The position numbers and the translations under genes were made by a program. A stretch of DNA of 64,000 nucleotides from Massilimicrobiota sp. An134 (lineage in GTDB: Bacteria; Bacillota_I; Bacilli_A; Erysipelotrichales; Coprobacillaceae): the NCBI RefSeq assembly GCF_002160815.1, contig NZ_NFLH01000001.1, forward strand, positions 62,001 to 126,000, written 5' to 3'. A model generated the notes under the pieces. It worked only from the letters and a program-made list of their open reading frames with translations, ran no database searches and was not told the DNA's origin. How positions within the stretch are numbered: the stretch's first letter is position 1; each line of letters begins with the position of its first letter. Shown one piece after another: positions 1 through 64,000 of this stretch.

Positions 1-1
1 A

Positions 2-2710
<2,709 letters not shown>

Positions 2711-2794
2711 GGAATATATGTATGAAATATAATTTAAGAACAGTATATAGAGGGAAAATGCAAGAAATAACAAAAATACAGGAGGTAAATCACT

Positions 2795-3058
2795 ATGAAT
2801 ATTGTAACTAATGAAGAAAAGAAATCTATTGTAATGAGAAATTGCATCAAAGTTGATGATGTGCCTATTAAATATCAAGAAATTACTATCAATAGCGAAG
2901 ATCCAAATACTACAAACTTCTCTTCCTTTTTCGCAAGTGATGAAGCTAAAACGATTTATAAAACTAATCGTACAGCTATTAGAGAAGCAGAAGCGGCTTT
3001 TGAAGATAAAGCTTATTTAGTTCAGGAAAGCCTAGCTACAATAGGGGAGGTTAAATAA
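2795..3058 (+). CDS. Small phage late-operon protein, unknown function
   Basis: This 87-residue protein has no signal peptide or membrane segment and I do not recognise a family. It is mixed charged and polar, with a C-terminal half likely to be helical (many Ala and Glu). A strong ribosome-binding site (AGGAGG at 2780-2785) precedes the ATG. It sits between the tail fibre and a small coiled-coil protein, and its stop codon overlaps the next start as TAATG. That arrangement points to co-translation inside the phage tail-to-lysis operon. In related phages this spot often holds small tail-associated or fibre-accessory proteins, but nothing in the sequence proves that here. Confidence 0.75.
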   Translation: MNIVTNEEKKSIVMRNCIKVDDVPIKYQEITINSEDPNTTNFSSFFASDEAKTIYKTNRTAIREAEAAFEDKAYLVQESLATIGEVK

Positions 3059-3414
3059 TGAAACTTAAAAACGGAACTATTCTACATTCTGTAGATGCTT
3101 TGAATAAATTAGCCTCTTCAGATTTGCCTATCAAAGTAGTATATAACTTGAAGAAAAATATAGAAATCTTGAATGATAAACTTAAATTTATCAACGAACG
3201 TAGAAATGAACTCATTCGTAAATATGGTCATGATGATAGAATCACACAAGATGATCAAGAAGCTATGCAGAGTTTTATAAACGATTTCAATGAAATTCTA
3301 GAAATTGAAGAAGAAGTAGATATTAAAACCTTTACTTTAGAAGAATTGGATGGTTCTAAAATCTCAGCTACGGACTTAAGTACAATTATCTTCATGATAA
3401 AGGAGGCTGAATAG
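3058..3414 (+). CDS. Small coiled-coil phage protein, unknown function
   Basis: The protein has 118 residues. The middle (about 25-85) is strongly helical and charged, with Lys/Glu/Asn-rich heptad-like spacing that suggests a coiled coil. It has no membrane segment and no recognisable catalytic motif. The start overlaps the upstream stop by one base (TAATG) and is preceded by GGGGAGG at 3044-3050. The stop lies two bases before the holin start, so the three genes are tightly coupled. The position before a holin is typical of small tail or baseplate accessory genes, but the function is unknown. Confidence 0.75.
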   Translation: MKLKNGTILHSVDALNKLASSDLPIKVVYNLKKNIEILNDKLKFINERRNELIRKYGHDDRITQDDQEAMQSFINDFNEILEIEEEVDIKTFTLEELDGSKISATDLSTIIFMIKEAE

Positions 3415-3416
3415 TT

Positions 3417-3692
3417 ATGAATTTTGAAGAGTTAACTCAACATTTTGTATTAATTGTTGTACTTGGTTGTTTAGTAATTGGTTATATTATTAAACATGCA
3501 TCTTTTTTGAAACGAATTCCTAATAATGACATTCCAGTTATCTTGGCTATTGTAGGGGCATTGACGAATGGGTTTGTTGGAGGCTTCACAATGGAAAACG
3601 TAATTTATGGCGCATTTATGGGACTTACTTCAACTGGTTTACATCAAGCCTTTACACGTTTTGTTGAAGGTACGAAAGAAACTAGCGAGTAA
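3417..3692 (+). CDS. Phage holin
   Basis: This 91-residue membrane protein has an N-terminal hydrophobic helix (about 9-29), a short basic stretch, then one or two further hydrophobic segments (about 37-75) rich in Gly and Ala, and a charged C-terminal tail. The length and layout fit the small Gram-positive phage holins of the Hol44/phage_holin_5 type, which form lesions in the cell membrane at the end of the lytic cycle. It is translationally packed behind the coiled-coil protein. Endolysin genes normally lie next to holins, but none is present before the operon terminator at 4132. Placement in a holin family is by overall pattern, not by a unique motif. Confidence 0.8.
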   Translation: MNFEELTQHFVLIVVLGCLVIGYIIKHASFLKRIPNNDIPVILAIVGALTNGFVGGFTMENVIYGAFMGLTSTGLHQAFTRFVEGTKETSE

Positions 3693-3718
3693 TTTGGTTT
3701 TTTAAGAGGTGAAATAAA

Positions 3719-4117
3719 ATGAGTGATTTTACAGATCTTCTTAAGTTTTTACACGGAGCTGGGGCATCAGTGATACCCTGGATATTAGTCGTTCTTCTTA
3801 TATGGTTTCTATGTTATATAAGACCTCACATTGCTTCATATTTAAAAGCTCAAAGTGATGCCAAACTTATACAAGCACAAAAAGATGGAGAACGAAATGA
3901 AATTATTAGAAATTGTTCCGCAACTATCGAAGCATGTACAGCCGTTCTTGAGATGACGAAAGCTGATCGAGAAATTGTACTGGAACATATTGATAGTCAT
4001 GAAGTCATGAGTGCTGAAAGAATGGAACATATTCAAACAGTAGTTAATCAATGTCGAGATGAAGTCCTAAAAGCGAGAGGAGATATAGCGGCTATTAATG
4101 CTCGTATTGATAAATAA
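3719..4117 (+). CDS. One-pass membrane protein with coiled-coil tail, lysis-cassette associated
   Basis: This 132-residue protein has a single strongly hydrophobic segment near the N-terminus (about 16-34, Val/Leu/Ile/Trp-rich). It is followed by a long, highly charged, probably coiled-coil domain (about 42-132) with a cluster of His and Glu. A good ribosome-binding site (AAGAGGTG, 3704-3711) precedes the ATG. It is the last gene of the prophage operon and follows the holin by 26 bases. Possible roles are a second holin or antiholin, or a membrane-anchored lysis regulator. I see no enzymatic domain, so it does not replace the missing endolysin. Confidence 0.7.
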   Translation: MSDFTDLLKFLHGAGASVIPWILVVLLIWFLCYIRPHIASYLKAQSDAKLIQAQKDGERNEIIRNCSATIEACTAVLEMTKADREIVLEHIDSHEVMSAERMEHIQTVVNQCRDEVLKARGDIAAINARIDK

Positions 4118-4131
4118 CTCATTTTATATTT

Positions 4132-4158
4132 AAGAGGATGTAAAACACATCCTCTTTT
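4132..4158 (+). terminator. Rho-independent terminator of the prophage late operon
   Basis: A perfect 10-bp stem (4132-4141 with 4147-4156), a 5-nt loop and a following T-rich tract. It lies directly after the last phage gene. Confidence 0.93.
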
Positions 4159-4349
4159 ATTTTTTCGTTTAATCTAGATTAGAATTATTTAATCAAATAA
4201 ATTTCAAGGATTAATACTATTTAAAAATAGTTGATAAATACGAAATAATTTAAAAGTAACAAATAAGTAACAGCAAATAAAAAACGTTGATATTACGCCA
4301 TATTTCGGCCCAAAAATTTTCTCAAATAGAAAATTTTTATCCGTAAGTG
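4159..4349 (+). other. Phage-host junction region, possible attachment-site zone
   Basis: No gene is seen here. The stretch is very AT-rich. It contains a direct repeat AAGTAACA (4254-4261 and 4265-4272) and a perfect 11-bp AT hairpin (4312-4322 with 4328-4338, loop CAAAT). It separates the phage operon from the first host-type gene, so one end of the prophage (attL or attR) should lie in or near it. The att core cannot be defined without the other end of the prophage. Confidence 0.35.
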
Positions 4350-4378
4350 TTTACAATTCAGGTAAAAATTGTTACAAT
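4350..4378 (+). promoter_or_regulatory. Sigma-A-type promoter of the PTS IIB gene
   Basis: TTTACA (4350-4355) and TACAAT (4373-4378) are separated by exactly 17 bases and lie 35 bases upstream of the IIB start codon. Confidence 0.75.
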
Positions 4379-4389
4379 ATATATTGTAA
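4372..4389 (+). promoter_or_regulatory. 18-bp perfect palindrome over the -10 element, candidate operator
   Basis: TTACAATATATATTGTAA is its own reverse complement and covers the -10 box and likely transcription start of the IIB promoter. A dimeric repressor bound here would block transcription. The regulator is unknown and is not encoded next to it. Confidence 0.5.
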
Positions 4390-4412
4390 TAATAAGAAAG
4401 GGAGTAAGAAAT

Positions 4413-4727
4413 ATGAAAACTATTTTATTAGTATGTTCTGCAGGAATGTCTACAAGTTTATTAGTTACTAAAATGGAAGCTGCTGCTAAAGATGCTGGTG
4501 TTGAATGCAAAATCTTTGCATTACCATTCTCTGATGCACCTAGAGTATTAGAAGAAGTTGATTGCATCTTACTTGGCCCACAAGTTAGATTCCAAAAAGC
4601 TGCTATTGAAAAATTAGCTGCTGGTAGAAAAGCTGGACCTATCCCTGTAGATGTCATTGATATGAGAGATTATGGAACAATGAACGGTAAAGCCGTATTC
4701 GAAAAAGCTTTATCTTTATTAAAATAA
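4413..4727 (+). CDS. PTS sugar transporter subunit IIB, lactose/cellobiose family (orphan)
   Basis: This 104-residue cytoplasmic phosphocarrier passes phosphate from IIA to the incoming sugar in the phosphotransferase system. The phosphorylation loop CSAGMSTSLL places the active Cys at residue 8, and the length is typical of the family. I chose the ATG at 4413 because GGGAG precedes it at a good distance and because the family starts right before the first beta strand; a longer reading from 4347 would begin upstream of the promoter's start site. There is no IIA or IIC gene on either side, so its partners lie elsewhere. It has its own promoter and terminator. Confidence 0.92.
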   Translation: MKTILLVCSAGMSTSLLVTKMEAAAKDAGVECKIFALPFSDAPRVLEEVDCILLGPQVRFQKAAIEKLAAGRKAGPIPVDVIDMRDYGTMNGKAVFEKALSLLK

Positions 4728-4733
4728 TTTCTT

Positions 4734-4758
4734 AAAGGAGCTATGCTCCTTTTTTTCT
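4734..4758 (+). terminator. Terminator after the PTS IIB gene
   Basis: AAAGGAGC (4734-4741) pairs with GCTCCTTT (4745-4752) across a 3-nt loop and runs into a T tract. The IIB gene is therefore a single-gene unit. Confidence 0.92.
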
Positions 4759-4777
4759 TTTCTTTTTACATATTGTT

Positions 4778-4786
4778 TGTTATAAT
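4778..4786 (+). promoter_or_regulatory. Extended -10 promoter element for the ACT-domain operon
   Basis: TGTTATAAT, an extended -10 sequence, lies 24 bases before the ACT gene start. No convincing -35 is present at 17 bases, as expected for extended -10 promoters. Confidence 0.6.
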
Positions 4787-4810
4787 GTTTAAAAATCAGG
4801 AGGAAGAAAA

Positions 4811-5083
4811 ATGGAAAAAGCAATTATAACAGTTGTAGGTAGAGATCAGGTTGGCATTATTGCTCATGTATGTCAATTTTTATCTAAAGCAAATATTAAT
4901 ATTTTAGATATTTCTCAAACAATATTAGATGGGTACTTTAATATGATGATGATTGTTGATATGTCTTTAGCAAAAGAATCATTTTCAGACGTTTGTGATC
5001 AATTAGAAGATTTAGGAAATCATATAGGCGTTTATATTAAATTACAGCATGAAGACATTTTTAATAAAATGCATAGAATCTAA
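4811..5083 (+). CDS. ACT domain-containing protein (UPF0237 type)
   Basis: This 90-residue protein is almost entirely one ACT fold. It starts with the beta-strand pattern and the 'GRDQVGIIA' ligand loop (about residues 10-18) that binds small metabolites, often amino acids, at a dimer interface. The family is related to the GcvR-type regulators and is stand-alone here. The ribosome-binding site AGGAGG precedes the ATG. It is followed after 11 bases by the UPF0210 gene, a pairing conserved in many Firmicutes and archaea, which suggests that the ACT protein senses the ligand that controls its partner. The ligand is unknown. Confidence 0.9.
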
Positions 5084-5094
5084 GGAGGAAAATC

Positions 5095-6459
5095 ATGATA
5101 AATTTATTTGAAGTTAATGAAACAAATAAGATGATTGAACAGGAAAACTTAGATGTCCGCACTATTACAATTGGGATTAGTTTACTTGATTGTATTGATG
5201 CTAATATAGATACTTTATGTCAAAATATTTATCATAAAATTACAAGTGTTGCTGAACATTTAGTTGAAACTGGAGAAAATATTGAAAAAAAATATGGGAT
5301 TCCTATTGTTAATAAAAGAATTTCTGTAACTCCAATTGGTCTTATTGGTGCATCTGTATGTCAATCAACAGATGATTTTGTCAAAATCGCTAAAACTTTA
5401 GATCGTTGTGCTAAAAAAGTTGGTGTGAATTTTATCGGTGGTTACAGTGCGATTGTTTCTAAGGGAATGACACCTGCTGAAAAATTATTAATTCAATCTA
5501 TTCCTCAAGCTATGAAAGAAACTGAATTGGTATGTAGTTCAGTAAACGTAGGATCTACAAAAACGGGAATTAATATGGATGCAGTTAAATTAATAGGGGA
5601 AATCATCAAAGAAACTGCTGAATTAACAAAAAAACAAGATTCTATTGGGTGTGCAAAATTTGTTGTTTTTTGTAATGCACCTGATGATAATCCTTTTATG
5701 GCTGGAGCTTTTCATGGAGTCAGTGAAGCTGATGCTATTATTAATGTGGGTGTCAGTGGTCCTGGTGTTGTAAGAAAAGCAATTCAAACAGCTAAAGGAA
5801 AAGATTTTGGAGAATTATGCGAAATTGTTAAAAAAACTGCTTTTAAAATTACACGTGTTGGACAATTAGTCGCTAGAGAAGCTTCTGCAGCTTTAAATAT
5901 TCCTTTTGGAATTATTGATTTATCATTAGCCCCAACACCGGCAGTTGGTGATAGTATTGCCGACTGTTTAACAGAAATGGGCTTAGAAAGAGTAGGGGCT
6001 CCTGGAACAACAGCTGCTCTAGCTATTTTAAATGATCAGGTTAAAAAAGGTGGTGTTATGGCATCTTCATATGTTGGTGGACTTTCTGGAGCGTTTATCC
6101 CTGTCAGTGAAGATCAAGGTATGATTGATGCTGTTGAAGCTGGTGCCTTAACATTGGAAAAATTAGAGGCTATGACATGCGTATGTTCAGTTGGTTTAGA
6201 TATGATTGCGATTCCAGGGAAAACATCAGCAAAAACAATTTCTGGAATTATTGCAGATGAAATGGCTATTGGTATGATTAATCAAAAAACAACTGCAGTA
6301 CGTATTATTCCTGTTATAGGTAAAGATGTTGGTGAAAAAGTAGAATTTGGTGGTTTATTGGGATATGCACCTATCATGCCTGTCAATCCATTCTCATGTG
6401 ATGAATTTATTGATAGAGGTGGACGTATTCCTGCTCCTATCCACAGTTTTAAAAATTAA
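5095..6459 (+). CDS. UPF0210 / DUF711 (PFL) family protein
   Basis: This 454-residue cytosolic protein matches the length and Gly-rich character of the DUF711/UPF0210 family, a conserved family of unresolved biochemical role structurally related to pyruvate-formate-lyase-like folds. Recognisable stretches are the early NETNKMI segment, repeated Gly-rich loops in the middle, and a C-terminal [10 protein letters not shown] signature. AAGGAGG precedes the start. It is co-transcribed with the ACT-domain gene and ends in its own terminator. I do not assign a reaction. Confidence 0.9.
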
Positions 6460-6460
6460 C

Positions 6461-6487
6461 AAAAAGACGATTTTATCGTCTTTTTTT
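6461..6487 (+). terminator. Terminator after the ACT/UPF0210 operon
   Basis: AAAAAGACGA (6461-6470) pairs with TCGTCTTTTT (6476-6485), with a 5-nt loop and a T tract. Confidence 0.92.
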
Positions 6488-6506
6488 ACAGAAAGGAGTT
6501 CAATTT

Positions 6507-7736
6507 ATGATTAACGATCAGCTTATAGTCTATAATAATATATCTCAGGATGATGTTGTTTTAAAATGTTTATCTTTTATTGATGATGATGCATCTATTG
6601 ATGAATCAGAATTTATTGCTAGTCTTCTTGTTTTAGCTGAAAAATATGAATTAAATGGACAATTATTTCAAAGTCTATTAACGCATTTATTAGCTTATCA
6701 TGAAAATACATTCACATTGGCATTAGAAAGAAAAAAAGACATCTCTGTTTCTTTAAAAAAAGTAGTTTGTCATGATTTTGAAATCATTTACAATCTTTAT
6801 CATTATGATTTTTCTTATCTTAATTCTTTATATAAAGATTTATTTTTTGACTTTCAAAACAGTTCTACGATTATCAATCAAGAAATTTTTGATGTATTAA
6901 CAAATTTACAAACTCAGCTTTCTCAAAGCACATCAGTGGAAGAGTTTTATCAAATATTATATAATCATTATTATCAGTATGGTGTTGGAAAATATGGATT
7001 AAATAAAGCCTTTCGATATTTGAATAATCAAATTATACCAATTGATCATATTGGCAATAATACACTTGAACAATTAATTGGTTATGAAAGTCAAAAAGAA
7101 CGCTTAATAGCAAATACTGAAGCATTTTTAAAAGGTCAAAAAGCCAACAATGTTTTACTTTATGGCGATAGTGGGACAGGAAAGTCAAGTAGTATTAAAG
7201 CTTTATTGAATCGTTATTATAAACAAGGTTTAAGAATGGTTGAAGTCTATAAACATCAATTTATATCATTGCCTCAAATTATTAATGAATTACAAAATAG
7301 AAATTATCGTTTTATCATTTTTATGGATGATTTGTCTTTTGAAGAATTTGAAGTTGAATATAAATATTTAAAAGCCGTTATTGAAGGTGGTCTTGAAAAG
7401 AAACCTGATAATATTTTAATTTATGCAACAAGTAATCGTAGACATTTAATCAAAGAAACATGGAATGATCGTAATCATGATCAGGAAATTAATAATAACG
7501 ATGCTATGCAGGAAAAATTATCTTTAGTATCTCGATTTGGTGTTCAAATCATGTATATTCATCCAGATAAACAACATTATTTAGATATTATTGATGCATT
7601 AGCTAAGACTTATCATTTAACAATGCCAACTGAACAACTACATGAATTAGCATTACAGTGGGAAATAAGAAATGGAGGTTTTTCAGGAAGAACAGCAAAA
7701 CAGTTTATTCATATGCTGCTTTCTCAACAATCATGA
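6507..7736 (+). CDS. DUF815-family P-loop ATPase (AAA-like)
   Basis: This 409-residue protein has a poorly conserved helical N-terminal half and a DUF815 ATPase domain in the C-terminal half. Walker A is GDSGTGKSS (about residues 220-228) and Walker B is FIIFMDDLS (about 270-278). The sequence GFSGRTAKQF near the C-terminus fits the sensor/lid region. A clear ribosome-binding site (AAAGGAG) sits 8 bases upstream. DUF815 ATPases are widespread and uncharacterised. The stop overlaps the start of the next gene (ATGA), so the two proteins are made together, and a functional link with that acyltransferase-like protein is a reasonable inference. Confidence 0.88.
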   Translation: MINDQLIVYNNISQDDVVLKCLSFIDDDASIDESEFIASLLVLAEKYELNGQLFQSLLTHLLAYHENTFTLALERKKDISVSLKKVVCHDFEIIYNLYHYDFSYLNSLYKDLFFDFQNSSTIINQEIFDVLTNLQTQLSQSTSVEEFYQILYNHYYQYGVGKYGLNKAFRYLNNQIIPIDHIGNNTLEQLIGYESQKERLIANTEAFLKGQKANNVLLYGDSGTGKSSSIKALLNRYYKQGLRMVEVYKHQFISLPQIINELQNRNYRFIIFMDDLSFEEFEVEYKYLKAVIEGGLEKKPDNILIYATSNRRHLIKETWNDRNHDQEINNNDAMQEKLSLVSRFGVQIMYIHPDKQHYLDIIDALAKTYHLTMPTEQLHELALQWEIRNGGFSGRTAKQFIHMLLSQQS

Positions 7737-9442
7737 AACAATTAAAATTAGAAGATTATGCAATTATTCAACCGTATTTAGAAAAAGCCAATTATGAAGG
7801 ATATAACTCCAATTTTGTCACAATGATGATGTGGAATCATGAGTATCATATACAATATGAAATACATGATAACTTTCTTATTATGCTGCATCATTATAAA
7901 AACATTTATTTTTGGGCTATGCCTTTTACGACACCCGAATTTTATCAGGAAGCTTTAGATTACATGATTAAATATAGCCATCAACATGGTTTTCCTTTTA
8001 TGATTGATTGTGCTATTGAAAGTTTTGTTTCAACACTTCAAAAAAATGATTATTCGCATCAATTCCTTTTTGAAAGGACACCATTTAATGATGATTATAT
8101 CTATGATAAAGATATGCTTCAAACTTTAGCTGGTAAGAAAATGCAAAAAAGACGTAATCATTACAATGCTTTTCTTAAAGCTTATCCTGATTATGAATAT
8201 CGTGATTTGGATATAGTCAAAGATTTCGATATCATTTTTACATGTCTAAATAGATGGGAAGGGGGAAAGGATAATTTAAGTGAATCAATGACAAGTGAAG
8301 TTAGAGGAATCATGTCATTGCTTTCCTCAAAGCATCTTTTACCATTTCATATTGGAGGAATTTTTATCCATAACCAATTAGAAGCTTTTATTATTGCTTC
8401 AAAACTCAATCATTCTACTATTCAAATACACGTTGAAAAAGCAAATAAAGATATTAGAGGATTATATCCTGCTATATTAAAAGAACTATTAGAACATCAT
8501 TTTCAAAATGAAAAATGGGTAAATAGGGAAGAAGATATGGGTCTAGAAAATTTAAGACGATCAAAGCAATCATTACATCCTGTTAAGATGATTCATAAAT
8601 ATCGTATTTATGAAAATCAGACAATAATTGAAAAAGCAAATGATCATGATTTAGAAGATATTAAAAAACTATGGCTACAATGTTTCGAAGATGAAACAGA
8701 AGAATCAACAAACTATTATTTTCAAGAGCTTTATCATAAAGAAAATACTTTTGTACTTAAAAATGATAATCGTATTTTATCTGCTTTACAAATCGTTCCA
8801 ATGTCTATTATGAAAAATAAGAAGCCAGAAGAATGTTATTTTATATTAGGTGTGTGTACACATCCATATTTTCAAAAACAAGGCTTAATGAAGCAACTTC
8901 TATATTTTGTTTTGAGTAAATACACAAATAAAACGATTTATCTGCAAGCTTATCATCCTGAAATTTATCGACCTTTTGGATTTCATGCATCACATTATCA
9001 TCAGGTTATTGAGATTGATAAAAATATGTTGGAAAATTATTCTGATTTGAAAATAAGTCAGCAATATGATTTGTTAGAAAAATATTATCATCAATTTGTT
9101 AGTCATTTTGATGAATATCGTATTCGTAGTCATGAATACTGGCAACTTTTAAGAAAAAGATGTGAAAGTTTCAATGATCAAATCCTTATATTTGAAGATT
9201 TAGGCTATTTTATATATCATGAAGATGATGAAAGTATTTATATAAGTGAAGCCATCTATTTCAATCAAAATAATCTTTTACAAATGTTGTCATATTTTAA
9301 GAAATCTTCTAAAAAGTTAATTCTTGAATGTGATATGACTGTAAATTTAAACTGTGAAAGTAAATATATCATTACAATGATGAGCAATACGCTTCAAAAA
9401 GATAGAATAGAATCTAATAAATATATTAATGAAGTGTACTAA
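7733..9442 (+). CDS. DUF2156 - GNAT acetyltransferase fusion protein
   Basis: This 569-residue cytosolic protein has two acyltransferase-type halves. Residues about 1-290 resemble DUF2156, the GNAT-like fold found in the C-terminal domain of MprF-type lysyl-phosphatidylglycerol synthases. Residues about 300-440 form a second GNAT domain with an acetyl-CoA loop pattern (GVCTHPYFQKQGLMKQLL) resembling the Eis-like Acetyltransf_9 group. A tail of about 120 residues resembles the SCP2-like end of that group. I place the start at 7733, where ATGA overlaps the DUF815 stop; an upstream in-frame start at 7658 would lie inside that gene. There is no separate ribosome-binding site, so translation is probably coupled. 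The substrate is unknown. Confidence 0.85.
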   Translation: MKQLKLEDYAIIQPYLEKANYEGYNSNFVTMMMWNHEYHIQYEIHDNFLIMLHHYKNIYFWAMPFTTPEFYQEALDYMIKYSHQHGFPFMIDCAIESFVSTLQKNDYSHQFLFERTPFNDDYIYDKDMLQTLAGKKMQKRRNHYNAFLKAYPDYEYRDLDIVKDFDIIFTCLNRWEGGKDNLSESMTSEVRGIMSLLSSKHLLPFHIGGIFIHNQLEAFIIASKLNHSTIQIHVEKANKDIRGLYPAILKELLEHHFQNEKWVNREEDMGLENLRRSKQSLHPVKMIHKYRIYENQTIIEKANDHDLEDIKKLWLQCFEDETEESTNYYFQELYHKENTFVLKNDNRILSALQIVPMSIMKNKKPEECYFILGVCTHPYFQKQGLMKQLLYFVLSKYTNKTIYLQAYHPEIYRPFGFHASHYHQVIEIDKNMLENYSDLKISQQYDLLEKYYHQFVSHFDEYRIRSHEYWQLLRKRCESFNDQILIFEDLGYFIYHEDDESIYISEAIYFNQNNLLQMLSYFKKSSKKLILECDMTVNLNCESKYIITMMSNTLQKDRIESNKYINEVY

Positions 9443-9444
9443 TG

Positions 9445-9470
9445 AAGAAGCTAAAATGCTTCTTTTTTTA
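9445..9470 (+). terminator. Terminator after the DUF2156-GNAT gene
   Basis: AAGAAGC (9445-9451) pairs with GCTTCTT (9458-9464), followed by a T run. It begins two bases after the stop codon. Confidence 0.85.
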
Positions 9471-9729
9471 TAAAAAAATACTGATTTTCAATTATCAATA
9501 ATACAAAGGAAAATAAATATATCGTGTTATAATAGATATAAGATAAATTGTAAACGGATTTAATAATTCCATTTATTATGATTGATTTTGTAAAAATTTT
9601 ATGAAGAAAAATCCAAAAAATCAATGTATTATTTAGATATAGAATATCTATATCAATATAAATAAAGATAAATGGGAATTTGCTCATAAATATGCAGGGA
9701 TGCAGGGGAGTCATATTTAAAAACATAAT
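9471..9729. other. Convergent intergenic stretch without a supported gene
   Basis: Plus-strand genes end at 9442 and minus-strand genes end at 9804. The stretch between is extremely AT-rich. An extended -10 (TGTTATAAT, 9525-9533, + strand) could drive a transcript of about 220 nt ending at the hairpin at 9729-9763. The only protein-like fragment is a short + frame ending in KWEFAHKYAGMQGSHI at about 9718, with no start codon or ribosome-binding site. This may be a decayed gene or a small RNA; neither is proven. Confidence 0.4.
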
Positions 9730-9763
9730 AAAAAGTCTTATAAATCAGTAATAAGACTTTTTA
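9729..9763. terminator. Bidirectional terminator between convergent operons
   Basis: A 13-bp stem (9729-9741 with 9751-9763) with A-rich and T-rich flanks that work on either strand. It would end the deoB-side operon on the - strand and any + strand transcript. Confidence 0.8.
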
Positions 9764-9803
9764 AAAGTATATACAACTTCGTATAATATATATTATGTGA
9801 ATT

Positions 9804-10073
9804 TTATAAGAATATTGAAACAAAAGAATATGTACTTATAGCCAAAACTATGGTAATCAATATAAGAATATATATCATGAGATGAGAAGACATTTTTTTA
9901 TACTGTTGAAATGCAGCTAAAAAAGAACAAGTATACAATATCATTGCGATGATATAATTTGTTATAATGACAAAATGATTATCTAAAGACAAAGCAAAAA
10001 TATATAACAAAGCACCAATAAGAGTACCTCCTAAAGTTATCATAATGCCATGTCTAGTGTCCTGTGAATTCAT
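9804..10073 (-). CDS. Small membrane protein, unknown function
   Basis: This 89-residue protein has three hydrophobic segments (about 10-28, 34-54, 65-87) and a short polar N-terminus. It matches no family I recognise. A clear ribosome-binding site (AGGAGA) lies just upstream of the ATG. It follows deoB by 12 bases on the same strand, so it is likely the last gene of the xerD-deoB transcription unit. Nothing in the sequence suggests an enzymatic role. Confidence 0.75.
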   Translation of the reverse strand: MNSQDTRHGIMITLGGTLIGALLYIFALSLDNHFVIITNYIIAMILYTCSFLAAFQQYKKMSSHLMIYILILITIVLAISTYSFVSIFL

Positions 10074-10085
10074 AATAGATTTCTC

Positions 10086-11270
10086 CTAGATGATTTGATT
10101 TAATATAGATGATCCTATACCAGGATTTTCAACATCAAAATTATCTGCAATGGTTGCTCCAATGACTGCATAGCTTTTTAACAGTCCTAAATGTTTAGGC
10201 ATTTGTAAAGACTTGCTATAAATGATAAGTGGAACATTTTCGCGTGTATGATCTGTTCCTTTGTATGTTGGATCATTTCCATGATCAGCAGTAATCATTA
10301 ACAAATCATCACTATTTAAACAATATAATAATTCTTCTAACTGATGATCAAATTCAACAATGGCTTGTCCATATCCTTCAGGATTTCTTCGATGTCCATA
10401 AACAGCATCAAAATCTACTAAATTTAAGAAAGCTAATCCACGAAAATCTTCTTTCGCAATTTCTATTGTTTTTTCCATACCATCATGATTAGAAACAGTT
10501 TTAACTTTACGTGTAATACCTTGATCAACAAATATATCTGGTATTTTACCAATTCCAATGACTTCAATTTGATTTTCTTTAAGACTATCTAAAACAGTTT
10601 TACCAAATGGTTTTAACGCTAAATCATGACGATTAGCTGTTCTTACGAATTCACCTTTCTTTTTACCAACAAATGGTCTGGCAATGATGCGTCCGACTTT
10701 CCATCTGTCATCCATTGCAATTTCTCTAGCAATTTCACACGCTTTATATAATTCTTCAAGAGGTATAATTTCTTCATTAGCAGCAATTTGAAATACTGAA
10801 TCTGCTGATGTATAAACAATCCAATCACCAGTTTTTATCTGATGTTCACCCCAGTCATCAAGTATTTTTGTGCCACTTTCAGCATAATTTCCAACACATT
10901 TACGACCTGTTTTTTCTTCAAATAGATCAATGAATTCTTTTGGAAATCCTGTTTCAGTGAATGTTTTAAAAGGTTTGGTAATATGTAATCCCATCATTTC
11001 CCAATGTCCAGTCATTGTATCTTTACCATTGGAAACTTCTTCAAGTCTCGCAGTATAAGCTAATTGATTTTTTAGAGCATGAATACCTTGAAATTGACCA
11101 ATATTTCCTAAACCCATTCCTTCTAAACAAGGAACATCTAGCCCCCCTACTTTTTCGCAGATATGACCTAAAGTATTTGCACCAACATCATCAAATTGTG
11201 CAGCATCATGTGCATCTCCTATACCTAATGAATCTAACACTATTAAAAATACACGTTTATATTTTTCCAT
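10086..11270 (-). CDS. deoB: Phosphopentomutase
   Basis: This enzyme converts ribose-1-phosphate and deoxyribose-1-phosphate to their 5-phosphates in nucleoside salvage. It has 394 residues, the usual length, of the alkaline-phosphatase superfamily. Metal-site residues are visible: Asp13 in the N-terminal VLDSLG, the DTMTGHWE loop, and the C-terminal ITADHGND and DHTREN motifs. I use the ATG at 11270, preceded by GAAAGGA; the frame is open further upstream but that part lies inside xerD. It overlaps the xerD stop by 14 bases. The xerD-deoB order matches the Bacillus ripX-drm pair. Confidence 0.96.
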   Translation of the reverse strand: MEKYKRVFLIVLDSLGIGDAHDAAQFDDVGANTLGHICEKVGGLDVPCLEGMGLGNIGQFQGIHALKNQLAYTARLEEVSNGKDTMTGHWEMMGLHITKPFKTFTETGFPKEFIDLFEEKTGRKCVGNYAESGTKILDDWGEHQIKTGDWIVYTSADSVFQIAANEEIIPLEELYKACEIAREIAMDDRWKVGRIIARPFVGKKKGEFVRTANRHDLALKPFGKTVLDSLKENQIEVIGIGKIPDIFVDQGITRKVKTVSNHDGMEKTIEIAKEDFRGLAFLNLVDFDAVYGHRRNPEGYGQAIVEFDHQLEELLYCLNSDDLLMITADHGNDPTYKGTDHTRENVPLIIYSKSLQMPKHLGLLKSYAVIGATIADNFDVENPGIGSSILNQII

Positions 11271-12180
11271 TTTTCTTGTTCCTTTCTTGCATTCTAGGAT
11301 GTAATTGACGATAATCCTCAATTGCTTTATTTTGTGATACATGTGTATAGATAGTTGTTGTTGAAATATCACTATGCCCTAGCATTTCCTGAATTGAACG
11401 TAAATCAGCATCATGTTCTAATAAATGTGTCGCAAAAGTATGGCGTAAAGTATGAGGACTTATATGTTTCATTAAACCACTATTTTTCACTAAATGTTCA
11501 AGAATATGATAAAAATCATCTCTCGTCATTACTTTTCCATTTTGAGTTAAAAAAAGATAAGGTGTTGTTCCTTTTTTGCAAAGTTCATCACGGTACTTTT
11601 CAATATATTCTTTGAGTAGAAGTCCACAACTTTTATTCATTGGAATAATTCTTTCTTTATTTCCTTTTCCAACACATCTAACAAATCCTTTTTGAATATT
11701 CACACTTTGCAAAGTTAATGAACACATTTCACTCACACGCAAACCACATCCATATAAAACTTCTACCATACAACGATTTCGTGATGAAATGGCATCTTTT
11801 ACAACAATAGAATTTAATAATTGAAACATTTCTTCTTCACTTAAAACCTGTGGCAGATATTTTTTACGCTTTGGCATTTCAAAAGAACTCATTATATTTT
11901 GAGAAACAATTTTTTCTTTAATGAGAAATTGATAAAACTGTCTTAAAGATATCATATGACGATCAATAGTTGCATCACTTAATTTTTGACGCATTGTTTT
12001 TAAGTATGAATATACATGATCCTTGTTTACATCCTCGATATATTGAATTTCATATATCTTAAAAACATAATCCAAAAAATGTTTAATATCTCTTTGGTAT
12101 GCATGAACAGTATGCTGACTATAATTTTTTTCAACAATCATATACTCTCGATATTCCAACATAGCATCTTTACATTTCAA
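11257..12180 (-). CDS. xerD: Site-specific tyrosine recombinase, XerD type
   Basis: This 307-residue protein has an N-terminal SAM-like core-binding domain (about 1-90) and a C-terminal catalytic domain. The catalytic set is visible: Arg in GCGLRVSE, the His and Arg of HTLRHTFATH, the His of MLGHSD, and the nucleophile Tyr278 in TTIYTH. With XerC it resolves chromosome dimers at dif during division. The likely start is TTG at 12180, with GGTGA six bases upstream; the first in-frame ATG is at 12162. The chromosomal synteny (spoIIM-xerD-deoB) argues against a phage integrase. Confidence 0.93.
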   Translation of the reverse strand: MKCKDAMLEYREYMIVEKNYSQHTVHAYQRDIKHFLDYVFKIYEIQYIEDVNKDHVYSYLKTMRQKLSDATIDRHMISLRQFYQFLIKEKIVSQNIMSSFEMPKRKKYLPQVLSEEEMFQLLNSIVVKDAISSRNRCMVEVLYGCGLRVSEMCSLTLQSVNIQKGFVRCVGKGNKERIIPMNKSCGLLLKEYIEKYRDELCKKGTTPYLFLTQNGKVMTRDDFYHILEHLVKNSGLMKHISPHTLRHTFATHLLEHDADLRSIQEMLGHSDISTTTIYTHVSQNKAIEDYRQLHPRMQERNKKNGKI

Positions 12181-12197
12181 AATACATCACCATTGCT

Positions 12198-12206
12198 ATT
12201 ATAACA
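12198..12206 (-). promoter_or_regulatory. Extended -10 promoter of xerD-deoB
   Basis: TGTTATAAT on the - strand, 18 bases before the xerD TTG start. No clear -35 is present. Confidence 0.55.
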
Positions 12207-12238
12207 ATTTTTATCAAAAAAAACTACTAAAGTCACTT

Positions 12239-12808
12239 CTAAAATAAAGGAACAATATATAATCGAAAAGCTAATGAACATGTGAGTACAATCAATGAGG
12301 CAATAATAAAATTAAGTCGATAATTTAAAATACTTTTGATATTAAAATTCTGTTCGATATAAAAATTAACTAATGTCACATAACTAGATATATATAGGCC
12401 AATATAAACAATAATTGAAACTATGATGATTTCAAAAAGAATTTCACATAACATTAAAATAACCATAATTACATTCATTTGAACAACAGATAAAACATAT
12501 TGTAGAGAAAATGATATTTGTAATCCTTTTAAAAAAGTTATAAATAACAAACCTAATTGTCCTACATAACTCGTACTTAAATATGTACAAATAAAAATCA
12601 ATAATCCACTTTGAATAATATATAATTGGTAATGATTTGTATAACTTTCAATATTTAAATAAAATAAATAATGGAAAAACTTTTGTATAGGTTCCTGTGT
12701 ATGCGTATACTGATAAAATCCAAATAAAAAACCTATTAATCCAGTAACCCCAATTGCAATAAGTATATATTTTTTATTTTGAATAAAACGCTGTAAAAAA
12801 ACACTCAT
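12239..12808 (-). CDS. spoIIM: Stage II sporulation protein M (SpoIIM-like)
   Basis: This 189-residue integral membrane protein has about five hydrophobic segments and a short basic N-terminus, matching SpoIIM length and topology. SpoIIM is part of the SpoIID-SpoIIM-SpoIIP peptidoglycan machine that drives engulfment of the forespore. Sequence similarity is weak by eye. The case rests on topology and on position directly before xerD and deoB, the order also found in Bacillus. I use the ATG at 12808, preceded by AGAGGTG; an in-frame start at 12829 has no ribosome-binding site. Confidence 0.75.
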   Translation of the reverse strand: MSVFLQRFIQNKKYILIAIGVTGLIGFLFGFYQYTHTQEPIQKFFHYLFYLNIESYTNHYQLYIIQSGLLIFICTYLSTSYVGQLGLLFITFLKGLQISFSLQYVLSVVQMNVIMVILMLCEILFEIIIVSIIVYIGLYISSYVTLVNFYIEQNFNIKSILNYRLNFIIASLIVLTCSLAFRLYIVPLF

Positions 12809-12846
12809 GTTATCACCTCTGTAAAGCATATGAGCGTTCTTTTAAA

Positions 12847-14061
12847 TTATTCATTATTTTTGAGATACTTTTTTTGAATTTCATCATCTTCAATAAGTGA
12901 GGATGCTTTCATAACTTTCATATCAGGAAAGTGTTCATTAAATTGATGAATAAACTGATCAGTTTGAGAATGATGAGATAGATGATTCCCTTGTTTACCA
13001 AATAAAGATAACTGTATATTTAAATCTTGAACATGAACAACATTATTTAAACTGACACCAACAAGACGTAAATTTTCACCATTATAAATACTTTCAAACA
13101 ATAATAAAGCTGTCGCATAAATGATATCAAAATCATTTGTATATTGATCAATAATAGTTTGTTTTGTTTTTGATTTTTCTCGTGTATATTTAAGTGTAAT
13201 AGAAATAGAATTAGATACAAGATCTCTTTTTTTGGCACGATTTGAAACTTCCTGTGATAAAGAATGAAAAACAGATTTAATGAATTCTTCATCATGACTA
13301 TCATTTTCAAAAGTCGTTGAATTTCCAACTGATTTTAACTCATTCTTCTCATAATTGATTTTAGAGAAATCTTTGCCATTAGCTCTTTGATAAACAATAA
13401 ATGTATTCTTTTGAAAAATAGTTCTTATTTTTTCATAGTTTTCATATTTTGCCAAATCACCAATAGTATAAATTCCCATTTGCTGTAATTTTGGAACAGT
13501 CTTTTTCCCAATTCCATGCATATCCCCTACAGGTAAATGCCAAAGTTTTTCTTTAAAATTACGATTTGTAATCATGGTTATCCCCATTGGTTTTTTCATA
13601 TCACTGGCCATTTTAGCAAGAAATTTATTAGGCGCAACACCAATAGAACATTGTAATTTTAAAGTTTTAAAAACATGATTTTGAATGTCTTTAGCGGCCT
13701 GATATGGATGGATATGCTGATGTTGAATATATTCTGTCATATCAACATAGCACTCATCAATACTTGCGACTTCAAGTTTTTTTGAAAAAGATGAGATAAG
13801 CTCAAAAAATTGTTGAGATAGAGTTTTATATAGTTGAAAATGAGGTGGAACAGTAATCAATTGAGGACATAGTTCTTTTGCTTGAAATAAAGGCATTGCT
13901 GAATGAATTCCATATTTTCTTGCTTCGTAAGAGGCAGTTGTAATAATGCTGCGACGTGACTCACGACAGACAACAATAGGTTTTCCTTCTAAATCAGGAT
14001 TTTGAGAGATTTCGGCACTTGCAAAAAATGCATTCAAATCAATATGAAAAATAATTTGCAA
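12847..14061 (-). CDS. dinB: DNA polymerase IV (Y-family)
   Basis: This 404-residue translesion polymerase has the palm motif IIFHIDLNAFFA at the N-terminus (metal-binding Asp8) and the SIDECYVD catalytic acidic motif near residue 105. A helix-hairpin-helix region sits around 175-200, and the little-finger domain contains a beta-clamp-binding motif QLSLF close to the C-terminus. A TTG at 14061 is the better start: GAGGTGA lies six bases upstream, whereas the ATG at 14082 has none. The start follows the spo0A stop closely, so it may be co-transcribed with spo0A. Confidence 0.94.
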   Translation of the reverse strand: MQIIFHIDLNAFFASAEISQNPDLEGKPIVVCRESRRSIITTASYEARKYGIHSAMPLFQAKELCPQLITVPPHFQLYKTLSQQFFELISSFSKKLEVASIDECYVDMTEYIQHQHIHPYQAAKDIQNHVFKTLKLQCSIGVAPNKFLAKMASDMKKPMGITMITNRNFKEKLWHLPVGDMHGIGKKTVPKLQQMGIYTIGDLAKYENYEKIRTIFQKNTFIVYQRANGKDFSKINYEKNELKSVGNSTTFENDSHDEEFIKSVFHSLSQEVSNRAKKRDLVSNSISITLKYTREKSKTKQTIIDQYTNDFDIIYATALLLFESIYNGENLRLVGVSLNNVVHVQDLNIQLSLFGKQGNHLSHHSQTDQFIHQFNEHFPDMKVMKASSLIEDDEIQKKYLKNNE

Positions 14062-14084
14062 AGAAATCACCTCAACTTTCATAA

Positions 14085-14906
14085 CTATTTTAACATATAG
14101 TTTTTATAATTATAAAGACTTTCTTTTTTTACATGATCAGTTTTATGTGCTAATCTTAATTTATCAGCAATCATTGCAATAAATTCTGAATTTGTTGGTT
14201 TCGCTTTAACAGCCGAAACAGTGTAACCAAATATATCATCAATAGCATCTGTATTTCCCCTATTCCATGCGACTTCAATAGCATGTCTAATAGCTCTTTC
14301 TACACGAGATGAAGTTGTATTATACATTCTTGCTATATCTGGATATAAAACTTTTGTAACCTGACCAAGAATTTCAATATTATAATATGTTGTTAAAATA
14401 GCTGTTCTTAAGTACATATAACCTTTAATATGCGCAGGTATGCCAACTTCATGTAAAATTTCTGTGATTTCATTTTCAATCTTCACTTTTTTATATTTTT
14501 CAGATTCATCCTGATCCATTAAATCTGTTTTTTGGAATTCAGTAGCAGTAATATATAGTGTTGATTGAATAAAGTGTTGAATATCAAAAGGATATTTAAA
14601 GCAATAAGTGACACCAAGTTCTTCTAACATATTGCAAATTGTCTGATTTGTAAATTGGGTAATACAGATAACTTTTTGAAAAGATTGTTTATTCATTTCT
14701 TTTAGTTTTTTTAAAACGCCAATGCCATCAATTTCAGATAACATCAGATCAATAATTAATAAATCACAAGTTCTTTGATTAAAGAAATTTAAACAATCAA
14801 TACCATTTTGTGCCGTTCCAACAACAGTCATTTTATTTGTTTTTTCTAAATTATATTTTATATTTTCCAATAACTCTGGTTGTTCGATAGCAATAAATGT
14901 TTTCAT
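14085..14906 (-). CDS. spo0A: Sporulation response regulator Spo0A with atypical receiver domain
   Basis: This 273-residue master regulator of sporulation has a receiver domain at about 1-120 and a Spo0A_C DNA-binding domain at about 155-273. The C-terminal half is strongly conserved ([16 protein letters not shown] and [16 protein letters not shown], the recognition helix region). In the receiver, the phospho-acceptor Asp53 and Thr83 are kept. The usual acidic pair (ADDN in Bacillus) reads AIEQ, so one Asp is Ile7 and the other Glu8. The Lys-Pro motif reads Lys104-Tyr105-Pro106, with Lys one place early. I start at the ATG at 14906. It follows spoIVB, as in Bacillus. Confidence 0.96.
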
Positions 14907-14949
14907 AATTTCCAATTTTCCCTTTCGATTTCTTCTCATCAGCAAATTT

Positions 14950-14955
14950 ATTATA
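14950..14955 (-). promoter_or_regulatory. -10 element of spo0A
   Basis: TATAAT on the - strand, 43 bases upstream of the spo0A start codon. No good -35 is present at the standard distance, as in promoters that need an activator. Confidence 0.45.
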
Positions 14956-15022
14956 TATGTGTCAAATTCATATTCCTAGTCTTTATACAAAAAATAAATG
15001 TGAAAAAATGAATTTATATCTA

Positions 15023-15053
15023 TTCGTCAAAATTTTCACTGCTTTTTTCGACA
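15023..15053 (-). promoter_or_regulatory. Two 0A-box matches upstream of spo0A
   Basis: On the - strand, TGTCGAA (15053-15047) is the exact 0A-box core and TGACGAA (15029-15023) fits TGNCGAA. They are 24 bases apart and about 68-103 bases upstream of the -10 element. Spo0A binds such boxes and autoregulates its own gene in Bacillus, so autoregulation is likely here. Confidence 0.65.
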
Positions 15054-15090
15054 TAAAGTTTGTTAAAAAGTCTAATCGTGTTGAAATAAG

Positions 15091-15118
15091 AAAAAGAGAA
15101 TCTAGCAGGATTCTCTTT
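15091..15118 (-). terminator. Terminator after spoIVB
   Basis: A perfect 10-bp stem (15093-15102 with 15109-15118) with a 6-nt loop and a T-rich tail on the - strand, starting directly at the end of the spoIVB stop codon. It separates spoIVB from spo0A. Confidence 0.9.
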
Positions 15119-16111
15119 CTATTTGTCGTTTTTAAGCATCCAATCAATATATAATCCATAACCTTGATGAACATTGTTTATGTCAACATGTGTTACACAT
15201 CCAATGAGTTTATTGTTTTGAATGATAGGTGAACCACTCATTCCTTGAACAATACCATTTGTTAATGACAGAACTTCTTCATCTGTTATTTCGAAAGTTA
15301 TACCCTTTACATCAGGTTCGTTTTGTTTCTTTAAATCAGTGATGCGAATTGAACAACGACTGACTTCGTGACCATTGAGAACAGTTAAAAAATAAGCTTC
15401 TCCCAATTCAATCTCATCCATAGAAGCTGTTGAAATTGTTTGAAGTTGATCAGAAAGATTTGTATATTGGCCATAAATACCATAATTATTATTTTCATAC
15501 AATCTTCCTATTTCAATAGAACCGATTTCAGCAATTTTTTCTCCTGGATTTCCATTTTGAGAAGGGTTTATTTTTTTAACATACGAATTATAAACTGTTC
15601 CATTTTTAATCGTTGTATCACTTGATAATGAAGTATCATACATCATATGTCCTAATGCTCCAAAGTGATGTGTTTCAGGGTTATAATACGTCATCGTCCC
15701 TATGCCAGTTAAACCATCCTGAACATAAAGTCCAGTCGTAAATTGATCATCTTTTTTTTGAAATTTCAATTCTTTTTTTATGGTCTTATTCTGACGTTTT
15801 AAGGTTAACATAATTTTTTGATTCTTTTCTACACTGTTTTTAACAGATTCCATTAACTCTGAAATAGATTCTACATTCTGCTGATTCACTTGCGTAATTA
15901 AATCACCAGACTGATAGCCATCACTTGCTGGATTATAAGGACGATTGTCAATAGAAATATCATAAGTTCCAGTAATCATAACACCTTCATAATCAAGCTC
16001 GATCCCTATTGATTGACCACCTAGAATAACATCTGCTGCAAAGACTTGAAAGGATGGGAATACTAATGAAACGACAGTGATGAGTGATATACTCAACTTT
16101 TTAAAAAGCAA
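15119..16111 (-). CDS. spoIVB: SpoIVB serine peptidase
   Basis: This 330-residue secreted forespore protease cleaves SpoIVFA and so triggers pro-sigma-K processing. An N-terminal signal/anchor (about 1-25) is followed by a PDZ domain (about 30-125) with the carboxylate loop region GYQSGDLI, then the S55 peptidase domain. The catalytic His lies in FGALGHMMYD, the Ser in GMSGSP (about 290-295), and a likely Asp in THVD just after. The start is TTG at 16111 with AGGAGG nine bases upstream. It is shorter than the Bacillus protein but keeps all domains. The targets spoIVFA/FB lie at 56320-57631 in this window. Confidence 0.95.
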   Translation of the reverse strand: MLFKKLSISLITVVSLVFPSFQVFAADVILGGQSIGIELDYEGVMITGTYDISIDNRPYNPASDGYQSGDLITQVNQQNVESISELMESVKNSVEKNQKIMLTLKRQNKTIKKELKFQKKDDQFTTGLYVQDGLTGIGTMTYYNPETHHFGALGHMMYDTSLSSDTTIKNGTVYNSYVKKINPSQNGNPGEKIAEIGSIEIGRLYENNNYGIYGQYTNLSDQLQTISTASMDEIELGEAYFLTVLNGHEVSRCSIRITDLKKQNEPDVKGITFEITDEEVLSLTNGIVQGMSGSPIIQNNKLIGCVTHVDINNVHQGYGLYIDWMLKNDK

Positions 16112-16172
16112 AGCATATACACCTCCTTGTAATCAAATTGATTACATTTTATTTTGGCATATATGCTTTATT

Positions 16173-17825
16173 TTATGCATCTAATAATTTTTTAGCATTT
16201 GCTATAGCTTCTTGAGTCATAGTTTCACCAGATAACATTTTTGCAATTTCTATAATTTTTTGGTTAGAATCTAGAAGATGAATAGAAGTGATAGTTTCAT
16301 CATCAGTTGATTTTTTTTCAATACAATAATGATAATCTGCTAAAGCTGCAACTTGAGGTAAATGAGTAATACAAATAACCTGTTTTTTTAAAGCTGTTTT
16401 TTTCATTTTCTCACCAATTTTCGTTGCTACTTTTCCACTGACACCAGTGTCAATTTCATCAAAAATAATAGTATCAATACTGTTATATTCTAAAATTGTT
16501 GTTTTTATTGCTAACATTATACGTGAAATTTCTCCCCCACTTGCTGTTTCGTTTAAAAGGCTTAAATCTTGTCCCTGATTGATAGAAACCATAAATTGTA
16601 CATCAGTACATCCTAGTGGCTGAAGCATTAGAGATTCTTTTATTTGAACTTTAAAAATAGCTTTATCTAAATATAAGTCTTGGAGTTCTTGATGAATATC
16701 AGCTTCAAATTTTTTAGCATATTTTTTACGTATATGATGCATTTGCATTGCGATATCTTTTGTTTTCTTTTCTTGTTGCTGAAGCTTATTTTGAAGCTGT
16801 AAAATATATTCTTCTCTATTTTCAATAGTTTGAATTTTTTGTATTAATTCATCATGATATTCCTGAATATTTTGCATTGTAAAACCATATTTTCTTTTTA
16901 ATCTATTGACTTTAAATAAAATGTCTTGAAGTTCATTAAAACGATATTCATCAAAATGAAAAGAACGATATGTATCCAGTATATTTTCTGTAATATCTAA
17001 TAAGTTATAATAAAGATTTTGTATACTTTCTACAGGTTCCTCAAACTCTTGATAAGAAGATAATGATTGGATTTCATAAGTAGCCTCTTTTAATTTTGGT
17101 AAAACACCTTGACCATTATTCATAAGTTGTTCAAAATTTTGAATACATGCATTCATTTTCTCATAATTTTGTAATATTTTTAATTCTTCTTCAAAACGAT
17201 CTATTTCATCATCTGTATAACTGACTTCTTCAATTTCTTTTAATTGACTTTTTAAAAAATCAAGCTGTTCATCTGACATATCTTCTTGAATAGTTTGATT
17301 CAAATGTTGTTGTATATCTTTATATTGTTGAAATTGAGTTTGATAATCTAAGAAAAGATCTTGTAGCTCATCTTTTGCATATTCATCCAATAAAAGGATA
17401 TGATTTTTTTGAGCAAAAAGTTTTTGTGTTTCAAATTGAGAATGAATATCAATCAAATAAGGCATTAATAATTTTAAAGCATTATGAGTAGATGATTGAT
17501 AATTGATTTTAACTTGACTCTTACCATTACTTTGAATATTTTTTGTAATAATAAATTCGTCATCAGCTTCTATATGTAATTGCTGACATATGGCTTCTAG
17601 TTGAGGTGTTACAGTCACATCAAAAACACCTTCAATGACAGCTTCTGAACATCCTTTTTTGACAAATGAAGCGGAAGAGCGGTTACCACATAATTGTCCA
17701 ATAGCATCAATCACAATAGATTTTCCAGCTCCTGTTTCTCCAGTAATAACGCTCATTCCTTCTTGAAAATCAATTTTCATTTTATCAATAATAACAAATG
17801 ATGAAACATATAAACTTTTTAACAT
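16173..17825 (-). CDS. recN: DNA repair protein RecN
   Basis: This 550-residue SMC-like ATPase acts early in double-strand break repair. Walker A is GETGAGKS (Lys35). Two coiled-coil arms span about 150-380, and near the C-terminus are the ABC signature (ASGGEISR) and Walker B (IIFDEIDTG). I start at the ATG at 17825, which has AGGTGA five bases upstream; a GTG nine bases earlier overlaps that site. It lies between tlyA and spoIVB. In Bacillus the arginine repressor gene sits between tlyA and recN, but here the two genes are adjacent. Confidence 0.96.
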   Translation of the reverse strand: MLKSLYVSSFVIIDKMKIDFQEGMSVITGETGAGKSIVIDAIGQLCGNRSSASFVKKGCSEAVIEGVFDVTVTPQLEAICQQLHIEADDEFIITKNIQSNGKSQVKINYQSSTHNALKLLMPYLIDIHSQFETQKLFAQKNHILLLDEYAKDELQDLFLDYQTQFQQYKDIQQHLNQTIQEDMSDEQLDFLKSQLKEIEEVSYTDDEIDRFEEELKILQNYEKMNACIQNFEQLMNNGQGVLPKLKEATYEIQSLSSYQEFEEPVESIQNLYYNLLDITENILDTYRSFHFDEYRFNELQDILFKVNRLKRKYGFTMQNIQEYHDELIQKIQTIENREEYILQLQNKLQQQEKKTKDIAMQMHHIRKKYAKKFEADIHQELQDLYLDKAIFKVQIKESLMLQPLGCTDVQFMVSINQGQDLSLLNETASGGEISRIMLAIKTTILEYNSIDTIIFDEIDTGVSGKVATKIGEKMKKTALKKQVICITHLPQVAALADYHYCIEKKSTDDETITSIHLLDSNQKIIEIAKMLSGETMTQEAIANAKKLLDA

Positions 17826-17834
17826 GTATTTCAC

Positions 17835-18638
17835 CTACCCTTTAAAATGGCTGTGTGCTTCTTCGACAACTTTATAAATATCTATATCTTTATCTACATT
17901 CTGACGATGAATAAAGCATCCTAAAAACTCAATATTCCCTTCTCCTCCAGTAATTGGCGAGTAAGTCAGTCCCTGTAAAGAAAATCCTTGTTCATGGGCA
18001 TATGTAATAACTTCTTGAATGACTCTTTGATGAATTTCAGGTTGAGAAACAATTCCATGTTTTCCTACATCTTCTCTGCCAGCCTCAAATTGTGGTTTAA
18101 TTAAAGCTACACAATATGAATCCTTTTTTAAAATCTGAGATAAAGCAGGAAAGATATGTTTTAACGAAATAAACGAAACATCAATACTCGCAAAATCCGG
18201 TTGACCATATTGAAATAAATCCATTGTAGCATATCGAAAGTTTGTTTGTTCTAAAACGTGAACACGAGGATCATTTCTTAATTTCCAGACTAACTGATTT
18301 GTTCCAACATCTAATGCATAAACCTCTCTAGCACCATGTTGTAAAGCACAATCTGTAAATCCTCCTGTAGAAGAACCAATATCAAGCATTAATAGATGAT
18401 TTAAATCTAAATTAAAAATTTGAATAGCTTTTTCAAGCTTTAGTCCGCCACGTGATACATAAGGCAATTTTTCTCCTTTGATATACAAATGTGAATCAAC
18501 TGGTATTTTAGTACCAGGTTTATCAATATAGTCATAATCATCACGAACGATTCCCGCCATTATAGCTCGCTTTGCCTTTTCGCGAGAATCAAATAATCCC
18601 TGTTCTACACAAAGAATATCAACTCTTTCCTTCTTCAT
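17835..18638 (-). CDS. tlyA: TlyA-family rRNA 2'-O-methyltransferase
   Basis: The protein has 267 residues with an N-terminal S4 RNA-binding domain (about 5-65, including REKAKRAIMAG) and an FtsJ-like SAM methyltransferase domain. The SAM motif is MLDIGSSTGGFTDC, and later motifs are DVSFISL and ALIKPQFEAGRE. Family members methylate ribose 2'-OH groups in 16S/23S rRNA. I use the ATG at 18638, preceded by GGAG; a TTG one codon earlier is less likely. The start overlaps the dxs stop by 20 bases. Confidence 0.93.
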   Translation of the reverse strand: MKKERVDILCVEQGLFDSREKAKRAIMAGIVRDDYDYIDKPGTKIPVDSHLYIKGEKLPYVSRGGLKLEKAIQIFNLDLNHLLMLDIGSSTGGFTDCALQHGAREVYALDVGTNQLVWKLRNDPRVHVLEQTNFRYATMDLFQYGQPDFASIDVSFISLKHIFPALSQILKKDSYCVALIKPQFEAGREDVGKHGIVSQPEIHQRVIQEVITYAHEQGFSLQGLTYSPITGGEGNIEFLGCFIHRQNVDKDIDIYKVVEEAHSHFKG

Positions 18639-20493
18639 CAAGTATCTCCTTTACTTTTTGTTTTAAATCATCTAAATGTATATGTTCTATTTTGAATAAT
18701 GTGTCTAAATCTCCCTGAGGTGTGTAATGGTCATCAATTCCTATATAATCAATAGTCATAGGCATTTTCTTTCTTGAATAATAATGAGCAATAGATGCAC
18801 CTAACGACCCAATCATCAAATCAGTTTCATAAACAAGTATATGTTGATGTGTTTGAGACAGTTCATCAAGAATATTTTCATCCATAGGTTTAATAAAACG
18901 TGCATTAATTAAATTAACTGGTAATTGTTCTGTCATAAGCCAATGAGCAACACGATCAACTTTTACATCATAAGTCATAATAGTTAAAGCATTCTGTGAA
19001 TCAAAGATAATCTTTTCCCATGATCCTATACTTATCTCCTTATCTAAAGAAACATCTTTATCTTCAATATTCCCCTTTGGAAATCTGAGAATATATGGAT
19101 GTTGAAAGTGACGAAAAACAGTATTTATCATCATTTTCATTTCAATAGCATCTTTAGGTGTCATAATAACAAGATTTGGAATAGATGAAAGAATACTCAT
19201 ATCAAAAACGCCATGATGTGTTTCACCATCTGCACCAACAAGTCCACTACGATCCACGCCTATGAGACATGGTAATTGCATTCTTGCAATATCATGGTTG
19301 ATCTGATCATATGCACGCTGTAAAAAAGAAGAATAAATAGTAATAAATGGTTTCTTTTGAGCATTTGAAAGTCCAGCAGCAAAAGTCATAGCATGTTCTT
19401 CAGCAATACCTACATCAAAAGCACGATCAGGAAAAGTATCAAAAATATGACGCAGACAGCTTCCTGATATCATTGCTGGTGTAATTGTTACAATGTCCTG
19501 GTCTTCATACATCCATTTTTCAATATGTCTTGCAACAACTTCACTCCAGCTAATCATAGAACTTTCTTTTGAACGAATACCTTCACGATAATCAAATGGA
19601 GCAACACCATGATAAACTCCATAGTAATCATTTTCAGCAAGAGGGTATCCTTTTCCTTTTACAGTATGGACATGAACAACAACACTATGATCCATTTCAG
19701 ATGCCAAACTCAAAGCATTAAAAAGATCATGAAAATCATGACCATTAATAGGTCCTATATAATCTAAACCAAATTCACCAAAAATATTATCATTAATAAC
19801 ATTGTTTTTTATTTGATCTTTCACTTTTTTTGTTATTTTATAAACTTTTTTTCCTAAATTTGATTTGCTCAAAAAAGAAATATAATTATTACGAGCGTTT
19901 TTATATTGCGTAGACATACGAATATCAGAAAAGAAATTACTTAAGCCACCAACATTTCTAGAAATAGACATATTATTATCATTAAGAATAATAATCACTT
20001 TAGAATCAACAGATCCAATATAATTAAGCGCCTCAAATGATTCCCCACTCATAAGTGCAGCATCACCTACAACACATATCATTTCACCTTGTTCGTGATT
20101 TAAATCTCTAGCAATAGCCATTCCAATAGCTGCTGATAATGCTGTTGATGAATGACCAGCTTCCCATACATCATGAATACTTTCTTTTTTCTTTTGAAAA
20201 CCACTCAAACCATTATATTGTCTAAGTGTTGAAAATTGTGCAGCTCGTCCTGTCAATATTTTATGAACATAAGATTGATGTCCAACATCAAAAATGATTT
20301 TATCTAATGGTGAATCAAAAATATAGTGTAATGCAATTGTTAATTCAACAACCCCCAAATTACTAGAAAAATGTCCACCTGTTTCAGATACATGATGAAT
20401 AATAAACGACCTGATTTGATCAGCCAGTTCTTCTAGTTCTTCAATATTTAATTGTTTTAAAAACTGAGGATTCTTGATTTGCTCAAGTTTCAT
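18619..20493 (-). CDS. dxs: 1-deoxy-D-xylulose-5-phosphate synthase
   Basis: This first enzyme of the MEP isoprenoid pathway condenses pyruvate and glyceraldehyde-3-phosphate using thiamine diphosphate. It is 624 residues, the usual length. Visible motifs are the His-containing SSNLGVVELT region, the diphosphate-binding CVVGDAALMSG with the downstream Asn, and the glutamate activator in EEHAMTFAAG. The start is an ATG directly after the ispA stop. Together with ispA here and dxr and uppS at 50-53 kb, it makes the window rich in isoprenoid genes. Confidence 0.96.
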   Translation of the reverse strand: MKLEQIKNPQFLKQLNIEELEELADQIRSFIIHHVSETGGHFSSNLGVVELTIALHYIFDSPLDKIIFDVGHQSYVHKILTGRAAQFSTLRQYNGLSGFQKKKESIHDVWEAGHSSTALSAAIGMAIARDLNHEQGEMICVVGDAALMSGESFEALNYIGSVDSKVIIILNDNNMSISRNVGGLSNFFSDIRMSTQYKNARNNYISFLSKSNLGKKVYKITKKVKDQIKNNVINDNIFGEFGLDYIGPINGHDFHDLFNALSLASEMDHSVVVHVHTVKGKGYPLAENDYYGVYHGVAPFDYREGIRSKESSMISWSEVVARHIEKWMYEDQDIVTITPAMISGSCLRHIFDTFPDRAFDVGIAEEHAMTFAAGLSNAQKKPFITIYSSFLQRAYDQINHDIARMQLPCLIGVDRSGLVGADGETHHGVFDMSILSSIPNLVIMTPKDAIEMKMMINTVFRHFQHPYILRFPKGNIEDKDVSLDKEISIGSWEKIIFDSQNALTIMTYDVKVDRVAHWLMTEQLPVNLINARFIKPMDENILDELSQTHQHILVYETDLMIGSLGASIAHYYSRKKMPMTIDYIGIDDHYTPQGDLDTLFKIEHIHLDDLKQKVKEILDEEGKS

Positions 20494-21345
20494 TTAACTC
20501 ACCCTTTTCAAAATTTTTATAAACAATTCTAAAATCAATCCATGATTAATTTGCATTGCATAAATTCTTTCATAACATTTTTGGAATAATTCTTCGATTT
20601 TTTTCTGTGAAGCTTCGACTCCTATCAAGCTTACATAAGTAGATTTATGATTTTCCAAATCACTTCCAACCTTTTTTCCTAACTCTTCAGTCGTCCCTGT
20701 AACATCTAAAATATCATCCTGAATTTGAAATGCTAAACCTAAGTCAAAACCTAGTTGTTTCCATGCATCAAGATCACTTTTTTTGGCGATACAGGCAGCC
20801 ATTTGCATGCTAACTGAAATTAACTCTCCTGTTTTATGTTTATGGATATCTTCTAATTGAGATAAATCAGCTTTTCGATTTTCAAAATAAAGATCTTGTT
20901 GTTGCCCATAAATCATCCCATTAATTCCACTTGCCTGATACAAAAGATTAGTTAGTTGAACTTTTAAAGAATCATCAAGTGAAGTTGTTTGTAATATGAT
21001 ATTAACTCCTAAATTTAATAAAGCATCTCCAGCTAAAATAGCTGTAGCTTCATCAAATTCTTTATGACACGTTTTTCTTCCTCTTCTTAAATCATCATTA
21101 TCCATACCAGGTAAATCATCATGAATAAGTGAATAAGTATGAATCATCTCAATTGCACATGCAACATCTAAATATTGATGGTAATCAAATTGATAAGCTC
21201 TTAACACTGTTAAAAATAAAATTGGACGCAAACGTTTACCAGGTGCCAATAAGGAATATAACATTGCATCCTTGACTCTTCCATCTTTCAATGGTTCACA
21301 TAATTTCACTAAACGTTGGTTAATTTCTTCTTTCATTGTATCCAT
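20494..21345 (-). CDS. ispA: Farnesyl/geranyl diphosphate synthase
   Basis: This 283-residue trans-prenyltransferase elongates isopentenyl units. Both aspartate-rich motifs are clear: DDLPGMDNDDLRRG (first) and QIQDDILD (second), with Mg-binding Asp residues. I start at the ATG at 21345, which follows GGGGA at a good distance; longer readings would extend into xseB, whose stop codon lies four bases upstream. The xseB-ispA-dxs order is conserved in Firmicutes. It supplies prenyl diphosphates for undecaprenyl and quinone synthesis. Confidence 0.95.
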   Translation of the reverse strand: MDTMKEEINQRLVKLCEPLKDGRVKDAMLYSLLAPGKRLRPILFLTVLRAYQFDYHQYLDVACAIEMIHTYSLIHDDLPGMDNDDLRRGRKTCHKEFDEATAILAGDALLNLGVNIILQTTSLDDSLKVQLTNLLYQASGINGMIYGQQQDLYFENRKADLSQLEDIHKHKTGELISVSMQMAACIAKKSDLDAWKQLGFDLGLAFQIQDDILDVTGTTEELGKKVGSDLENHKSTYVSLIGVEASQKKIEELFQKCYERIYAMQINHGLILELFIKILKRVS

Positions 21346-21349
21346 TGTA

Positions 21350-21565
21350 TTATTCCCCATTCTTAAATTCTTTGAGCTTTCCATCTTCATATATTTGTGC
21401 GACTTTTTCTTGAATATTTTTTAGTTTTTCATCACAATATTTAGAAAGAGTAATACCTTCTTGAAATAAAGCTATGCTATCTTCTAATGCAATTTCATTA
21501 TTTTCAAGTAAGCTTACAATTTCTTCTAAGCGCTTTATAGCTTCTTCGTATGTCATTGCTTCCAT
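21350..21565 (-). CDS. xseB: Exodeoxyribonuclease VII small subunit
   Basis: This 71-residue, all-helical protein has the family signature TYEEAIKRLEEIV near the N-terminus followed by LEDSIALFQEG. It partners XseA to degrade single-stranded DNA from both ends. It has a good ribosome-binding site (AGGTGA), lies eight bases after xseA, and stops just before ispA. Confidence 0.95.
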   Translation of the reverse strand: MEAMTYEEAIKRLEEIVSLLENNEIALEDSIALFQEGITLSKYCDEKLKNIQEKVAQIYEDGKLKEFKNGE

Positions 21566-21573
21566 TTTCTCAC

Positions 21574-22827
21574 CTACTTTATTTGTGCCTTTCTCATACC
21601 ATCATAAAATTGTATATCAATAAGATCGTCTGTTTTTACATCATTTTGAGATTTTATAAGTTGATTATCCTTCTTTATTAAAGTATAACCTCTCTGCATA
21701 ACTTTTAAAGGGCTTAAAGCATCAAGTTGGATAATCAATTGTTGGATTTTATAGTTTTGTTTTTGTATATTTTGATCCATTTTTTGCTTTAACTGTTTTT
21801 GATGATGTAAAAGCTGTTGTTCAACTTTCATATTTAATAACTTAAACTGATAAGAGAACTGATCTTGTAAATGTGTTAGACGTAATATCTCTTGTGAATA
21901 AAGAGCTTCTGGTGTTGTTAAAAAATAAGAATTTTTTAATCTATTTAATGTTTGTTGACAATTTTGAAGATAGTGGTTCATATCATGCACCAATTGTTGG
22001 GTTAATCCATTCAAATGTTTTTTTAATTCTTCCTGATCAGGCGTAGCGCTTACAGCTGCTGCTGTTGGAGTTGGACAACGCAAATCACTGACAAAATCGC
22101 ATATTGTAAAATCTAATTCATGTCCAACGGCACTAATAATAGGCGTCTGGCATTGAAAAATAACACGGGCTAAAGCTTCTTCATTAAAGTTCCACAAATT
22201 CTCAATTGTACCACCACCACGTGTTATCACAATTAAATCAAAACCAATGCGATCTACATTTTGTAAAGTTTCGATAATTTTTAAATATGCATTTTTCCCT
22301 TGGACTGGAATTGGGAAAAAAATCAATCTTACAAAAGGGAAACGTGAATGTGCAATTTCAATAAAATCATGAACAGCATCTCCACTTTTAGCTGCTAAAA
22401 TAGCGATAGATTTAGGAAAACGAGGTATAGGCTTTTTAAACTTTTCATCAAACAAGCCTTCTTTTGCTAATTTCTTTTTCAAATCTTCAAATGCTAGATA
22501 TAACTTTCCTAGGCCATCCTGTTCAATTGATTGTACATATAACTGATATTCACCAGTGACTTCATAAACCGAAACACGGGCTCGTATATACACTTTCATT
22601 CCATTTTCCAATTGAAATTGAAGTTTTTTTGCTGCCGAAGAAAACATAACTGCTGAAATTCTTGAATGATCATCTTTTAAAGTGAAATAAAGATGACCAC
22701 TAGGATGTGGTCTATAATTTGAAATTTCACCAGTAATATAGACATTATGCAAAGAAGCATCCTGATCAAATCTTGCTTTTATATATTTATTTAATGTATG
22801 TACACTAATATATTTTTTTGCATCCAT
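21574..22827 (-). CDS. xseA: Exodeoxyribonuclease VII large subunit
   Basis: The protein has 417 residues. An N-terminal OB-fold (about 5-100, with the family phrase YRPHPSGHLYFTLKD) is followed by the catalytic core with TRGGGTIENLWNFN and SAVGHELDFT. A coiled-coil region (about 270-370) and a small C-terminal domain complete it. It forms the nuclease with XseB. The ATG overlaps the nusB stop by one base. folD, which lies between nusB and xseA in Bacillus, is not here. Confidence 0.96.
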   Translation of the reverse strand: MDAKKYISVHTLNKYIKARFDQDASLHNVYITGEISNYRPHPSGHLYFTLKDDHSRISAVMFSSAAKKLQFQLENGMKVYIRARVSVYEVTGEYQLYVQSIEQDGLGKLYLAFEDLKKKLAKEGLFDEKFKKPIPRFPKSIAILAAKSGDAVHDFIEIAHSRFPFVRLIFFPIPVQGKNAYLKIIETLQNVDRIGFDLIVITRGGGTIENLWNFNEEALARVIFQCQTPIISAVGHELDFTICDFVSDLRCPTPTAAAVSATPDQEELKKHLNGLTQQLVHDMNHYLQNCQQTLNRLKNSYFLTTPEALYSQEILRLTHLQDQFSYQFKLLNMKVEQQLLHHQKQLKQKMDQNIQKQNYKIQQLIIQLDALSPLKVMQRGYTLIKKDNQLIKSQNDVKTDDLIDIQFYDGMRKAQIK

Positions 22828-23231
22828 TAAACAATATGTCCTAAAATACCATTAATGAATTTATAAGATTCGTCATCACAGAATTTCTTAGCATTAACAA
22901 CAGCTTCATTAATCACAATTGTTTTAGGAAGATCGGATTCCAACAATTCACAAGCCGCAATTAATAAGATGGCTCTTTCCATAACGCTTAAACGTTCAAA
23001 AGTCCAACCTTTCTTTAAATGTTTTTCTAATAATTTTTGATAAGATTCTTTATTCTGTAATGTTGTTTCTACTAACCACAACGCAAATTTTAACGAATCT
23101 TCGCTTGTTGATAACTTTTCATTTTCTGATATATAAGTACGCATTTCATCAAGAGAAGTTCCTACTAATAAATTTTGATAAATACAAATCGTAGCTTGTT
23201 CTCTCGCTATTTTTCTATGTGTTTTTTCCAT
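22827..23231 (-). CDS. nusB: Transcription antitermination factor NusB
   Basis: This 134-residue all-alpha RNA-binding protein joins NusE (S10) and boxA RNA in rRNA antitermination. The family pattern appears in the Arg-rich first helix, in ERLSVMERAILLIAACELL, and in VVINEAVVNAKKF followed by KFINGILG. I start at the ATG at 23231; a TTG seven codons earlier lies on top of the ribosome-binding site. It opens the nusB-xseA-xseB-ispA-dxs-tlyA-recN-spoIVB run. Confidence 0.94.
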   Translation of the reverse strand: MEKTHRKIAREQATICIYQNLLVGTSLDEMRTYISENEKLSTSEDSLKFALWLVETTLQNKESYQKLLEKHLKKGWTFERLSVMERAILLIAACELLESDLPKTIVINEAVVNAKKFCDDESYKFINGILGHIV

Positions 23232-23300
23232 ATAATTAAGTTGCCTCCACAATTTTCAAATATATTACATTTTACCACAATTATATATAAAAATAAACAA

Positions 23301-23330
23301 AAGAAAAGTAAGAAATCATTTTCTTACTTT
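23301..23330 (-). terminator. Terminator after the Asp23-family gene
   Basis: An 11-bp stem (23305-23315 with 23320-23330) with a T-rich tail on the - strand; the stem begins inside the stop codon. Confidence 0.8.
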
Positions 23331-23676
23331 AATCAAACTCAATATTATCAACTTCAATATTGATGTGTTGTACGTCAACATCAGTCATTTGTTTAACAGC
23401 AACTGCTATTTTCTCCTGAATTTCTTTTGTTATTGATGAAATATTAACACCATATTTAATACGAACATGGATACATATATAAACTTCATTATCTTTTATT
23501 GAGCAGTTTACTACTTTTTTTGTACCGGGAATCTGCATTCCCTTAGATGTATCTAAAGAAACATTTTTCATTTCATTGACAGTTCTCTTTGTAATTTCAT
23601 CAAACACTTGAACATTCATCAAAATCTTTCCATTAACACGTCCTTGTGTATAAGTATAGTATTCATTATGTGCCAT
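23329..23676 (-). CDS. Asp23/Gls24-family protein (YqhY-like)
   Basis: This 115-residue cytosolic protein of the alkaline-shock/Gls24 fold has the short alternating beta pattern around NGKILMNVQVFDEITKR and VYICIHVRIKYG. The YqhY branch, found beside nusB in Bacillus, has been linked to fatty-acid (acetyl-CoA carboxylase) control. Here it sits between spoIIIAH and nusB, but accB and accC, its usual neighbours, are missing. The ribosome-binding site is good and it has its own terminator. Confidence 0.88.
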   Translation of the reverse strand: MAHNEYYTYTQGRVNGKILMNVQVFDEITKRTVNEMKNVSLDTSKGMQIPGTKKVVNCSIKDNEVYICIHVRIKYGVNISSITKEIQEKIAVAVKQMTDVDVQHINIEVDNIEFD

Positions 23677-23732
23677 AACATTACCTCTCTTCTTACTACT
23701 ATTGTATATAAAAAGTTACAAAAATACAAGTT

Positions 23733-24191
23733 TTATTCATCAATAAATTTAACTTCCACCTGATATGAATCACCTACTAAATTAAGAACTTCTTTAATGA
23801 CATTTGAAGCATCACTTTGTGTTGCATCCTTTTTCAAAATTGTTATTTTGACAGTCTGATTATCAATTTCTACATAACTTTCCTGATAACCAAGTTCCCC
23901 TAATTGTGTGACAATTGATTTTTCTTTTTCAGTCACATTTTTTGTTTCACTTATAGTTTCTAGTGCTTCATTAATAGATTCAGAAGTGCTTGATTCTTTT
24001 GCAATAATTTCATTGTTTTTAGTAATAATATCTTCTCTTTTTTTATCAAGCTGATTCTGTAATTGTTCAATAGTAGAAATATCATTTTGAACAACTTCAT
24101 TTTGTGAGGTTGGTGGTAACATGATGTAATAAATTGATAACACAAGAATAAGACTAAATAAAGTTAAAAATGTAAAAGCCTGTTTATTCAT
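23733..24191 (-). CDS. spoIIIAH: Stage III sporulation protein AH-like (SpoIIIAH)
   Basis: The protein has 152 residues with one N-terminal membrane anchor (about 6-27), a long charged coiled-coil linker (about 38-95) and a C-terminal domain (about 96-152) with the YscJ/FliF-like ring-building character of SpoIIIAH. SpoIIIAH in the mother cell meets SpoIIQ from the forespore to make the feeding-tube channel. I use the ATG at 24191, seven bases after GGAG; an ATG two codons earlier is too close to it. It sits between efp and yqhY, the place where Bacillus carries the entire spoIIIAA-AH operon. Confidence 0.85.
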   Translation of the reverse strand: MNKQAFTFLTLFSLILVLSIYYIMLPPTSQNEVVQNDISTIEQLQNQLDKKREDIITKNNEIIAKESSTSESINEALETISETKNVTEKEKSIVTQLGELGYQESYVEIDNQTVKITILKKDATQSDASNVIKEVLNLVGDSYQVEVKFIDE

Positions 24192-24241
24192 ATTCATTCT
24201 CCTTTTTTCTATATACTATATGATAAAACAGACTTAATTAT

Positions 24242-24263
24242 GAAAAAAAGAGCTTACGCTCTT
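24242..24263 (-). terminator. Terminator overlapping the efp stop codon
   Basis: AAGAGC/GCTCTT stem with loop GTAA on the - strand and a run of T. The efp stop codon lies in the loop. Confidence 0.75.
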
Positions 24264-24814
24264 CCTTGATATTTACCATCAACTGTATTAACAATAACAA
24301 CTTCACCTTCATTAATAAATAAAGGAACTTTAATTTGATATCCAGTTTCGATAGTTGCATTTTTTGTTGCTCCAGTTGCTGTATCACCTTTTACAGCTGG
24401 TTCAGTTTCAGTAATTTTAAAAGCAACATTAATTGGTAATTGAATTCCTAAAACTTCACTTTCATAACTTGTTATTTCTACTTCGTCTGAAGGTTTTAAG
24501 AAATTCTTTTCCCATTCAAGACGACTAGCAGGAATTTCAATTTGTTCATAAGTTTCATTATCCATGAAAACAAAGCTATCTCCTGAATCATATAAATATT
24601 GCATTTTTCTTTTTTCAATCATTGCTAAATCAACTTTTGCAGTAGGATTATAAGAAACTTCAGTAATAGCACTTGTTCTCATATTTTTTCTTTTTACCAT
24701 ATATTTTCCTGATAATCTACCTTGTTTATTTTGATCATTAGAAATACATAAAAAAAGATCATTATTTTCTGTATATGCATTTCCTGGTTTTAATTCTTTA
24801 ATGTTGACTGCCAT
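24254..24814 (-). CDS. efp: Elongation factor P
   Basis: This 186-residue, three-domain beta-barrel protein rescues ribosomes stalled at proline stretches. The KOW-like N-terminal domain carries the tip loop RLSGKYMVKRKN, where Firmicutes may modify a Lys. The C-terminal OB domains end in TGYQIKVPLFINEGEVVIVNT. The length is exact for the family. AAAGGAG precedes the ATG. In Bacillus efp lies upstream of spoIIIAA, which matches the order here except that only spoIIIAH follows. Confidence 0.97.
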   Translation of the reverse strand: MAVNIKELKPGNAYTENNDLFLCISNDQNKQGRLSGKYMVKRKNMRTSAITEVSYNPTAKVDLAMIEKRKMQYLYDSGDSFVFMDNETYEQIEIPASRLEWEKNFLKPSDEVEITSYESEVLGIQLPINVAFKITETEPAVKGDTATGATKNATIETGYQIKVPLFINEGEVVIVNTVDGKYQGRA

Positions 24815-24903
24815 AAAAAATATCTCTCCTTTGCTATATGTCTTCTAGATTATAGCAAATTTCAATGATATTGTAAAATAAAAAAGTGCATTGTACTATT
24901 GCT

Positions 24904-25059
24904 TTAGAAAAAAAGAATAAAGATAAAATCTATTGCAAGTAAAATATAGGTCATAACTTTTAGATTGCGTTTCTTTTTTTCATCTATCATTGCCTTATTA
25001 CAATAACATGTTAATAAAAAACAAATAATTAAAATACCAAAAACAATATAATAAATCAT
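24904..25059 (-). CDS. Small two-helix membrane protein at the end of the comG operon
   Basis: This 51-residue protein has a hydrophobic helix at about 2-20 containing a Cys pair (CYC just after it), a charged middle (about 25-34), and a second helix at about 35-51. A strong ribosome-binding site (AGGAGG) sits nine bases upstream. It lies 13 bases after the ComGG-like gene, so it is probably part of the competence operon. I recognise no family; it could be a small pilus-assembly accessory. Confidence 0.65.
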   Translation of the reverse strand: MIYYIVFGILIICFLLTCYCNKAMIDEKKKRNLKVMTYILLAIDFIFILFF

Positions 25060-25072
25060 AAAATAGAACCTC

Positions 25073-25450
25073 CTATACATATTCAAATTTTAAAATGGCT
25101 CCTGTATCCACTTCTACCCATACTAAAAAAGAATACTGCATCTGTTTTGTTTGAACAAATGTTGTGACTTCATAATAATTCCCTAAATCATCTACGGTTG
25201 ATATCACTTCATTATCATTAAAACTGTAATTATCACTTAGTAAAATATCATTTTGAACAGTATCGCTATAATACTTTACCAAGAAAATTTCTAAATTTTT
25301 TTGTTTCAATAACAAAGAAATAGAATGGAGCTGGCTGGCAGATTGAAGAATATAAAAACTCGTTATAGATAATGCTAATGTTAAAAGCATAAAAACAATT
25401 AATACGATTTGAAGAATAGATCCCCTTCTATTCATTAGTAACGATTTCAT
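25073..25450 (-). CDS. comGG: ComGG-like minor pseudopilin
   Basis: The protein has 125 residues. A short basic leader (NRRGS, about 6-10) precedes a hydrophobic helix (about 11-35), then a soluble domain. The leader-helix pattern is that of a ComGG-type minor pseudopilin that lacks the classic Glu at position 5. It is the last pilin-like gene of the comG operon, and its start overlaps the end of the preceding gene. The identification rests on topology and position; these proteins diverge strongly. Confidence 0.65.
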   Translation of the reverse strand: MKSLLMNRRGSILQIVLIVFMLLTLALSITSFYILQSASQLHSISLLLKQKNLEIFLVKYYSDTVQNDILLSDNYSFNDNEVISTVDDLGNYYEVTTFVQTKQMQYSFLVWVEVDTGAILKFEYV

Positions 25451-25892
25451 CTTGTCCTTCCTCTTTTTCAGGAGTAAACGCATATGTCAATAGAAAAGAG
25501 TAACGTTGACGATCTCTTGTTAAATGGATATATATCAAATCATTTTCAATAGAAAAAGAAACATCATCAACATGAAATAATAATATTTCAAATCCTGGCG
25601 TTTTTACTAATCTATTGTTATCAAGAATAAGCGAGTTCTCTTCTCCATCAAAATCTAAATAGCGAAATACCTCTCCAACTTCTATGTACGATGTTCCAAT
25701 GGTATATTGACTGCATTGTTTGGCTGCAATATAAATATCTTCATTATTTGCGGTATGATGAGTATAAGCGTATTGTATAAGATTAAATAACCCAGTTAAA
25801 GTGAAAATAATCATCAGTGTTATTGAAAGAGATAATAATACTTCAATTAAAGTAAAACCATCTCGATGATACTGACGTAATCTTGTGAATAT
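25428..25892 (-). CDS. comGF: ComGF-like minor pseudopilin with no ordinary start codon
   Basis: The frame encodes a prepilin cleavage site and helix, RDGFTLIEVLLSLSITL, and then a beta-rich domain rich in Tyr and Asp. The first ATG (25814) lies after this signature. Between the in-frame stop at 25899-25901 and the signature there is no ATG, GTG or TTG. The best candidate is ATA at 25892, six bases after GGTGAT; the alternative is frameshifting from the upstream comGE-like gene, which overlaps by about 45 bases. The coordinates use the ATA. The protein would be about 154 residues before processing. Confidence 0.65.
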   Translation of the reverse strand: MFTRLRQYHRDGFTLIEVLLSLSITLMIIFTLTGLFNLIQYAYTHHTANNEDIYIAAKQCSQYTIGTSYIEVGEVFRYLDFDGEENSLILDNNRLVKTPGFEILLFHVDDVSFSIENDLIYIHLTRDRQRYSFLLTYAFTPEKEEGQDEIVTNE

Positions 25893-26056
25893 GTGAAATC
25901 ACCTTCTTCTTTTAACAATAATTGATAATCTTGATGTATCTTTATTTCCTTTTTGTATAATATTGAAAATAAACTTATAAAGAGAATAAAAACTGAAATA
26001 AAAATTTCAAAAGCAAACAAGCTTTCAATTAATGTAGTTCCTTTTCTATTGAACAT
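25847..26056 (-). CDS. comGE: ComGE-like minor pseudopilin
   Basis: The protein has 69 residues with a short basic leader and prepilin motif NRKGTTLIESLFAFEIFI (Glu at +5), one hydrophobic helix and a short soluble tail. I chose the ATG at 26056 because the cleavage motif sits four residues later; an earlier ATG belongs to the overlapping comGD frame. It is short for a pseudopilin, and its end overlaps the comGF frame. Confidence 0.65.
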   Translation of the reverse strand: MFNRKGTTLIESLFAFEIFISVFILFISLFSILYKKEIKIHQDYQLLLKEEGDFTYSQDYVSIIEMVLL

Positions 26057-26441
26057 AAAAACTACCACTTCCAATCTGATAAACAAGTGTATAAACTTGA
26101 CTCCCACAATAATATGTGAGTGTCTTTGCTCCTTGAATGTTTCCATTTTCATTAAATGTCAGCTGATGTGATTCAAATGAATCATTTGAATCAAGAGTAA
26201 AAGTTTGTGAGGATTCTTCCCATTCGTATTGAATAAAATCAGATGCAAAAGTCACTGTCACTTGCGTTTTTAGATTCATAGCTGTCAATTTCGCCTGATA
26301 TAAAAAACGTGTTATTTCTTCAATCTTTGTATGATCGTTTTTGACTGGTAAATGTATGCGCCACGACAAACAAAATAACATACACATAATCATGAGAACA
26401 AATAATGTTTCAATCATAGTGAATCCTGATTTATCGTACAT
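26046..26441 (-). CDS. comGD: ComGD-like minor pseudopilin
   Basis: The protein has 131 residues with the prepilin cleavage site SGFTMIETL (Glu at +5), a hydrophobic helix (about 7-27), then a soluble domain rich in Thr and Ser. I chose the ATG at 26441, six residues before the motif; ATGs at 26453 and 26477 are also in frame and the ribosome-binding site does not decide between them. Its start overlaps the end of comGC. Confidence 0.8.
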   Translation of the reverse strand: MYDKSGFTMIETLFVLMIMCMLFCLSWRIHLPVKNDHTKIEEITRFLYQAKLTAMNLKTQVTVTFASDFIQYEWEESSQTFTLDSNDSFESHQLTFNENGNIQGAKTLTYYCGSQVYTLVYQIGSGSFYVQ

Positions 26442-26736
26442 AGGCTTGCCCATTTTTGATAGATATTTTCTTTCCATTTGGACAGACACCTTGCTTTTCT
26501 GTTAAATATGGATCAGAGCCACTTGTTAAATCAGAAATCTTGGTTGGTAATTTACCATTTTCAATTTCATATAACAAAATTTGTGAATTGACAACCTCAA
26601 TTTGAGCTTCACACCCTTTATTTTTAACAACAGTATTTTTAGATGTTACATTAGGAATAACAAGAAGTAGAATAACTAAAATAACACTAATACAGAAGAT
26701 CATTTCAATTAAAGTAAACCCTTTTTTATTAAACAT
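26431..26736 (-). CDS. comGC: Major competence pseudopilin ComGC
   Basis: The protein has 101 residues. The prepilin motif NKKGFTLIEMIF begins at residue 3 with the conserved Glu, followed by a hydrophobic helix (about 7-30) and a small domain with two Cys residues (in KGCEAQ and QGVCPNG) that could form a disulfide. ComGC is the main subunit of the pseudopilus that pulls DNA through the wall. I use the ATG at 26736, preceded by AAAGGA; longer readings enter comGB. Confidence 0.93.
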   Translation of the reverse strand: MFNKKGFTLIEMIFCISVILVILLLVIPNVTSKNTVVKNKGCEAQIEVVNSQILLYEIENGKLPTKISDLTSGSDPYLTEKQGVCPNGKKISIKNGQAYVR

Positions 26737-26753
26737 ATTTACTTTCCTTTCTA

Positions 26754-27752
26754 TTATATATTTGATATGGAATTCATCATAGGAATAATAATGGCTATAT
26801 AAATTGTAATGACAAACAAAGCCACAAAGCCATAAATCATAGGAATCAGATATTTTAAAAAACGTTCTATACAATAATCTAAATATTCATATGTAACCTG
26901 AATATAATAAGATAATGAATGTCTTTGTTGTGGATTTTTCATATACATCTGAAAAAAAGATATAAATAAATCATCAAAATATTCAAAGTCTTCCAATATT
27001 TCTTCTAAGTTCTCACCTCCATACAATCGATTATTTATCTCATACAAAATAATTTTTAAATCACTATCCGTCATCTGTTCATTTAAAATGCTTATAACAC
27101 TGGTACTGTCAATATCTTCACTTAATAATTCATGAAAGTATAATGCAAATTTGAGTGAAAAATATTTTTGTAAAATCAGCTTAAATATCGGCCATTTGAG
27201 ATACATTTCAATAATTCTATATAATTTATGCTTTAACGCATAAATCAGCCTTAAAACAAGATATAACGCTATAAAAACAGCACCAATAATAAAACTTGGT
27301 ATAAAATAAAAAAAGCCAAATAAAATCTCTATAAGAAATGATTTTTCGATTTGGAAAGAACTAAAAAGCTGATTGACATTCGGTAACAGCATAAACACAA
27401 CAAATAGTGAAAAAAGAAATAAAAAAGTCACCAATATAGAAGGGTATGTTAACTTTGATTTCAGTTTATTTTGATATTCTTCTTTCATTATGCAAATATC
27501 TAGGCTTTTCTTAATTGCTTCTGATAAACAATTTTTATTTTGAAAAAAACGAAAATATTCGCAGAACAAATGTGGTAAAGAAGAATTCAATAAAATGTTT
27601 TCTATTGATTCACCGTGATTTAACTGCTCCAACATTTCATCAATAACATGATAATGAATCATTTGCTGACATAAACGTAAAGCTTCTTCAATACTATAAC
27701 CTGCTTCCAATAAACCATACAGATTTTTTAATAACAAATAATCTTTACTCAT
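26754..27752 (-). CDS. comGB: Competence platform membrane protein ComGB
   Basis: This 332-residue protein of the type II secretion GspF family has two repeated helical domains, each followed by membrane segments (about 115-140, 155-185 and 305-330). It forms the inner-membrane platform for the ComGA ATPase. I start at the ATG at 27752, preceded by GAGG and overlapping the comGA stop by eight bases; an earlier in-frame start lies inside comGA. Confidence 0.9.
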   Translation of the reverse strand: MSKDYLLLKNLYGLLEAGYSIEEALRLCQQMIHYHVIDEMLEQLNHGESIENILLNSSLPHLFCEYFRFFQNKNCLSEAIKKSLDICIMKEEYQNKLKSKLTYPSILVTFLFLFSLFVVFMLLPNVNQLFSSFQIEKSFLIEILFGFFYFIPSFIIGAVFIALYLVLRLIYALKHKLYRIIEMYLKWPIFKLILQKYFSLKFALYFHELLSEDIDSTSVISILNEQMTDSDLKIILYEINNRLYGGENLEEILEDFEYFDDLFISFFQMYMKNPQQRHSLSYYIQVTYEYLDYCIERFLKYLIPMIYGFVALFVITIYIAIIIPMMNSISNI

Positions 27753-28731
27753 AGACAAGTTCCTCTTCAAATAATTCAGATGGGAATCCCATTTCAATGA
27801 ATTGATGAGCTGCTTTATGAAAAGAAAGATAAGAAAACTCCTGATGATTTAGATATTTGTCTATATCCTCTTTTTTCATGAGTTCAGATATGACAAATGC
27901 CTTTTTATTTGCCACGTCATATTTCATACGCTGTGAAATAATGCCTACAACAACATCAAGTATATCGGTTTTGTGAATACCCAAATTCATAAAGCGTTTA
28001 ATAGAAAGTGGTGCATTACTAGCATGGATAGTTGTTAAAACAAGATGTCCAGTTAAAGCACAAGTCAAAGCAATTCTTGCTGTTTCTTCATCTCTAATTT
28101 CACCAATCATAATAACATCTGGATCATGTCTAAGGATTTGTCTAAGCGTATCATAATATGTAATACCAATCTTTTCATTCAACTCAATCTGTAAACAACC
28201 ATCCAAATGAATTTCAATAGGATCTTCTATTGTAATGATGTTTTTTTGAGAGTCATTAAGAATTTGTTTTAAAACAGTATATAAAGTTGTTGATTTTCCT
28301 GAACCTGTAGCTCCACTTATAAAAAAGAGTCCATGACTTTGTTTCGATAACCAATAAAGATAATCTTGTATTTCTTTTTGATATGTAAGTTCTTGAATCG
28401 AACGTAATTCATGATTGTTTAAAATTCTTATGACAATACTTTCAAATTCTAATGACGGTAAATAAGAAACTCTTAAGAAATATTTTTTCTGATTCATTTT
28501 TAAAGAAATATTTCCAGTTTGTGGCATCAAACGATAATTCGTATGAATCAATGATTTATATTTAATAAAATTCATTAATTTATACCCTTTTTCATTTTCT
28601 AAAACATCATACAGTTTTAACTCACCAAAAATACGAAATTGAATTCTCAAATCTTTTTTTAATAACATATGAATATCCGTAGCTTTTTGATTCAATGCAC
28701 GATAAATCATTTTTTCAAATAGTTCATCCAT
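27745..28731 (-). CDS. comGA: Competence pseudopilus assembly ATPase ComGA
   Basis: This 328-residue GspE/PilB-family ATPase powers pseudopilus assembly. Walker A is SGATGSGKSTTLYT (about 138-151), the Asp box and Walker B surround DPDVIMIGEIRDEETA, and the His box is ALTGHLVLTTIHAS. It opens the comG operon. AGGAGGG precedes the ATG. Upstream is a TATAAT-like sequence but no clear -35, so activation by a competence regulator is possible. Confidence 0.96.
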   Translation of the reverse strand: MDELFEKMIYRALNQKATDIHMLLKKDLRIQFRIFGELKLYDVLENEKGYKLMNFIKYKSLIHTNYRLMPQTGNISLKMNQKKYFLRVSYLPSLEFESIVIRILNNHELRSIQELTYQKEIQDYLYWLSKQSHGLFFISGATGSGKSTTLYTVLKQILNDSQKNIITIEDPIEIHLDGCLQIELNEKIGITYYDTLRQILRHDPDVIMIGEIRDEETARIALTCALTGHLVLTTIHASNAPLSIKRFMNLGIHKTDILDVVVGIISQRMKYDVANKKAFVISELMKKEDIDKYLNHQEFSYLSFHKAAHQFIEMGFPSELFEEELVYE

Positions 28732-28790
28732 AATAACCCTCCTATTATATATATACGCATTATTTTTTCATTTTTCTTTTTTTCAACAAA

Positions 28791-28816
28791 AAAAGATCAT
28801 AAATTTTTATGATCTT
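28791..28816 (-). terminator. Terminator after the MBL hydrolase
   Basis: AAGATCATAAA and TTTATGATCTT pair (28793-28803 with 28806-28816), with a T run on the - strand. The stem begins inside the end of the gene. Confidence 0.85.
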
Positions 28817-29421
28817 AAAAATGGATTATGCTTTTGTTCATAATTTAATGAGCTTTCTTCTCCATGCCCAGGGAGTAAACGTGCATCAAACTGTAAAGAT
28901 TTAATTTTTTCTAAACTTTCTTTAGTAGTAAGATGAGATGATGTGGGGAAATCATAACGACCAATCGAACCAGCAAACAGAACATCACCACTAAATAAAG
29001 CATTTTCTTGAGGAACATAAATCATGCTGCTTCCATAACAGTGTCCTTCTAACAATAGCCACTGAACTGTCATCCCTATAATATTCATTGTAGAAGTTGC
29101 TTCCAAAAGAGGAGCTTTTAAAGTAAACGATTCTCCCATCATTGCAGATAGATTATATTGAGGATTTCTTATGATTTCAAATGATTCTTTTTGTGCATAT
29201 ACTGGACATTGAAATCTTTCATATAAATAATCAACAGCGCCAATATGATCAAAATGTCCATGTGTCAATAATATAGCTTTTAATTCTAACTCTTTTTCTT
29301 CTAAAAATTTAGCAACTTTTTGTCCTTGAGCACCTGGATCAATAATAAAACATTCATGATTATCATTATATATAACATAACAATTTGTTTGCATTGTTCC
29401 TAATATTAATTTTTTTATCAT
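28807..29421 (-). CDS. Metallo-beta-lactamase-fold hydrolase (glyoxalase II-like)
   Basis: This 204-residue cytosolic hydrolase has the zinc-binding motif THGHFDH (about 53-59), followed by the metal ligands in EGHCYGS and FSGDVLFAG and a late GHG in LLPGHGEE. The size is that of the small YqgX/GloB-like Firmicute proteins, whose natural substrate is often unknown. I use the ATG at 29421 with GAAAGGA upstream. A longer open frame continues through the rpmG gene in another frame and is not coding. Confidence 0.9.
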   Translation of the reverse strand: MIKKLILGTMQTNCYVIYNDNHECFIIDPGAQGQKVAKFLEEKELELKAILLTHGHFDHIGAVDYLYERFQCPVYAQKESFEIIRNPQYNLSAMMGESFTLKAPLLEATSTMNIIGMTVQWLLLEGHCYGSSMIYVPQENALFSGDVLFAGSIGRYDFPTSSHLTTKESLEKIKSLQFDARLLPGHGEESSLNYEQKHNPFLRS

Positions 29422-29442
29422 TATCTTCGTTCCTTTCAAAAT

Positions 29443-29466
29443 AAAGAAAAAAAGCCAAAAAGGCTT
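29443..29466 (-). terminator. Terminator after rpmG
   Basis: AAGCC and GGCTT pair (29452-29456 with 29462-29466) with a T-rich tail on the - strand. The stem overlaps the rpmG stop codon. Confidence 0.6.
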
Positions 29467-29614
29467 ATTTTTTTTCTTTATGAGTTGTTTTTTTATTACA
29501 TCTAGGACAGTATTTTTTGACTTCCATTCTTTCTGGATGATTTCTTTTATTTTTTGTATTAATGTAGTTTTCTTCACCACATTCAGTACATTTTAAAATG
29601 ATGTTTTCTCTCAT
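29465..29614 (-). CDS. rpmG: 50S ribosomal protein L33 (zinc form)
   Basis: This 49-residue protein begins [17 protein letters not shown] and carries two CxxC pairs (Cys9/Cys12 and Cys36/Cys39), the zinc ribbon of the C+ form of L33. A very good ribosome-binding site (GGAGGTG) precedes the ATG. Length and residues are typical. It lies on its own between the PBP and the MBL gene. Firmicutes often carry a second, zinc-free copy elsewhere that takes over under zinc limitation. Confidence 0.95.
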
Positions 29615-29689
29615 TTTTACACCTCCATCACGACTTTGCCATACTATAATAGCATAAACAATTCAAAATTACCATAAATTTTTCACTTT

Positions 29690-31753
29690 TTATCCATATT
29701 TTTCAAAATACTTTTCAAATGCATATTTTGATAGAGTCGTACATGTCCCTCCACCAGCATCAGGTAATGCTTCAGCAATACAAGCAACAGCTATTTCTGG
29801 ATTATCATAAGGAGCATATCCAATAAAGGCTCGATTGGCCCATACGTCACTTGTTCCTTCATAAACTTTCTGTGCAGTCCCAGTTTTTCCTGCTGCTTCA
29901 TAATCTCCATTGACACCACTCGCTAGTCCTGACACACAACCCATTCTAAATCCAGTATGAATTGTATCAAAAGCTAATTTATAACTTGAGACATCATCGA
30001 GTACTTTTACCTGATGTTGTAAAAGTGATATCTTTGTACCATCGTCATCTTCTGTAAAAGATTCCATAAAAAGATGTGGTTGGACTCTTTTACCACCATT
30101 GGCAATCGAGGAAACATATTGTGCCATTTGAATTGGTGTATAAGTATCATATTGTCCAATTGCAAAGTCAAGAAAGTTACCAGCTTGTCGTTGTGTAACA
30201 CGACCACGATATCCTAAGGCTTCACTAGGTAAATCTATACCTGTCTTTACACCTAATCCTAATTCTCCTACATCAAGTCTCATCTGATCAAATGCTGAAT
30301 CCCTAATAGACAAAGGCTCTCCATATTCATAAGTTCCTCCACCTAATAAGGTTGCAACATAAAACATATAAATATTCGAAGATTGTGACAATGCTTCTGC
30401 AGCATTTAAACGTCCTAATCCACCTGTATCCCATGAAAACTTGGTCGGTGTACCAGCTATTTTAAAACCACTACTTGTATCATCAAATTCCGTGTATTGA
30501 TTAATCACACCATGTTTAATACCTGCATATATTGTTCCACCTTTAAATGCCGAACCTATTTCAAATGCGTTTTGAACAGCGCCACCAGCCAATTCATAAA
30601 TATCTCCCTTTTCATCTCTTTGATAACCACACATTGCATAAATGGCTCCTGTATTAGGATCAATCATAACAAGATAAATGTTATTAGCATATCTATATAT
30701 TGAACTCGTATGTGCCTTCATTTGTTTTTCAATTTCATCAGTAATCGCCGATTGTAAATCCCAATCAATAGTCAAACGAATATTATCACCTTTTGTCCCG
30801 CTTGATACAGTTTCTACAACAGGATTCCCATCACTATCATAAGCCAAGGAATAAGTTGCTGGAGTTCCAGCTAAAATATTTTCATACTGCATTTCTAAAC
30901 CACTTATTCCCACACGTGAATCATTGTTATAATCCTGAGCTAATAATATATCTTTTGTACTTGCAGGCAATCCTTCTTTTTTCGATGTTACTCTTCCTAA
31001 AACAGATTTAAATTCTGTACCGTATGTATTTTCTCTTGACCAGTCATTTGTTACTTTAACACCACGTAAAATATCAGAATTTTCACCAATGAGACTTGCT
31101 TCTTTAACTGTTAAACCTTCTAATAAAACAACTGATCCACTTGTACAGTTTTGAATTTTTGAATAAATCATATAATACTTAATATCATCATCAGATAAAT
31201 TGTCTTTTAACATCTGACTTGTAATACGACTTAATTGTAATTGATAAATTTCATCACTTGAATATGTCGATCTTTCCTCGCTAGTGATTAAATCATTAAT
31301 TAAATCATCTTTAGTATCCTTGCATTTTAAAATCAAATAATCTTTTTTATCTCTTTCAGTTACACTTTTAATATCAACATTTACATTTTTGACTAAAAAA
31401 TTTGCAATGATTTTGATATCATCTTGCGTAATATTTTGTACGGCATAATAAGTCGCACAATTGATATTTTTATTGTAAGAAAGTCTTTTATAATTTCGAT
31501 CATAAATATTACCACGGAATGTATCAGCAGTAAAAAGACTCGTATTATATTGTTTAAGTTTTGTTGAATAATATTCCTGTTGAGAAATTTGAGTAATAAA
31601 CAAACGTATCAACAAGACAACACCAACAGCACCAATAACTCCCATTAAAATTTTAAATCTTCTTGAGATGACATTATCGGTTTGATTTTTAATTTGGGTT
31701 TCAATTTCTTTTTGCCCTTCAAATCGAATGGGATTTTTTTTGAATAAATTCAA
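29690..31753 (-). CDS. Class B penicillin-binding protein (PBP2/SpoVD type transpeptidase)
   Basis: This 687-residue protein has a cytosolic N-terminus, one membrane segment (about 36-56), a pedestal domain (about 60-310) and a transpeptidase domain with the motifs SAFK (active Ser about 400), SSN (about 453) and KTGT (about 621). It cross-links peptidoglycan at the outer face of the membrane. The start is TTG at 31753, eight bases after AGGAGGTG. It is not next to mraY/mur or spoVD-type neighbours, so whether it serves division, elongation or the spore cortex is open. Confidence 0.93.
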   Translation of the reverse strand: MNLFKKNPIRFEGQKEIETQIKNQTDNVISRRFKILMGVIGAVGVVLLIRLFITQISQQEYYSTKLKQYNTSLFTADTFRGNIYDRNYKRLSYNKNINCATYYAVQNITQDDIKIIANFLVKNVNVDIKSVTERDKKDYLILKCKDTKDDLINDLITSEERSTYSSDEIYQLQLSRITSQMLKDNLSDDDIKYYMIYSKIQNCTSGSVVLLEGLTVKEASLIGENSDILRGVKVTNDWSRENTYGTEFKSVLGRVTSKKEGLPASTKDILLAQDYNNDSRVGISGLEMQYENILAGTPATYSLAYDSDGNPVVETVSSGTKGDNIRLTIDWDLQSAITDEIEKQMKAHTSSIYRYANNIYLVMIDPNTGAIYAMCGYQRDEKGDIYELAGGAVQNAFEIGSAFKGGTIYAGIKHGVINQYTEFDDTSSGFKIAGTPTKFSWDTGGLGRLNAAEALSQSSNIYMFYVATLLGGGTYEYGEPLSIRDSAFDQMRLDVGELGLGVKTGIDLPSEALGYRGRVTQRQAGNFLDFAIGQYDTYTPIQMAQYVSSIANGGKRVQPHLFMESFTEDDDGTKISLLQHQVKVLDDVSSYKLAFDTIHTGFRMGCVSGLASGVNGDYEAAGKTGTAQKVYEGTSDVWANRAFIGYAPYDNPEIAVACIAEALPDAGGGTCTTLSKYAFEKYFEKYG

Positions 31754-31811
31754 TTTTAATGCACCTCCTCGACTTATTATATTATATACAATCTAGAAAG
31801 TAAATCAACCC

Positions 31812-31842
31812 ATAAGAAAAAGAGAATTTCACAAATTCTCTT
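31812..31842 (-). terminator. Terminator after lepA
   Basis: AAGAGAATTT (31820-31829) pairs with AAATTCTCTT (31833-31842), followed by a T-rich tail on the - strand. The stem starts in the lepA stop codon. Confidence 0.88.
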
Positions 31843-33649
31843 AATCATCATCAACAGAAAGAATAGCCATAAAAGCTTCTTGAGGAATTTCTACACTTCC
31901 TACTGCTTTCATTCGTTTTTTACCTTCTTTTTGTTTTTCTAAAAGTTTTTTCTTACGTGAAATATCCCCACCATAACATTTTGCTAAAACATTTTTACGC
32001 ATAGCTTTGATATTTGTTCTCGCAATAACTTTACCCTGTATTGCAGCTTGAATAGGAACTTCAAACATCTGTTTTGGGATAATCTCTTTTAATTTCTCAC
32101 AAATAATACGACCACGATTATAAGCAAAATCTTTATGAACAATTGTTGATAAAGCATCTACAACATCACCATTCAATAAAATATCCATACGTGTTAATCG
32201 ACTTTCTTTATAACCATCTAATTCATAATCAAAAGAAGCGTATCCTTTTGTACATGATTTTAATTTATCAAAAAAGTCATAGACAATCTCACTTAATGGA
32301 ATCAGGTAAACAACATTTCTTCTCAAGTCATCAATATATTCAATATCCTGATATTCACCACGTTTAGATTGGCATAGTTCCATAATTGGACCTACATATT
32401 CATTAGGTGTCATAATTGAAGCCTTAATAAATGGTTCTTCAATATGATCGATTCTTTGTGGTCCAGGCAATGCAGCAGGATTGTCAATTTCAATCATAGA
32501 ACCATCTGTTAAATAACAATGATAAATAACGGATGGCGCCGTAGCTATTAATTCAAGATCAAATTCTCTTTCAAGACGTTCTTCAATAACATCCATATGT
32601 AAAAGGCCTAAAAATCCACAACGGAATCCAAATCCTAAAGCCTGTGATGTTTCCGGTTCAAAAACAAGTGATGAATCACTTAATTTCATTTTTTCTAATG
32701 CTTCTCTTAAATCTTTATACTTTGCATTATCAACAGGATACAAACCACAGTAAACCATAGGATTTAATTGACGATACCCTGGTAACTGAACATTTGAAGG
32801 TTGTTCTAAAGTTGTAATTGTATCACCGACATGAACGTCACTAATGGATTTAATCGAAGCAGCAATCCATCCAACTTCCCCTGTTACAAGTTCTTCTTTT
32901 TTAACCTCTTTTGGTGTTCTGACCCCTACTTCCAACACTTCATAAACAGCTCCAGTAGCCATAAAACGAATATGATCTCCAACTTTTATTTTTCCTTCTT
33001 TGACACAAACAAAAACAATAACACCTCGATAACTGTCATAATAAGAATCAAAAATCAAAGCCTGTGTAGGATGAGAAATATCACCACGTGGTGCAGGAAC
33101 ATTCAAAACAATATCTTCCAAAACATCTTCGATATTTAATCCAGTTTTGGCTGAAATCAAAGGTGCTTCATCAGCTGGTAAACCTATAATATCTTCAATT
33201 TCATGAATAACACGCTGTGGGTCTGCACTTGGTAAATCAATTTTATTAATAACAGGTAAAATTTCTAAATCATTATCTAATGCTAAAAAGACATTGGCTA
33301 ATGTCTGCGCTTCAACACCTTGAGCAGCATCAACAACCAATACAGCTCCCTCGCATGCAGCTAAAGAGCGTGAAACTTCATATGTAAAGTCTACATGACC
33401 GGGTGTATCTATTAAATGTAAAAGATATGTTTCGCCATTTTTGGCTTTATAAGTCAATTGAACAGCATTTAATTTAATAGTAATACCTCTTTCTCTTTCC
33501 AAGTCCATACTATCAAGTAACTGTTCCTTCATATCACGATCACTCACTGCCCCAGTAAGTTGTAAAATTCTATCAGCAAGAGTCGATTTTCCATGATCAA
33601 TATGGGCAATAATAGAAAAATTTCTAATATGTGACTGATCAATACTCAT
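31841..33649 (-). CDS. lepA: Elongation factor 4 (LepA)
   Basis: This 602-residue translational GTPase has the G1 motif AHIDHGKST, the G3 motif DTPGHVDF and the G4 motif [10 protein letters not shown]. It also has EF-G-like domains II, III and V and the LepA-specific C-terminal domain ending in [22 protein letters not shown]4 back-translocates or remodels stalled ribosomes. The length is standard and GGGGAG precedes the ATG. Confidence 0.97.
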
Positions 33650-33708
33650 CTTTATCTCCCCTTTCTATTCTTATCTATTTTACACAATTCTATCTTAAAA
33701 GAAAACAA

Positions 33709-33735
33709 AAAAATAGTCAAATGACTATTTTTTCA
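33709..33735 (-). terminator. Terminator after the ssb-like gene
   Basis: AAAAATAGTCA and TGACTATTTTT (33709-33719 with 33722-33732) pair around the stop codon of the gene, with T-rich flanks. Confidence 0.7.
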
Positions 33736-34057
33736 TAAAATACTTATCCAAAAATTCAACATGTTCAACTTTGACTTCCATGATCGTTGTAGATAAATGA
33801 TCAGGAGATTCAAATGTTTTAGACTGAAGCCTTCCTTTAATTCCTAAAAAACTTCCTGCTTCGCAACAATCCATAACTTCTTGAGCTATGCCTTTCCAAA
33901 GAACACAACTAATATAATCATGATCTCTAATCCCTAAATTATTACGATAAGGTCTTTCTACATCTAAGATTAAAGTTGCTAATTTAACACCAGTCGGTGT
34001 TTCTTTGAATTTTGGATTTTCAGCAAGTCTCCCTATTAAAATAATTTCATTAAACAT
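33725..34057 (-). CDS. Short single-stranded DNA-binding protein without acidic tail
   Basis: This 110-residue protein consists of one SSB OB-fold (about 1-105), with the opening NEIILIGRLAENP and the core ISCVLWKGIAQEV. It ends in Lys-Lys directly after the fold, so the flexible linker and the acidic C-terminal tip that recruits partners are missing. The general SSB should therefore be encoded elsewhere, probably between rpsF and rpsR. A competence SsbB-like or specialised role is possible. Confidence 0.88.
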   Translation of the reverse strand: MFNEIILIGRLAENPKFKETPTGVKLATLILDVERPYRNNLGIRDHDYISCVLWKGIAQEVMDCCEAGSFLGIKGRLQSKTFESPDHLSTTIMEVKVEHVEFLDKYFMKK

Positions 34058-34248
34058 TTTTATATTTTACCTCCTCATCTATGAGTATATAGGAAAATAT
34101 AAAAAGTACCAAAAATGGTTATTTTTATTCTTTTTATAACTTTTCTTTATATTTTGGAAGATCAAAAAGCATAAAAATGATAAAAAAATGGAGAAATCAT
34201 ACAAAAATATGAACCAATTTATTAAAATGAGTCATGCCTATAAAAGAA

Positions 34249-34273
34249 AAAAGTAAAGAAAATCTTTACTTTT
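34249..34273 (-). terminator. Terminator after acpS
   Basis: AAAAGTAAAGA (34249-34259) pairs with TCTTTACTTTT (34263-34273), with a T-rich tail on the - strand, overlapping the acpS stop. Confidence 0.8.
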
Positions 34274-34595
34274 CAAGCAAAACAAATGCAATTGCATATT
34301 TATTTTCATGTGAAATAGAAATATGAGCATGAGAATCATGTAAATAAGGCGCACCACTTTCATCATTTAAAATTTCAATATCATGAAAAGCCATTGCTCC
34401 AATACCAACATGACAAGCTTTCATATAAGCTTCTTTACCAGCAAAACGTCCTCCTAAAAATTCTAATTGTCTTTTAGGAGAATTCATTTTTGTAAATATC
34501 TGATACTCTTTTGGCGATAAAATATGTTTAACAAAATTGAGATTATGAATATCTAAACGTTCAAGATCAATAATATCAACACCTATTCCCTTCAT
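34266..34595 (-). CDS. acpS: Holo-[acyl-carrier-protein] synthase
   Basis: This 109-residue enzyme transfers 4'-phosphopantetheine from coenzyme A to apo-ACP. The AcpS signature GVDIIDLERL (metal-binding Asp near 6) and the Glu-Lys motif GRFAGKEAYMKA are both present. The C-terminal ISISHENKYAIAF strand is typical. It overlaps the upstream stop by one base (TAATG), so it is translationally coupled to the unknown charged protein before it. Confidence 0.96.
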   Translation of the reverse strand: MKGIGVDIIDLERLDIHNLNFVKHILSPKEYQIFTKMNSPKRQLEFLGGRFAGKEAYMKACHVGIGAMAFHDIEILNDESGAPYLHDSHAHISISHENKYAIAFVLLEK

Positions 34596-35194
34596 TAATC
34601 TTTAAACTTTTTTTCATAAAGACTCATCAATTCATCTAAACTCATAGAATCATCAATTTCATCAATGAAAGAATCCTCATCTTTGTTTTGGAAATCTAGC
34701 TTAAATTCACCAGTTCTCTCTTCAATAATTTTTAATTGATCTTGTTCTTCTTCAACAATATTTGCTATATTTCTTAAATTCTGTTCAACACTTGGTTCTT
34801 CCACTTCAACCTTTTTTGGTTTTTTTGTCTTTTCTTCTTGCACATTTTCAAAAGGACCGTAAAACGGACTTATAATGGGAATTAATTCATCTGATTCCTT
34901 TTTAACTTTCTTAACCTTAGGTTTTGCCACCTTTTTAACTTCTGGTTTTTTTGTCTCTTTTAAACCTGTCATTGGAGATATAATCTCACTCATACGATAA
35001 GTAGATTCTGCAGGCGCACTTTTTTTAACCTCTTTTTTCTTTGGCTCTTCTTTTTTGATATCTTTCTTTATTTCAACCTCATCATTATAAATAAGAGGAG
35101 TACTAAATTTTTCTTTACGTCTTTGTTCTAAAACAGGATCAACTTTTTCAAATAATTCTTCTTCCTCTTCTTTTTTAAAAAACTTTTTAAACAT
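34595..35194 (-). CDS. Unknown charged, mostly disordered protein with repeated ISPxxG motifs
   Basis: This 199-residue protein is rich in Lys and Glu with no membrane segment or enzyme motif. Lys-rich linkers separate short hydrophobic islands: STPLIYND (31-38), EIISPMTGL (70-78) and PIISPFYGPF (106-115). The latter two share an I-I-S-P-x-x-G core. The N-terminus (FKKFFKKEEEEE) is strongly amphipathic and the last 25 residues are acidic (about 175-199), which suggests partner binding at both ends. A strong ribosome-binding site precedes the ATG, and the stop overlaps acpS. It looks like a scaffold or adaptor made of short binding motifs; I do not know its family. Confidence 0.8.
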   Translation of the reverse strand: MFKKFFKKEEEEELFEKVDPVLEQRRKEKFSTPLIYNDEVEIKKDIKKEEPKKKEVKKSAPAESTYRMSEIISPMTGLKETKKPEVKKVAKPKVKKVKKESDELIPIISPFYGPFENVQEEKTKKPKKVEVEEPSVEQNLRNIANIVEEEQDQLKIIEERTGEFKLDFQNKDEDSFIDEIDDSMSLDELMSLYEKKFKD

Positions 35195-35235
35195 TTTGCT
35201 TTCCTCCTTACAACATTATTTCTATTTCTCATTTT

Positions 35236-35556
35236 CTAATCAATCTGATCAATAAACTCCTGAATCTGCTGTTGTGTTTTTCTTAATTTATTGACATATC
35301 TTCCAACTTCTTTACCATCACGATAAGCGACGAAAGATGGAATACCCATAATCTCTAAATCAATACACAAATCAACCATTTCATCACGATCTATATAATA
35401 GAAAGTCCACTCTGGATTTTGTGCTACTAAATCATCAATAAATGTTTTTAAAAAATGACAATCTGGACACCATGTTGTTGAAAATACTAACATAGCATTT
35501 CCTTTAATTGCATTTTCAAATGCTTGTAAATCACTAATCTTTATTAAATTATCCAT
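35236..35556 (-). CDS. Thioredoxin-family protein (CPDC active site)
   Basis: This 106-residue cytosolic thioredoxin fold has active site WCPDC (about 29-33) in place of the common WCGPC, and a cis-Pro in MGIPSFVAY. It lacks a signal peptide. Such CPDC proteins are seen as thiol-redox partners in Firmicutes, but the client is unknown. I use the ATG at 35556 with AAAGGAG upstream; a longer reading overlaps trmB in another frame. The start overlaps the trmB stop by eight bases. Confidence 0.9.
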   Translation of the reverse strand: MDNLIKISDLQAFENAIKGNAMLVFSTTWCPDCHFLKTFIDDLVAQNPEWTFYYIDRDEMVDLCIDLEIMGIPSFVAYRDGKEVGRYVNKLRKTQQQIQEFIDQID

Positions 35557-36211
35557 TTTTATTAACTCCTTTAAATGTTGTTTTGACTTGATATATTGGA
35601 CCAAATGGAGAAAACTTTCTCTCATATTCTGTTTGAATATTATCCTCATATCCTTCACTATGATGCAAGTCTAAGCATACATCTTCAAAATGTAATCCAT
35701 AGTTTTGAAATGACACCAAAGAATATTCAAACAATAAACGGTTATCTGTTTTTAAAATCAATTCACCATTATCAATAAGAATATTTTGATATACATCTAA
35801 AAATGCAGGTGATGTTAAACGTCTTTTTGTATGTCTTTTCTTAGGCCAAGGATCACTAAAATTTAAATGTATACGATTCACTTCATGTTTACCAAAAACT
35901 TCTGTTAAAAGAATGGCATCTTCTTTTAATAATTTTAAATTTGATGGTATTTTTTCTAATTGATCTATTTTTTTTATAGCTCCGACCATAACACTTGGAA
36001 ATTTTTCAATTCCAATATAGTTGATATTTGGATAACGTAAAGCATTTTCAATAATAAAATCACCCTTACCCATTCCAATTTCAATATATATAGGATTTGA
36101 ATTTCCAAATAACTCATTCCATTTTCCACGATATTGTTTACCATCTAAAATTACAATATCATCATGTGCAGCTAAAATATCATTAGCTTTAGGATTATTT
36201 CTTAAACGCAT
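35549..36211 (-). CDS. trmB: tRNA (guanosine(46)-N7)-methyltransferase
   Basis: This 220-residue SAM-dependent enzyme makes m7G46 in the tRNA variable loop. The SAM motif is EIGMGKGDF (about 42-50), and the family motif LNFSDPWPKKRHTKRRL contains the catalytic Asp and the basic RNA-binding run. The length is standard. AGGAGG lies before the ATG. It follows the pseudouridine synthase, so two RNA-modification genes lie together. Confidence 0.96.
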   Translation of the reverse strand: MRLRNNPKANDILAAHDDIVILDGKQYRGKWNELFGNSNPIYIEIGMGKGDFIIENALRYPNINYIGIEKFPSVMVGAIKKIDQLEKIPSNLKLLKEDAILLTEVFGKHEVNRIHLNFSDPWPKKRHTKRRLTSPAFLDVYQNILIDNGELILKTDNRLLFEYSLVSFQNYGLHFEDVCLDLHHSEGYEDNIQTEYERKFSPFGPIYQVKTTFKGVNKNG

Positions 36212-36230
36212 ATAAGCCTCCTATATTTTT

Positions 36231-36953
36231 TTATTGTAACACAGTTTCACTCTTTAATCTATCTAATTCTTCATCAGTTAAAGGACGATAAGCTCCTAAT
36301 TCAAGATTTTCATCTAAGTTTAAATTTTTCATACGTATTCTTTTTAAATAAAGAACTTCTTTACCAACAGCATGAAACATTTTCTTAACCTGATGGAATT
36401 TTCCTTCATAGATTTCTACTTCAATCTCACTATGATTTTGTGTTGTTGATAAAATTTTTAAATGTGCACTTTGACATTGATATTCATTATCAATAACAAC
36501 ACCAGATAAAAAGGTTTGAACATCATCATCTGTTACAACACCTTGAATTTTTGCATAATACACTTTAGGGCAATGTTTTTTAGGTGATAACAGCTGATGA
36601 GCAAGAACACCATCATTTGTAATCAATAATAAGCCTTCAGTATCAACATCTAATCTCCCAACAGGAAATAAATCTTGGCGATAATTTTCTTCAATTAAAT
36701 CAATAACAGTTGGATAAACATTATCTTCAGTGGCACTCACATAGCCAGCAGGTTTATTTAACATATAATAAACATATTCCTGATAATGAATACGTTCATC
36801 ATCAACATAGACCTTATCTCCTACAGGATCAACATGATGTTTATCTTTTTTAATAACTTCACCATTGACTTTCACATAACCATTTTTGATTAATTGTTTT
36901 ACTTCTTTACGTGTCCCAAAACCACAATGGGCTAATAATTTATCTAATCTCAT
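36231..36953 (-). CDS. 16S/23S rRNA pseudouridine synthase, RsuA/RluB family
   Basis: This 240-residue protein has an N-terminal S4 domain (about 1-58: RLDKLLAHCGFGTRKEVKQLI) and the pseudouridine synthase core. The catalytic Asp is in the signature FPVGRLDVDTEGLLL (about 97-111). The ATG overlaps the stop of the upstream lipoprotein gene (ATGA). Whether it modifies 16S or 23S RNA cannot be read from the sequence. Confidence 0.93.
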   Translation of the reverse strand: MRLDKLLAHCGFGTRKEVKQLIKNGYVKVNGEVIKKDKHHVDPVGDKVYVDDERIHYQEYVYYMLNKPAGYVSATEDNVYPTVIDLIEENYRQDLFPVGRLDVDTEGLLLITNDGVLAHQLLSPKKHCPKVYYAKIQGVVTDDDVQTFLSGVVIDNEYQCQSAHLKILSTTQNHSEIEVEIYEGKFHQVKKMFHAVGKEVLYLKRIRMKNLNLDENLELGAYRPLTDEELDRLKSETVLQ

Positions 36954-37417
36954 GATTGTACCTCAATATATTTTTCTGCTTTTTGTGTTTTTTCTTTATC
37001 CAAATAATAACAAACATATATTTTTACATCTTGTATCTTTTCAGTTTCTCCAGAAAGCTGAACTCCTTTATAAAAATGTTGACTTTTATCAATATAATCA
37101 ACTTTCATGTGGCTGATAGAGTCATCAACAATTCCTAAAACCGGACACATCTTTTGATCATCTTCATGAGCATATGCCATAGCCTCGATATAATACATAT
37201 CAACCTGTGGCTGGTCGATAATAACATCATAACGATAACTATCTTCTAAATCAAAAAAAACAACTTGAACATGAAATGGATAATCTGTATCAAATTCCTG
37301 ATGTGATATTAACTGTTCTTTAATTTGATAATATTCCTGAAATTGTTCATCAGAAGATGATGATTGACATGCCACACAGAACAAAGAAATCAATAAACAT
37401 AATAATATTTTTTTCAT
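36950..37417 (-). CDS. Putative lipoprotein, unknown function
   Basis: This 155-residue protein has a lipoprotein signal peptide: Lys-Lys, a hydrophobic core, and a lipobox CVAC with the lipid-modified Cys at about 17, followed by a Ser-rich linker. The mature part is acidic and Tyr-rich with many beta-type stretches, and it is predicted to face outside, anchored in the membrane. No family is recognised. The gene starts after GGTGAT and overlaps the next gene (ATGA). Confidence 0.8.
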   Translation of the reverse strand: MKKILLCLLISLFCVACQSSSSDEQFQEYYQIKEQLISHQEFDTDYPFHVQVVFFDLEDSYRYDVIIDQPQVDMYYIEAMAYAHEDDQKMCPVLGIVDDSISHMKVDYIDKSQHFYKGVQLSGETEKIQDVKIYVCYYLDKEKTQKAEKYIEVQS

Positions 37418-37484
37418 ATCATCACCGCTTCTATTATAACAAATTTATAATCAGATAGCTATATGAAATCATCATGCTCATAAT

Positions 37485-37522
37485 GAAAAAAGGTATCATT
37501 ATGACTAGCATAACAATACCTT
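37485..37522 (-). terminator. Terminator after the DUF1540 gene
   Basis: AAGGTAT (37490-37496) pairs with ATACCTT (37516-37522), with an inner stem and a T run on the - strand, 25 bases after the stop codon. Confidence 0.7.
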
Positions 37523-37546
37523 ATTTTCAATACAACATTGAAAAAT

Positions 37547-37702
37547 TTATTTTCCACGACATTCAAATGTATCACAAGCAGTTTCTGCATTTTTCTTTGC
37601 TTCAACGCAGTGACAATTACCGACATGAATACAGTTTGCTTCACAACATCCATCACAATAATATTTACAACTATCTACGCTACATTTAACATCCTTAGCC
37701 AT
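37547..37702 (-). CDS. DUF1540 cysteine-rich small protein
   Basis: This 51-residue protein has ten Cys residues (7, 12, 16, 19, 20, 24, 30, 32, 43, 48) and two His, in the DUF1540 pattern; it probably binds zinc or another metal. Such proteins are common in spore-formers. I start at the ATG at 37702 with GGAGGTG upstream; an upstream in-frame start has no ribosome-binding site. It follows the Cse60-like gene. Confidence 0.9.
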   Translation of the reverse strand: MAKDVKCSVDSCKYYCDGCCEANCIHVGNCHCVEAKKNAETACDTFECRGK

Positions 37703-37737
37703 AGTTTCACCTCCATATATTATTATGGCTTGATGGA

Positions 37738-37908
37738 CTATGAATATACAATCAAACAACTAAAACTGTATTCAAGATTTCCATGACATGATGTTAAAGC
37801 AACCTGATATTGCATATCCTGAATTTGCGGATTTTCTTTTTGAATAAATTCATTAAGTGCATCTTCTAAATCCAATTCATGTGTTTTTTCTATGATTTTA
37901 ATTTTCAT
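37738..37908 (-). CDS. Cse60-like sporulation protein, probably leaderless
   Basis: This 56-residue protein begins MKIKIIEKTHELDLEDALNEF and ends SFSCLIVYS, the layout of Cse60, a small mother-cell sporulation protein of Bacillus. No ribosome-binding site precedes the ATG. A TATAAT (-10) ends six bases upstream, which would put the transcription start at the ATG itself. The first in-frame codon upstream of the leader is a stop, so a longer N-terminus is excluded. It sits between the aldose epimerase and DUF1540. Confidence 0.8.
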   Translation of the reverse strand: MKIKIIEKTHELDLEDALNEFIQKENPQIQDMQYQVALTSCHGNLEYSFSCLIVYS

Positions 37909-37914
37909 ATGTCT

Positions 37915-37923
37915 ATTATAACA
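37915..37923 (-). promoter_or_regulatory. Extended -10 promoter of the Cse60-like gene
   Basis: TGTTATAAT on the - strand, ending six bases before the start codon; a TTGACA lies 21 bases upstream of the TATAAT, which is too far for a standard -35. Confidence 0.5.
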
Positions 37924-37947
37924 TCATGACTATATTCAATTTGTCAA

Positions 37948-38826
37948 CTATTGACGTATTTCAATAGCAAATTGGCAACTGAATTCTTGTTGTGGTTCTA
38001 ATGAAATGATACCTTCTTTATCTTTAAATTCGCCATCAAAGTCGATATAATCTCCATGTCCATTCCATGGTTCTAAAGCTAATAATCCACCGACATGTTT
38101 ACTTGCCCAAATTCCAAGATGTGGATAATTTTTCATATGGAAATAAATAGCTTTTTGATGATTAATTGATTTTAATGCAACATAGCTTGATTGAAAATCT
38201 TTAAATACAATAGCATCATTATCCAATAATGCCTGTCTTACAAAGAAACGTTTTTCATGATCAAAAAATGGTTTTGTTGTACGTGACATAGCACGATGAG
38301 CAACATCAATGACTTTCTGATCAAGAGTTTCTTCTTTTTCAAATTCAACATAGTAATCATTGCTTGATTCATTTTCCATAAACGGACATGCAAATGCTGG
38401 ATGTCCACCAATCTGGAAATAAATTGTTTTTTGATCAGTATTTTTGACAACACATTGACATTCCAATGTATTCCCTTTTAAAGTATAAATGACTTTCAAA
38501 TTAAATAAATATGGATATTGTTTTAAAATATCTTCATTTGGAGTTAATTCAAACTCAACGCAAGTATCAGATAATTGATGTGTCATATATTCATTATGTC
38601 TAGAAAAACCATGTTGTGTCATATGATATGTTTGTCCATTTATACGACATTCATCATTATGCAAAGCACCTACAATTGGGAAAAGTATTGGTGCACTACT
38701 TGCCCATAATGATGGATCTCTACGCCACATATAGTTTATTTGATCATGCTGTCCGATAATTTTAATAATTTCAGCACCTTTTGCATTTAATTCAACTTCT
38801 AATTCACTATTTTTTAAAATCACCAT
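37948..38826 (-). CDS. Aldose 1-epimerase family protein (LacX-like)
   Basis: This 292-residue protein has the galactose-mutarotase-like beta-sandwich fold. Conserved features are NYMWRRDPSLWASSAPILFP, the His in MTQHGFSRH, the His in IGGHPAFACPF, and the Glu in LALEPWNGHGD. It would interconvert alpha and beta sugar anomers. The LacX branch often has unknown specificity. The neighbour nagA suggests a role in amino-sugar or hexose use. Confidence 0.92.
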   Translation of the reverse strand: MVILKNSELEVELNAKGAEIIKIIGQHDQINYMWRRDPSLWASSAPILFPIVGALHNDECRINGQTYHMTQHGFSRHNEYMTHQLSDTCVEFELTPNEDILKQYPYLFNLKVIYTLKGNTLECQCVVKNTDQKTIYFQIGGHPAFACPFMENESSNDYYVEFEKEETLDQKVIDVAHRAMSRTTKPFFDHEKRFFVRQALLDNDAIVFKDFQSSYVALKSINHQKAIYFHMKNYPHLGIWASKHVGGLLALEPWNGHGDYIDFDGEFKDKEGIISLEPQQEFSCQFAIEIRQ

Positions 38827-38839
38827 ATTCTATACCTAC

Positions 38840-39970
38840 CTATTTCAATTGTCCCTTAATCATTGTTTGTTGAATTTGAATGTTGTCATCAAAGAAAATA
38901 ATATCTGCATAATTTCCCACTTTAATTTCTCCTAATAATGGTTCATTTAAACTCTGAGCAGGATTATAACTTGCTAAATTGACAGCTTCATTTAATGTTA
39001 ATCCAAGATGTTCATAAGCATTTTTAACAGCCACATTCATTGAAACAATACTTCCTGCTAATGTTCCATCAATCAATCTTGCTTCTCCGTCTTTTACATA
39101 AACATCTTGATTTCCTAAAAGATATTTTCCGTTTTCCAAACCTGCTGCTTCAAGAGAATCTGTAATTAAAATCAATTTATCTTTACCTTTAGTACGTAAT
39201 AATGCTTTAGCAGCTGCATAATTGACATGTACGCCATCTAAAATCAATTCTGCATAAACACTATCATTGATCATAACAGCTCCAACAACACCTGGTGCTC
39301 TATGTGTTAATGGTGTCATAGCATTATAAGTATGTGTTCCTGAAGTTGCCCCCGCATCAATAGCCGCTTGAGCTTGTTCATAAGTTGCATTTGTATGTCC
39401 TAAAGAAACAACTGTATTCTTATCTTTTAAATAAGATATGAGTTCTAATGAGTGTTCTAATTCAGGAGCAATAGAAATTTTTCTGATGATATCCTGATGA
39501 TTTTGAACAAAAGATAAATAATTATCAACTGTTGGCAAAATCATACATTCTTCTGGTTGTGCTCCTTTATATTTTTTATTAAAGAAAGGTCCTTCTAAGT
39601 GTGTACCTAAAACTTGAGCCCCTTCAACTTTATCTTTATTGACAGCAATATTTTCAATAGCTTTAGCAATATCATCAACAGGCATAGTCATTGTTGTTGG
39701 TAAAAATGATGTTACTCCTGTTTTTAAAGTTGCTTTAGAGATTGTGTTTAAATCATCAAATGTAGCATACATCGTATCACTACCACCACGACCATGCGTA
39801 TGTACATCAATGAAACCAGGGCTTACATAAGCACCTTTTGCATCAATAATATCTTCATCTTCTGGTTGACGATCACTGATTTCTGTAATCTTATCATCTT
39901 CAATAAATACATTTTTGTTTACAATTTCATCATGTAAAATGATTTTCCCGTTTATAATACATTTTTTCAT
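38840..39970 (-). CDS. nagA: N-acetylglucosamine-6-phosphate deacetylase
   Basis: This 376-residue amidohydrolase removes acetate from GlcNAc-6-P, feeding nagB and cell-wall recycling. Metal and catalytic motifs are visible: the HTHG pair (about 57-60), HLEGPF, GHTNAT and HTYNAM, and the catalytic Asp in LITDSLEAAG. AGGAGG precedes the ATG. nagB is not adjacent; the next gene is the aldose epimerase. Confidence 0.96.
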   Translation of the reverse strand: MKKCIINGKIILHDEIVNKNVFIEDDKITEISDRQPEDEDIIDAKGAYVSPGFIDVHTHGRGGSDTMYATFDDLNTISKATLKTGVTSFLPTTMTMPVDDIAKAIENIAVNKDKVEGAQVLGTHLEGPFFNKKYKGAQPEECMILPTVDNYLSFVQNHQDIIRKISIAPELEHSLELISYLKDKNTVVSLGHTNATYEQAQAAIDAGATSGTHTYNAMTPLTHRAPGVVGAVMINDSVYAELILDGVHVNYAAAKALLRTKGKDKLILITDSLEAAGLENGKYLLGNQDVYVKDGEARLIDGTLAGSIVSMNVAVKNAYEHLGLTLNEAVNLASYNPAQSLNEPLLGEIKVGNYADIIFFDDNIQIQQTMIKGQLK

Positions 39971-40027
39971 TTTTTATGTCCTCCTTCTATTATTATATGC
40001 TTATTAACCTTAATCTTCAAACAATAT

Positions 40028-40063
40028 ATAAAAAAAGATTTCTAATCATTAGAAATCTTTTTT
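40028..40063 (-). terminator. Terminator after rbfA, end of the nusA-infB operon
   Basis: A long stem (40031-40046 with 40048-40063) with A and T tracts. The stop codon of rbfA is inside the stem. Confidence 0.88.
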
Positions 40064-40395
40064 TGTTGATTTAATTCTTCAATAATACTTTCAATTTTAT
40101 TACCATATTCAATTGATGTATCTATAACAAACTGTAGCTCAGGACATTTACGAACTGTTAAACGTTTTGCTAAAAGAGTACGAATAAATCCTTTAGAGTG
40201 TTGTAAAGCTTCCATTCTTTTTTGAGGATTTTTATTTAAAAAAGAAACATAAACTTTAGCAATTGATAAATCATTTGTTACTTCTACACCAGTAATCGTA
40301 CAAAAACCTATGGCTGGATCTTTAACTTCCATTTGAATAATATCAGATAATTCTCTTTGAATAATATTATTTAATTTTTCTTTTTTTAATACCAT
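40042..40395 (-). CDS. rbfA: Ribosome-binding factor A
   Basis: This 117-residue KH-fold protein is needed for late 30S maturation. The family pattern appears as VLKKEKLNNIIQRELSDIIQ, then DLSIAKVYVSFLN and the C-terminal FVIDTSIEYGNKI. The length is normal. It follows infB in the standard nusA-infB-rbfA order and ends at a strong terminator. Confidence 0.95.
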   Translation of the reverse strand: MVLKKEKLNNIIQRELSDIIQMEVKDPAIGFCTITGVEVTNDLSIAKVYVSFLNKNPQKRMEALQHSKGFIRTLLAKRLTVRKCPELQFVIDTSIEYGNKIESIIEELNQQKKISND

Positions 40396-40408
40396 AAAAG
40401 ATCAGCTC

Positions 40409-42259
40409 CTATTTTCTTTCGACTTCTTCCATGATGAATCCTTCAATGATATCTCCTTCTTTAATATCATTATAGTTTTCAATTGTCATACCACATTCAT
40501 ACCCAGCCGATACTTCTTTTGCATCGTCTTTAAATCGTTTTAAAGATGCTAATTTTCCTTCATAAATAACAACACCATCACGGATTAAACGAATACCACA
40601 ATCTCTACGTATATATCCATCTGTTACATATGAACCAGCAATATTTCCAATTTTAGAAACCTTGATAACTTGTCTAATTTCAGCTTGACCAGTTACAACT
40701 TCTTCTAATTCAGGAGCAAGCATACCACGCATAGCCGCTTCAATTTCTTCAACCATTTTATAAATAATATTATGAAGTCTGATTTCTACTCCTTCTTCCT
40801 CTGCTTTACGTCTTACGTTAGCATCAGGACGAACATTAAATCCATAAATAATAGCTTTAGAAGCACTAGCCAATAAAACATCAGATTCACTGATTGCACC
40901 AACAGTCGAACGAATAACATTGACACGTACACCATCAATATCAATCTTTTCTAATGAACCCTTAACAGCCTCAGCTGTACCATTGACATCAGCTTTGACA
41001 ATAATATTTAAATGAGCAACCTGTCCTTCTTTAATTTGGTTGAACAAATCATCTAAGCTCATTGCTGAGCTAACACCACGATCTTGTTCCTGTTTAGCCT
41101 TTTGTCTTTCTTCTCCAACATGACGAGCCATCTTTTCAGTTTCAAATGCCATAAACTTATCACCAGCTACAGGCACATCATTCAATCCTGTAATTTCTAC
41201 TGGAGTTGAAGGACCAGCTTCTTTTAATTCTTTTCCATGATCACCAAGCATCTGACGAACACGTCCATAGGCAGTTCCTACAACAATTGGATCTCCAGCT
41301 CTTAATGTTCCATTTTGTACAAGTAAAGTTGCAACAGGTCCTCTTCCTTTATCCAAACGACCTTCAACAACACTACCATAAGCATAACGTTTTGGATTTG
41401 CTTTTAAATCAGCAAGTTCAGCAACAACTGTCAATGTTTCTAATAATTCCTGAATTCCAATTCCTTTTTTTGCAGAAATATTACAGTAAACTGTATCTCC
41501 ACCCCATTCTTCAGGCATTAAACCTAATTCACTCATTTCACCTTTGATACGTTCAGGATCAGCACCTTCTTTATCAATTTTATTAATAGCGACAACAATA
41601 GGTACACCAGCAGCTAAGGCATGGTCAACTGCTTCTTTTGTTTGTGGCATAACGCCATCATCAGCAGCAACAACAATAATAACAATGTCTGTTAATTGCG
41701 CTCCACGGGCACGCATTGCAGTAAATGCTTCATGTCCAGGCGTATCCAAGAACGTGATTTTCTTTCCATTCACTTCAACCTGATAAGCACCAATATGTTG
41801 AGTAATACCACCAAATTCGCCTTCTGCCACTCTTGATTTTCTAATATAATCAAGTAAAGTTGTCTTACCATGATCAACATGTCCCATAATTGTAACAACT
41901 GGTGGACGACCAACTAAATCAGCTTCATCATCAATGATTTCAATATCTTCAAAGTTAATTTCACTGACAATAACCTTTTTCTTTACTTCATAACCATACT
42001 CAAGACAAATTAACTCAACTTGTTCATCATTTAATGATGAATTGATTGTTACCATTGTTCCAAGCATGAATAAAACTTTAATAACATTAGCTGGTGTCTG
42101 TCCAATCATCTCAGCTAATTCACCAACTGTAATACCATCTTCATATTCAATAATTCCATCTCCCAATTTCTTTTCTTCCTTTTTTTGTGGAATATTAGAA
42201 ATGAGCTTCTTTTTATGATGGTTTCCCTTTTTCTTTGTTGATGTATTCTTTTTTGCCAT
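40409..42259 (-). CDS. infB: Translation initiation factor IF-2
   Basis: This 616-residue GTPase brings fMet-tRNA to the 30S subunit. G1 is [10 protein letters not shown]3 DTPGHEAF, G4 NKIDKEGA. The N-terminal region is very short (a Lys-rich stretch of about 30 residues, then IF2-N), unlike the long linkers of many bacteria. The ATG at 42259 has AGGAGG nearby; a longer reading from 42298 lies in ylxQ. Confidence 0.97.
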
Positions 42260-42263
42260 AATA

Positions 42264-42566
42264 TCAACCTCCTCGTTTTGATTTGATTTTATTTGCAAAA
42301 CCTTTATCCAATATACCTAACGCAACACGATTGTTTTTCCCAATGGCTTGAGAAAGTTCTTCACTTTGTCCCATAACACAATAATCAATATGATAATAGG
42401 TACATTTATCAATATATTTCTTTTTGGTATTATCACTTGCATCTTCTGCAATGATAACAAAATCAACCTTTTTTTGTCGAATTGACTTTAATAACACATC
42501 TCCTGTAGCAATTTTTCTAGCACGCATTGCTAATCCCAACAATGAAATCGTACTTTTATCCAACAT
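42264..42566 (-). CDS. ylxQ: YlxQ, L7Ae-family RNA-binding protein
   Basis: This 100-residue protein has the L7Ae/L30e fold that binds kink-turn RNA. The [13 protein letters not shown] opening and the [14 protein letters not shown] strand-helix are family features. It lies in the conserved nusA-ylxR-ylxQ-infB order and overlaps the ylxR end. Confidence 0.93.
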
Positions 42567-42810
42567 ATTTTTTTAATTCTTCAAAAATCTCATCAGGTAT
42601 ATCTACTTCAAGAGATTTTTTTAAAACTCCTTTTTTTTGAGCTATTTCAATTGCTTCAAGGCTTCTTTTTAAATAAGCACCTCTTCCATTCATCTTTCCT
42701 GTTGGATCAACAAATACTTCACCTTCTTTATTTCTCACCACACGAATCAATTCTTTTTTAGGCAATTGTTCTTGTGTTGCTACACACTTTCTTAAAGGTA
42801 TCTTTCGCAC
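42556..42810 (-). CDS. rnpM: YlxR / RnpM, RNase P modulator
   Basis: This 84-residue protein has the YlxR signature RKCVATQEQLPKKELIRVV and the GRGAYLKRS loop. RnpM has been shown to bind and modulate RNase P in Bacillus. The start is GTG at 42810 with GGTGAT upstream. Confidence 0.93.
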   Translation of the reverse strand: MRKIPLRKCVATQEQLPKKELIRVVRNKEGEVFVDPTGKMNGRGAYLKRSLEAIEIAQKKGVLKKSLEVDIPDEIFEELKKYVG

Positions 42811-42822
42811 TCAAAATCACCC

Positions 42823-44184
42823 CTATTTTTCATCATAATATTTGTCAAATTCATCATAATCAATGTCTTCATCATATTTTGGATCATAATCATAATCATC
42901 ATACTCATCATAGTCATCATAATCATCGAATTCTTCTGATTCCTCTGATTCATCATGATCTTCTTGATACATATCACTATCTTCTTCCATTATATCATTT
43001 TCTTCGAAATTTTCTTGTAATTCTTCATCTGTTTCAGATAATTTATCTTCAAATGATTCTTCAATAACAGGTTCGTCTTCTTTTATCATTTCTGCTTCAA
43101 ATGATTTTTCAAATTCAGCATCTTCACCATATATAATACCTTCATTTGCAGCTTCACTAACTGACTTGATATCTATTTTCCATCCAGTTAATCGTACTGC
43201 TAAACGTGCATTTTGACCTCTTTTTCCAATAGCAAGTGATAACTGATTATCAGGAACTATAACTAAAGCACTGTGTTTTTCTTCATCAATATCGACATGT
43301 ACAACATCTGATGGTGATAAGGCGTGTGAAATATACACAACTGGATCTTCACTCCATTCAACAATATCAATCATTTCTCCATTTAATTCATTCACAACAT
43401 TGCGTACACGGCTTCCTTTTGGACCAACACATGCTCCAATAGGATCAATATTTTCATGACTTGTATAAACTGCAATCTTGCTACGATCTCCAGCTTCACG
43501 AGATACAGATTTGATTTCAACAGTTCCATCATAAATTTCAGGAACTTCCATTTCAAATAATCTTTTTACTAATCCAGGTTCTGTTCTTGAAACACCAATA
43601 TGTGTTCCTTTTGTATTACGTTCAACATCACTCACATAAACTTTAATACGTTGCCCTTCATATATCTTTTCACCTGGAATTTGTTGATTTAATGGTAATA
43701 AAGCACCTGTTCTACCAATATTAATAATCGCAAAACGTTCTTCTACGCGATCAACAGTTCCATTAATAATATCATCTTTTTTATCAATATATTCGTTATA
43801 TAATGTTTCTTTTTCAGCTTCACGAATTTTTTGTTTCAACAACTGTTTTGTCTGAATAGCTGCCAAACGTCCAAAAACTTCTGGATCAACTTCAGTGACA
43901 ACATCATCACCTATTTGATACTTAGGATTAATCATTTGAGCTTCTTCTAAAGACAGTTCATAATCTTCATCATTGACATCATCAACAACATGTTTAATCT
44001 CATATAAACGAATCTTTCCATTGATTTCATTAATTTCAACACGAATAATTGACTCAGGACCACCATAGTTCTTTTTATATGATTTTTCTAATGCTTCTTT
44101 TAAAGCATCAAGCACAATTTCTTTTTTGATACCTTTTTCACTTTCTAATAAATCAAGTGCCTGAATAAATTTTTTACTAGCCAT
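42823..44184 (-). CDS. nusA: Transcription elongation factor NusA with acidic Asp/Tyr tail
   Basis: This 453-residue protein has an N-terminal RNA-polymerase-binding domain (about 1-125), an S1 domain (about 135-200) and two KH domains (about 200-345, with AIGKRGQNARLAVRLTGW). From about 360 to the end it carries an extreme acidic tail, with Glu/Asp runs passing into repeated Asp-Asp-Tyr and Tyr-Asp-Glu units. NusA modulates pausing and termination. The tail is longer and more repetitive than in Bacillus and may be specific to this lineage. Confidence 0.96.
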   Translation of the reverse strand: MASKKFIQALDLLESEKGIKKEIVLDALKEALEKSYKKNYGGPESIIRVEINEINGKIRLYEIKHVVDDVNDEDYELSLEEAQMINPKYQIGDDVVTEVDPEVFGRLAAIQTKQLLKQKIREAEKETLYNEYIDKKDDIINGTVDRVEERFAIINIGRTGALLPLNQQIPGEKIYEGQRIKVYVSDVERNTKGTHIGVSRTEPGLVKRLFEMEVPEIYDGTVEIKSVSREAGDRSKIAVYTSHENIDPIGACVGPKGSRVRNVVNELNGEMIDIVEWSEDPVVYISHALSPSDVVHVDIDEEKHSALVIVPDNQLSLAIGKRGQNARLAVRLTGWKIDIKSVSEAANEGIIYGEDAEFEKSFEAEMIKEDEPVIEESFEDKLSETDEELQENFEENDIMEEDSDMYQEDHDESEESEEFDDYDDYDEYDDYDYDPKYDEDIDYDEFDKYYDEK

Positions 44185-44199
44185 TTTACATTATCCTCC

Positions 44200-44661
44200 T
44201 TAAAATTTAACAGCTAACCTTATAAAAGCAATATCATTATAATCAATATTGCATTTTTTCTTAATGTTTTTTACCATATACTGTAACTCAATTTGAGTAC
44301 CTTCAACATTCAGTATTGTCCCATAAACCTCATTCATACCTTGAGTTGGATTCTTAAACTGGATATATACATACTCTCCAATAGATTGTTGAACTTTTTC
44401 AAGTGCTTTTAATGGTTTTTCAGCACCAGGTGAAGATACTTCTAAATAATACTCATCTTCAATCAAATCTTCCTGATCTAACATATCGCTAATAGCTTCA
44501 CTCACTGCAACACATGTATCCATATCAAGATGACCATTATTTTTCTCAATAAAAATTCTTAAATACCATTCATTTTTTTCTTTGACATATTCAATGTCAT
44601 CTAAATAAACATCATGATCATTTAATATAGGTTGAATAAGTTGTTTGATTTTTTCTAGCAT
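44200..44661 (-). CDS. rimP: Ribosome maturation factor RimP
   Basis: This 153-residue protein acts early in 30S assembly. The DDIEYVKEKNEWYLRIFIEK strand pair and the YLEVSSPGAEKPL signature identify it. It starts the rimP-nusA-rnpM-ylxQ-infB-rbfA operon and follows a GC-rich hairpin in the gap after polC. Confidence 0.95.
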   Translation of the reverse strand: MLEKIKQLIQPILNDHDVYLDDIEYVKEKNEWYLRIFIEKNNGHLDMDTCVAVSEAISDMLDQEDLIEDEYYLEVSSPGAEKPLKALEKVQQSIGEYVYIQFKNPTQGMNEVYGTILNVEGTQIELQYMVKNIKKKCNIDYNDIAFIRLAVKF

Positions 44662-44685
44662 ATAATCCTCCGTTTACAAATATAA

Positions 44686-44707
44686 ACGAGAGGGTTTCCC
44701 CTCTCGT
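44686..44707 (-). terminator. GC-rich hairpin between polC and rimP
   Basis: ACGAGAGGG (44686-44694) pairs with CCCTCTCGT (44699-44707). The tail on the - strand is TTTATATTT, only moderately T-rich. It may be a terminator or a leader attenuator for the nusA operon. Confidence 0.6.
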
Positions 44708-44773
44708 AAATCACTGATTACTTTTATAATATAACATAATCAATCACAAAAAACAATGCTTTCATCACCATTT

Positions 44774-47700
44774 TTATGAGAAATCAAATAATGATAATTG
44801 ATTCTCTTCAGACATATTTTCAAATGCCCCCAGTTTTGTTAGAAAATCAATTTGATTATTTGTTAATTTTGTACGTTTCATGACATCTTCTTTTGATAAG
44901 AATCTATTTTTCTGTCGTGCTTCAACAACACTATCACCAACGGATGTTCCTAAACCATCAATAGAAACAAATGGTGGTAATAATGCCGAGTCATCATCTG
45001 GATCTATAATAAAGTTCTGCGAATCAGATTTTTCCAAAGAAATATTACTAAAATGCATTCCTCTTTCAAACATTTCTAAGGCGATTTCAAAAACAGAAAT
45101 CAAAGCTTCTTCTTTATTTGAAATTTTGACTCCGTTTTGCTTATCATTTAAAATGCTCTGATATTTCGCATAGACAGCTTCCTTTCCTTGAATCATCGTT
45201 TCAATATCATAGGCATCACAACGTGTCGTGAAATAGACAGCATAATATTCTCTAGGATAATATAATTTCCACCAAGCAACACGTACGGCACTTAAAACAT
45301 ACGCTGCAGCATGAGCTTTAGGGAACATGTATTTGATTTTTTTACATGATTCAATATACCATGTTGGTACATCATGCTGACGCATTAGCTCTTCATATTT
45401 TTTCTCTGGAAAAACAACCGGTGATTTTCCTTTACGAACGCATTCCATAATATCAAAAGCATCTTTATTAGGTAGACCTTTTTCAATCAAATAAACCATA
45501 ATATCATCACGACACCCAATAACTTCTTTTAGCGTACATGTTCCTGAACTAATCAGTGTTTCAGCGTTTCCAAGGTAAACATCTGTTCCATGAGATAGCC
45601 CTGATAAAATAACCAAATCACTAAATGAAGTTGGATGCGTCTGTTCAAGCATCCCACGTACAAACTTAGTACCAAACTCAGGCAATCCAAGTGCTCCCGT
45701 TTTACAATTTAAATAACTCAAATCAATGCCTAATGCTTCTGTCGAATTAAATAAACTCATGACTTTTGGATCATTGGTTGGAATATCCTTAGGATTAACG
45801 CCAGTTAAATCTTGCAGCATTCTAATAACGGTTGGATCAACATGTCCTAAAATATCAAATTTTAATACATTATCATGAATAGCATGGAAGTCAAAGTGCG
45901 TTGTTTTCCATTCCGCAGATAAATCATCAGCAGGATATTGATATGGTGTAAAATCAAAGACATCCATATTTTCAGGAATAACAATGATTCCTCCTGGATG
46001 CTGACCAGTTGTACGTTTTACACCCGTACATCCTTTAGCAATTCTTTCCAGTTCAGCCTGACGCATAGTATTTTCTTTTCCCATTAACTCTGCATAACCT
46101 TTTGCATAACCATAAGCTGTTTTTTCAGCTACAGTTGAGATTGTACCGGCACGATAGACATGACTTTCACCAAAAATTTCTTTTGTATAAGCATGAGCCG
46201 TTGGCTGATAATCACCTGAGAAGTTTAAATCAATATCCGGTACTTTATCAGCATTAAATCCCAAGAATGTTTCAAATGGAATGTTATGTCCATCACCTTT
46301 TAAAGGATGTCCACATTTCGGACATTTTTTATCAGGAAGATCATAACCATTAGCAATATACCCTTCGGGTAAAAACTCATTATATTGACAATGTGGGCAA
46401 TAATAATGCGGAGGTAAAGGATTAACTTCTGAAATATTAGCCATTGTCGCAACAAATGACGACCCTACTGATCCTCGACTTCCTACAAGATAGCCTGCCT
46501 CGTTAGATTTTTTAACAAGCTTATGTGCAATATAATAGATAACTCCAAAACCATGTTTAATGATATTATCTAATTCCTTTGTTAAACGCTTTTCAACAAT
46601 ATCAGGTAGAACTTTGCCATATTGTTTATGCGCATTATCAAAACATAATTGACGTAAATTTTCATCAGCATTATCAATATGAGGTGTAAATAATTTATCA
46701 TGAACAACATGGAAGGAACCATCAATCATATCTGCAATTTTATTTGTATTTTCAATAACATATTCATACTTTTCATCTTCACTTAAATAAGAAAGACTAT
46801 CCATCATTTCCTGAGTTGTACGTAAATACTCATCAGGTGTCCAAGCTGTAGGATTATTACGATCTGTCAATGGATGCAAAGCTCCACCTAATCCAATCTT
46901 AGGATTGCATGTAAAAACATCTCGGAAAATTTTATCTTTTTGATCTAAATAATGAACATCACCAGTCGCAACAATCAATTTTCCCATTTCTTTTGCAGTA
47001 TCTACAATACGACGCAAAATACGAGTGAGATCTTCCATCGTATCAACACGGCCTCTTTCAACAAAATATTGGCATATATCTAATGGAAGAATTTCAATAT
47101 AATCATAAAAAGACATCGCTTTTTTTAATTCATCAAGACTTCTTGTCATTGCAAGATCAAAAATTTCTGAGTTATAGCACCCACTACCAAATAATAAACC
47201 TTCACGATAAAACTCTAAACGTTCTCGTGGAATACGTGATGTTTTTTCAAAATAAGTTGTATTCGCTTCAGAAACAAGTTTAAACATATTTTTTAAACCT
47301 GTTTTATCTTTAGCAAGAACACACATGTGTTTAGGACGAACAATCTTATATGCCTGTGGACATTCCATTTTATTCATATCCAATACATTATAATAACCTT
47401 GTTGCATCAAATCATGTAACATCATATTAAAAACACCAGCTAAAACTTCAGCATCATAATCAGCACGATGGGCATCATCACCATCATAAGGAATACGATA
47501 ATGTCTGGCAACATTACCTAAACGATATCCTTTCAAATCTGGTAAAAGCTTCCACGCTAAAGTTAATGAGTCAATAGCTGGATTCTTTAATTTCTGATAT
47601 CCATATCGTGTTAAGATTTCATTTAAAAATCCAACATCAAAAGTTGCATTATGAGCCACAATAACATCATCACCAAAGAAGTCTAAAATTTTCGGTATAA

Positions 47701-49096
47701 ATTCTTCAATTGAAGGTGCATTTTTAACATCTTCATTTGTAATATGTGTTAAATTGGTAATCTTCTGTGAGATACGTTTATGAGGTTTAATAAGGCTTTG
47801 AATACGATCAATTTCCTGTCCATTTTTTATTTTAACCGCACCAAATTCAGTAATATCATCATCCATAACAGATAATCCAGTTGTTTCAAGGTCAAAAGAT
47901 ACAAATGTTAAATCTTTTAATGTTTTGTCTGTTTCATTATAAACAACTGTAAATTCTGGATCAATCATATACATTTCGACCCCATAAATCATTTTGATCT
48001 TATGTTTCTGACTTGCTGTTTGTGCCTCTGGAAATGATTGAACATTTCCATGATCAGTAACAGCTATAGCCTGATGTCCCCAATAAGCAGCTCTTTCGAT
48101 ATACTCAGAAATACTGCCAATTCCATCCATTGATGACATCTTTGAATGCACATGTAATTCAACACGTTTTTTTTCAGACTGATCTTGACGTATTTTAGGT
48201 GAAGGAATGACTTCTACTTCTCGAGCCACAATAACAGTATCTTTCATATATGTATCATATTCGACATTTCCTTTTACACGTACCCAAACATTACCTTTTT
48301 TGACTTTATTCATCTCTTCAACACTGTTGCCACCTTTATTTTCAAAACGTTTAACAACAATACTGTTGGTATAATCAGTCACATATAATGATTGAATTGT
48401 TTTTCCTGATTTGACTTTCTTAGATTCTTCTTTAAAAACATAGCCTTGAATCATCACTTCTTTGACCGTGTCATCAATTTCATCAATTGTTAATGAAAAA
48501 TAATCTTTTTTATATCCTTGATACTTTGGTTTATTTTCTTTTTTGGGAGCTTCACTAACCTGATCAAATGTTTTCATATCAACTTGAACTTCATTTAAAG
48601 CATCCATTTCCTCTTGGATGGATTGATATGTTTGATTATTTTGATCAATAAAAGCATGAAAACCAATTTGCATTCCAAATTTATTAAAATACTTATCAAA
48701 AATTTTATATAATTTCTCTAGCTGATTGAGTTGAATATCATTAATAACCTCAATTTCAAGAGTATTATTTTCAAAAGATAATAAATCTTCTTTAATAAAA
48801 TCAATTTGTGGAAAACGATGTTTTAATCCATCAAAAATAAATAGAGCATATTCTTTAACGTCTTGAGGAGTATATGAAGATGCCCAATCAAAAAGAAATT
48901 CACATGGATAAGGAAATTCTTTTTTAGCTGCGAATAATAATCTGATTTCTGTTAATGGCACAATATGTGATGCACCAATATAAAATGTATAAGAATTATC
49001 TTTATGTACAATCACACGCTCAATATAAGCATGTTTCAAAGCAGAAACTTCGTTTTCAAGATGAAGCTGCTGTAATAATATAAGCATTTTATCCAT
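44774..49096 (-). CDS. polC: DNA polymerase III PolC (Gram-positive type alpha subunit)
   Basis: This 1440-residue replicase has an N-terminal OB region with a SPAKIR-like start to the PHP domain (HVHSKMSS), a DEDDh 3'-5' exonuclease inserted in the PHP domain (FVSFDLETTGL and later HNATFDVGFL), and the polymerase palm (with PDIDLNFSG). A zinc motif (CPHC and CPKC) and the C-terminal clamp/tau region follow. The length is standard. A strong ribosome-binding site (AGGAGG) precedes the ATG. Confidence 0.97.
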   Translation of the reverse strand: MDKMLILLQQLHLENEVSALKHAYIERVIVHKDNSYTFYIGASHIVPLTEIRLLFAAKKEFPYPCEFLFDWASSYTPQDVKEYALFIFDGLKHRFPQIDFIKEDLLSFENNTLEIEVINDIQLNQLEKLYKIFDKYFNKFGMQIGFHAFIDQNNQTYQSIQEEMDALNEVQVDMKTFDQVSEAPKKENKPKYQGYKKDYFSLTIDEIDDTVKEVMIQGYVFKEESKKVKSGKTIQSLYVTDYTNSIVVKRFENKGGNSVEEMNKVKKGNVWVRVKGNVEYDTYMKDTVIVAREVEVIPSPKIRQDQSEKKRVELHVHSKMSSMDGIGSISEYIERAAYWGHQAIAVTDHGNVQSFPEAQTASQKHKIKMIYGVEMYMIDPEFTVVYNETDKTLKDLTFVSFDLETTGLSVMDDDITEFGAVKIKNGQEIDRIQSLIKPHKRISQKITNLTHITNEDVKNAPSIEEFIPKILDFFGDDVIVAHNATFDVGFLNEILTRYGYQKLKNPAIDSLTLAWKLLPDLKGYRLGNVARHYRIPYDGDDAHRADYDAEVLAGVFNMMLHDLMQQGYYNVLDMNKMECPQAYKIVRPKHMCVLAKDKTGLKNMFKLVSEANTTYFEKTSRIPRERLEFYREGLLFGSGCYNSEIFDLAMTRSLDELKKAMSFYDYIEILPLDICQYFVERGRVDTMEDLTRILRRIVDTAKEMGKLIVATGDVHYLDQKDKIFRDVFTCNPKIGLGGALHPLTDRNNPTAWTPDEYLRTTQEMMDSLSYLSEDEKYEYVIENTNKIADMIDGSFHVVHDKLFTPHIDNADENLRQLCFDNAHKQYGKVLPDIVEKRLTKELDNIIKHGFGVIYYIAHKLVKKSNEAGYLVGSRGSVGSSFVATMANISEVNPLPPHYYCPHCQYNEFLPEGYIANGYDLPDKKCPKCGHPLKGDGHNIPFETFLGFNADKVPDIDLNFSGDYQPTAHAYTKEIFGESHVYRAGTISTVAEKTAYGYAKGYAELMGKENTMRQAELERIAKGCTGVKRTTGQHPGGIIVIPENMDVFDFTPYQYPADDLSAEWKTTHFDFHAIHDNVLKFDILGHVDPTVIRMLQDLTGVNPKDIPTNDPKVMSLFNSTEALGIDLSYLNCKTGALGLPEFGTKFVRGMLEQTHPTSFSDLVILSGLSHGTDVYLGNAETLISSGTCTLKEVIGCRDDIMVYLIEKGLPNKDAFDIMECVRKGKSPVVFPEKKYEELMRQHDVPTWYIESCKKIKYMFPKAHAAAYVLSAVRVAWWKLYYPREYYAVYFTTRCDAYDIETMIQGKEAVYAKYQSILNDKQNGVKISNKEEALISVFEIALEMFERGMHFSNISLEKSDSQNFIIDPDDDSALLPPFVSIDGLGTSVGDSVVEARQKNRFLSKEDVMKRTKLTNNQIDFLTKLGAFENMSEENQLSLFDFS

Positions 49097-49116
49097 CCAA
49101 TAAACCTCCTATAGCA

Positions 49117-49138
49117 AAAAGGGATAAAAATCCCTTTT
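49117..49138 (-). terminator. Terminator between rseP and polC
   Basis: AAAAGGGA (49117-49124) and TCCCTTTT (49131-49138) pair, with a short T run on the - strand. It may act as a partial, internal terminator because the operon continues. Confidence 0.6.
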
Positions 49139-50219
49139 ATTGAAATATTCTTAAAACATCTTGATATGTGACAAAAATCATTAATAACATAACTAATCCT
49201 AATCCACAAAGCTGCAAAGCAATCTTGATTTTTTCAGGCAATTCTCTTCCAATAACCTTTTCAATTAATGCAAAAATAACCTGACATCCATCCAAACCAG
49301 GAATTGGCAATAAGTTAAAGATACCTACATTGACTGAAAGCAAAGCTAATAAATTTAAAATGTAAGTAATCTGTCCGGTTTGTGTGACCTGTGAAGTGAC
49401 CTGATAAATTCCTACAGGCCCAGAAAGCTGTGTCACTGTTTCACTAAAACGAGTAATCAATTGACCAAGAGCCACAAAAATCGCAACACTCATTTCACCA
49501 ATAGAAATAAACGTATATTGAATCGCTTCAGCTATATTCATAGAACGTGTTGCCTGATAAATTCCTAATTTATAAGCTTGTGATGACTGATCATATTTTA
49601 AAGTTGCCTGTAAATTTTTTGTCTGCCCATCACGATCCACTTTAATTTGAACATGGATTGTAGATGCGGTTGTTTGAAGATCTTTTTGAGTCAGTTGAAT
49701 ATCCCCAAAATTTGATACTAAAATAACTTGTCCTGTTTCATTAATCGTTAATTCTTGAATAGTATCTCCAGTTTCTAATCCTGCCTGTTGAGCAGGAGAA
49801 TTTTCTATAATTTGACCAACTTGAGCTGTTTGAACAGGTAACTGACCACTCAATGCATTAACACCAAATGTGACAACAACTGCCAATACAAAATTCATAA
49901 AGACTCCAGCCAAAAAGATAATCACTTTCTGATATGTTTTAATTCCTTTTAAAGTTCTTTCAAGAGGAATATCTTTGAGTTCTTCTTCGTCACTCTGTTC
50001 TTCACCAGCCATAGAAACAAAGCCCCCAAAAGGCAAAGCACGAATTTCATATTCCGTTTCCTTACCTTTTTTAGACCATAATTTAGGACCAAATCCTATT
50101 GAAAAGTGTGAACAATAGACACCAAAAATTTTAGCAGCAATGAAATGTCCAAATTCATGAATAATAATGATTGAACCTAATATCAATAAAAATACTATGA
50201 TAGTAATGATTGTCTGCAT
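49137..50219 (-). CDS. rseP: Site-2 metalloprotease RseP
   Basis: This 360-residue intramembrane protease has a zinc site HEFGH at 21-25 in the first membrane segment, one PDZ domain (about 130-215) and the second metal motif NLLPIPGLDG near 300-310. It has four membrane segments. It cleaves anti-sigma factors and leftover signal peptides. It lies in the uppS-cdsA-dxr-rseP order. Confidence 0.95.
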   Translation of the reverse strand: MQTIITIIVFLLILGSIIIIHEFGHFIAAKIFGVYCSHFSIGFGPKLWSKKGKETEYEIRALPFGGFVSMAGEEQSDEEELKDIPLERTLKGIKTYQKVIIFLAGVFMNFVLAVVVTFGVNALSGQLPVQTAQVGQIIENSPAQQAGLETGDTIQELTINETGQVILVSNFGDIQLTQKDLQTTASTIHVQIKVDRDGQTKNLQATLKYDQSSQAYKLGIYQATRSMNIAEAIQYTFISIGEMSVAIFVALGQLITRFSETVTQLSGPVGIYQVTSQVTQTGQITYILNLLALLSVNVGIFNLLPIPGLDGCQVIFALIEKVIGRELPEKIKIALQLCGLGLVMLLMIFVTYQDVLRIFQ

Positions 50220-51371
50220 CTATATTTCTCCTACTCTTTCTTTTACAAAATTTCTTGCCCATTGATCAATTTCAATGAGTTGTTCTAAAGTTGGATGATC
50301 AATCCAATGATGCGCACGCATAGCTTCTTCAACATATTTTTCAATATCTAAAAATTCAATTTTTTTCTTTAAAAATAAAGTATTTGCCTGTTCATTTGCA
50401 CCATTTAAAACACATGGCATTGAACCTCCTCTACGCCCTGCTTCATATGCCAAAGCTAATGCATGAAAACGATGAAAATCAGGTTTTTCAAAATGCAAAG
50501 TTCCCACTTCACTTAATGATAAACGTTTGCCACCCATTAATGGGAAACGATGCGGATAAGTTAAAGCATATTGAATAGGTAAACGCATGTCCGGTGTTCC
50601 AAGCTGTGCAATAACAGCAGTATCCTTATATTCAACCATGGAATGTATAATACTTTCTGGATGAATAAGAACTTCTATATCGTCATAATCAACATCAAAA
50701 AGCCATTTGGCTTCCATGACTTCAAGACCTTTATTAAATAAAGTCGCACTATCAATGGTAATCTTTGCACCCATAGACCAGTTTGGATGCTTAAGTGCAT
50801 CTTCAACACTGACATGTGAAAGTTCAGATCTTGTTTTATCACGAAAACTTCCACCACTTGCTGTTAAAATAATTTTATTAATTTCTCCATGATATTCCCC
50901 ATTGATACATTGAAAAATAGCAGAGTGTTCACTATCTACAGGTAATAACTGTACCCCATATTCTTTTATCAGAGGAATAATCAAATGTCCAGCAACAACA
51001 AGTGTTTCTTTATTAGCCAAAGCAATATCTTTATGAGCTTTAATAGCATTCATTGTAGGAAGCAAGCCAGCAAAACCAACAATTGCATTTAAAACAATAT
51101 CAATTTCACTTAAAGTCGCAATACTTACCAAACCTTCCTGACCACAATAAAAATGAACATCTTTGTATTTTCTTTGAAGATAAAGCATATCTTCTTCATT
51201 TTGAACACAAATATGCTTAGCATGAATAACTGTCATTGTCTGTTCTAATAAATCAATATTTCGACCAGCACTCATGGCTACAATTTCAAACTCATCACGA
51301 TGATGTTTCACAACATCAACAGTTTGTTGACCAATTGAACCGGTTACTCCTAAAACACAAATTTTCTTCAT
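50220..51371 (-). CDS. dxr: 1-deoxy-D-xylulose 5-phosphate reductoisomerase
   Basis: This 383-residue NADPH enzyme is the second step of the MEP pathway. The NADPH loop GVTGSIGQQT is at 8-17, the metal site is in LLPVDSEHSAIFQ, and the flexible loop covers LTASGGSFRD. The length is standard. It lies next to cdsA and uppS, supplying precursors for undecaprenyl phosphate. Confidence 0.97.
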   Translation of the reverse strand: MKKICVLGVTGSIGQQTVDVVKHHRDEFEIVAMSAGRNIDLLEQTMTVIHAKHICVQNEEDMLYLQRKYKDVHFYCGQEGLVSIATLSEIDIVLNAIVGFAGLLPTMNAIKAHKDIALANKETLVVAGHLIIPLIKEYGVQLLPVDSEHSAIFQCINGEYHGEINKIILTASGGSFRDKTRSELSHVSVEDALKHPNWSMGAKITIDSATLFNKGLEVMEAKWLFDVDYDDIEVLIHPESIIHSMVEYKDTAVIAQLGTPDMRLPIQYALTYPHRFPLMGGKRLSLSEVGTLHFEKPDFHRFHALALAYEAGRRGGSMPCVLNGANEQANTLFLKKKIEFLDIEKYVEEAMRAHHWIDHPTLEQLIEIDQWARNFVKERVGEI

Positions 51372-51372
51372 A

Positions 51373-52161
51373 TTAAGCCACCACCATTGTTATAAAATGA
51401 ATCAAAATACCAAAAACCATTGCATTAAAAAGAATTGAATCAAAACGATCTAAAATCCCACCATGACCAGGTAAAATCTGAGAGAAATCTTTGACTTCAA
51501 AGGTTCTTTTCATACTACTAAAAGTTAAATCACCAATTTGACTTGTCATTGTTAATATGAAACACATAATAATCAACCAGATTATGGGCATATCTATTTG
51601 AATATATGCACCATATCCAGCAGAAAGAACAGTTCCTAAAAAGATACCACCAATCGAACCTTCAATCGTTTTTTTAGGCGAAAGACGAGGATTTAATTTA
51701 TGTTTTCCAAAACACATCCCTGTAAAATAAGCTCCTGTATCTGTACCAAAAGTAGCCAAAGCAAGAATCAAAATATATTCTAATCCATATGTTAAACGTA
51801 GTTGATAAAGCATATGTAATCCCATAGCAATTAAAACACCTGATGTAAAATAATAACACAATCTTAAAAAGTTCATACCTTCATCAAACATACTACATGC
51901 CATTAAAATAATCATATATAAAATAATAATTTCACTTGAAATCAGTAATGATTTTTCAAAATATAAAGAATAAAATACAAAGATAGCTACGATTGGATAT
52001 AAATAAATATGAGCTTTAGGACGATTGCAGATAGAAAGCATTTCAAAAACAGCAATTCCTGCAACAATACCTATTAATGCCTTAAATGGTAAACCACCCC
52101 ATATCACACATGGTAAAATAACAATAAGAAGAACAATAGCTGTAATAATACGTGTTTTCAT
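51373..52161 (-). CDS. cdsA: Phosphatidate cytidylyltransferase
   Basis: This 262-residue integral membrane enzyme makes CDP-diacylglycerol. It has about eight hydrophobic segments and the C-terminal family signature KDFSQILPGHGGILDRFDS. It overlaps uppS by four bases. Confidence 0.95.
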   Translation of the reverse strand: MKTRIITAIVLLIVILPCVIWGGLPFKALIGIVAGIAVFEMLSICNRPKAHIYLYPIVAIFVFYSLYFEKSLLISSEIIILYMIILMACSMFDEGMNFLRLCYYFTSGVLIAMGLHMLYQLRLTYGLEYILILALATFGTDTGAYFTGMCFGKHKLNPRLSPKKTIEGSIGGIFLGTVLSAGYGAYIQIDMPIIWLIIMCFILTMTSQIGDLTFSSMKRTFEVKDFSQILPGHGGILDRFDSILFNAMVFGILIHFITMVVA

Positions 52162-52907
52162 TTTAAAACACCTCCAAATCTTCTTTCTCTACCTTGATAT
52201 ATCGCAATAGCATGATGCAATCTCTCTTCATCAAAATCAGGCCATAATGTCTCATCAAAAACAAATTCAGCATAAGCTAATTGCCAAAGTAAAAAATTTG
52301 ATAAACGACATTCGCCACTACTTCTCACCATTAAATCAACAGGTGGAAGATCTTTTGTCATAAGATGTCTTTCAAAATAATCTTCTGTAATATCTTCTAA
52401 AGTAATATGACCATTTTTATATTGTTCGCAAATATCTTTTGTTGCTTCAATAATTTCATCACGACCACCATAAATAAAAGCAAATGTCAAAATCAACCCA
52501 TGATTTTGTGCTGTTTGTGCAATTGCATCTTTAATGATTTTCTGTGTTTCTATTGGAGCCATTTCTAAATGACCAATATAACGAATTTGAACATCATTAT
52601 CCATTAATTCCTTCAAATAAAGATTAAAAAATTCTTTAGGTAATTTAAAAATATATTCGACTTCACTGGCATCTCTTTTAAAATTTTCAGTAGAAAAAGC
52701 ATAAACAGTCATAGCCTTTACACCAAGACGGTTTGCTTCTAAGGCTAAAGTACGAATTGTTTTTGTACCTTCATGATGTCCATATGTACGTGGCATTTTT
52801 CTTTTTTTTGCCCAGCGACCATTACCATCCATAATAAAAGCAATATGTTTAGGAATATTGGTCATATCTAAATCATAATCTATTTTTCTTTTTTTCTTAA
52901 AAAACAT
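52158..52907 (-). CDS. uppS: Undecaprenyl diphosphate synthase
   Basis: This 249-residue cis-prenyltransferase makes the C55 carrier lipid for wall synthesis. The substrate motif IMDGNGRWAKKR is near residue 26, and the C-terminal RSSGECRLSNFLLWQLAYAE lies around 200. It starts the operon uppS-cdsA-dxr-rseP-polC and has an extended -10 promoter upstream. Confidence 0.97.
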   Translation of the reverse strand: MFFKKKRKIDYDLDMTNIPKHIAFIMDGNGRWAKKRKMPRTYGHHEGTKTIRTLALEANRLGVKAMTVYAFSTENFKRDASEVEYIFKLPKEFFNLYLKELMDNDVQIRYIGHLEMAPIETQKIIKDAIAQTAQNHGLILTFAFIYGGRDEIIEATKDICEQYKNGHITLEDITEDYFERHLMTKDLPPVDLMVRSSGECRLSNFLLWQLAYAEFVFDETLWPDFDEERLHHAIAIYQGRERRFGGVLK

Positions 52908-52931
52908 ATCGTCACCTCATAATCTTTTTGT

Positions 52932-52940
52932 ATTATAACA
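52932..52940 (-). promoter_or_regulatory. Extended -10 promoter of the uppS operon
   Basis: TGTTATAAT on the - strand, 24 bases before the uppS start. No strong -35. Confidence 0.55.
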
Positions 52941-52982
52941 TAAAAGGATTCAACATGCGAACTCTTATCTTAAAATATTCTA

Positions 52983-53014
52983 CAAAAAAACTCCTACTTT
53001 TAAGCAGGAGTCTA
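52983..53014 (-). terminator. Terminator after frr
   Basis: An imperfect 10-bp stem between ACTCCTGCTT and AAGTAGGAGT (within 52990-53011) with one G-T pair, followed by a run of seven T on the - strand. Confidence 0.85.
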
Positions 53015-53019
53015 AAAAA

Positions 53020-53565
53020 CTAAACTGTCATTAAATCATTTTCTTTTTCTTTTGTTAATTGATCAATGATTTTAACATATTGATCAGTTAATTTTTGAAC
53101 TTTCTCTTTACCTGATTTAACTTCATCTTCAGATAAATCAGCTTTTTCAACATCATCATTAGCATTTCTACGAATGTTACGTAAAGCCACTTTTGCATCT
53201 TCAGCATATTTTTTAGCTTGTTTTACGTATTCTCTTCTTGTTTCTTCAGTTAATGCTGGGACATTGATACGAATAATTTCACCATCATTTTGTGGTGTTA
53301 ATCCTAAATTAGCTTCATAAATAGCATGTTCAATATCTTTTAAAATATTTTTATCATATGGTTTAACAACAAGTTGACGTCCTTCTACAACTGAAATACC
53401 AGCAGTTTGATTTAAAGGTGTCATTTCACCCCAGTAATTAACTTTTACTCTATCAAGCATAGTTGGATTGGCACGACCAGTTCTTACTGATGAAAGTTCG
53501 TGTTTAAAAGCTTCAATAGATTTCTCCATTTTTTCTTTAGTTTCTTCTAAAATTAAATCTAGCAT
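53020..53565 (-). CDS. frr: Ribosome recycling factor
   Basis: This 181-residue protein has a three-helix bundle with a small beta domain. Family marks are the [15 protein letters not shown] loop and the C-terminal [14 protein letters not shown]. It splits post-termination ribosomes with EF-G. It follows pyrH, overlapping by seven bases. Confidence 0.97.
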
Positions 53566-54287
53566 GTTTCTTTCCCTCCTTTTGAAATAATTGTACCAAT
53601 TGATTCACCATTACATGCACGTGCAATATTACCATCTTCTTGCATATTAAATACACAAAGATCGATACCATTGTCTTTACATAATGTAATTGCTGTTTGG
53701 TCCATGATATGTAAATCTTCATTTAATACATCTAAATATGTTATATGATCATATTTTTTAGCTTGTGGGTCGATTTTAGGATCAGCTGAATAAACACCAT
53801 CAACACCATTTTTAGCCATTAAAATAACATCAGCATTCATTTCAGCAGCACGCAAAGCAGCAGTTGTATCAGTTGTAAAGAATGGACTACCAGTTCCTGC
53901 TCCAAAAATAACAATACGATTTTTTTCTAAATGACGTACCGCTCTTCTTCTAATATAAGGTTCTGCCACTTCTTTCATATCAATAGCTGATAATAAACGT
54001 GTATCCAAACCAATAGCTTCTAATGCATTTTGTAAAGCCATACCATTCATCACAGTTGCTAACATTCCCATATAGTCAGCAGCGGCTCTTTCCATACCCA
54101 TATCACTACCAGTTTTACCACGCCAAATGTTTCCACCACCACAAACAATAGCAATTTCTACACCTAAATCTTTAGCATCTTTAATTTGTCTTGCAACATC
54201 TGCAACAACAACTGGATTAATTCCAAATCCCTGTTCACCAGCTAATGCTTCACCACTTAGCTTTAATAAAACTCTTTTGTACTTCAT
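53559..54287 (-). CDS. pyrH: UMP kinase
   Basis: This 242-residue amino-acid-kinase-fold enzyme makes UDP from UMP. The substrate loop KLSGEALAG is at 9-17, the nucleotide loop GGGNIWRG near 55, and the [17 protein letters not shown] motif near 130. The start is the ATG at 54287 with GGAGGAG upstream; the longer reading has no ribosome-binding site. It follows tsf. Confidence 0.97.
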
Positions 54288-54310
54288 ATGATCTCTCCTC
54301 CATTTTACAA

Positions 54311-54338
54311 GAAAAGGGCACAAAAAGTGTGTCCTTTC
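54311..54338 (-). terminator. Hairpin between tsf and pyrH, possible attenuator
   Basis: AAAGGACACA and TGTGCCCTTT pair (one G-T) with a T-rich but interrupted tail on the - strand. It lies between co-directional genes, so read-through is likely. Confidence 0.55.
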
Positions 54339-54349
54339 TATTTATATAA

Positions 54350-55237
54350 TTATCCTCTCATTTGAGCAGCAACTTCTTCAGCAAAGTTTTCTTCACGTTT
54401 TTCCATTCCTTCACCAACTTCAAAACGTACCATTTCTAAAACTTTACCATTACCTAAGTATTGAGCTACTGTTTGATCAGAATCTTTAATGAATGCTTGA
54501 TCAACTAAGCACATTTCTTTTAAGTTTTTGTTTAAACGCCCTTCAATCATTTTTTCAATAATATTTTCTGGTTTTGGTTTTGCACTCTTAGCATTTTCTT
54601 CCATAGCTTGAGCTTTTAAAACAGTTCTTTCATGTTCTAAAATTTCAGCTGGAATAGCTGTTCTATCAATATATTGTGGAGCAATTGCAGCAACTTGCAT
54701 CGCAACATCTTTAGCTTTCACTTCATCAATACCAGAAGCTTTAACTAAAGCACACATTTTTCCACCCATATGAGAATATGCACCGAAGATTTCATCATCA
54801 TTTTTAGTCATTACAGTAAATCTTCTTAAACTTAATTTCTCACCAATTTTACCACTTTTTTCAGCAATAACAGTTCCTAAATCTTTACCTTCAACATCTA
54901 ATTGTAAAGCAGCTTCTACATCTTGAGGTTTTGCATTTACAATTGTTTTTGCTGTTAAAGCTACTAATTCCTGGAATTCAGCATTTTTAGCAACGAAGTC
55001 TGTTTCAGAGTTAACTTCAACGATTGCTGCAGCATTTCCATCAACAACAAAAGCAGTTAAACCTTCAGCAGCAATACGATCTGCTTTTTTTGCAGCTTTA
55101 GCAATTCCTTTTTCTCTTAACCAGTCAAAAGAAGCTTCTAAATCACCATTACAAGCTTCAAGTGCTTTTTTACAATCCATCATTCCAGCACCAGTTTTTT
55201 CACGTAATTCTTTTACTAATTTTGCACTAATAGCCAT
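54350..55237 (-). CDS. tsf: Elongation factor Ts
   Basis: This 295-residue nucleotide-exchange factor for EF-Tu has an N-terminal UBA-like domain with VKELREKTGAGMMDCKKAL, and the TDFVAKN motif around 80. The length is standard. I start at the ATG at 55237 with GGAGGAG upstream. Confidence 0.97.
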   Translation of the reverse strand: MAISAKLVKELREKTGAGMMDCKKALEACNGDLEASFDWLREKGIAKAAKKADRIAAEGLTAFVVDGNAAAIVEVNSETDFVAKNAEFQELVALTAKTIVNAKPQDVEAALQLDVEGKDLGTVIAEKSGKIGEKLSLRRFTVMTKNDDEIFGAYSHMGGKMCALVKASGIDEVKAKDVAMQVAAIAPQYIDRTAIPAEILEHERTVLKAQAMEENAKSAKPKPENIIEKMIEGRLNKNLKEMCLVDQAFIKDSDQTVAQYLGNGKVLEMVRFEVGEGMEKREENFAEEVAAQMRG

Positions 55238-55261
55238 TTTTTTCTCCTCCATCTTTTTTAT

Positions 55262-55285
55262 AAAAAAAGGAAAGCATAAGCTTCC
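55262..55285 (-). terminator. Hairpin between rpsB and tsf, possible attenuator
   Basis: GGAAGC and GCTTTCC pair with one bulged base, followed by a T run on the - strand, seven bases before the region holding the tsf ribosome-binding site. Confidence 0.6.
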
Positions 55286-55296
55286 CCTCTTATTAA

Positions 55297-56163
55297 CTAT
55301 GCTTCAGTTTTTTCTTCTTTAACTTCAGCTGGTTTGCTTACTTCAGCAGGTTTGTTATTTTTAGGACGTCCAGCATTTTTGTATCTAGGTCCTTTTTGTT
55401 TGTTTTCTTCTACAGAAGCAACAGCATCATTCATTGATACTTCTTTATCATCTTCATCTTTTACATAGGCAACTGTTACTGGTTCACCTTTTGCTTCACA
55501 TACTGCATCTGCCATAGCAGCTACAATTAATTTAACAGCTCTAATAGCATCATCATTAGCAGGGATTACATAATCCACTTCATCAGGATCACAGTTTGTA
55601 TCAACGATACCAAATACAGGGATACCTAAGATTCTTGCTTCTGCAACTGCGTTATGTTCAACTTTAGGATCTACTACAAATAAAGCATTTGGTAATCTTC
55701 TCATTTCTTTAATACCACCTAAGTTCTTTTCTAACTTAGCTTTTTCTTTCATAAGAAGAACTGCTTCTTTTTTAGTGAATAATTCTAAAGTTCCATCTTC
55801 TTCCATTTTTTCTAATTCTTTTAATCTTCTAATTCTCTTTTGGATAGTTTTGAAGTTAGTTAATGTTCCACCTAACCAACGAGAATTTACATAGAAACTT
55901 CCAGATCTTTCAGCTTCAGTTTGAACAGCTTCTTGAGCTTGTTTTTTAGTTCCTACAAATAAAACTTTTCCACCTTTAGCAACGATATCCATTAAAGCTG
56001 CATAAGCTTCATCAATTTTATCAGATGATTTCTTTAAATCAATGATATAAATACCGTTTCTAGCTGTGAAAATGTATGGAGCCATTTTTGGATTCCATCT
56101 TTTTGTTTGATGTCCAAAATGAACACCCACTTCTAATAATTTTTTCATTGAAATTACTGCCAT
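55297..56163 (-). CDS. rpsB: 30S ribosomal protein S2
   Basis: The protein has 288 residues. Family marks are [19 protein letters not shown] at the N-terminus, [14 protein letters not shown], and [21 protein letters not shown]-terminal extension of about 40 residues is rich in Lys, Pro and Glu. The start is the ATG at 56163 with GGGAGG upstream; a longer reading from 56208 is in the leader. Confidence 0.97.
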
Positions 56164-56266
56164 TGTAACTTCCTCCCTTTCGTTTTTTTCCTCCATTGTT
56201 TCTAACATAAACCACCATGAACAGGCACTCGATTTATGAATTCACAATGTGTGTATTTTCAATACC
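56164..56266 (-). other. 5' leader of rpsB, candidate autoregulatory region
   Basis: About 100 bases of untranslated leader between the predicted transcription start and the rpsB ATG, with a small hairpin (GTAT-loop-ATAC around 56255-56268) and a conserved-looking GTGCCTGTTCATGGTGG. In other bacteria S2 controls its own operon through its leader. I cannot show a fold match. Confidence 0.4.
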
Positions 56267-56272
56267 CGTTGT

Positions 56273-56301
56273 ATAATACCATAACACGTCCAAAAAAACA
56301 A
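56273..56301 (-). promoter_or_regulatory. Promoter of rpsB-tsf-pyrH-frr
   Basis: On the - strand, TTGTTT (56301-56296) and TATTAT (56278-56273) are 17 bases apart, and TGG precedes the -10, giving an extended -10 as well. Confidence 0.6.
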
Positions 56302-56319
56302 GATAATTTCCTATATTTT

Positions 56320-57078
56320 TCATTTTTTTATACTTTTTAAAAGCTCTGGTACCATTTCTTTTTCACCTCTCATTTTTTGATCAATAACATAATAATTATG
56401 ATAACCTCTTCGATATATTATACGATCATGAACAAGAGGTGGTCGTTGATTAGAAAAAGACGGTATCCTTCCATAATATGTCCTTAAATAAATAAAAATA
56501 AACCTATAAAAACAACATAGCTGATAAAAAAGATAGCATAAAATGACAACAGTATTCATTTGCAAATAAAATAAGAAAAGCAAACAATATACAAAAATAG
56601 ATATTTTTAAAGTCAAAAATAAAGACTTTTTTAGATCCATAATACTTTGTAAAAGTAAGCTTAGAAATCTACCACCATCCAAAGGATAGATAGGTAAAAG
56701 ATTAAAACACAAAACAAACATATTCATTGTTAATAAAAAGTCCTGATAAACACCATGACTTAACATTTGAATTCCTGCATAAATAAACAAATGACTACAT
56801 GGTCCAGCTAAAACAACACACATTTCTTTCCAGATAGATTGAAAATAAAAATCTTCTAAATACAAATAAGCTCCAAATGGAAGCAATTCTATCTTTTTAA
56901 TTTGAAAATGAAAATAATATGCCATCAAGAGATGGCATATTTCATGTAAACAAACAATCAATAAAGTTGAAAGATACCATTTCAAATATCCTCCCAGCCA
57001 TGAAAAAAGAAAATAAACAAGTGTAATTGGGTGGATAGAAAGTTTATGATATAAGCTCTTCAAATGTTGAATAATCAA
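56320..57078 (-). CDS. spoIVFB: Intramembrane metalloprotease SpoIVFB (M50 family)
   Basis: This membrane protease processes pro-sigma-K in the mother cell. The zinc motif is HEICH (in VCLHEICHLL) and the second metal ligand is in YPLDGGRF. It has about six hydrophobic segments and a C-terminal cytoplasmic part shorter than a full CBS domain. The start is uncertain: no ATG lies early in frame. I prefer TTG at 57078, nine bases after AGGTG; the frame is open to a TTG at 57105. The gene overlaps spoIVFA, as in Bacillus. Length would be 252 residues. Confidence 0.88.
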   Translation of the reverse strand: MIIQHLKSLYHKLSIHPITLVYFLFSWLGGYLKWYLSTLLIVCLHEICHLLMAYYFHFQIKKIELLPFGAYLYLEDFYFQSIWKEMCVVLAGPCSHLFIYAGIQMLSHGVYQDFLLTMNMFVLCFNLLPIYPLDGGRFLSLLLQSIMDLKKSLFLTLKISIFVYCLLFLFYLQMNTVVILCYLFYQLCCFYRFIFIYLRTYYGRIPSFSNQRPPLVHDRIIYRRGYHNYYVIDQKMRGEKEMVPELLKSIKK

Positions 57079-57631
57079 TTTCCTGTTCACCTTGAGTAAA
57101 AACAATCATAACCTGATCTTCATATGTTCCCAATATAGTTGATTCTTCAACCTGGTCATACATACTTACAAAAACATCCTGCATATTTCCAAATGTCACT
57201 TCTATGTTATTTTCTAAAAGAATCGTTACATATTTTCCTAATAAATTCTGTTCTCCCACATAGATGACACGTCCCTTGCCAAAATTCAATACTTCGTTAG
57301 ACTGATTCGTATAATAATTATCTTTGATATGTGTATAATTCATCTTTGATGAAACAGTTGCAGTTTCCTCTTGTCCTTGAAAAGACAAAAAATGCTGGTT
57401 AATCCATGATGTGACTTTTGAAAACTGCAAATCATTTAATACGTAATCTTTAATATAATCTCCATTAGGACTAACCTTAACATATGCACAAATAGCAATT
57501 CCCACAAGTAAAGCAACCATTGCTTTAATCATACCATTATAAATTCTAGAAAAATGACGATCGGTTAAGACAGGATGACGATGCGCCCTTCTCTTCTCCA
57601 TTCTCCTTCTAATTTCATCAATATCATTCAC
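57044..57631 (-). CDS. spoIVFA: SpoIVFA-like protein (M23-type domain)
   Basis: The protein has 195 residues with a basic N-terminus (about 1-30), one membrane segment (about 34-50) and a C-terminal domain (about 95-195) resembling an M23 peptidase fold without evident catalytic residues. SpoIVFA anchors and inhibits SpoIVFB until SpoIVB cleaves it. The identity rests on topology and on the minD-spoIVFA-spoIVFB order. Confidence 0.85.
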   Translation of the reverse strand: MNDIDEIRRRMEKRRAHRHPVLTDRHFSRIYNGMIKAMVALLVGIAICAYVKVSPNGDYIKDYVLNDLQFSKVTSWINQHFLSFQGQEETATVSSKMNYTHIKDNYYTNQSNEVLNFGKGRVIYVGEQNLLGKYVTILLENNIEVTFGNMQDVFVSMYDQVEESTILGTYEDQVMIVFTQGEQEIDYSTFEELIS

Positions 57632-57675
57632 AAGTTTTCACCTCATTTTAACTTATGAAAGAAAACAAAAAAATA

Positions 57676-58452
57676 TTATCTAAAAAGACGTTCCAGTAGA
57701 GGTTTTCTTTTATTTTTTTGAAAAGGAATCTCCTGCCCCTCTAATCGTTTGACAATACGATCAAAACATCGATAAATATTTTCTTTTTTATTCATATAAA
57801 TAGGCATTCCTTTATTGTTAGCCTCAATCATATCATGTTCTTCATAAACAATTCCAATCAATGGAATTGACAAAATATCGTAGGCTTCTTTAAGTGAAGG
57901 ACAACGCCCTTTCAAAACATCTGATTCATTATATTTATTGACAAGCATATGTAATTGATCAACACCCTGTTTCAACAATAAGCCTACAACACGATCAGCA
58001 TCACGTAAAGAAACAGTATCTAGATTGACAACGATAATAGCTTCTTTTGACAAACTACTGGCATATTGAAACCCTTTTTCAATACCAGCAGGACTATCAA
58101 TCAATATATAATCAAATTCCTGTTTTAACTGTTCTACCATATTGATCATATAATCTAAATTTAAATTTTCAAAAGAAAGCGATTTACACGCAGGTAATAA
58201 ATATAAAGATTGCATACGTTTATCTTTAACTAAAATCTGTTGTAAAGAACATTTATTTGAAATAACATCTTTCAAATCAAAAATCACTCTATTTTCTAAT
58301 CCTAACATGACATCTAAGTTTTTCAAACCAAAATCCGCATCTATTAAACATACTTTTTTATTCATATTGGCTAATGCATAACCCAAATTAATGGTCATAC
58401 TACTTTTTCCAACACCACCTTTACCCGATGTAATGACTATAGTTCGACACAT
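57676..58452 (-). CDS. minD: Septum site-determining ATPase MinD
   Basis: This 258-residue ParA/MinD ATPase has the deviant Walker A motif SGKGGVGKSS (about 8-17) and a C-terminal amphipathic membrane-targeting helix (RKPLLERLFR). With MinC it blocks division at the poles. AGGAGG precedes the ATG. The start overlaps the end of minC by 32 bases. Confidence 0.97.
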   Translation of the reverse strand: MCRTIVITSGKGGVGKSSMTINLGYALANMNKKVCLIDADFGLKNLDVMLGLENRVIFDLKDVISNKCSLQQILVKDKRMQSLYLLPACKSLSFENLNLDYMINMVEQLKQEFDYILIDSPAGIEKGFQYASSLSKEAIIVVNLDTVSLRDADRVVGLLLKQGVDQLHMLVNKYNESDVLKGRCPSLKEAYDILSIPLIGIVYEEHDMIEANNKGMPIYMNKKENIYRCFDRIVKRLEGQEIPFQKNKRKPLLERLFR

Positions 58453-59011
58453 AATTTTCCTCCTTCGTCAAAATAATCTGGTTATCTTTATAATAAACGC
58501 TTGTGAGTGCAGAAGTTGTCAAATCATGTAATGTCTGTTGATTAATTATAATTTGAGCATTTTGAAAATCATGTCCAAATATACGTACATCTTCATTCAT
58601 TGCGACAATAGTTCCTTTGACTGTATTAAGAAAATAAACATTCTGATAACAATAAACATAACTTCCTGGATTGACGATTCCTAAAAATAATGTTTCATGA
58701 TCAATGATAATTTCTTCACCATTGTGAAGTTGTTCTTTTCTGATATGGACCTGATGAGGTTGTTGATGATATGTCATACCATCAAATAAAACCTTTTCTT
58801 TTTGCATCAGTAAATCCATCAAAGAATGAACTTCATCAATTGCTAAAACTCGACAGCCAAAATCAAAAAAAGCTCTTGGATAGTACCCCTCCTGTTGAAA
58901 TAGGGGTTGCTCCAAAAGCTGATTCAAATCATCTAAAAACTGCTGAAATGTACAATTCTCATTGACTTTCATAACCAGTATTCCATTAATTCCTTTGACT
59001 TCAATATTCAT
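58421..59011 (-). CDS. minC: Septum site-determining protein MinC
   Basis: The protein has 196 residues. The N-terminal domain (about 1-95) is diverged; the C-terminal domain (about 100-180) has the MinC beta-helix pattern with Gly-rich turns (GSYVYCYQNVYFLNTVKG). It inhibits FtsZ assembly. It starts next to the mreD stop. Confidence 0.9.
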   Translation of the reverse strand: MNIEVKGINGILVMKVNENCTFQQFLDDLNQLLEQPLFQQEGYYPRAFFDFGCRVLAIDEVHSLMDLLMQKEKVLFDGMTYHQQPHQVHIRKEQLHNGEEIIIDHETLFLGIVNPGSYVYCYQNVYFLNTVKGTIVAMNEDVRIFGHDFQNAQIIINQQTLHDLTTSALTSVYYKDNQIILTKEENYVSNYSHYIG

Positions 59012-59532
59012 TATTTCACCTCAATTTTCACTTTATTGTAGATCCAATAAATGATAACTGATAAAACAGCATTCAAAAGTAGTGTTGGTAATAATTGCAT
59101 AACTACAAATGAAACCATTGGATATCTTGTCATATTGGTAATCCACATCAACCAATATACAATACATTCCTGGGCGAATATTGTCAAAACACAAAAAATT
59201 GTAGATTCAACAATATTTAATGTGTCTAATTTAAACAAATATGAACGAACAAAGGCGATTAAACAATAAATAAGAATATATATGGCTAAAGAATTTGCAT
59301 AGACAACAGAATAATAAAGACCACATATGGTTGCAAAGAAATAACGTTCTGCACCGTCTATTGTCCTCACTAATAAAGCAAACATCATTAAACCTAAGTA
59401 TGGTGTGATGGTTATTCCGGTTTTAGTGAAATTATAGGGCAAGAAATAATGAATTGTACTATCGACTACAAAACATAAAAAAACGACTAAAAAACATTTG
59501 ACTAGATAGCTATCTTGGACACGTTTTCTCAT
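59011..59532 (-). CDS. mreD: Rod-shape protein MreD
   Basis: This 173-residue protein has about five membrane segments, the usual length for MreD, part of the elongasome. Residues are highly hydrophobic with a basic N-terminus. It starts within the end of mreC (ATGA) and ends at the start of minC. Confidence 0.9.
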   Translation of the reverse strand: MRKRVQDSYLVKCFLVVFLCFVVDSTIHYFLPYNFTKTGITITPYLGLMMFALLVRTIDGAERYFFATICGLYYSVVYANSLAIYILIYCLIAFVRSYLFKLDTLNIVESTIFCVLTIFAQECIVYWLMWITNMTRYPMVSFVVMQLLPTLLLNAVLSVIIYWIYNKVKIEVK

Positions 59533-60386
59533 TCGTCATTCACCCTTTGAACAACAGCAACATCATTAAGAGCATCAAAATCCACACTAGGTGTGACATC
59601 ACAAACAGACTCAGTTGCATCATCACCAGTCGCATAATTTTCTACTGTTCCAACTAAAATACCTTTTGGACTCTTTCCTTTTCCACCTAGACCACTTGTT
59701 ACAACCTTAGCATCTTTTTCAATTGTTTCAACATCACTTAGCAAAGTAATAGAATATTTATGCGTATTAATATTATAACGATTTAATAATCCATAGTATT
59801 CCTCATCACCACTTAAAATCATAACTGGCAATTGTGACTTGGATGTTTCACTTGATAATAAAGTGACTGTTGAAGAAATTTCACTGACACTTGTAATTGT
59901 CCCAATCATTCCCTGAGCATTGACTACTGCCATACCTTCCTGTACACCAGAAATTTTCCCTAAATTAATAGTGACCTGATTATTCCAGTTTTGAGCATCT
60001 CTAGCAATCACATTTGTATATTTTACCTGATATTCAGTAGGTAGATGATCAATATCCATAATTTCTTTTAAATCATTTAATTCATTTGTTAAAACTTCAT
60101 TCATTGCACTCTCACGAGCTAAATTATCTAATTGTTCCTTCAGTTTTGCATTTTCTTCATAAACATCTTTTAAATCATTATATTCTTCAAATAATCCTGT
60201 TACATATTGAATAGGCGCTTTAATAATATAATATTCTAAATTTGCAATTGTATCTTTAAAAATAATTTCTATACTTGAAGCAGAACGACTGGTTACAAGT
60301 GTTAATACTGAAAATGAAACCAGTACAACTGTTATAATAACGATTCTTCTTTTTTGTTTTGTCCATTTATTACCTTTTCTATACAA
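59529..60386 (-). CDS. mreC: Rod-shape protein MreC
   Basis: This 285-residue protein has a basic cytoplasmic N-terminus, one membrane segment (about 15-35), a coiled coil (about 65-105) and two beta-barrel domains (about 110-270) that face the wall and scaffold PBPs. I favour TTG at 60386, five bases after AGGTGG; a GTG at 60395 overlaps that site. mreB, which normally precedes it, is absent here. Confidence 0.92.
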   Translation of the reverse strand: MYRKGNKWTKQKRRIVIITVVLVSFSVLTLVTSRSASSIEIIFKDTIANLEYYIIKAPIQYVTGLFEEYNDLKDVYEENAKLKEQLDNLARESAMNEVLTNELNDLKEIMDIDHLPTEYQVKYTNVIARDAQNWNNQVTINLGKISGVQEGMAVVNAQGMIGTITSVSEISSTVTLLSSETSKSQLPVMILSGDEEYYGLLNRYNINTHKYSITLLSDVETIEKDAKVVTSGLGGKGKSPKGILVGTVENYATGDDATESVCDVTPSVDFDALNDVAVVQRVNDE

Positions 60387-60411
60387 AGATACCACCTCTT
60401 ATCATTCATAC

Positions 60412-60440
60412 ATTATAATATCTCAATATAAAAAAAGCAA
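60412..60440 (-). promoter_or_regulatory. Possible promoter of mreC-mreD-minCD-spoIVFAB
   Basis: On the - strand TATAAT (60417-60412) has a weak -35 (TTGCTT, 60440-60435) 17 bases upstream. Confidence 0.4.
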
Positions 60441-60482
60441 TTCGTAAAAAACAATTTATCAAATTCCTATATTTTCACATCT

Positions 60483-61160
60483 TTATTCATAAAAAAACAA
60501 TTGTTTTGCCATAATACTATAAAATTGATTCCACCCAATCACAATATGATCTATGACTTCAATTGACATCATTTGTCCTAATTTTTGAAACTGTTCTGTC
60601 ATAAGCAAGTCTTCTTCACTAGGCAATGCATCTCCACTTGGATGGTTGTGTACTAAAACAATTTTTGCACTGCTTATAGCGATAGCTTCTTTAAAGACTT
60701 CTCTAGGCGTGACAACACTCATATTTAATGAGCCAATAAAAATGGTTTTTTCTTTGATGACTTTATTTTTATTATCCAAACAGAGCAACAGGAAATGTTC
60801 TTGCTTTAAAAACATCAACTGGTTATGTACTCTTCCAAAAATATCATAAGGATTGAGTAATGGCTTCTCTATTGATGAAACATCTTTTAATCTTTTAGCA
60901 ATTTCTATAATACTCAATATTTCAATTGCTTTTGCTTGCTTAATTCCCTTCAAAGCAATCAAATCTGCATAAGTAACCGTCGATAGATTTGCAAAACCTC
61001 CAATTTCCGTTAATAGACGCTGTGACAATTGAATCACCGATTCATTTTTATGCCCAGTTCTTAATATCAGTGCCAACAATTCTACATTATTCAATGTTTC
61101 AATACCATATGTTAATGCTTTTTCACGTGGATTTTCTTCTAATGGTAATGTCTTAATCAT
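60483..61160 (-). CDS. radC: RadC-family JAB domain protein
   Basis: This 225-residue protein has a helix-hairpin-helix pair (about 35-75) and a JAB metallopeptidase-like domain with HNHPSGDALPSEEDL (about 170-184). Its role is unclear despite the name. It sits upstream of mreC as in Bacillus and overlaps the SPOR-like gene. Confidence 0.94.
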   Translation of the reverse strand: MIKTLPLEENPREKALTYGIETLNNVELLALILRTGHKNESVIQLSQRLLTEIGGFANLSTVTYADLIALKGIKQAKAIEILSIIEIAKRLKDVSSIEKPLLNPYDIFGRVHNQLMFLKQEHFLLLCLDNKNKVIKEKTIFIGSLNMSVVTPREVFKEAIAISSAKIVLVHNHPSGDALPSEEDLLMTEQFQKLGQMMSIEVIDHIVIGWNQFYSIMAKQLFFYE

Positions 61161-61513
61161 AGATCATCACCTTTCGATAAAGAATCCAATAACATTTCAT
61201 TTGTGGTAGATGTTGGCACAATATAAGTTTTCATGATTCCTTTTACCTGTGTAGCATGTTTTTCTATATCTTCTTTTTTTTCACTAATCATTGATAATAC
61301 ATAATATTGGTCATTTTTTGTATAGGTATATCCTTCGATTCCCATTTCTTTCAATTCAGCTAATTTTTCATCTTTATTACTTGCTTCCTTATAAATACCA
61401 ACCTGATATGCATAAAGTGTCTTTTGTCCTAGAGAGCATCCATATGTAAAAATAAACATAAAAGCCAAAGAACTAACAACTGCAAAAATAACAACTTTCC
61501 ATTCAAACTTCAT
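61157..61513 (-). CDS. Membrane-anchored protein with SPOR-like domain, unknown function
   Basis: This 118-residue protein has one N-terminal membrane segment (about 8-28) with a Cys at its end (YGCSLG), followed by a compact domain (about 35-110) with the beta-alpha-beta spacing of SPOR folds (AYQVGIYKE then YYVLSMISE), which bind denuded glycan strands at the septum. The link to SPOR is by pattern only. I start at the ATG at 61513; an earlier GTG lies on the ribosome-binding site. Confidence 0.7.
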   Translation of the reverse strand: MKFEWKVVIFAVVSSLAFMFIFTYGCSLGQKTLYAYQVGIYKEASNKDEKLAELKEMGIEGYTYTKNDQYYVLSMISEKKEDIEKHATQVKGIMKTYIVPTSTTNEMLLDSLSKGDDL

Positions 61514-61551
61514 TTTAATCACCCTTTCTAATCTATGCTATAACATATAAA

Positions 61552-61580
61552 AATATGAAAGGCAAATTGCCTTTCATATT
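61552..61580 (-). terminator. Terminator after the double-glycine peptide gene
   Basis: A nearly perfect palindrome (61552-61565 with 61567-61580) with a T run on the - strand, beginning one base after the stop codon. Confidence 0.85.
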
Positions 61581-61581
61581 A

Positions 61582-61746
61582 CTAATCTCTCCATTCAATA
61601 CTGATGAGTCTTGGAATTGAAATTCTTCCCTTCTTCGATTTAATAATTTTATACGCTGCAGCACCTAATATCAAATAAAGTAATGCAGTCGCAATTAAAC
61701 CTCCACCTTGAATTTCACATTGCTGTTGTACGGTTAATTCTTTCAT
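61582..61746 (-). CDS. Small peptide with double-glycine leader (bacteriocin- or signal-like)
   Basis: The product is 54 residues. The first 15 form a classic double-glycine leader: MKELTVQQQCEIQGG, matching the LS/T-x-x-E/Q-L/C-x-x-I-x-GG pattern cut by C39-peptidase ABC transporters. The 39-residue mature part begins with Gly, has a hydrophobic helix (LIATALLYLILGAAAY) and a basic, Trp-containing tail (KIIKSKKGRISIPRL). A ribosome-binding site (GGAAGGG) lies five bases upstream; an upstream ATG overlaps it. It is a single-gene unit with its own terminator. There is no transporter, immunity or regulator gene nearby. A class II bacteriocin or a secreted signal peptide is most likely. Confidence 0.75.
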   Translation of the reverse strand: MKELTVQQQCEIQGGGLIATALLYLILGAAAYKIIKSKKGRISIPRLISIEWRD

Positions 61747-61821
61747 GCTGACCCTTCCTTTCATCAGTAGCCCCTAATTATTATATATACATTTTTTTCA
61801 ATTTTTTCTTCTTAAAAACGA

Positions 61822-61850
61822 AAAAAAGTGAAATTTTTCAATTTCACTTT
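61822..61850 (-). terminator. Terminator after valS
   Basis: AAAGTGAAATT (61825-61835) pairs with AATTTCACTTT (61840-61850), with a T run on the - strand. The stem starts in the valS stop codon. Confidence 0.88.
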
Positions 61851-64000
61851 ACATCATATTCAATTTATCTTTCATCGCATTATATTTTGATTGGTAATCA
61901 GCCAATTTCTTTCTTTCCTGTTCAACTTTTTGAGCAGGTGCTTTTTGAACAAAGTTTGGATTAGAAAGCATAGATTCACAACGTTTAATTTCGTTTTCTA
62001 GCTTTTTGATTTCATCTTCCATCTTTTTCTTTTCTGCTTCCAAATCAATATAATCACCTAATTCAATAATCAAAGCATTACCACCTTTGATCATTTCTGT
62101 TGCTACATTTGAAGATGTTTCAACATTATAACCAAAGCAACGCGCATGACAAAGTTTATAAATATATGGTGAAAGATTTTCAAGTAAGCTTTCAAGCTGA
62201 GTATCCTGTGTTTGAATAGAATATGCAATTTCAATAGCATTTTTAATGACATATTGAGCTCTTAAATTTCTAATACCTTTAATGATATCAATTAAGTAAA
62301 CAAATTGATCCTGAATTTGTTCATTATTGAATCTATCATTAATAGTAGGCCATTTCGCAATACAAATAGATTCTTCTATATGTGGAATAGATTGATAAAT
62401 TTCTTCTGTCACAAAAGGCATAAATGGATGTAATAATCTTACAATTGCATTCAATACATAAACCAATGTATTTTGTGTTGCTTTCTTTTCAATGTCATTA
62501 TCACTATTTAAATGAACCTTAGACAATTCAATATACCATGAACAGAAATCATCCCAAATAAAATTATAAAGTTCACTACCTACATTAACAAATTCAAATT
62601 TATCCATGTTTTCATCAACAGAAGCAATCACTTCATTTAAACGATTGAGAATCCATTGATCAGCTAAATTTAAATGATCAAATGATAAATCCTGATATGA
62701 CATATTTTCATCAATATTCATTAAAACAAATCTAGCAGAATTCCATATTTTATTAATAAAATTCCATGCAGCATCTAATTTTTCAGGAATATATCTTAAA
62801 TCCATACCAGGTGCAGAATTTGTTGTTAAAAAGAATCTTAATGTATCAGCACCATATTGGTCAATAACATCCATAGGATCAACACCATTACCTAAAGATT
62901 TAGACATCTTTCTTCCTTGCTCATCACGAATCAAACCATGAATCAGAACATTTTTAAATGGTCTTTGGCCAGTAAATTCTAATGATTGGAAAATCATACG
63001 AGATACCCAGAAAAAGATAATGTCATAACCTGTGACTAATGTGTCAGTTGGGAAATAACGTTGATAGAGTTCACTCTCTTTATTTGGCCAACCCATTGTT
63101 GAAAATGGCCATAAAGCACTTGAAAACCATGTATCAAGAACATCTTCATCCTGTTTCCAGTTTTCAATATCTGCAGGTGGATTTTTACCCACATAGATTT
63201 CTCCTGTTTCTTTATGATACCATGCAGGAATCTGATGTCCCCACCATAATTGACGTGAAATACACCAATCTTCAATATTTTCCATCCATTGTTTAAATGT
63301 TTTTTCAAAACGAGGTGGCACAAAAGAAACCTTAGAATCTTTTAATTGATTCTCTAATGCCGCATTAGCAAGTGGTTTCATCTTGACAAACCATTGTTTT
63401 GATAAGTATGGCTCAACAATAGCATGACTACGTTCAGAATGTCCAACCTGATGCATATGTTTTTCAATATGATCAACAACACCTCTTGCTTCAAAATCTT
63501 TGACTAAAGCTTCACGGCATTCAAAACGGTCCATCCCTTGATATTGACCACATAATTCATTCATTGTACCATCATCATTCATACATTTTGGCATCGCTAA
63601 ATGGTATTTTTTTGCTAAAGCAAAGTCATTAGGGTCATGAGCTGGTGTACATTTCATAACAGCTGTTCCAAAACTCATGTCAATGTAGCTGTCTGCCATA
63701 ATTGGTAAAGATTCACCATTCGCAGGATTAATTGCATGTTTTCCAACCAAATGCTGATATCTTTCATCATCTGGATGAACAAAAATCGCTTGATCGGCAA
63801 ACATTGTTTCAGGACGTGTTGTCGCAATAATCAATTTTTCACCTGTTTCAACAACTTCATAATTGAAATAATACATATGTCCTTCAATTTCTTTATGGAT
63901 AACTTCAATATTTGATAAAGCTGTACGTTGAACTGGATCCCAGTTAATAATACGTTCTCCCTGATAAATATAACCTTTTTCATATAGCGTTACAAAAACA
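61849..64000 (-). CDS. valS: Valyl-tRNA synthetase (5' end beyond the window)
   Basis: At least 717 residues are present and the frame is open through the right edge, so the N-terminus (including HIGH) is missing. Visible are the editing domain (TTRPETMFADQA and CTPAHDPNDF), the catalytic KMSKSLGNG, the anticodon domain and the C-terminal coiled-coil arm (about the last 65 residues, rich in Glu and Lys). A T-box leader would lie outside the window. Confidence 0.97.
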   Translation of the reverse strand, partial: VFVTLYEKGYIYQGERIINWDPVQRTALSNIEVIHKEIEGHMYYFNYEVVETGEKLIIATTRPETMFADQAIFVHPDDERYQHLVGKHAINPANGESLPIMADSYIDMSFGTAVMKCTPAHDPNDFALAKKYHLAMPKCMNDDGTMNELCGQYQGMDRFECREALVKDFEARGVVDHIEKHMHQVGHSERSHAIVEPYLSKQWFVKMKPLANAALENQLKDSKVSFVPPRFEKTFKQWMENIEDWCISRQLWWGHQIPAWYHKETGEIYVGKNPPADIENWKQDEDVLDTWFSSALWPFSTMGWPNKESELYQRYFPTDTLVTGYDIIFFWVSRMIFQSLEFTGQRPFKNVLIHGLIRDEQGRKMSKSLGNGVDPMDVIDQYGADTLRFFLTTNSAPGMDLRYIPEKLDAAWNFINKIWNSARFVLMNIDENMSYQDLSFDHLNLADQWILNRLNEVIASVDENMDKFEFVNVGSELYNFIWDDFCSWYIELSKVHLNSDNDIEKKATQNTLVYVLNAIVRLLHPFMPFVTEEIYQSIPHIEESICIAKWPTINDRFNNEQIQDQFVYLIDIIKGIRNLRAQYVIKNAIEIAYSIQTQDTQLESLLENLSPYIYKLCHARCFGYNVETSSNVATEMIKGGNALIIELGDYIDLEAEKKKMEDEIKKLENEIKRCESMLSNPNFVQKAPAQKVEQERKKLADYQSKYNAMKDKLNMM

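Follow-up and report, generated by a model that had tools for sequence, protein, structure and literature searches.

C39 peptidases and the double-glycine leaders that they cleave are, to our knowledge, described almost only for bacteriocins, pheromones and modified peptides. The leader is recognised by the C39 domain through residues -4, -7 and -12 (PMC6363468). Gene 0401 of JCVI-syn3A, a code-4 mycoplasma, encodes a C39-ABC transporter; as in other mycoplasmas, no double-glycine candidate was identified for it, and the protein was tentatively assigned to lipoyl-peptide import and listed as removable (PMC6609329). Here, we analysed a window of 64,000 nucleotides (G000:C1:62001-126000) from the 2.56 Mb genome of Massilimicrobiota sp. 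An134, in which a short gene with a double-glycine leader lies next to valS. The original prediction for this gene is confirmed as an observation and partly supported in its interpretation. The gene probably encodes the precursor of a small, vertically inherited membrane peptide, which a dedicated C39 protease would mature. The peptide very probably belongs to the conserved components of the cell; a dedicated core system is the most likely reading, in preference to a stray bacteriocin.

A short precursor gene between valS and radC

The 54-aa precursor gene occupies positions 61582..61746 of the minus strand (stop included), with its start at 61746, 54 codons and its stop at 61582; the plus-strand translation of the same interval contains many stops. 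A second in-frame ATG located 18 nt upstream (61762-61764) would extend the product to 60 aa if used; the start conserved in relatives (MKEL, MYEL and MNEL in the alignment) is the inner ATG. The gene carries its own ribosome-binding site and terminator, as had been predicted: a Shine-Dalgarno sequence AGGAAGG (61753..61759, minus strand) is placed 6 nt 5' of the ATG, and an intrinsic terminator with a 13-bp hairpin and a T tract (61552..61580, minus strand) is found 3' of the stop. Two terminator-like sites were observed in the region versus 0.1 expected, and no Rfam RNA element was matched within the peptide interval. All neighbouring genes are encoded on the minus strand in the order valS (61849..64000, running off the window), peptide, a small SPOR-like protein (61157..61522, sub-threshold Pfam SPOR match), radC (60483..61160), mreC (59529..60395), mreD (59011-59532), minC (58421-59011) and minD (57676-58452), the last four forming a conserved context.

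The product consists of MKELTVQQQCEIQGG followed by GLIATALLYLILGAAAYKIIKSKKGRISIPRLISIEWRD and shows the expected succession of double-glycine leader, hydrophobic helix and basic tail. According to the alignment, the leader (61702..61746, minus strand) has a leucine at -12 (L4), an isoleucine at -4 (I12) and the glycine pair at -2/-1 (G14-G15), i.e. the hydrophobic residues at -4 and -12 and the GG motif of PCAT substrates. Residue -7 is Q and not hydrophobic in the species of the window peptide, and is M in some other members. The predicted mature peptide of 39 aa (61585..61701, minus strand) comprises a hydrophobic helix and then a basic, highly conserved GRISIPRLISIEWRD tail. An AlphaFold model of the peptide is helical over residues 6-39, at low confidence (mean pLDDT 68).

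The peptide frame is intact in each of the five congeneric genomes, and Massilimicrobiota contigs carry peptides 96% identical to the window peptide. Between the window genome and a congener (G001), the gene differs by 21 nucleotides and by no amino acid; it is under strong purifying selection. Mean pairwise identity amounts to 62% in the tail (residues 36-52) versus 47% in the leader. The view that the product belongs to no recognised family was borne out: NCBIfam gave no match for the window peptide, Pfam matched PF12669 only and below cut-off, and literature searches of open-licence papers returned no description of the family, which is previously unnamed.

In 40 of the 43 genomes of the window genome's family, a homologue lies between valS and radC. 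Leader and frame are preserved in relatives, as the original prediction requires. valS is the conserved upstream gene in these genomes, and radC follows the peptide wherever the contig reaches. Tandem paralogues with diverged tails are present in 2-4 copies in some genera (L073, L074 and L071 in G020-G023; L360, L362, L363 and L367 in family f5). In several family genomes (L079, L081, L086, L076), the main peptide gene has another short GG ORF of diverged sequence next to it. Strict MreBCD dependence was considered from the neighbouring genes and rejected, as peptides are present in genomes where MreC was undetected (among them G252, G255, G267 and G268) and in Mollicutes. Two family genomes in which the peptide is absent (G017 and G029) gave no MreC match either, as did some peptide-bearing genomes.

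The C39-ABC transporter and its locus

The original prediction noted no transporter or immunity gene nearby and called for a remote C39-ABC exporter, to be sought in the whole genome. One complete C39-ABC protein is present (G000:C12, 110.6 bits), with C39, membrane and ATPase domains in a 679-aa open frame and the catalytic residues Q-C-H-D intact. It is similar over its full length to PCAT1 (E 7.6e-46), its closest solved structures include PCAT1 and ComA, and its best NCBIfam match is NF045998 (Mbov_0121 family) with 267.6 bits, under the cut-off of 500. The gene is located between argD and ybeY-cdd-era-recO, and reading the neighbours of both the peptide and the transporter revealed no immunity, kinase or receptor gene at either locus. 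The peptide can be called an orphan locally but not genome-wide, transporter and peptide being encoded at two separate conserved loci. Its fixed place upstream of ybeY and its co-occurrence with the peptide throughout the class make the transporter look dedicated to this peptide. The proposal that it is shared with competence or quorum sensing is not supported; it may have further substrates besides the peptide. A second C39 match (G000:C27:20480-20854, L002), in an ORF of about 253-260 aa between a histidine kinase and a methylenetetrahydrofolate-reductase-like gene, was rejected as an exporter, being weak, beside unrelated genes and not an ABC exporter.

At all orthologous loci of the family that could be evaluated, the gene immediately upstream of ybeY encodes a C39-ABC protein. 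The catalytic Cys and His are intact in every C39 paired with a peptide, and so is the Asp except in G278. No peptide was detected in three family genomes, two of which retain a C39-ABC remnant at ybeY: in G017 the catalytic Cys is replaced by Thr, and in G019 the Cys is replaced by Ser, the His is deleted and the Asp is lost. The latter genome is 82% complete with a short mreC-radC contig, which makes the absence of the peptide there uncertain. The third genome (G029) has an ABC protein at ybeY and no C39 match in the genome.

Leader state and C39 across the class

An order-wide peptide search was performed and the radC and ybeY loci of the sister family were typed. Upstream of radC, three peptide states were distinguished: a GG leader, an altered leader (GR, GK, GS, GLG or GMG) and leaderless peptides of 39-46 aa, which keep the helix and a SxxGRxSIPGxxxxWG tail in the alignment. 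In genomes typed at both loci, a C39 ORF upstream of ybeY was present in 13/13 leader-bearing and 0/11 leaderless cases (Fisher's exact test, 4e-7, with relatedness ignored), and no sister-family genome without a peptide hit had a C39 there. Mapped onto a YbeY+RadC tree, the leader state requires 3 changes as compared to a mean of 9.8 and a minimum of 6 for shuffled labels (2000 shuffles), and the C39 status switches with every change; the independent co-losses of leader and C39 are few, about 3. Presence of any C39 in the genome was rejected as a correlate of the leader, one genome (G186) combining a leaderless peptide with a C39-ABC that lies about 22 kb away from ybeY.

The sister-family C39 ORFs at ybeY are 111-127 aa long and devoid of any ABC part. 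Standalone C39s mostly begin 2-5 residues before the catalytic Cys and consequently miss the N-terminal Gln of the family; Cys and His are present in 13/13 and Asp in 12/13. Several C39 partner peptides carry G-E, G-K, G-R, G-S or G-L in place of GG, pairs that are unusual for C39. In the LahT150 structure, this Gln lies at a distance of 4.3 A to the oxygen in question, and an oxyanion role for it has been called into doubt (PMC6363468). At two ybeY loci (L140 in G272 and L141 in G270), two toxin-antitoxin-like gene pairs directly precede the standalone C39 gene.

A class-wide search with a peptide profile built from both families detected the peptide in the small-genome Bacilli families f8, f19, f24 and f25 as well as in f16 and f5, both of which read TGA as Trp, and in genomes of 0.7-0.8 Mb. 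At the f8, f19, f24 and f25 loci that were read, it precedes radC, and it follows valS or greA where seen, radC being its conserved downstream anchor in these families and in both Erysipelotrichales families. The peptide of code-4 Mollicutes lies beside rplU or ileS-lspA; f5 has a GG peptide in 51/60 genomes, typically in the order greA-rsmI-peptide-rplU. When C39 matches were compared with ybeY, the C39 was directly upstream of it in 37 of 40 peptide-bearing genomes. C39 proteins of f8 and f19 comprise about 390 aa, with the C39 domain, hydrophobic segments and no ATPase match, and the Mollicute C39 proteins examined are full C39-ABC transporters, split into two frames in G500. The transporter of one Mollicute (G464) scores 758 bits against NF045998 (cut-off 500) and is a true Mbov_0121-family member; in this genome a GG peptide of the present family adjoins rplU-rpmA. 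Profile-profile alignments with hhalign connected f1-f2, f2-f8, f2-f16 and f16-f5 at 97-99% probability, f1-f8 at 98%, and f8-f16 and f8-f5 at 95-96%. Where the sequence signal is weaker, common position and a common partner support homology.

A small membrane ORF is located between C39-ABC and ybeY in f5 and g116. At five Mollicute loci (L341, L342, L346, L347, L348) the membrane ORF before ybeY has 124-150 aa, the one tested gave no Pfam match, and it is possibly an accessory subunit. In G363 (L352, 529-2912), a 407-aa C39 and membrane part overlaps with the next ORF (403 aa), perhaps what is left of an ATPase half. The peptides of f12 were set apart as another family, since their leader and helix alone match and the tail differs. 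At three f12 loci (L272 in G581, L273 in G374, L274 in G403), a different GG peptide with an RPLxC tail is encoded just downstream of its own C39-ABC gene of 689-693 aa, with a small accessory ORF in 2/3, as a separate one-locus GG system. Peptide matches in G155 and G077 were rejected as chance.

Proposed maturation and relation to known systems

We propose that the helical leader at the N-terminus docks onto the C39 peptidase encoded upstream of ybeY, which would cut after GG at residue 15. The 39-residue product would either form a single-span membrane peptide, with its hydrophobic helix and basic GRISIPxxIxxEW tail, or be passed across the membrane. In the window genome, the peptidase is part of a full ABC exporter, and cleavage is probably linked to transfer of the peptide into the membrane or through it; in other lineages the peptidase has no ATPase, or it is missing and the peptide is leaderless. 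The mature peptide would be the core product, with leader and C39 serving a dispensable maturation step. Because leaderless versions exist and ATPases were lost, active export appears not always to be needed and the mature peptide appears to be the functional core. We infer cleavage, a membrane location and a housekeeping rather than an antagonistic role; a role limited to cell-wall synthesis is argued against by the persistence of the peptide in wall-less Mollicutes.

A secreted signalling peptide, cut and exported by the C39-ABC and sensed by an unlinked receptor, would fit the combination of GG leader and PCAT, which is the pheromone export route and has ComA among the nearest solved structures, and the tandem paralogues seen in some genomes. 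We regard a pheromone as unlikely, given that neither locus has a histidine kinase, Rgg-like regulator or receptor beside it, that pheromones of the ComC/BlpC type diversify the mature part whereas here it is better conserved than the leader, that leaderless versions persist without any C39 at ybeY, and that the peptide is kept in genomes as small as 0.7-0.8 Mb. A class II bacteriocin, i.e. an exported pore-former that kills relatives, had also been suggested and is very improbable. It would explain the leader and the short, basic, hydrophobic peptide; 5/23 relatives match TIGR03949 (best E 3.1e-5), and one mycoplasma-type member reaches 21.6 bits in class IIb models with a cut-off of 21.5. 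Yet the window peptide matches no curated bacteriocin model, and immunity and export genes are not linked to it (valS, SPOR-like, radC, mreCD and minCD at the peptide locus), nor is there an immunity gene among argD, ybeY, cdd, era and recO at the transporter. Nearly every species of the family has the peptide, at one place, with a mature part that is conserved between species, and the leaderless relatives lack C39 at ybeY. Plasmids and phages gave no homologue, and a mobile bacteriocin was rejected on these grounds.

Peptide and C39 could instead be linked by common descent alone, with the leader reused, e.g. for membrane targeting, and the ABC transporter exporting other peptides. Degenerate glycine pairs in several lineages and C39 proteins without ABC in others are compatible with this explanation, but leader and C39 are co-lost and catalytic residues are lost where the peptide is missing, and we consider it improbable. 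That the gene is a chance ORF or gene remnant, as its shortness and the lack of a curated family might suggest, has practically no probability left: purifying selection and conservation across genera already refute it. Our preferred reading remains a membrane peptide that has its own C39 protease for maturation. In its broadest form we lean, by a small degree, towards one ancient two-locus Erysipelotrichales-Mollicutes system, in which the membrane peptide is the core and its leader can be removed; the C39 protein serving it would have lost the ATPase or the membrane part, or have disappeared altogether, more than once, the leader vanishing alongside. This system would include the substrate of the Mbov_0121 and JCVI-syn3A 0401 transporters, and C39 cleavage in it would be membrane-peptide maturation without export. 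The series from full C39-ABC over C39 with a membrane part but no ATPase and standalone C39 to none with a leaderless peptide would show the dismantling of leader processing; the leader/C39 pair behaves like core machinery retained very long, down to 0.7 Mb genomes.

With the class IIb bacteriocins (lactobin A/cerein 7B, TIGR03949; Bacteriocin_IIc, PF10439), the window peptide shares the leader layout and the small hydrophobic product, but differs in having no match to them, no immunity gene, a conserved mature part and leaderless relatives. HetC of Nostoc is a precedent for a PCAT in development rather than killing; it stems from a different phylum and has an extra nucleotide-binding domain (PMC10986499). 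The PCATs (PCAT1, 4ry2; ComA, 8hf4; TIGR01193) have the same order of C39, ABC membrane and ATPase domains and the Q-C-H-D residues found here. Unlike in PCAT systems, peptide and transporter are placed at two distant fixed loci within core-gene clusters, immunity and receptor genes are absent from them, and in sister lineages the peptidase either lacks an ATPase or has been lost together with the leader. The best NCBIfam match is the Mbov_0121 family of mycoplasmas: the transporter of the window genome stays below its cut-off; like the G464 member it sits upstream of ybeY. In relatives in the present set, a GG peptide gene is flanked by rsmI and rplU, and we predict that the same peptide is present in JCVI-syn3A. 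The family may be the missing double-glycine substrate of mycoplasma C39 transporters, a strong, concrete and testable candidate for orphan proteins to which the minimal-cell reconstruction had assigned another role by guess (PMC6609329).
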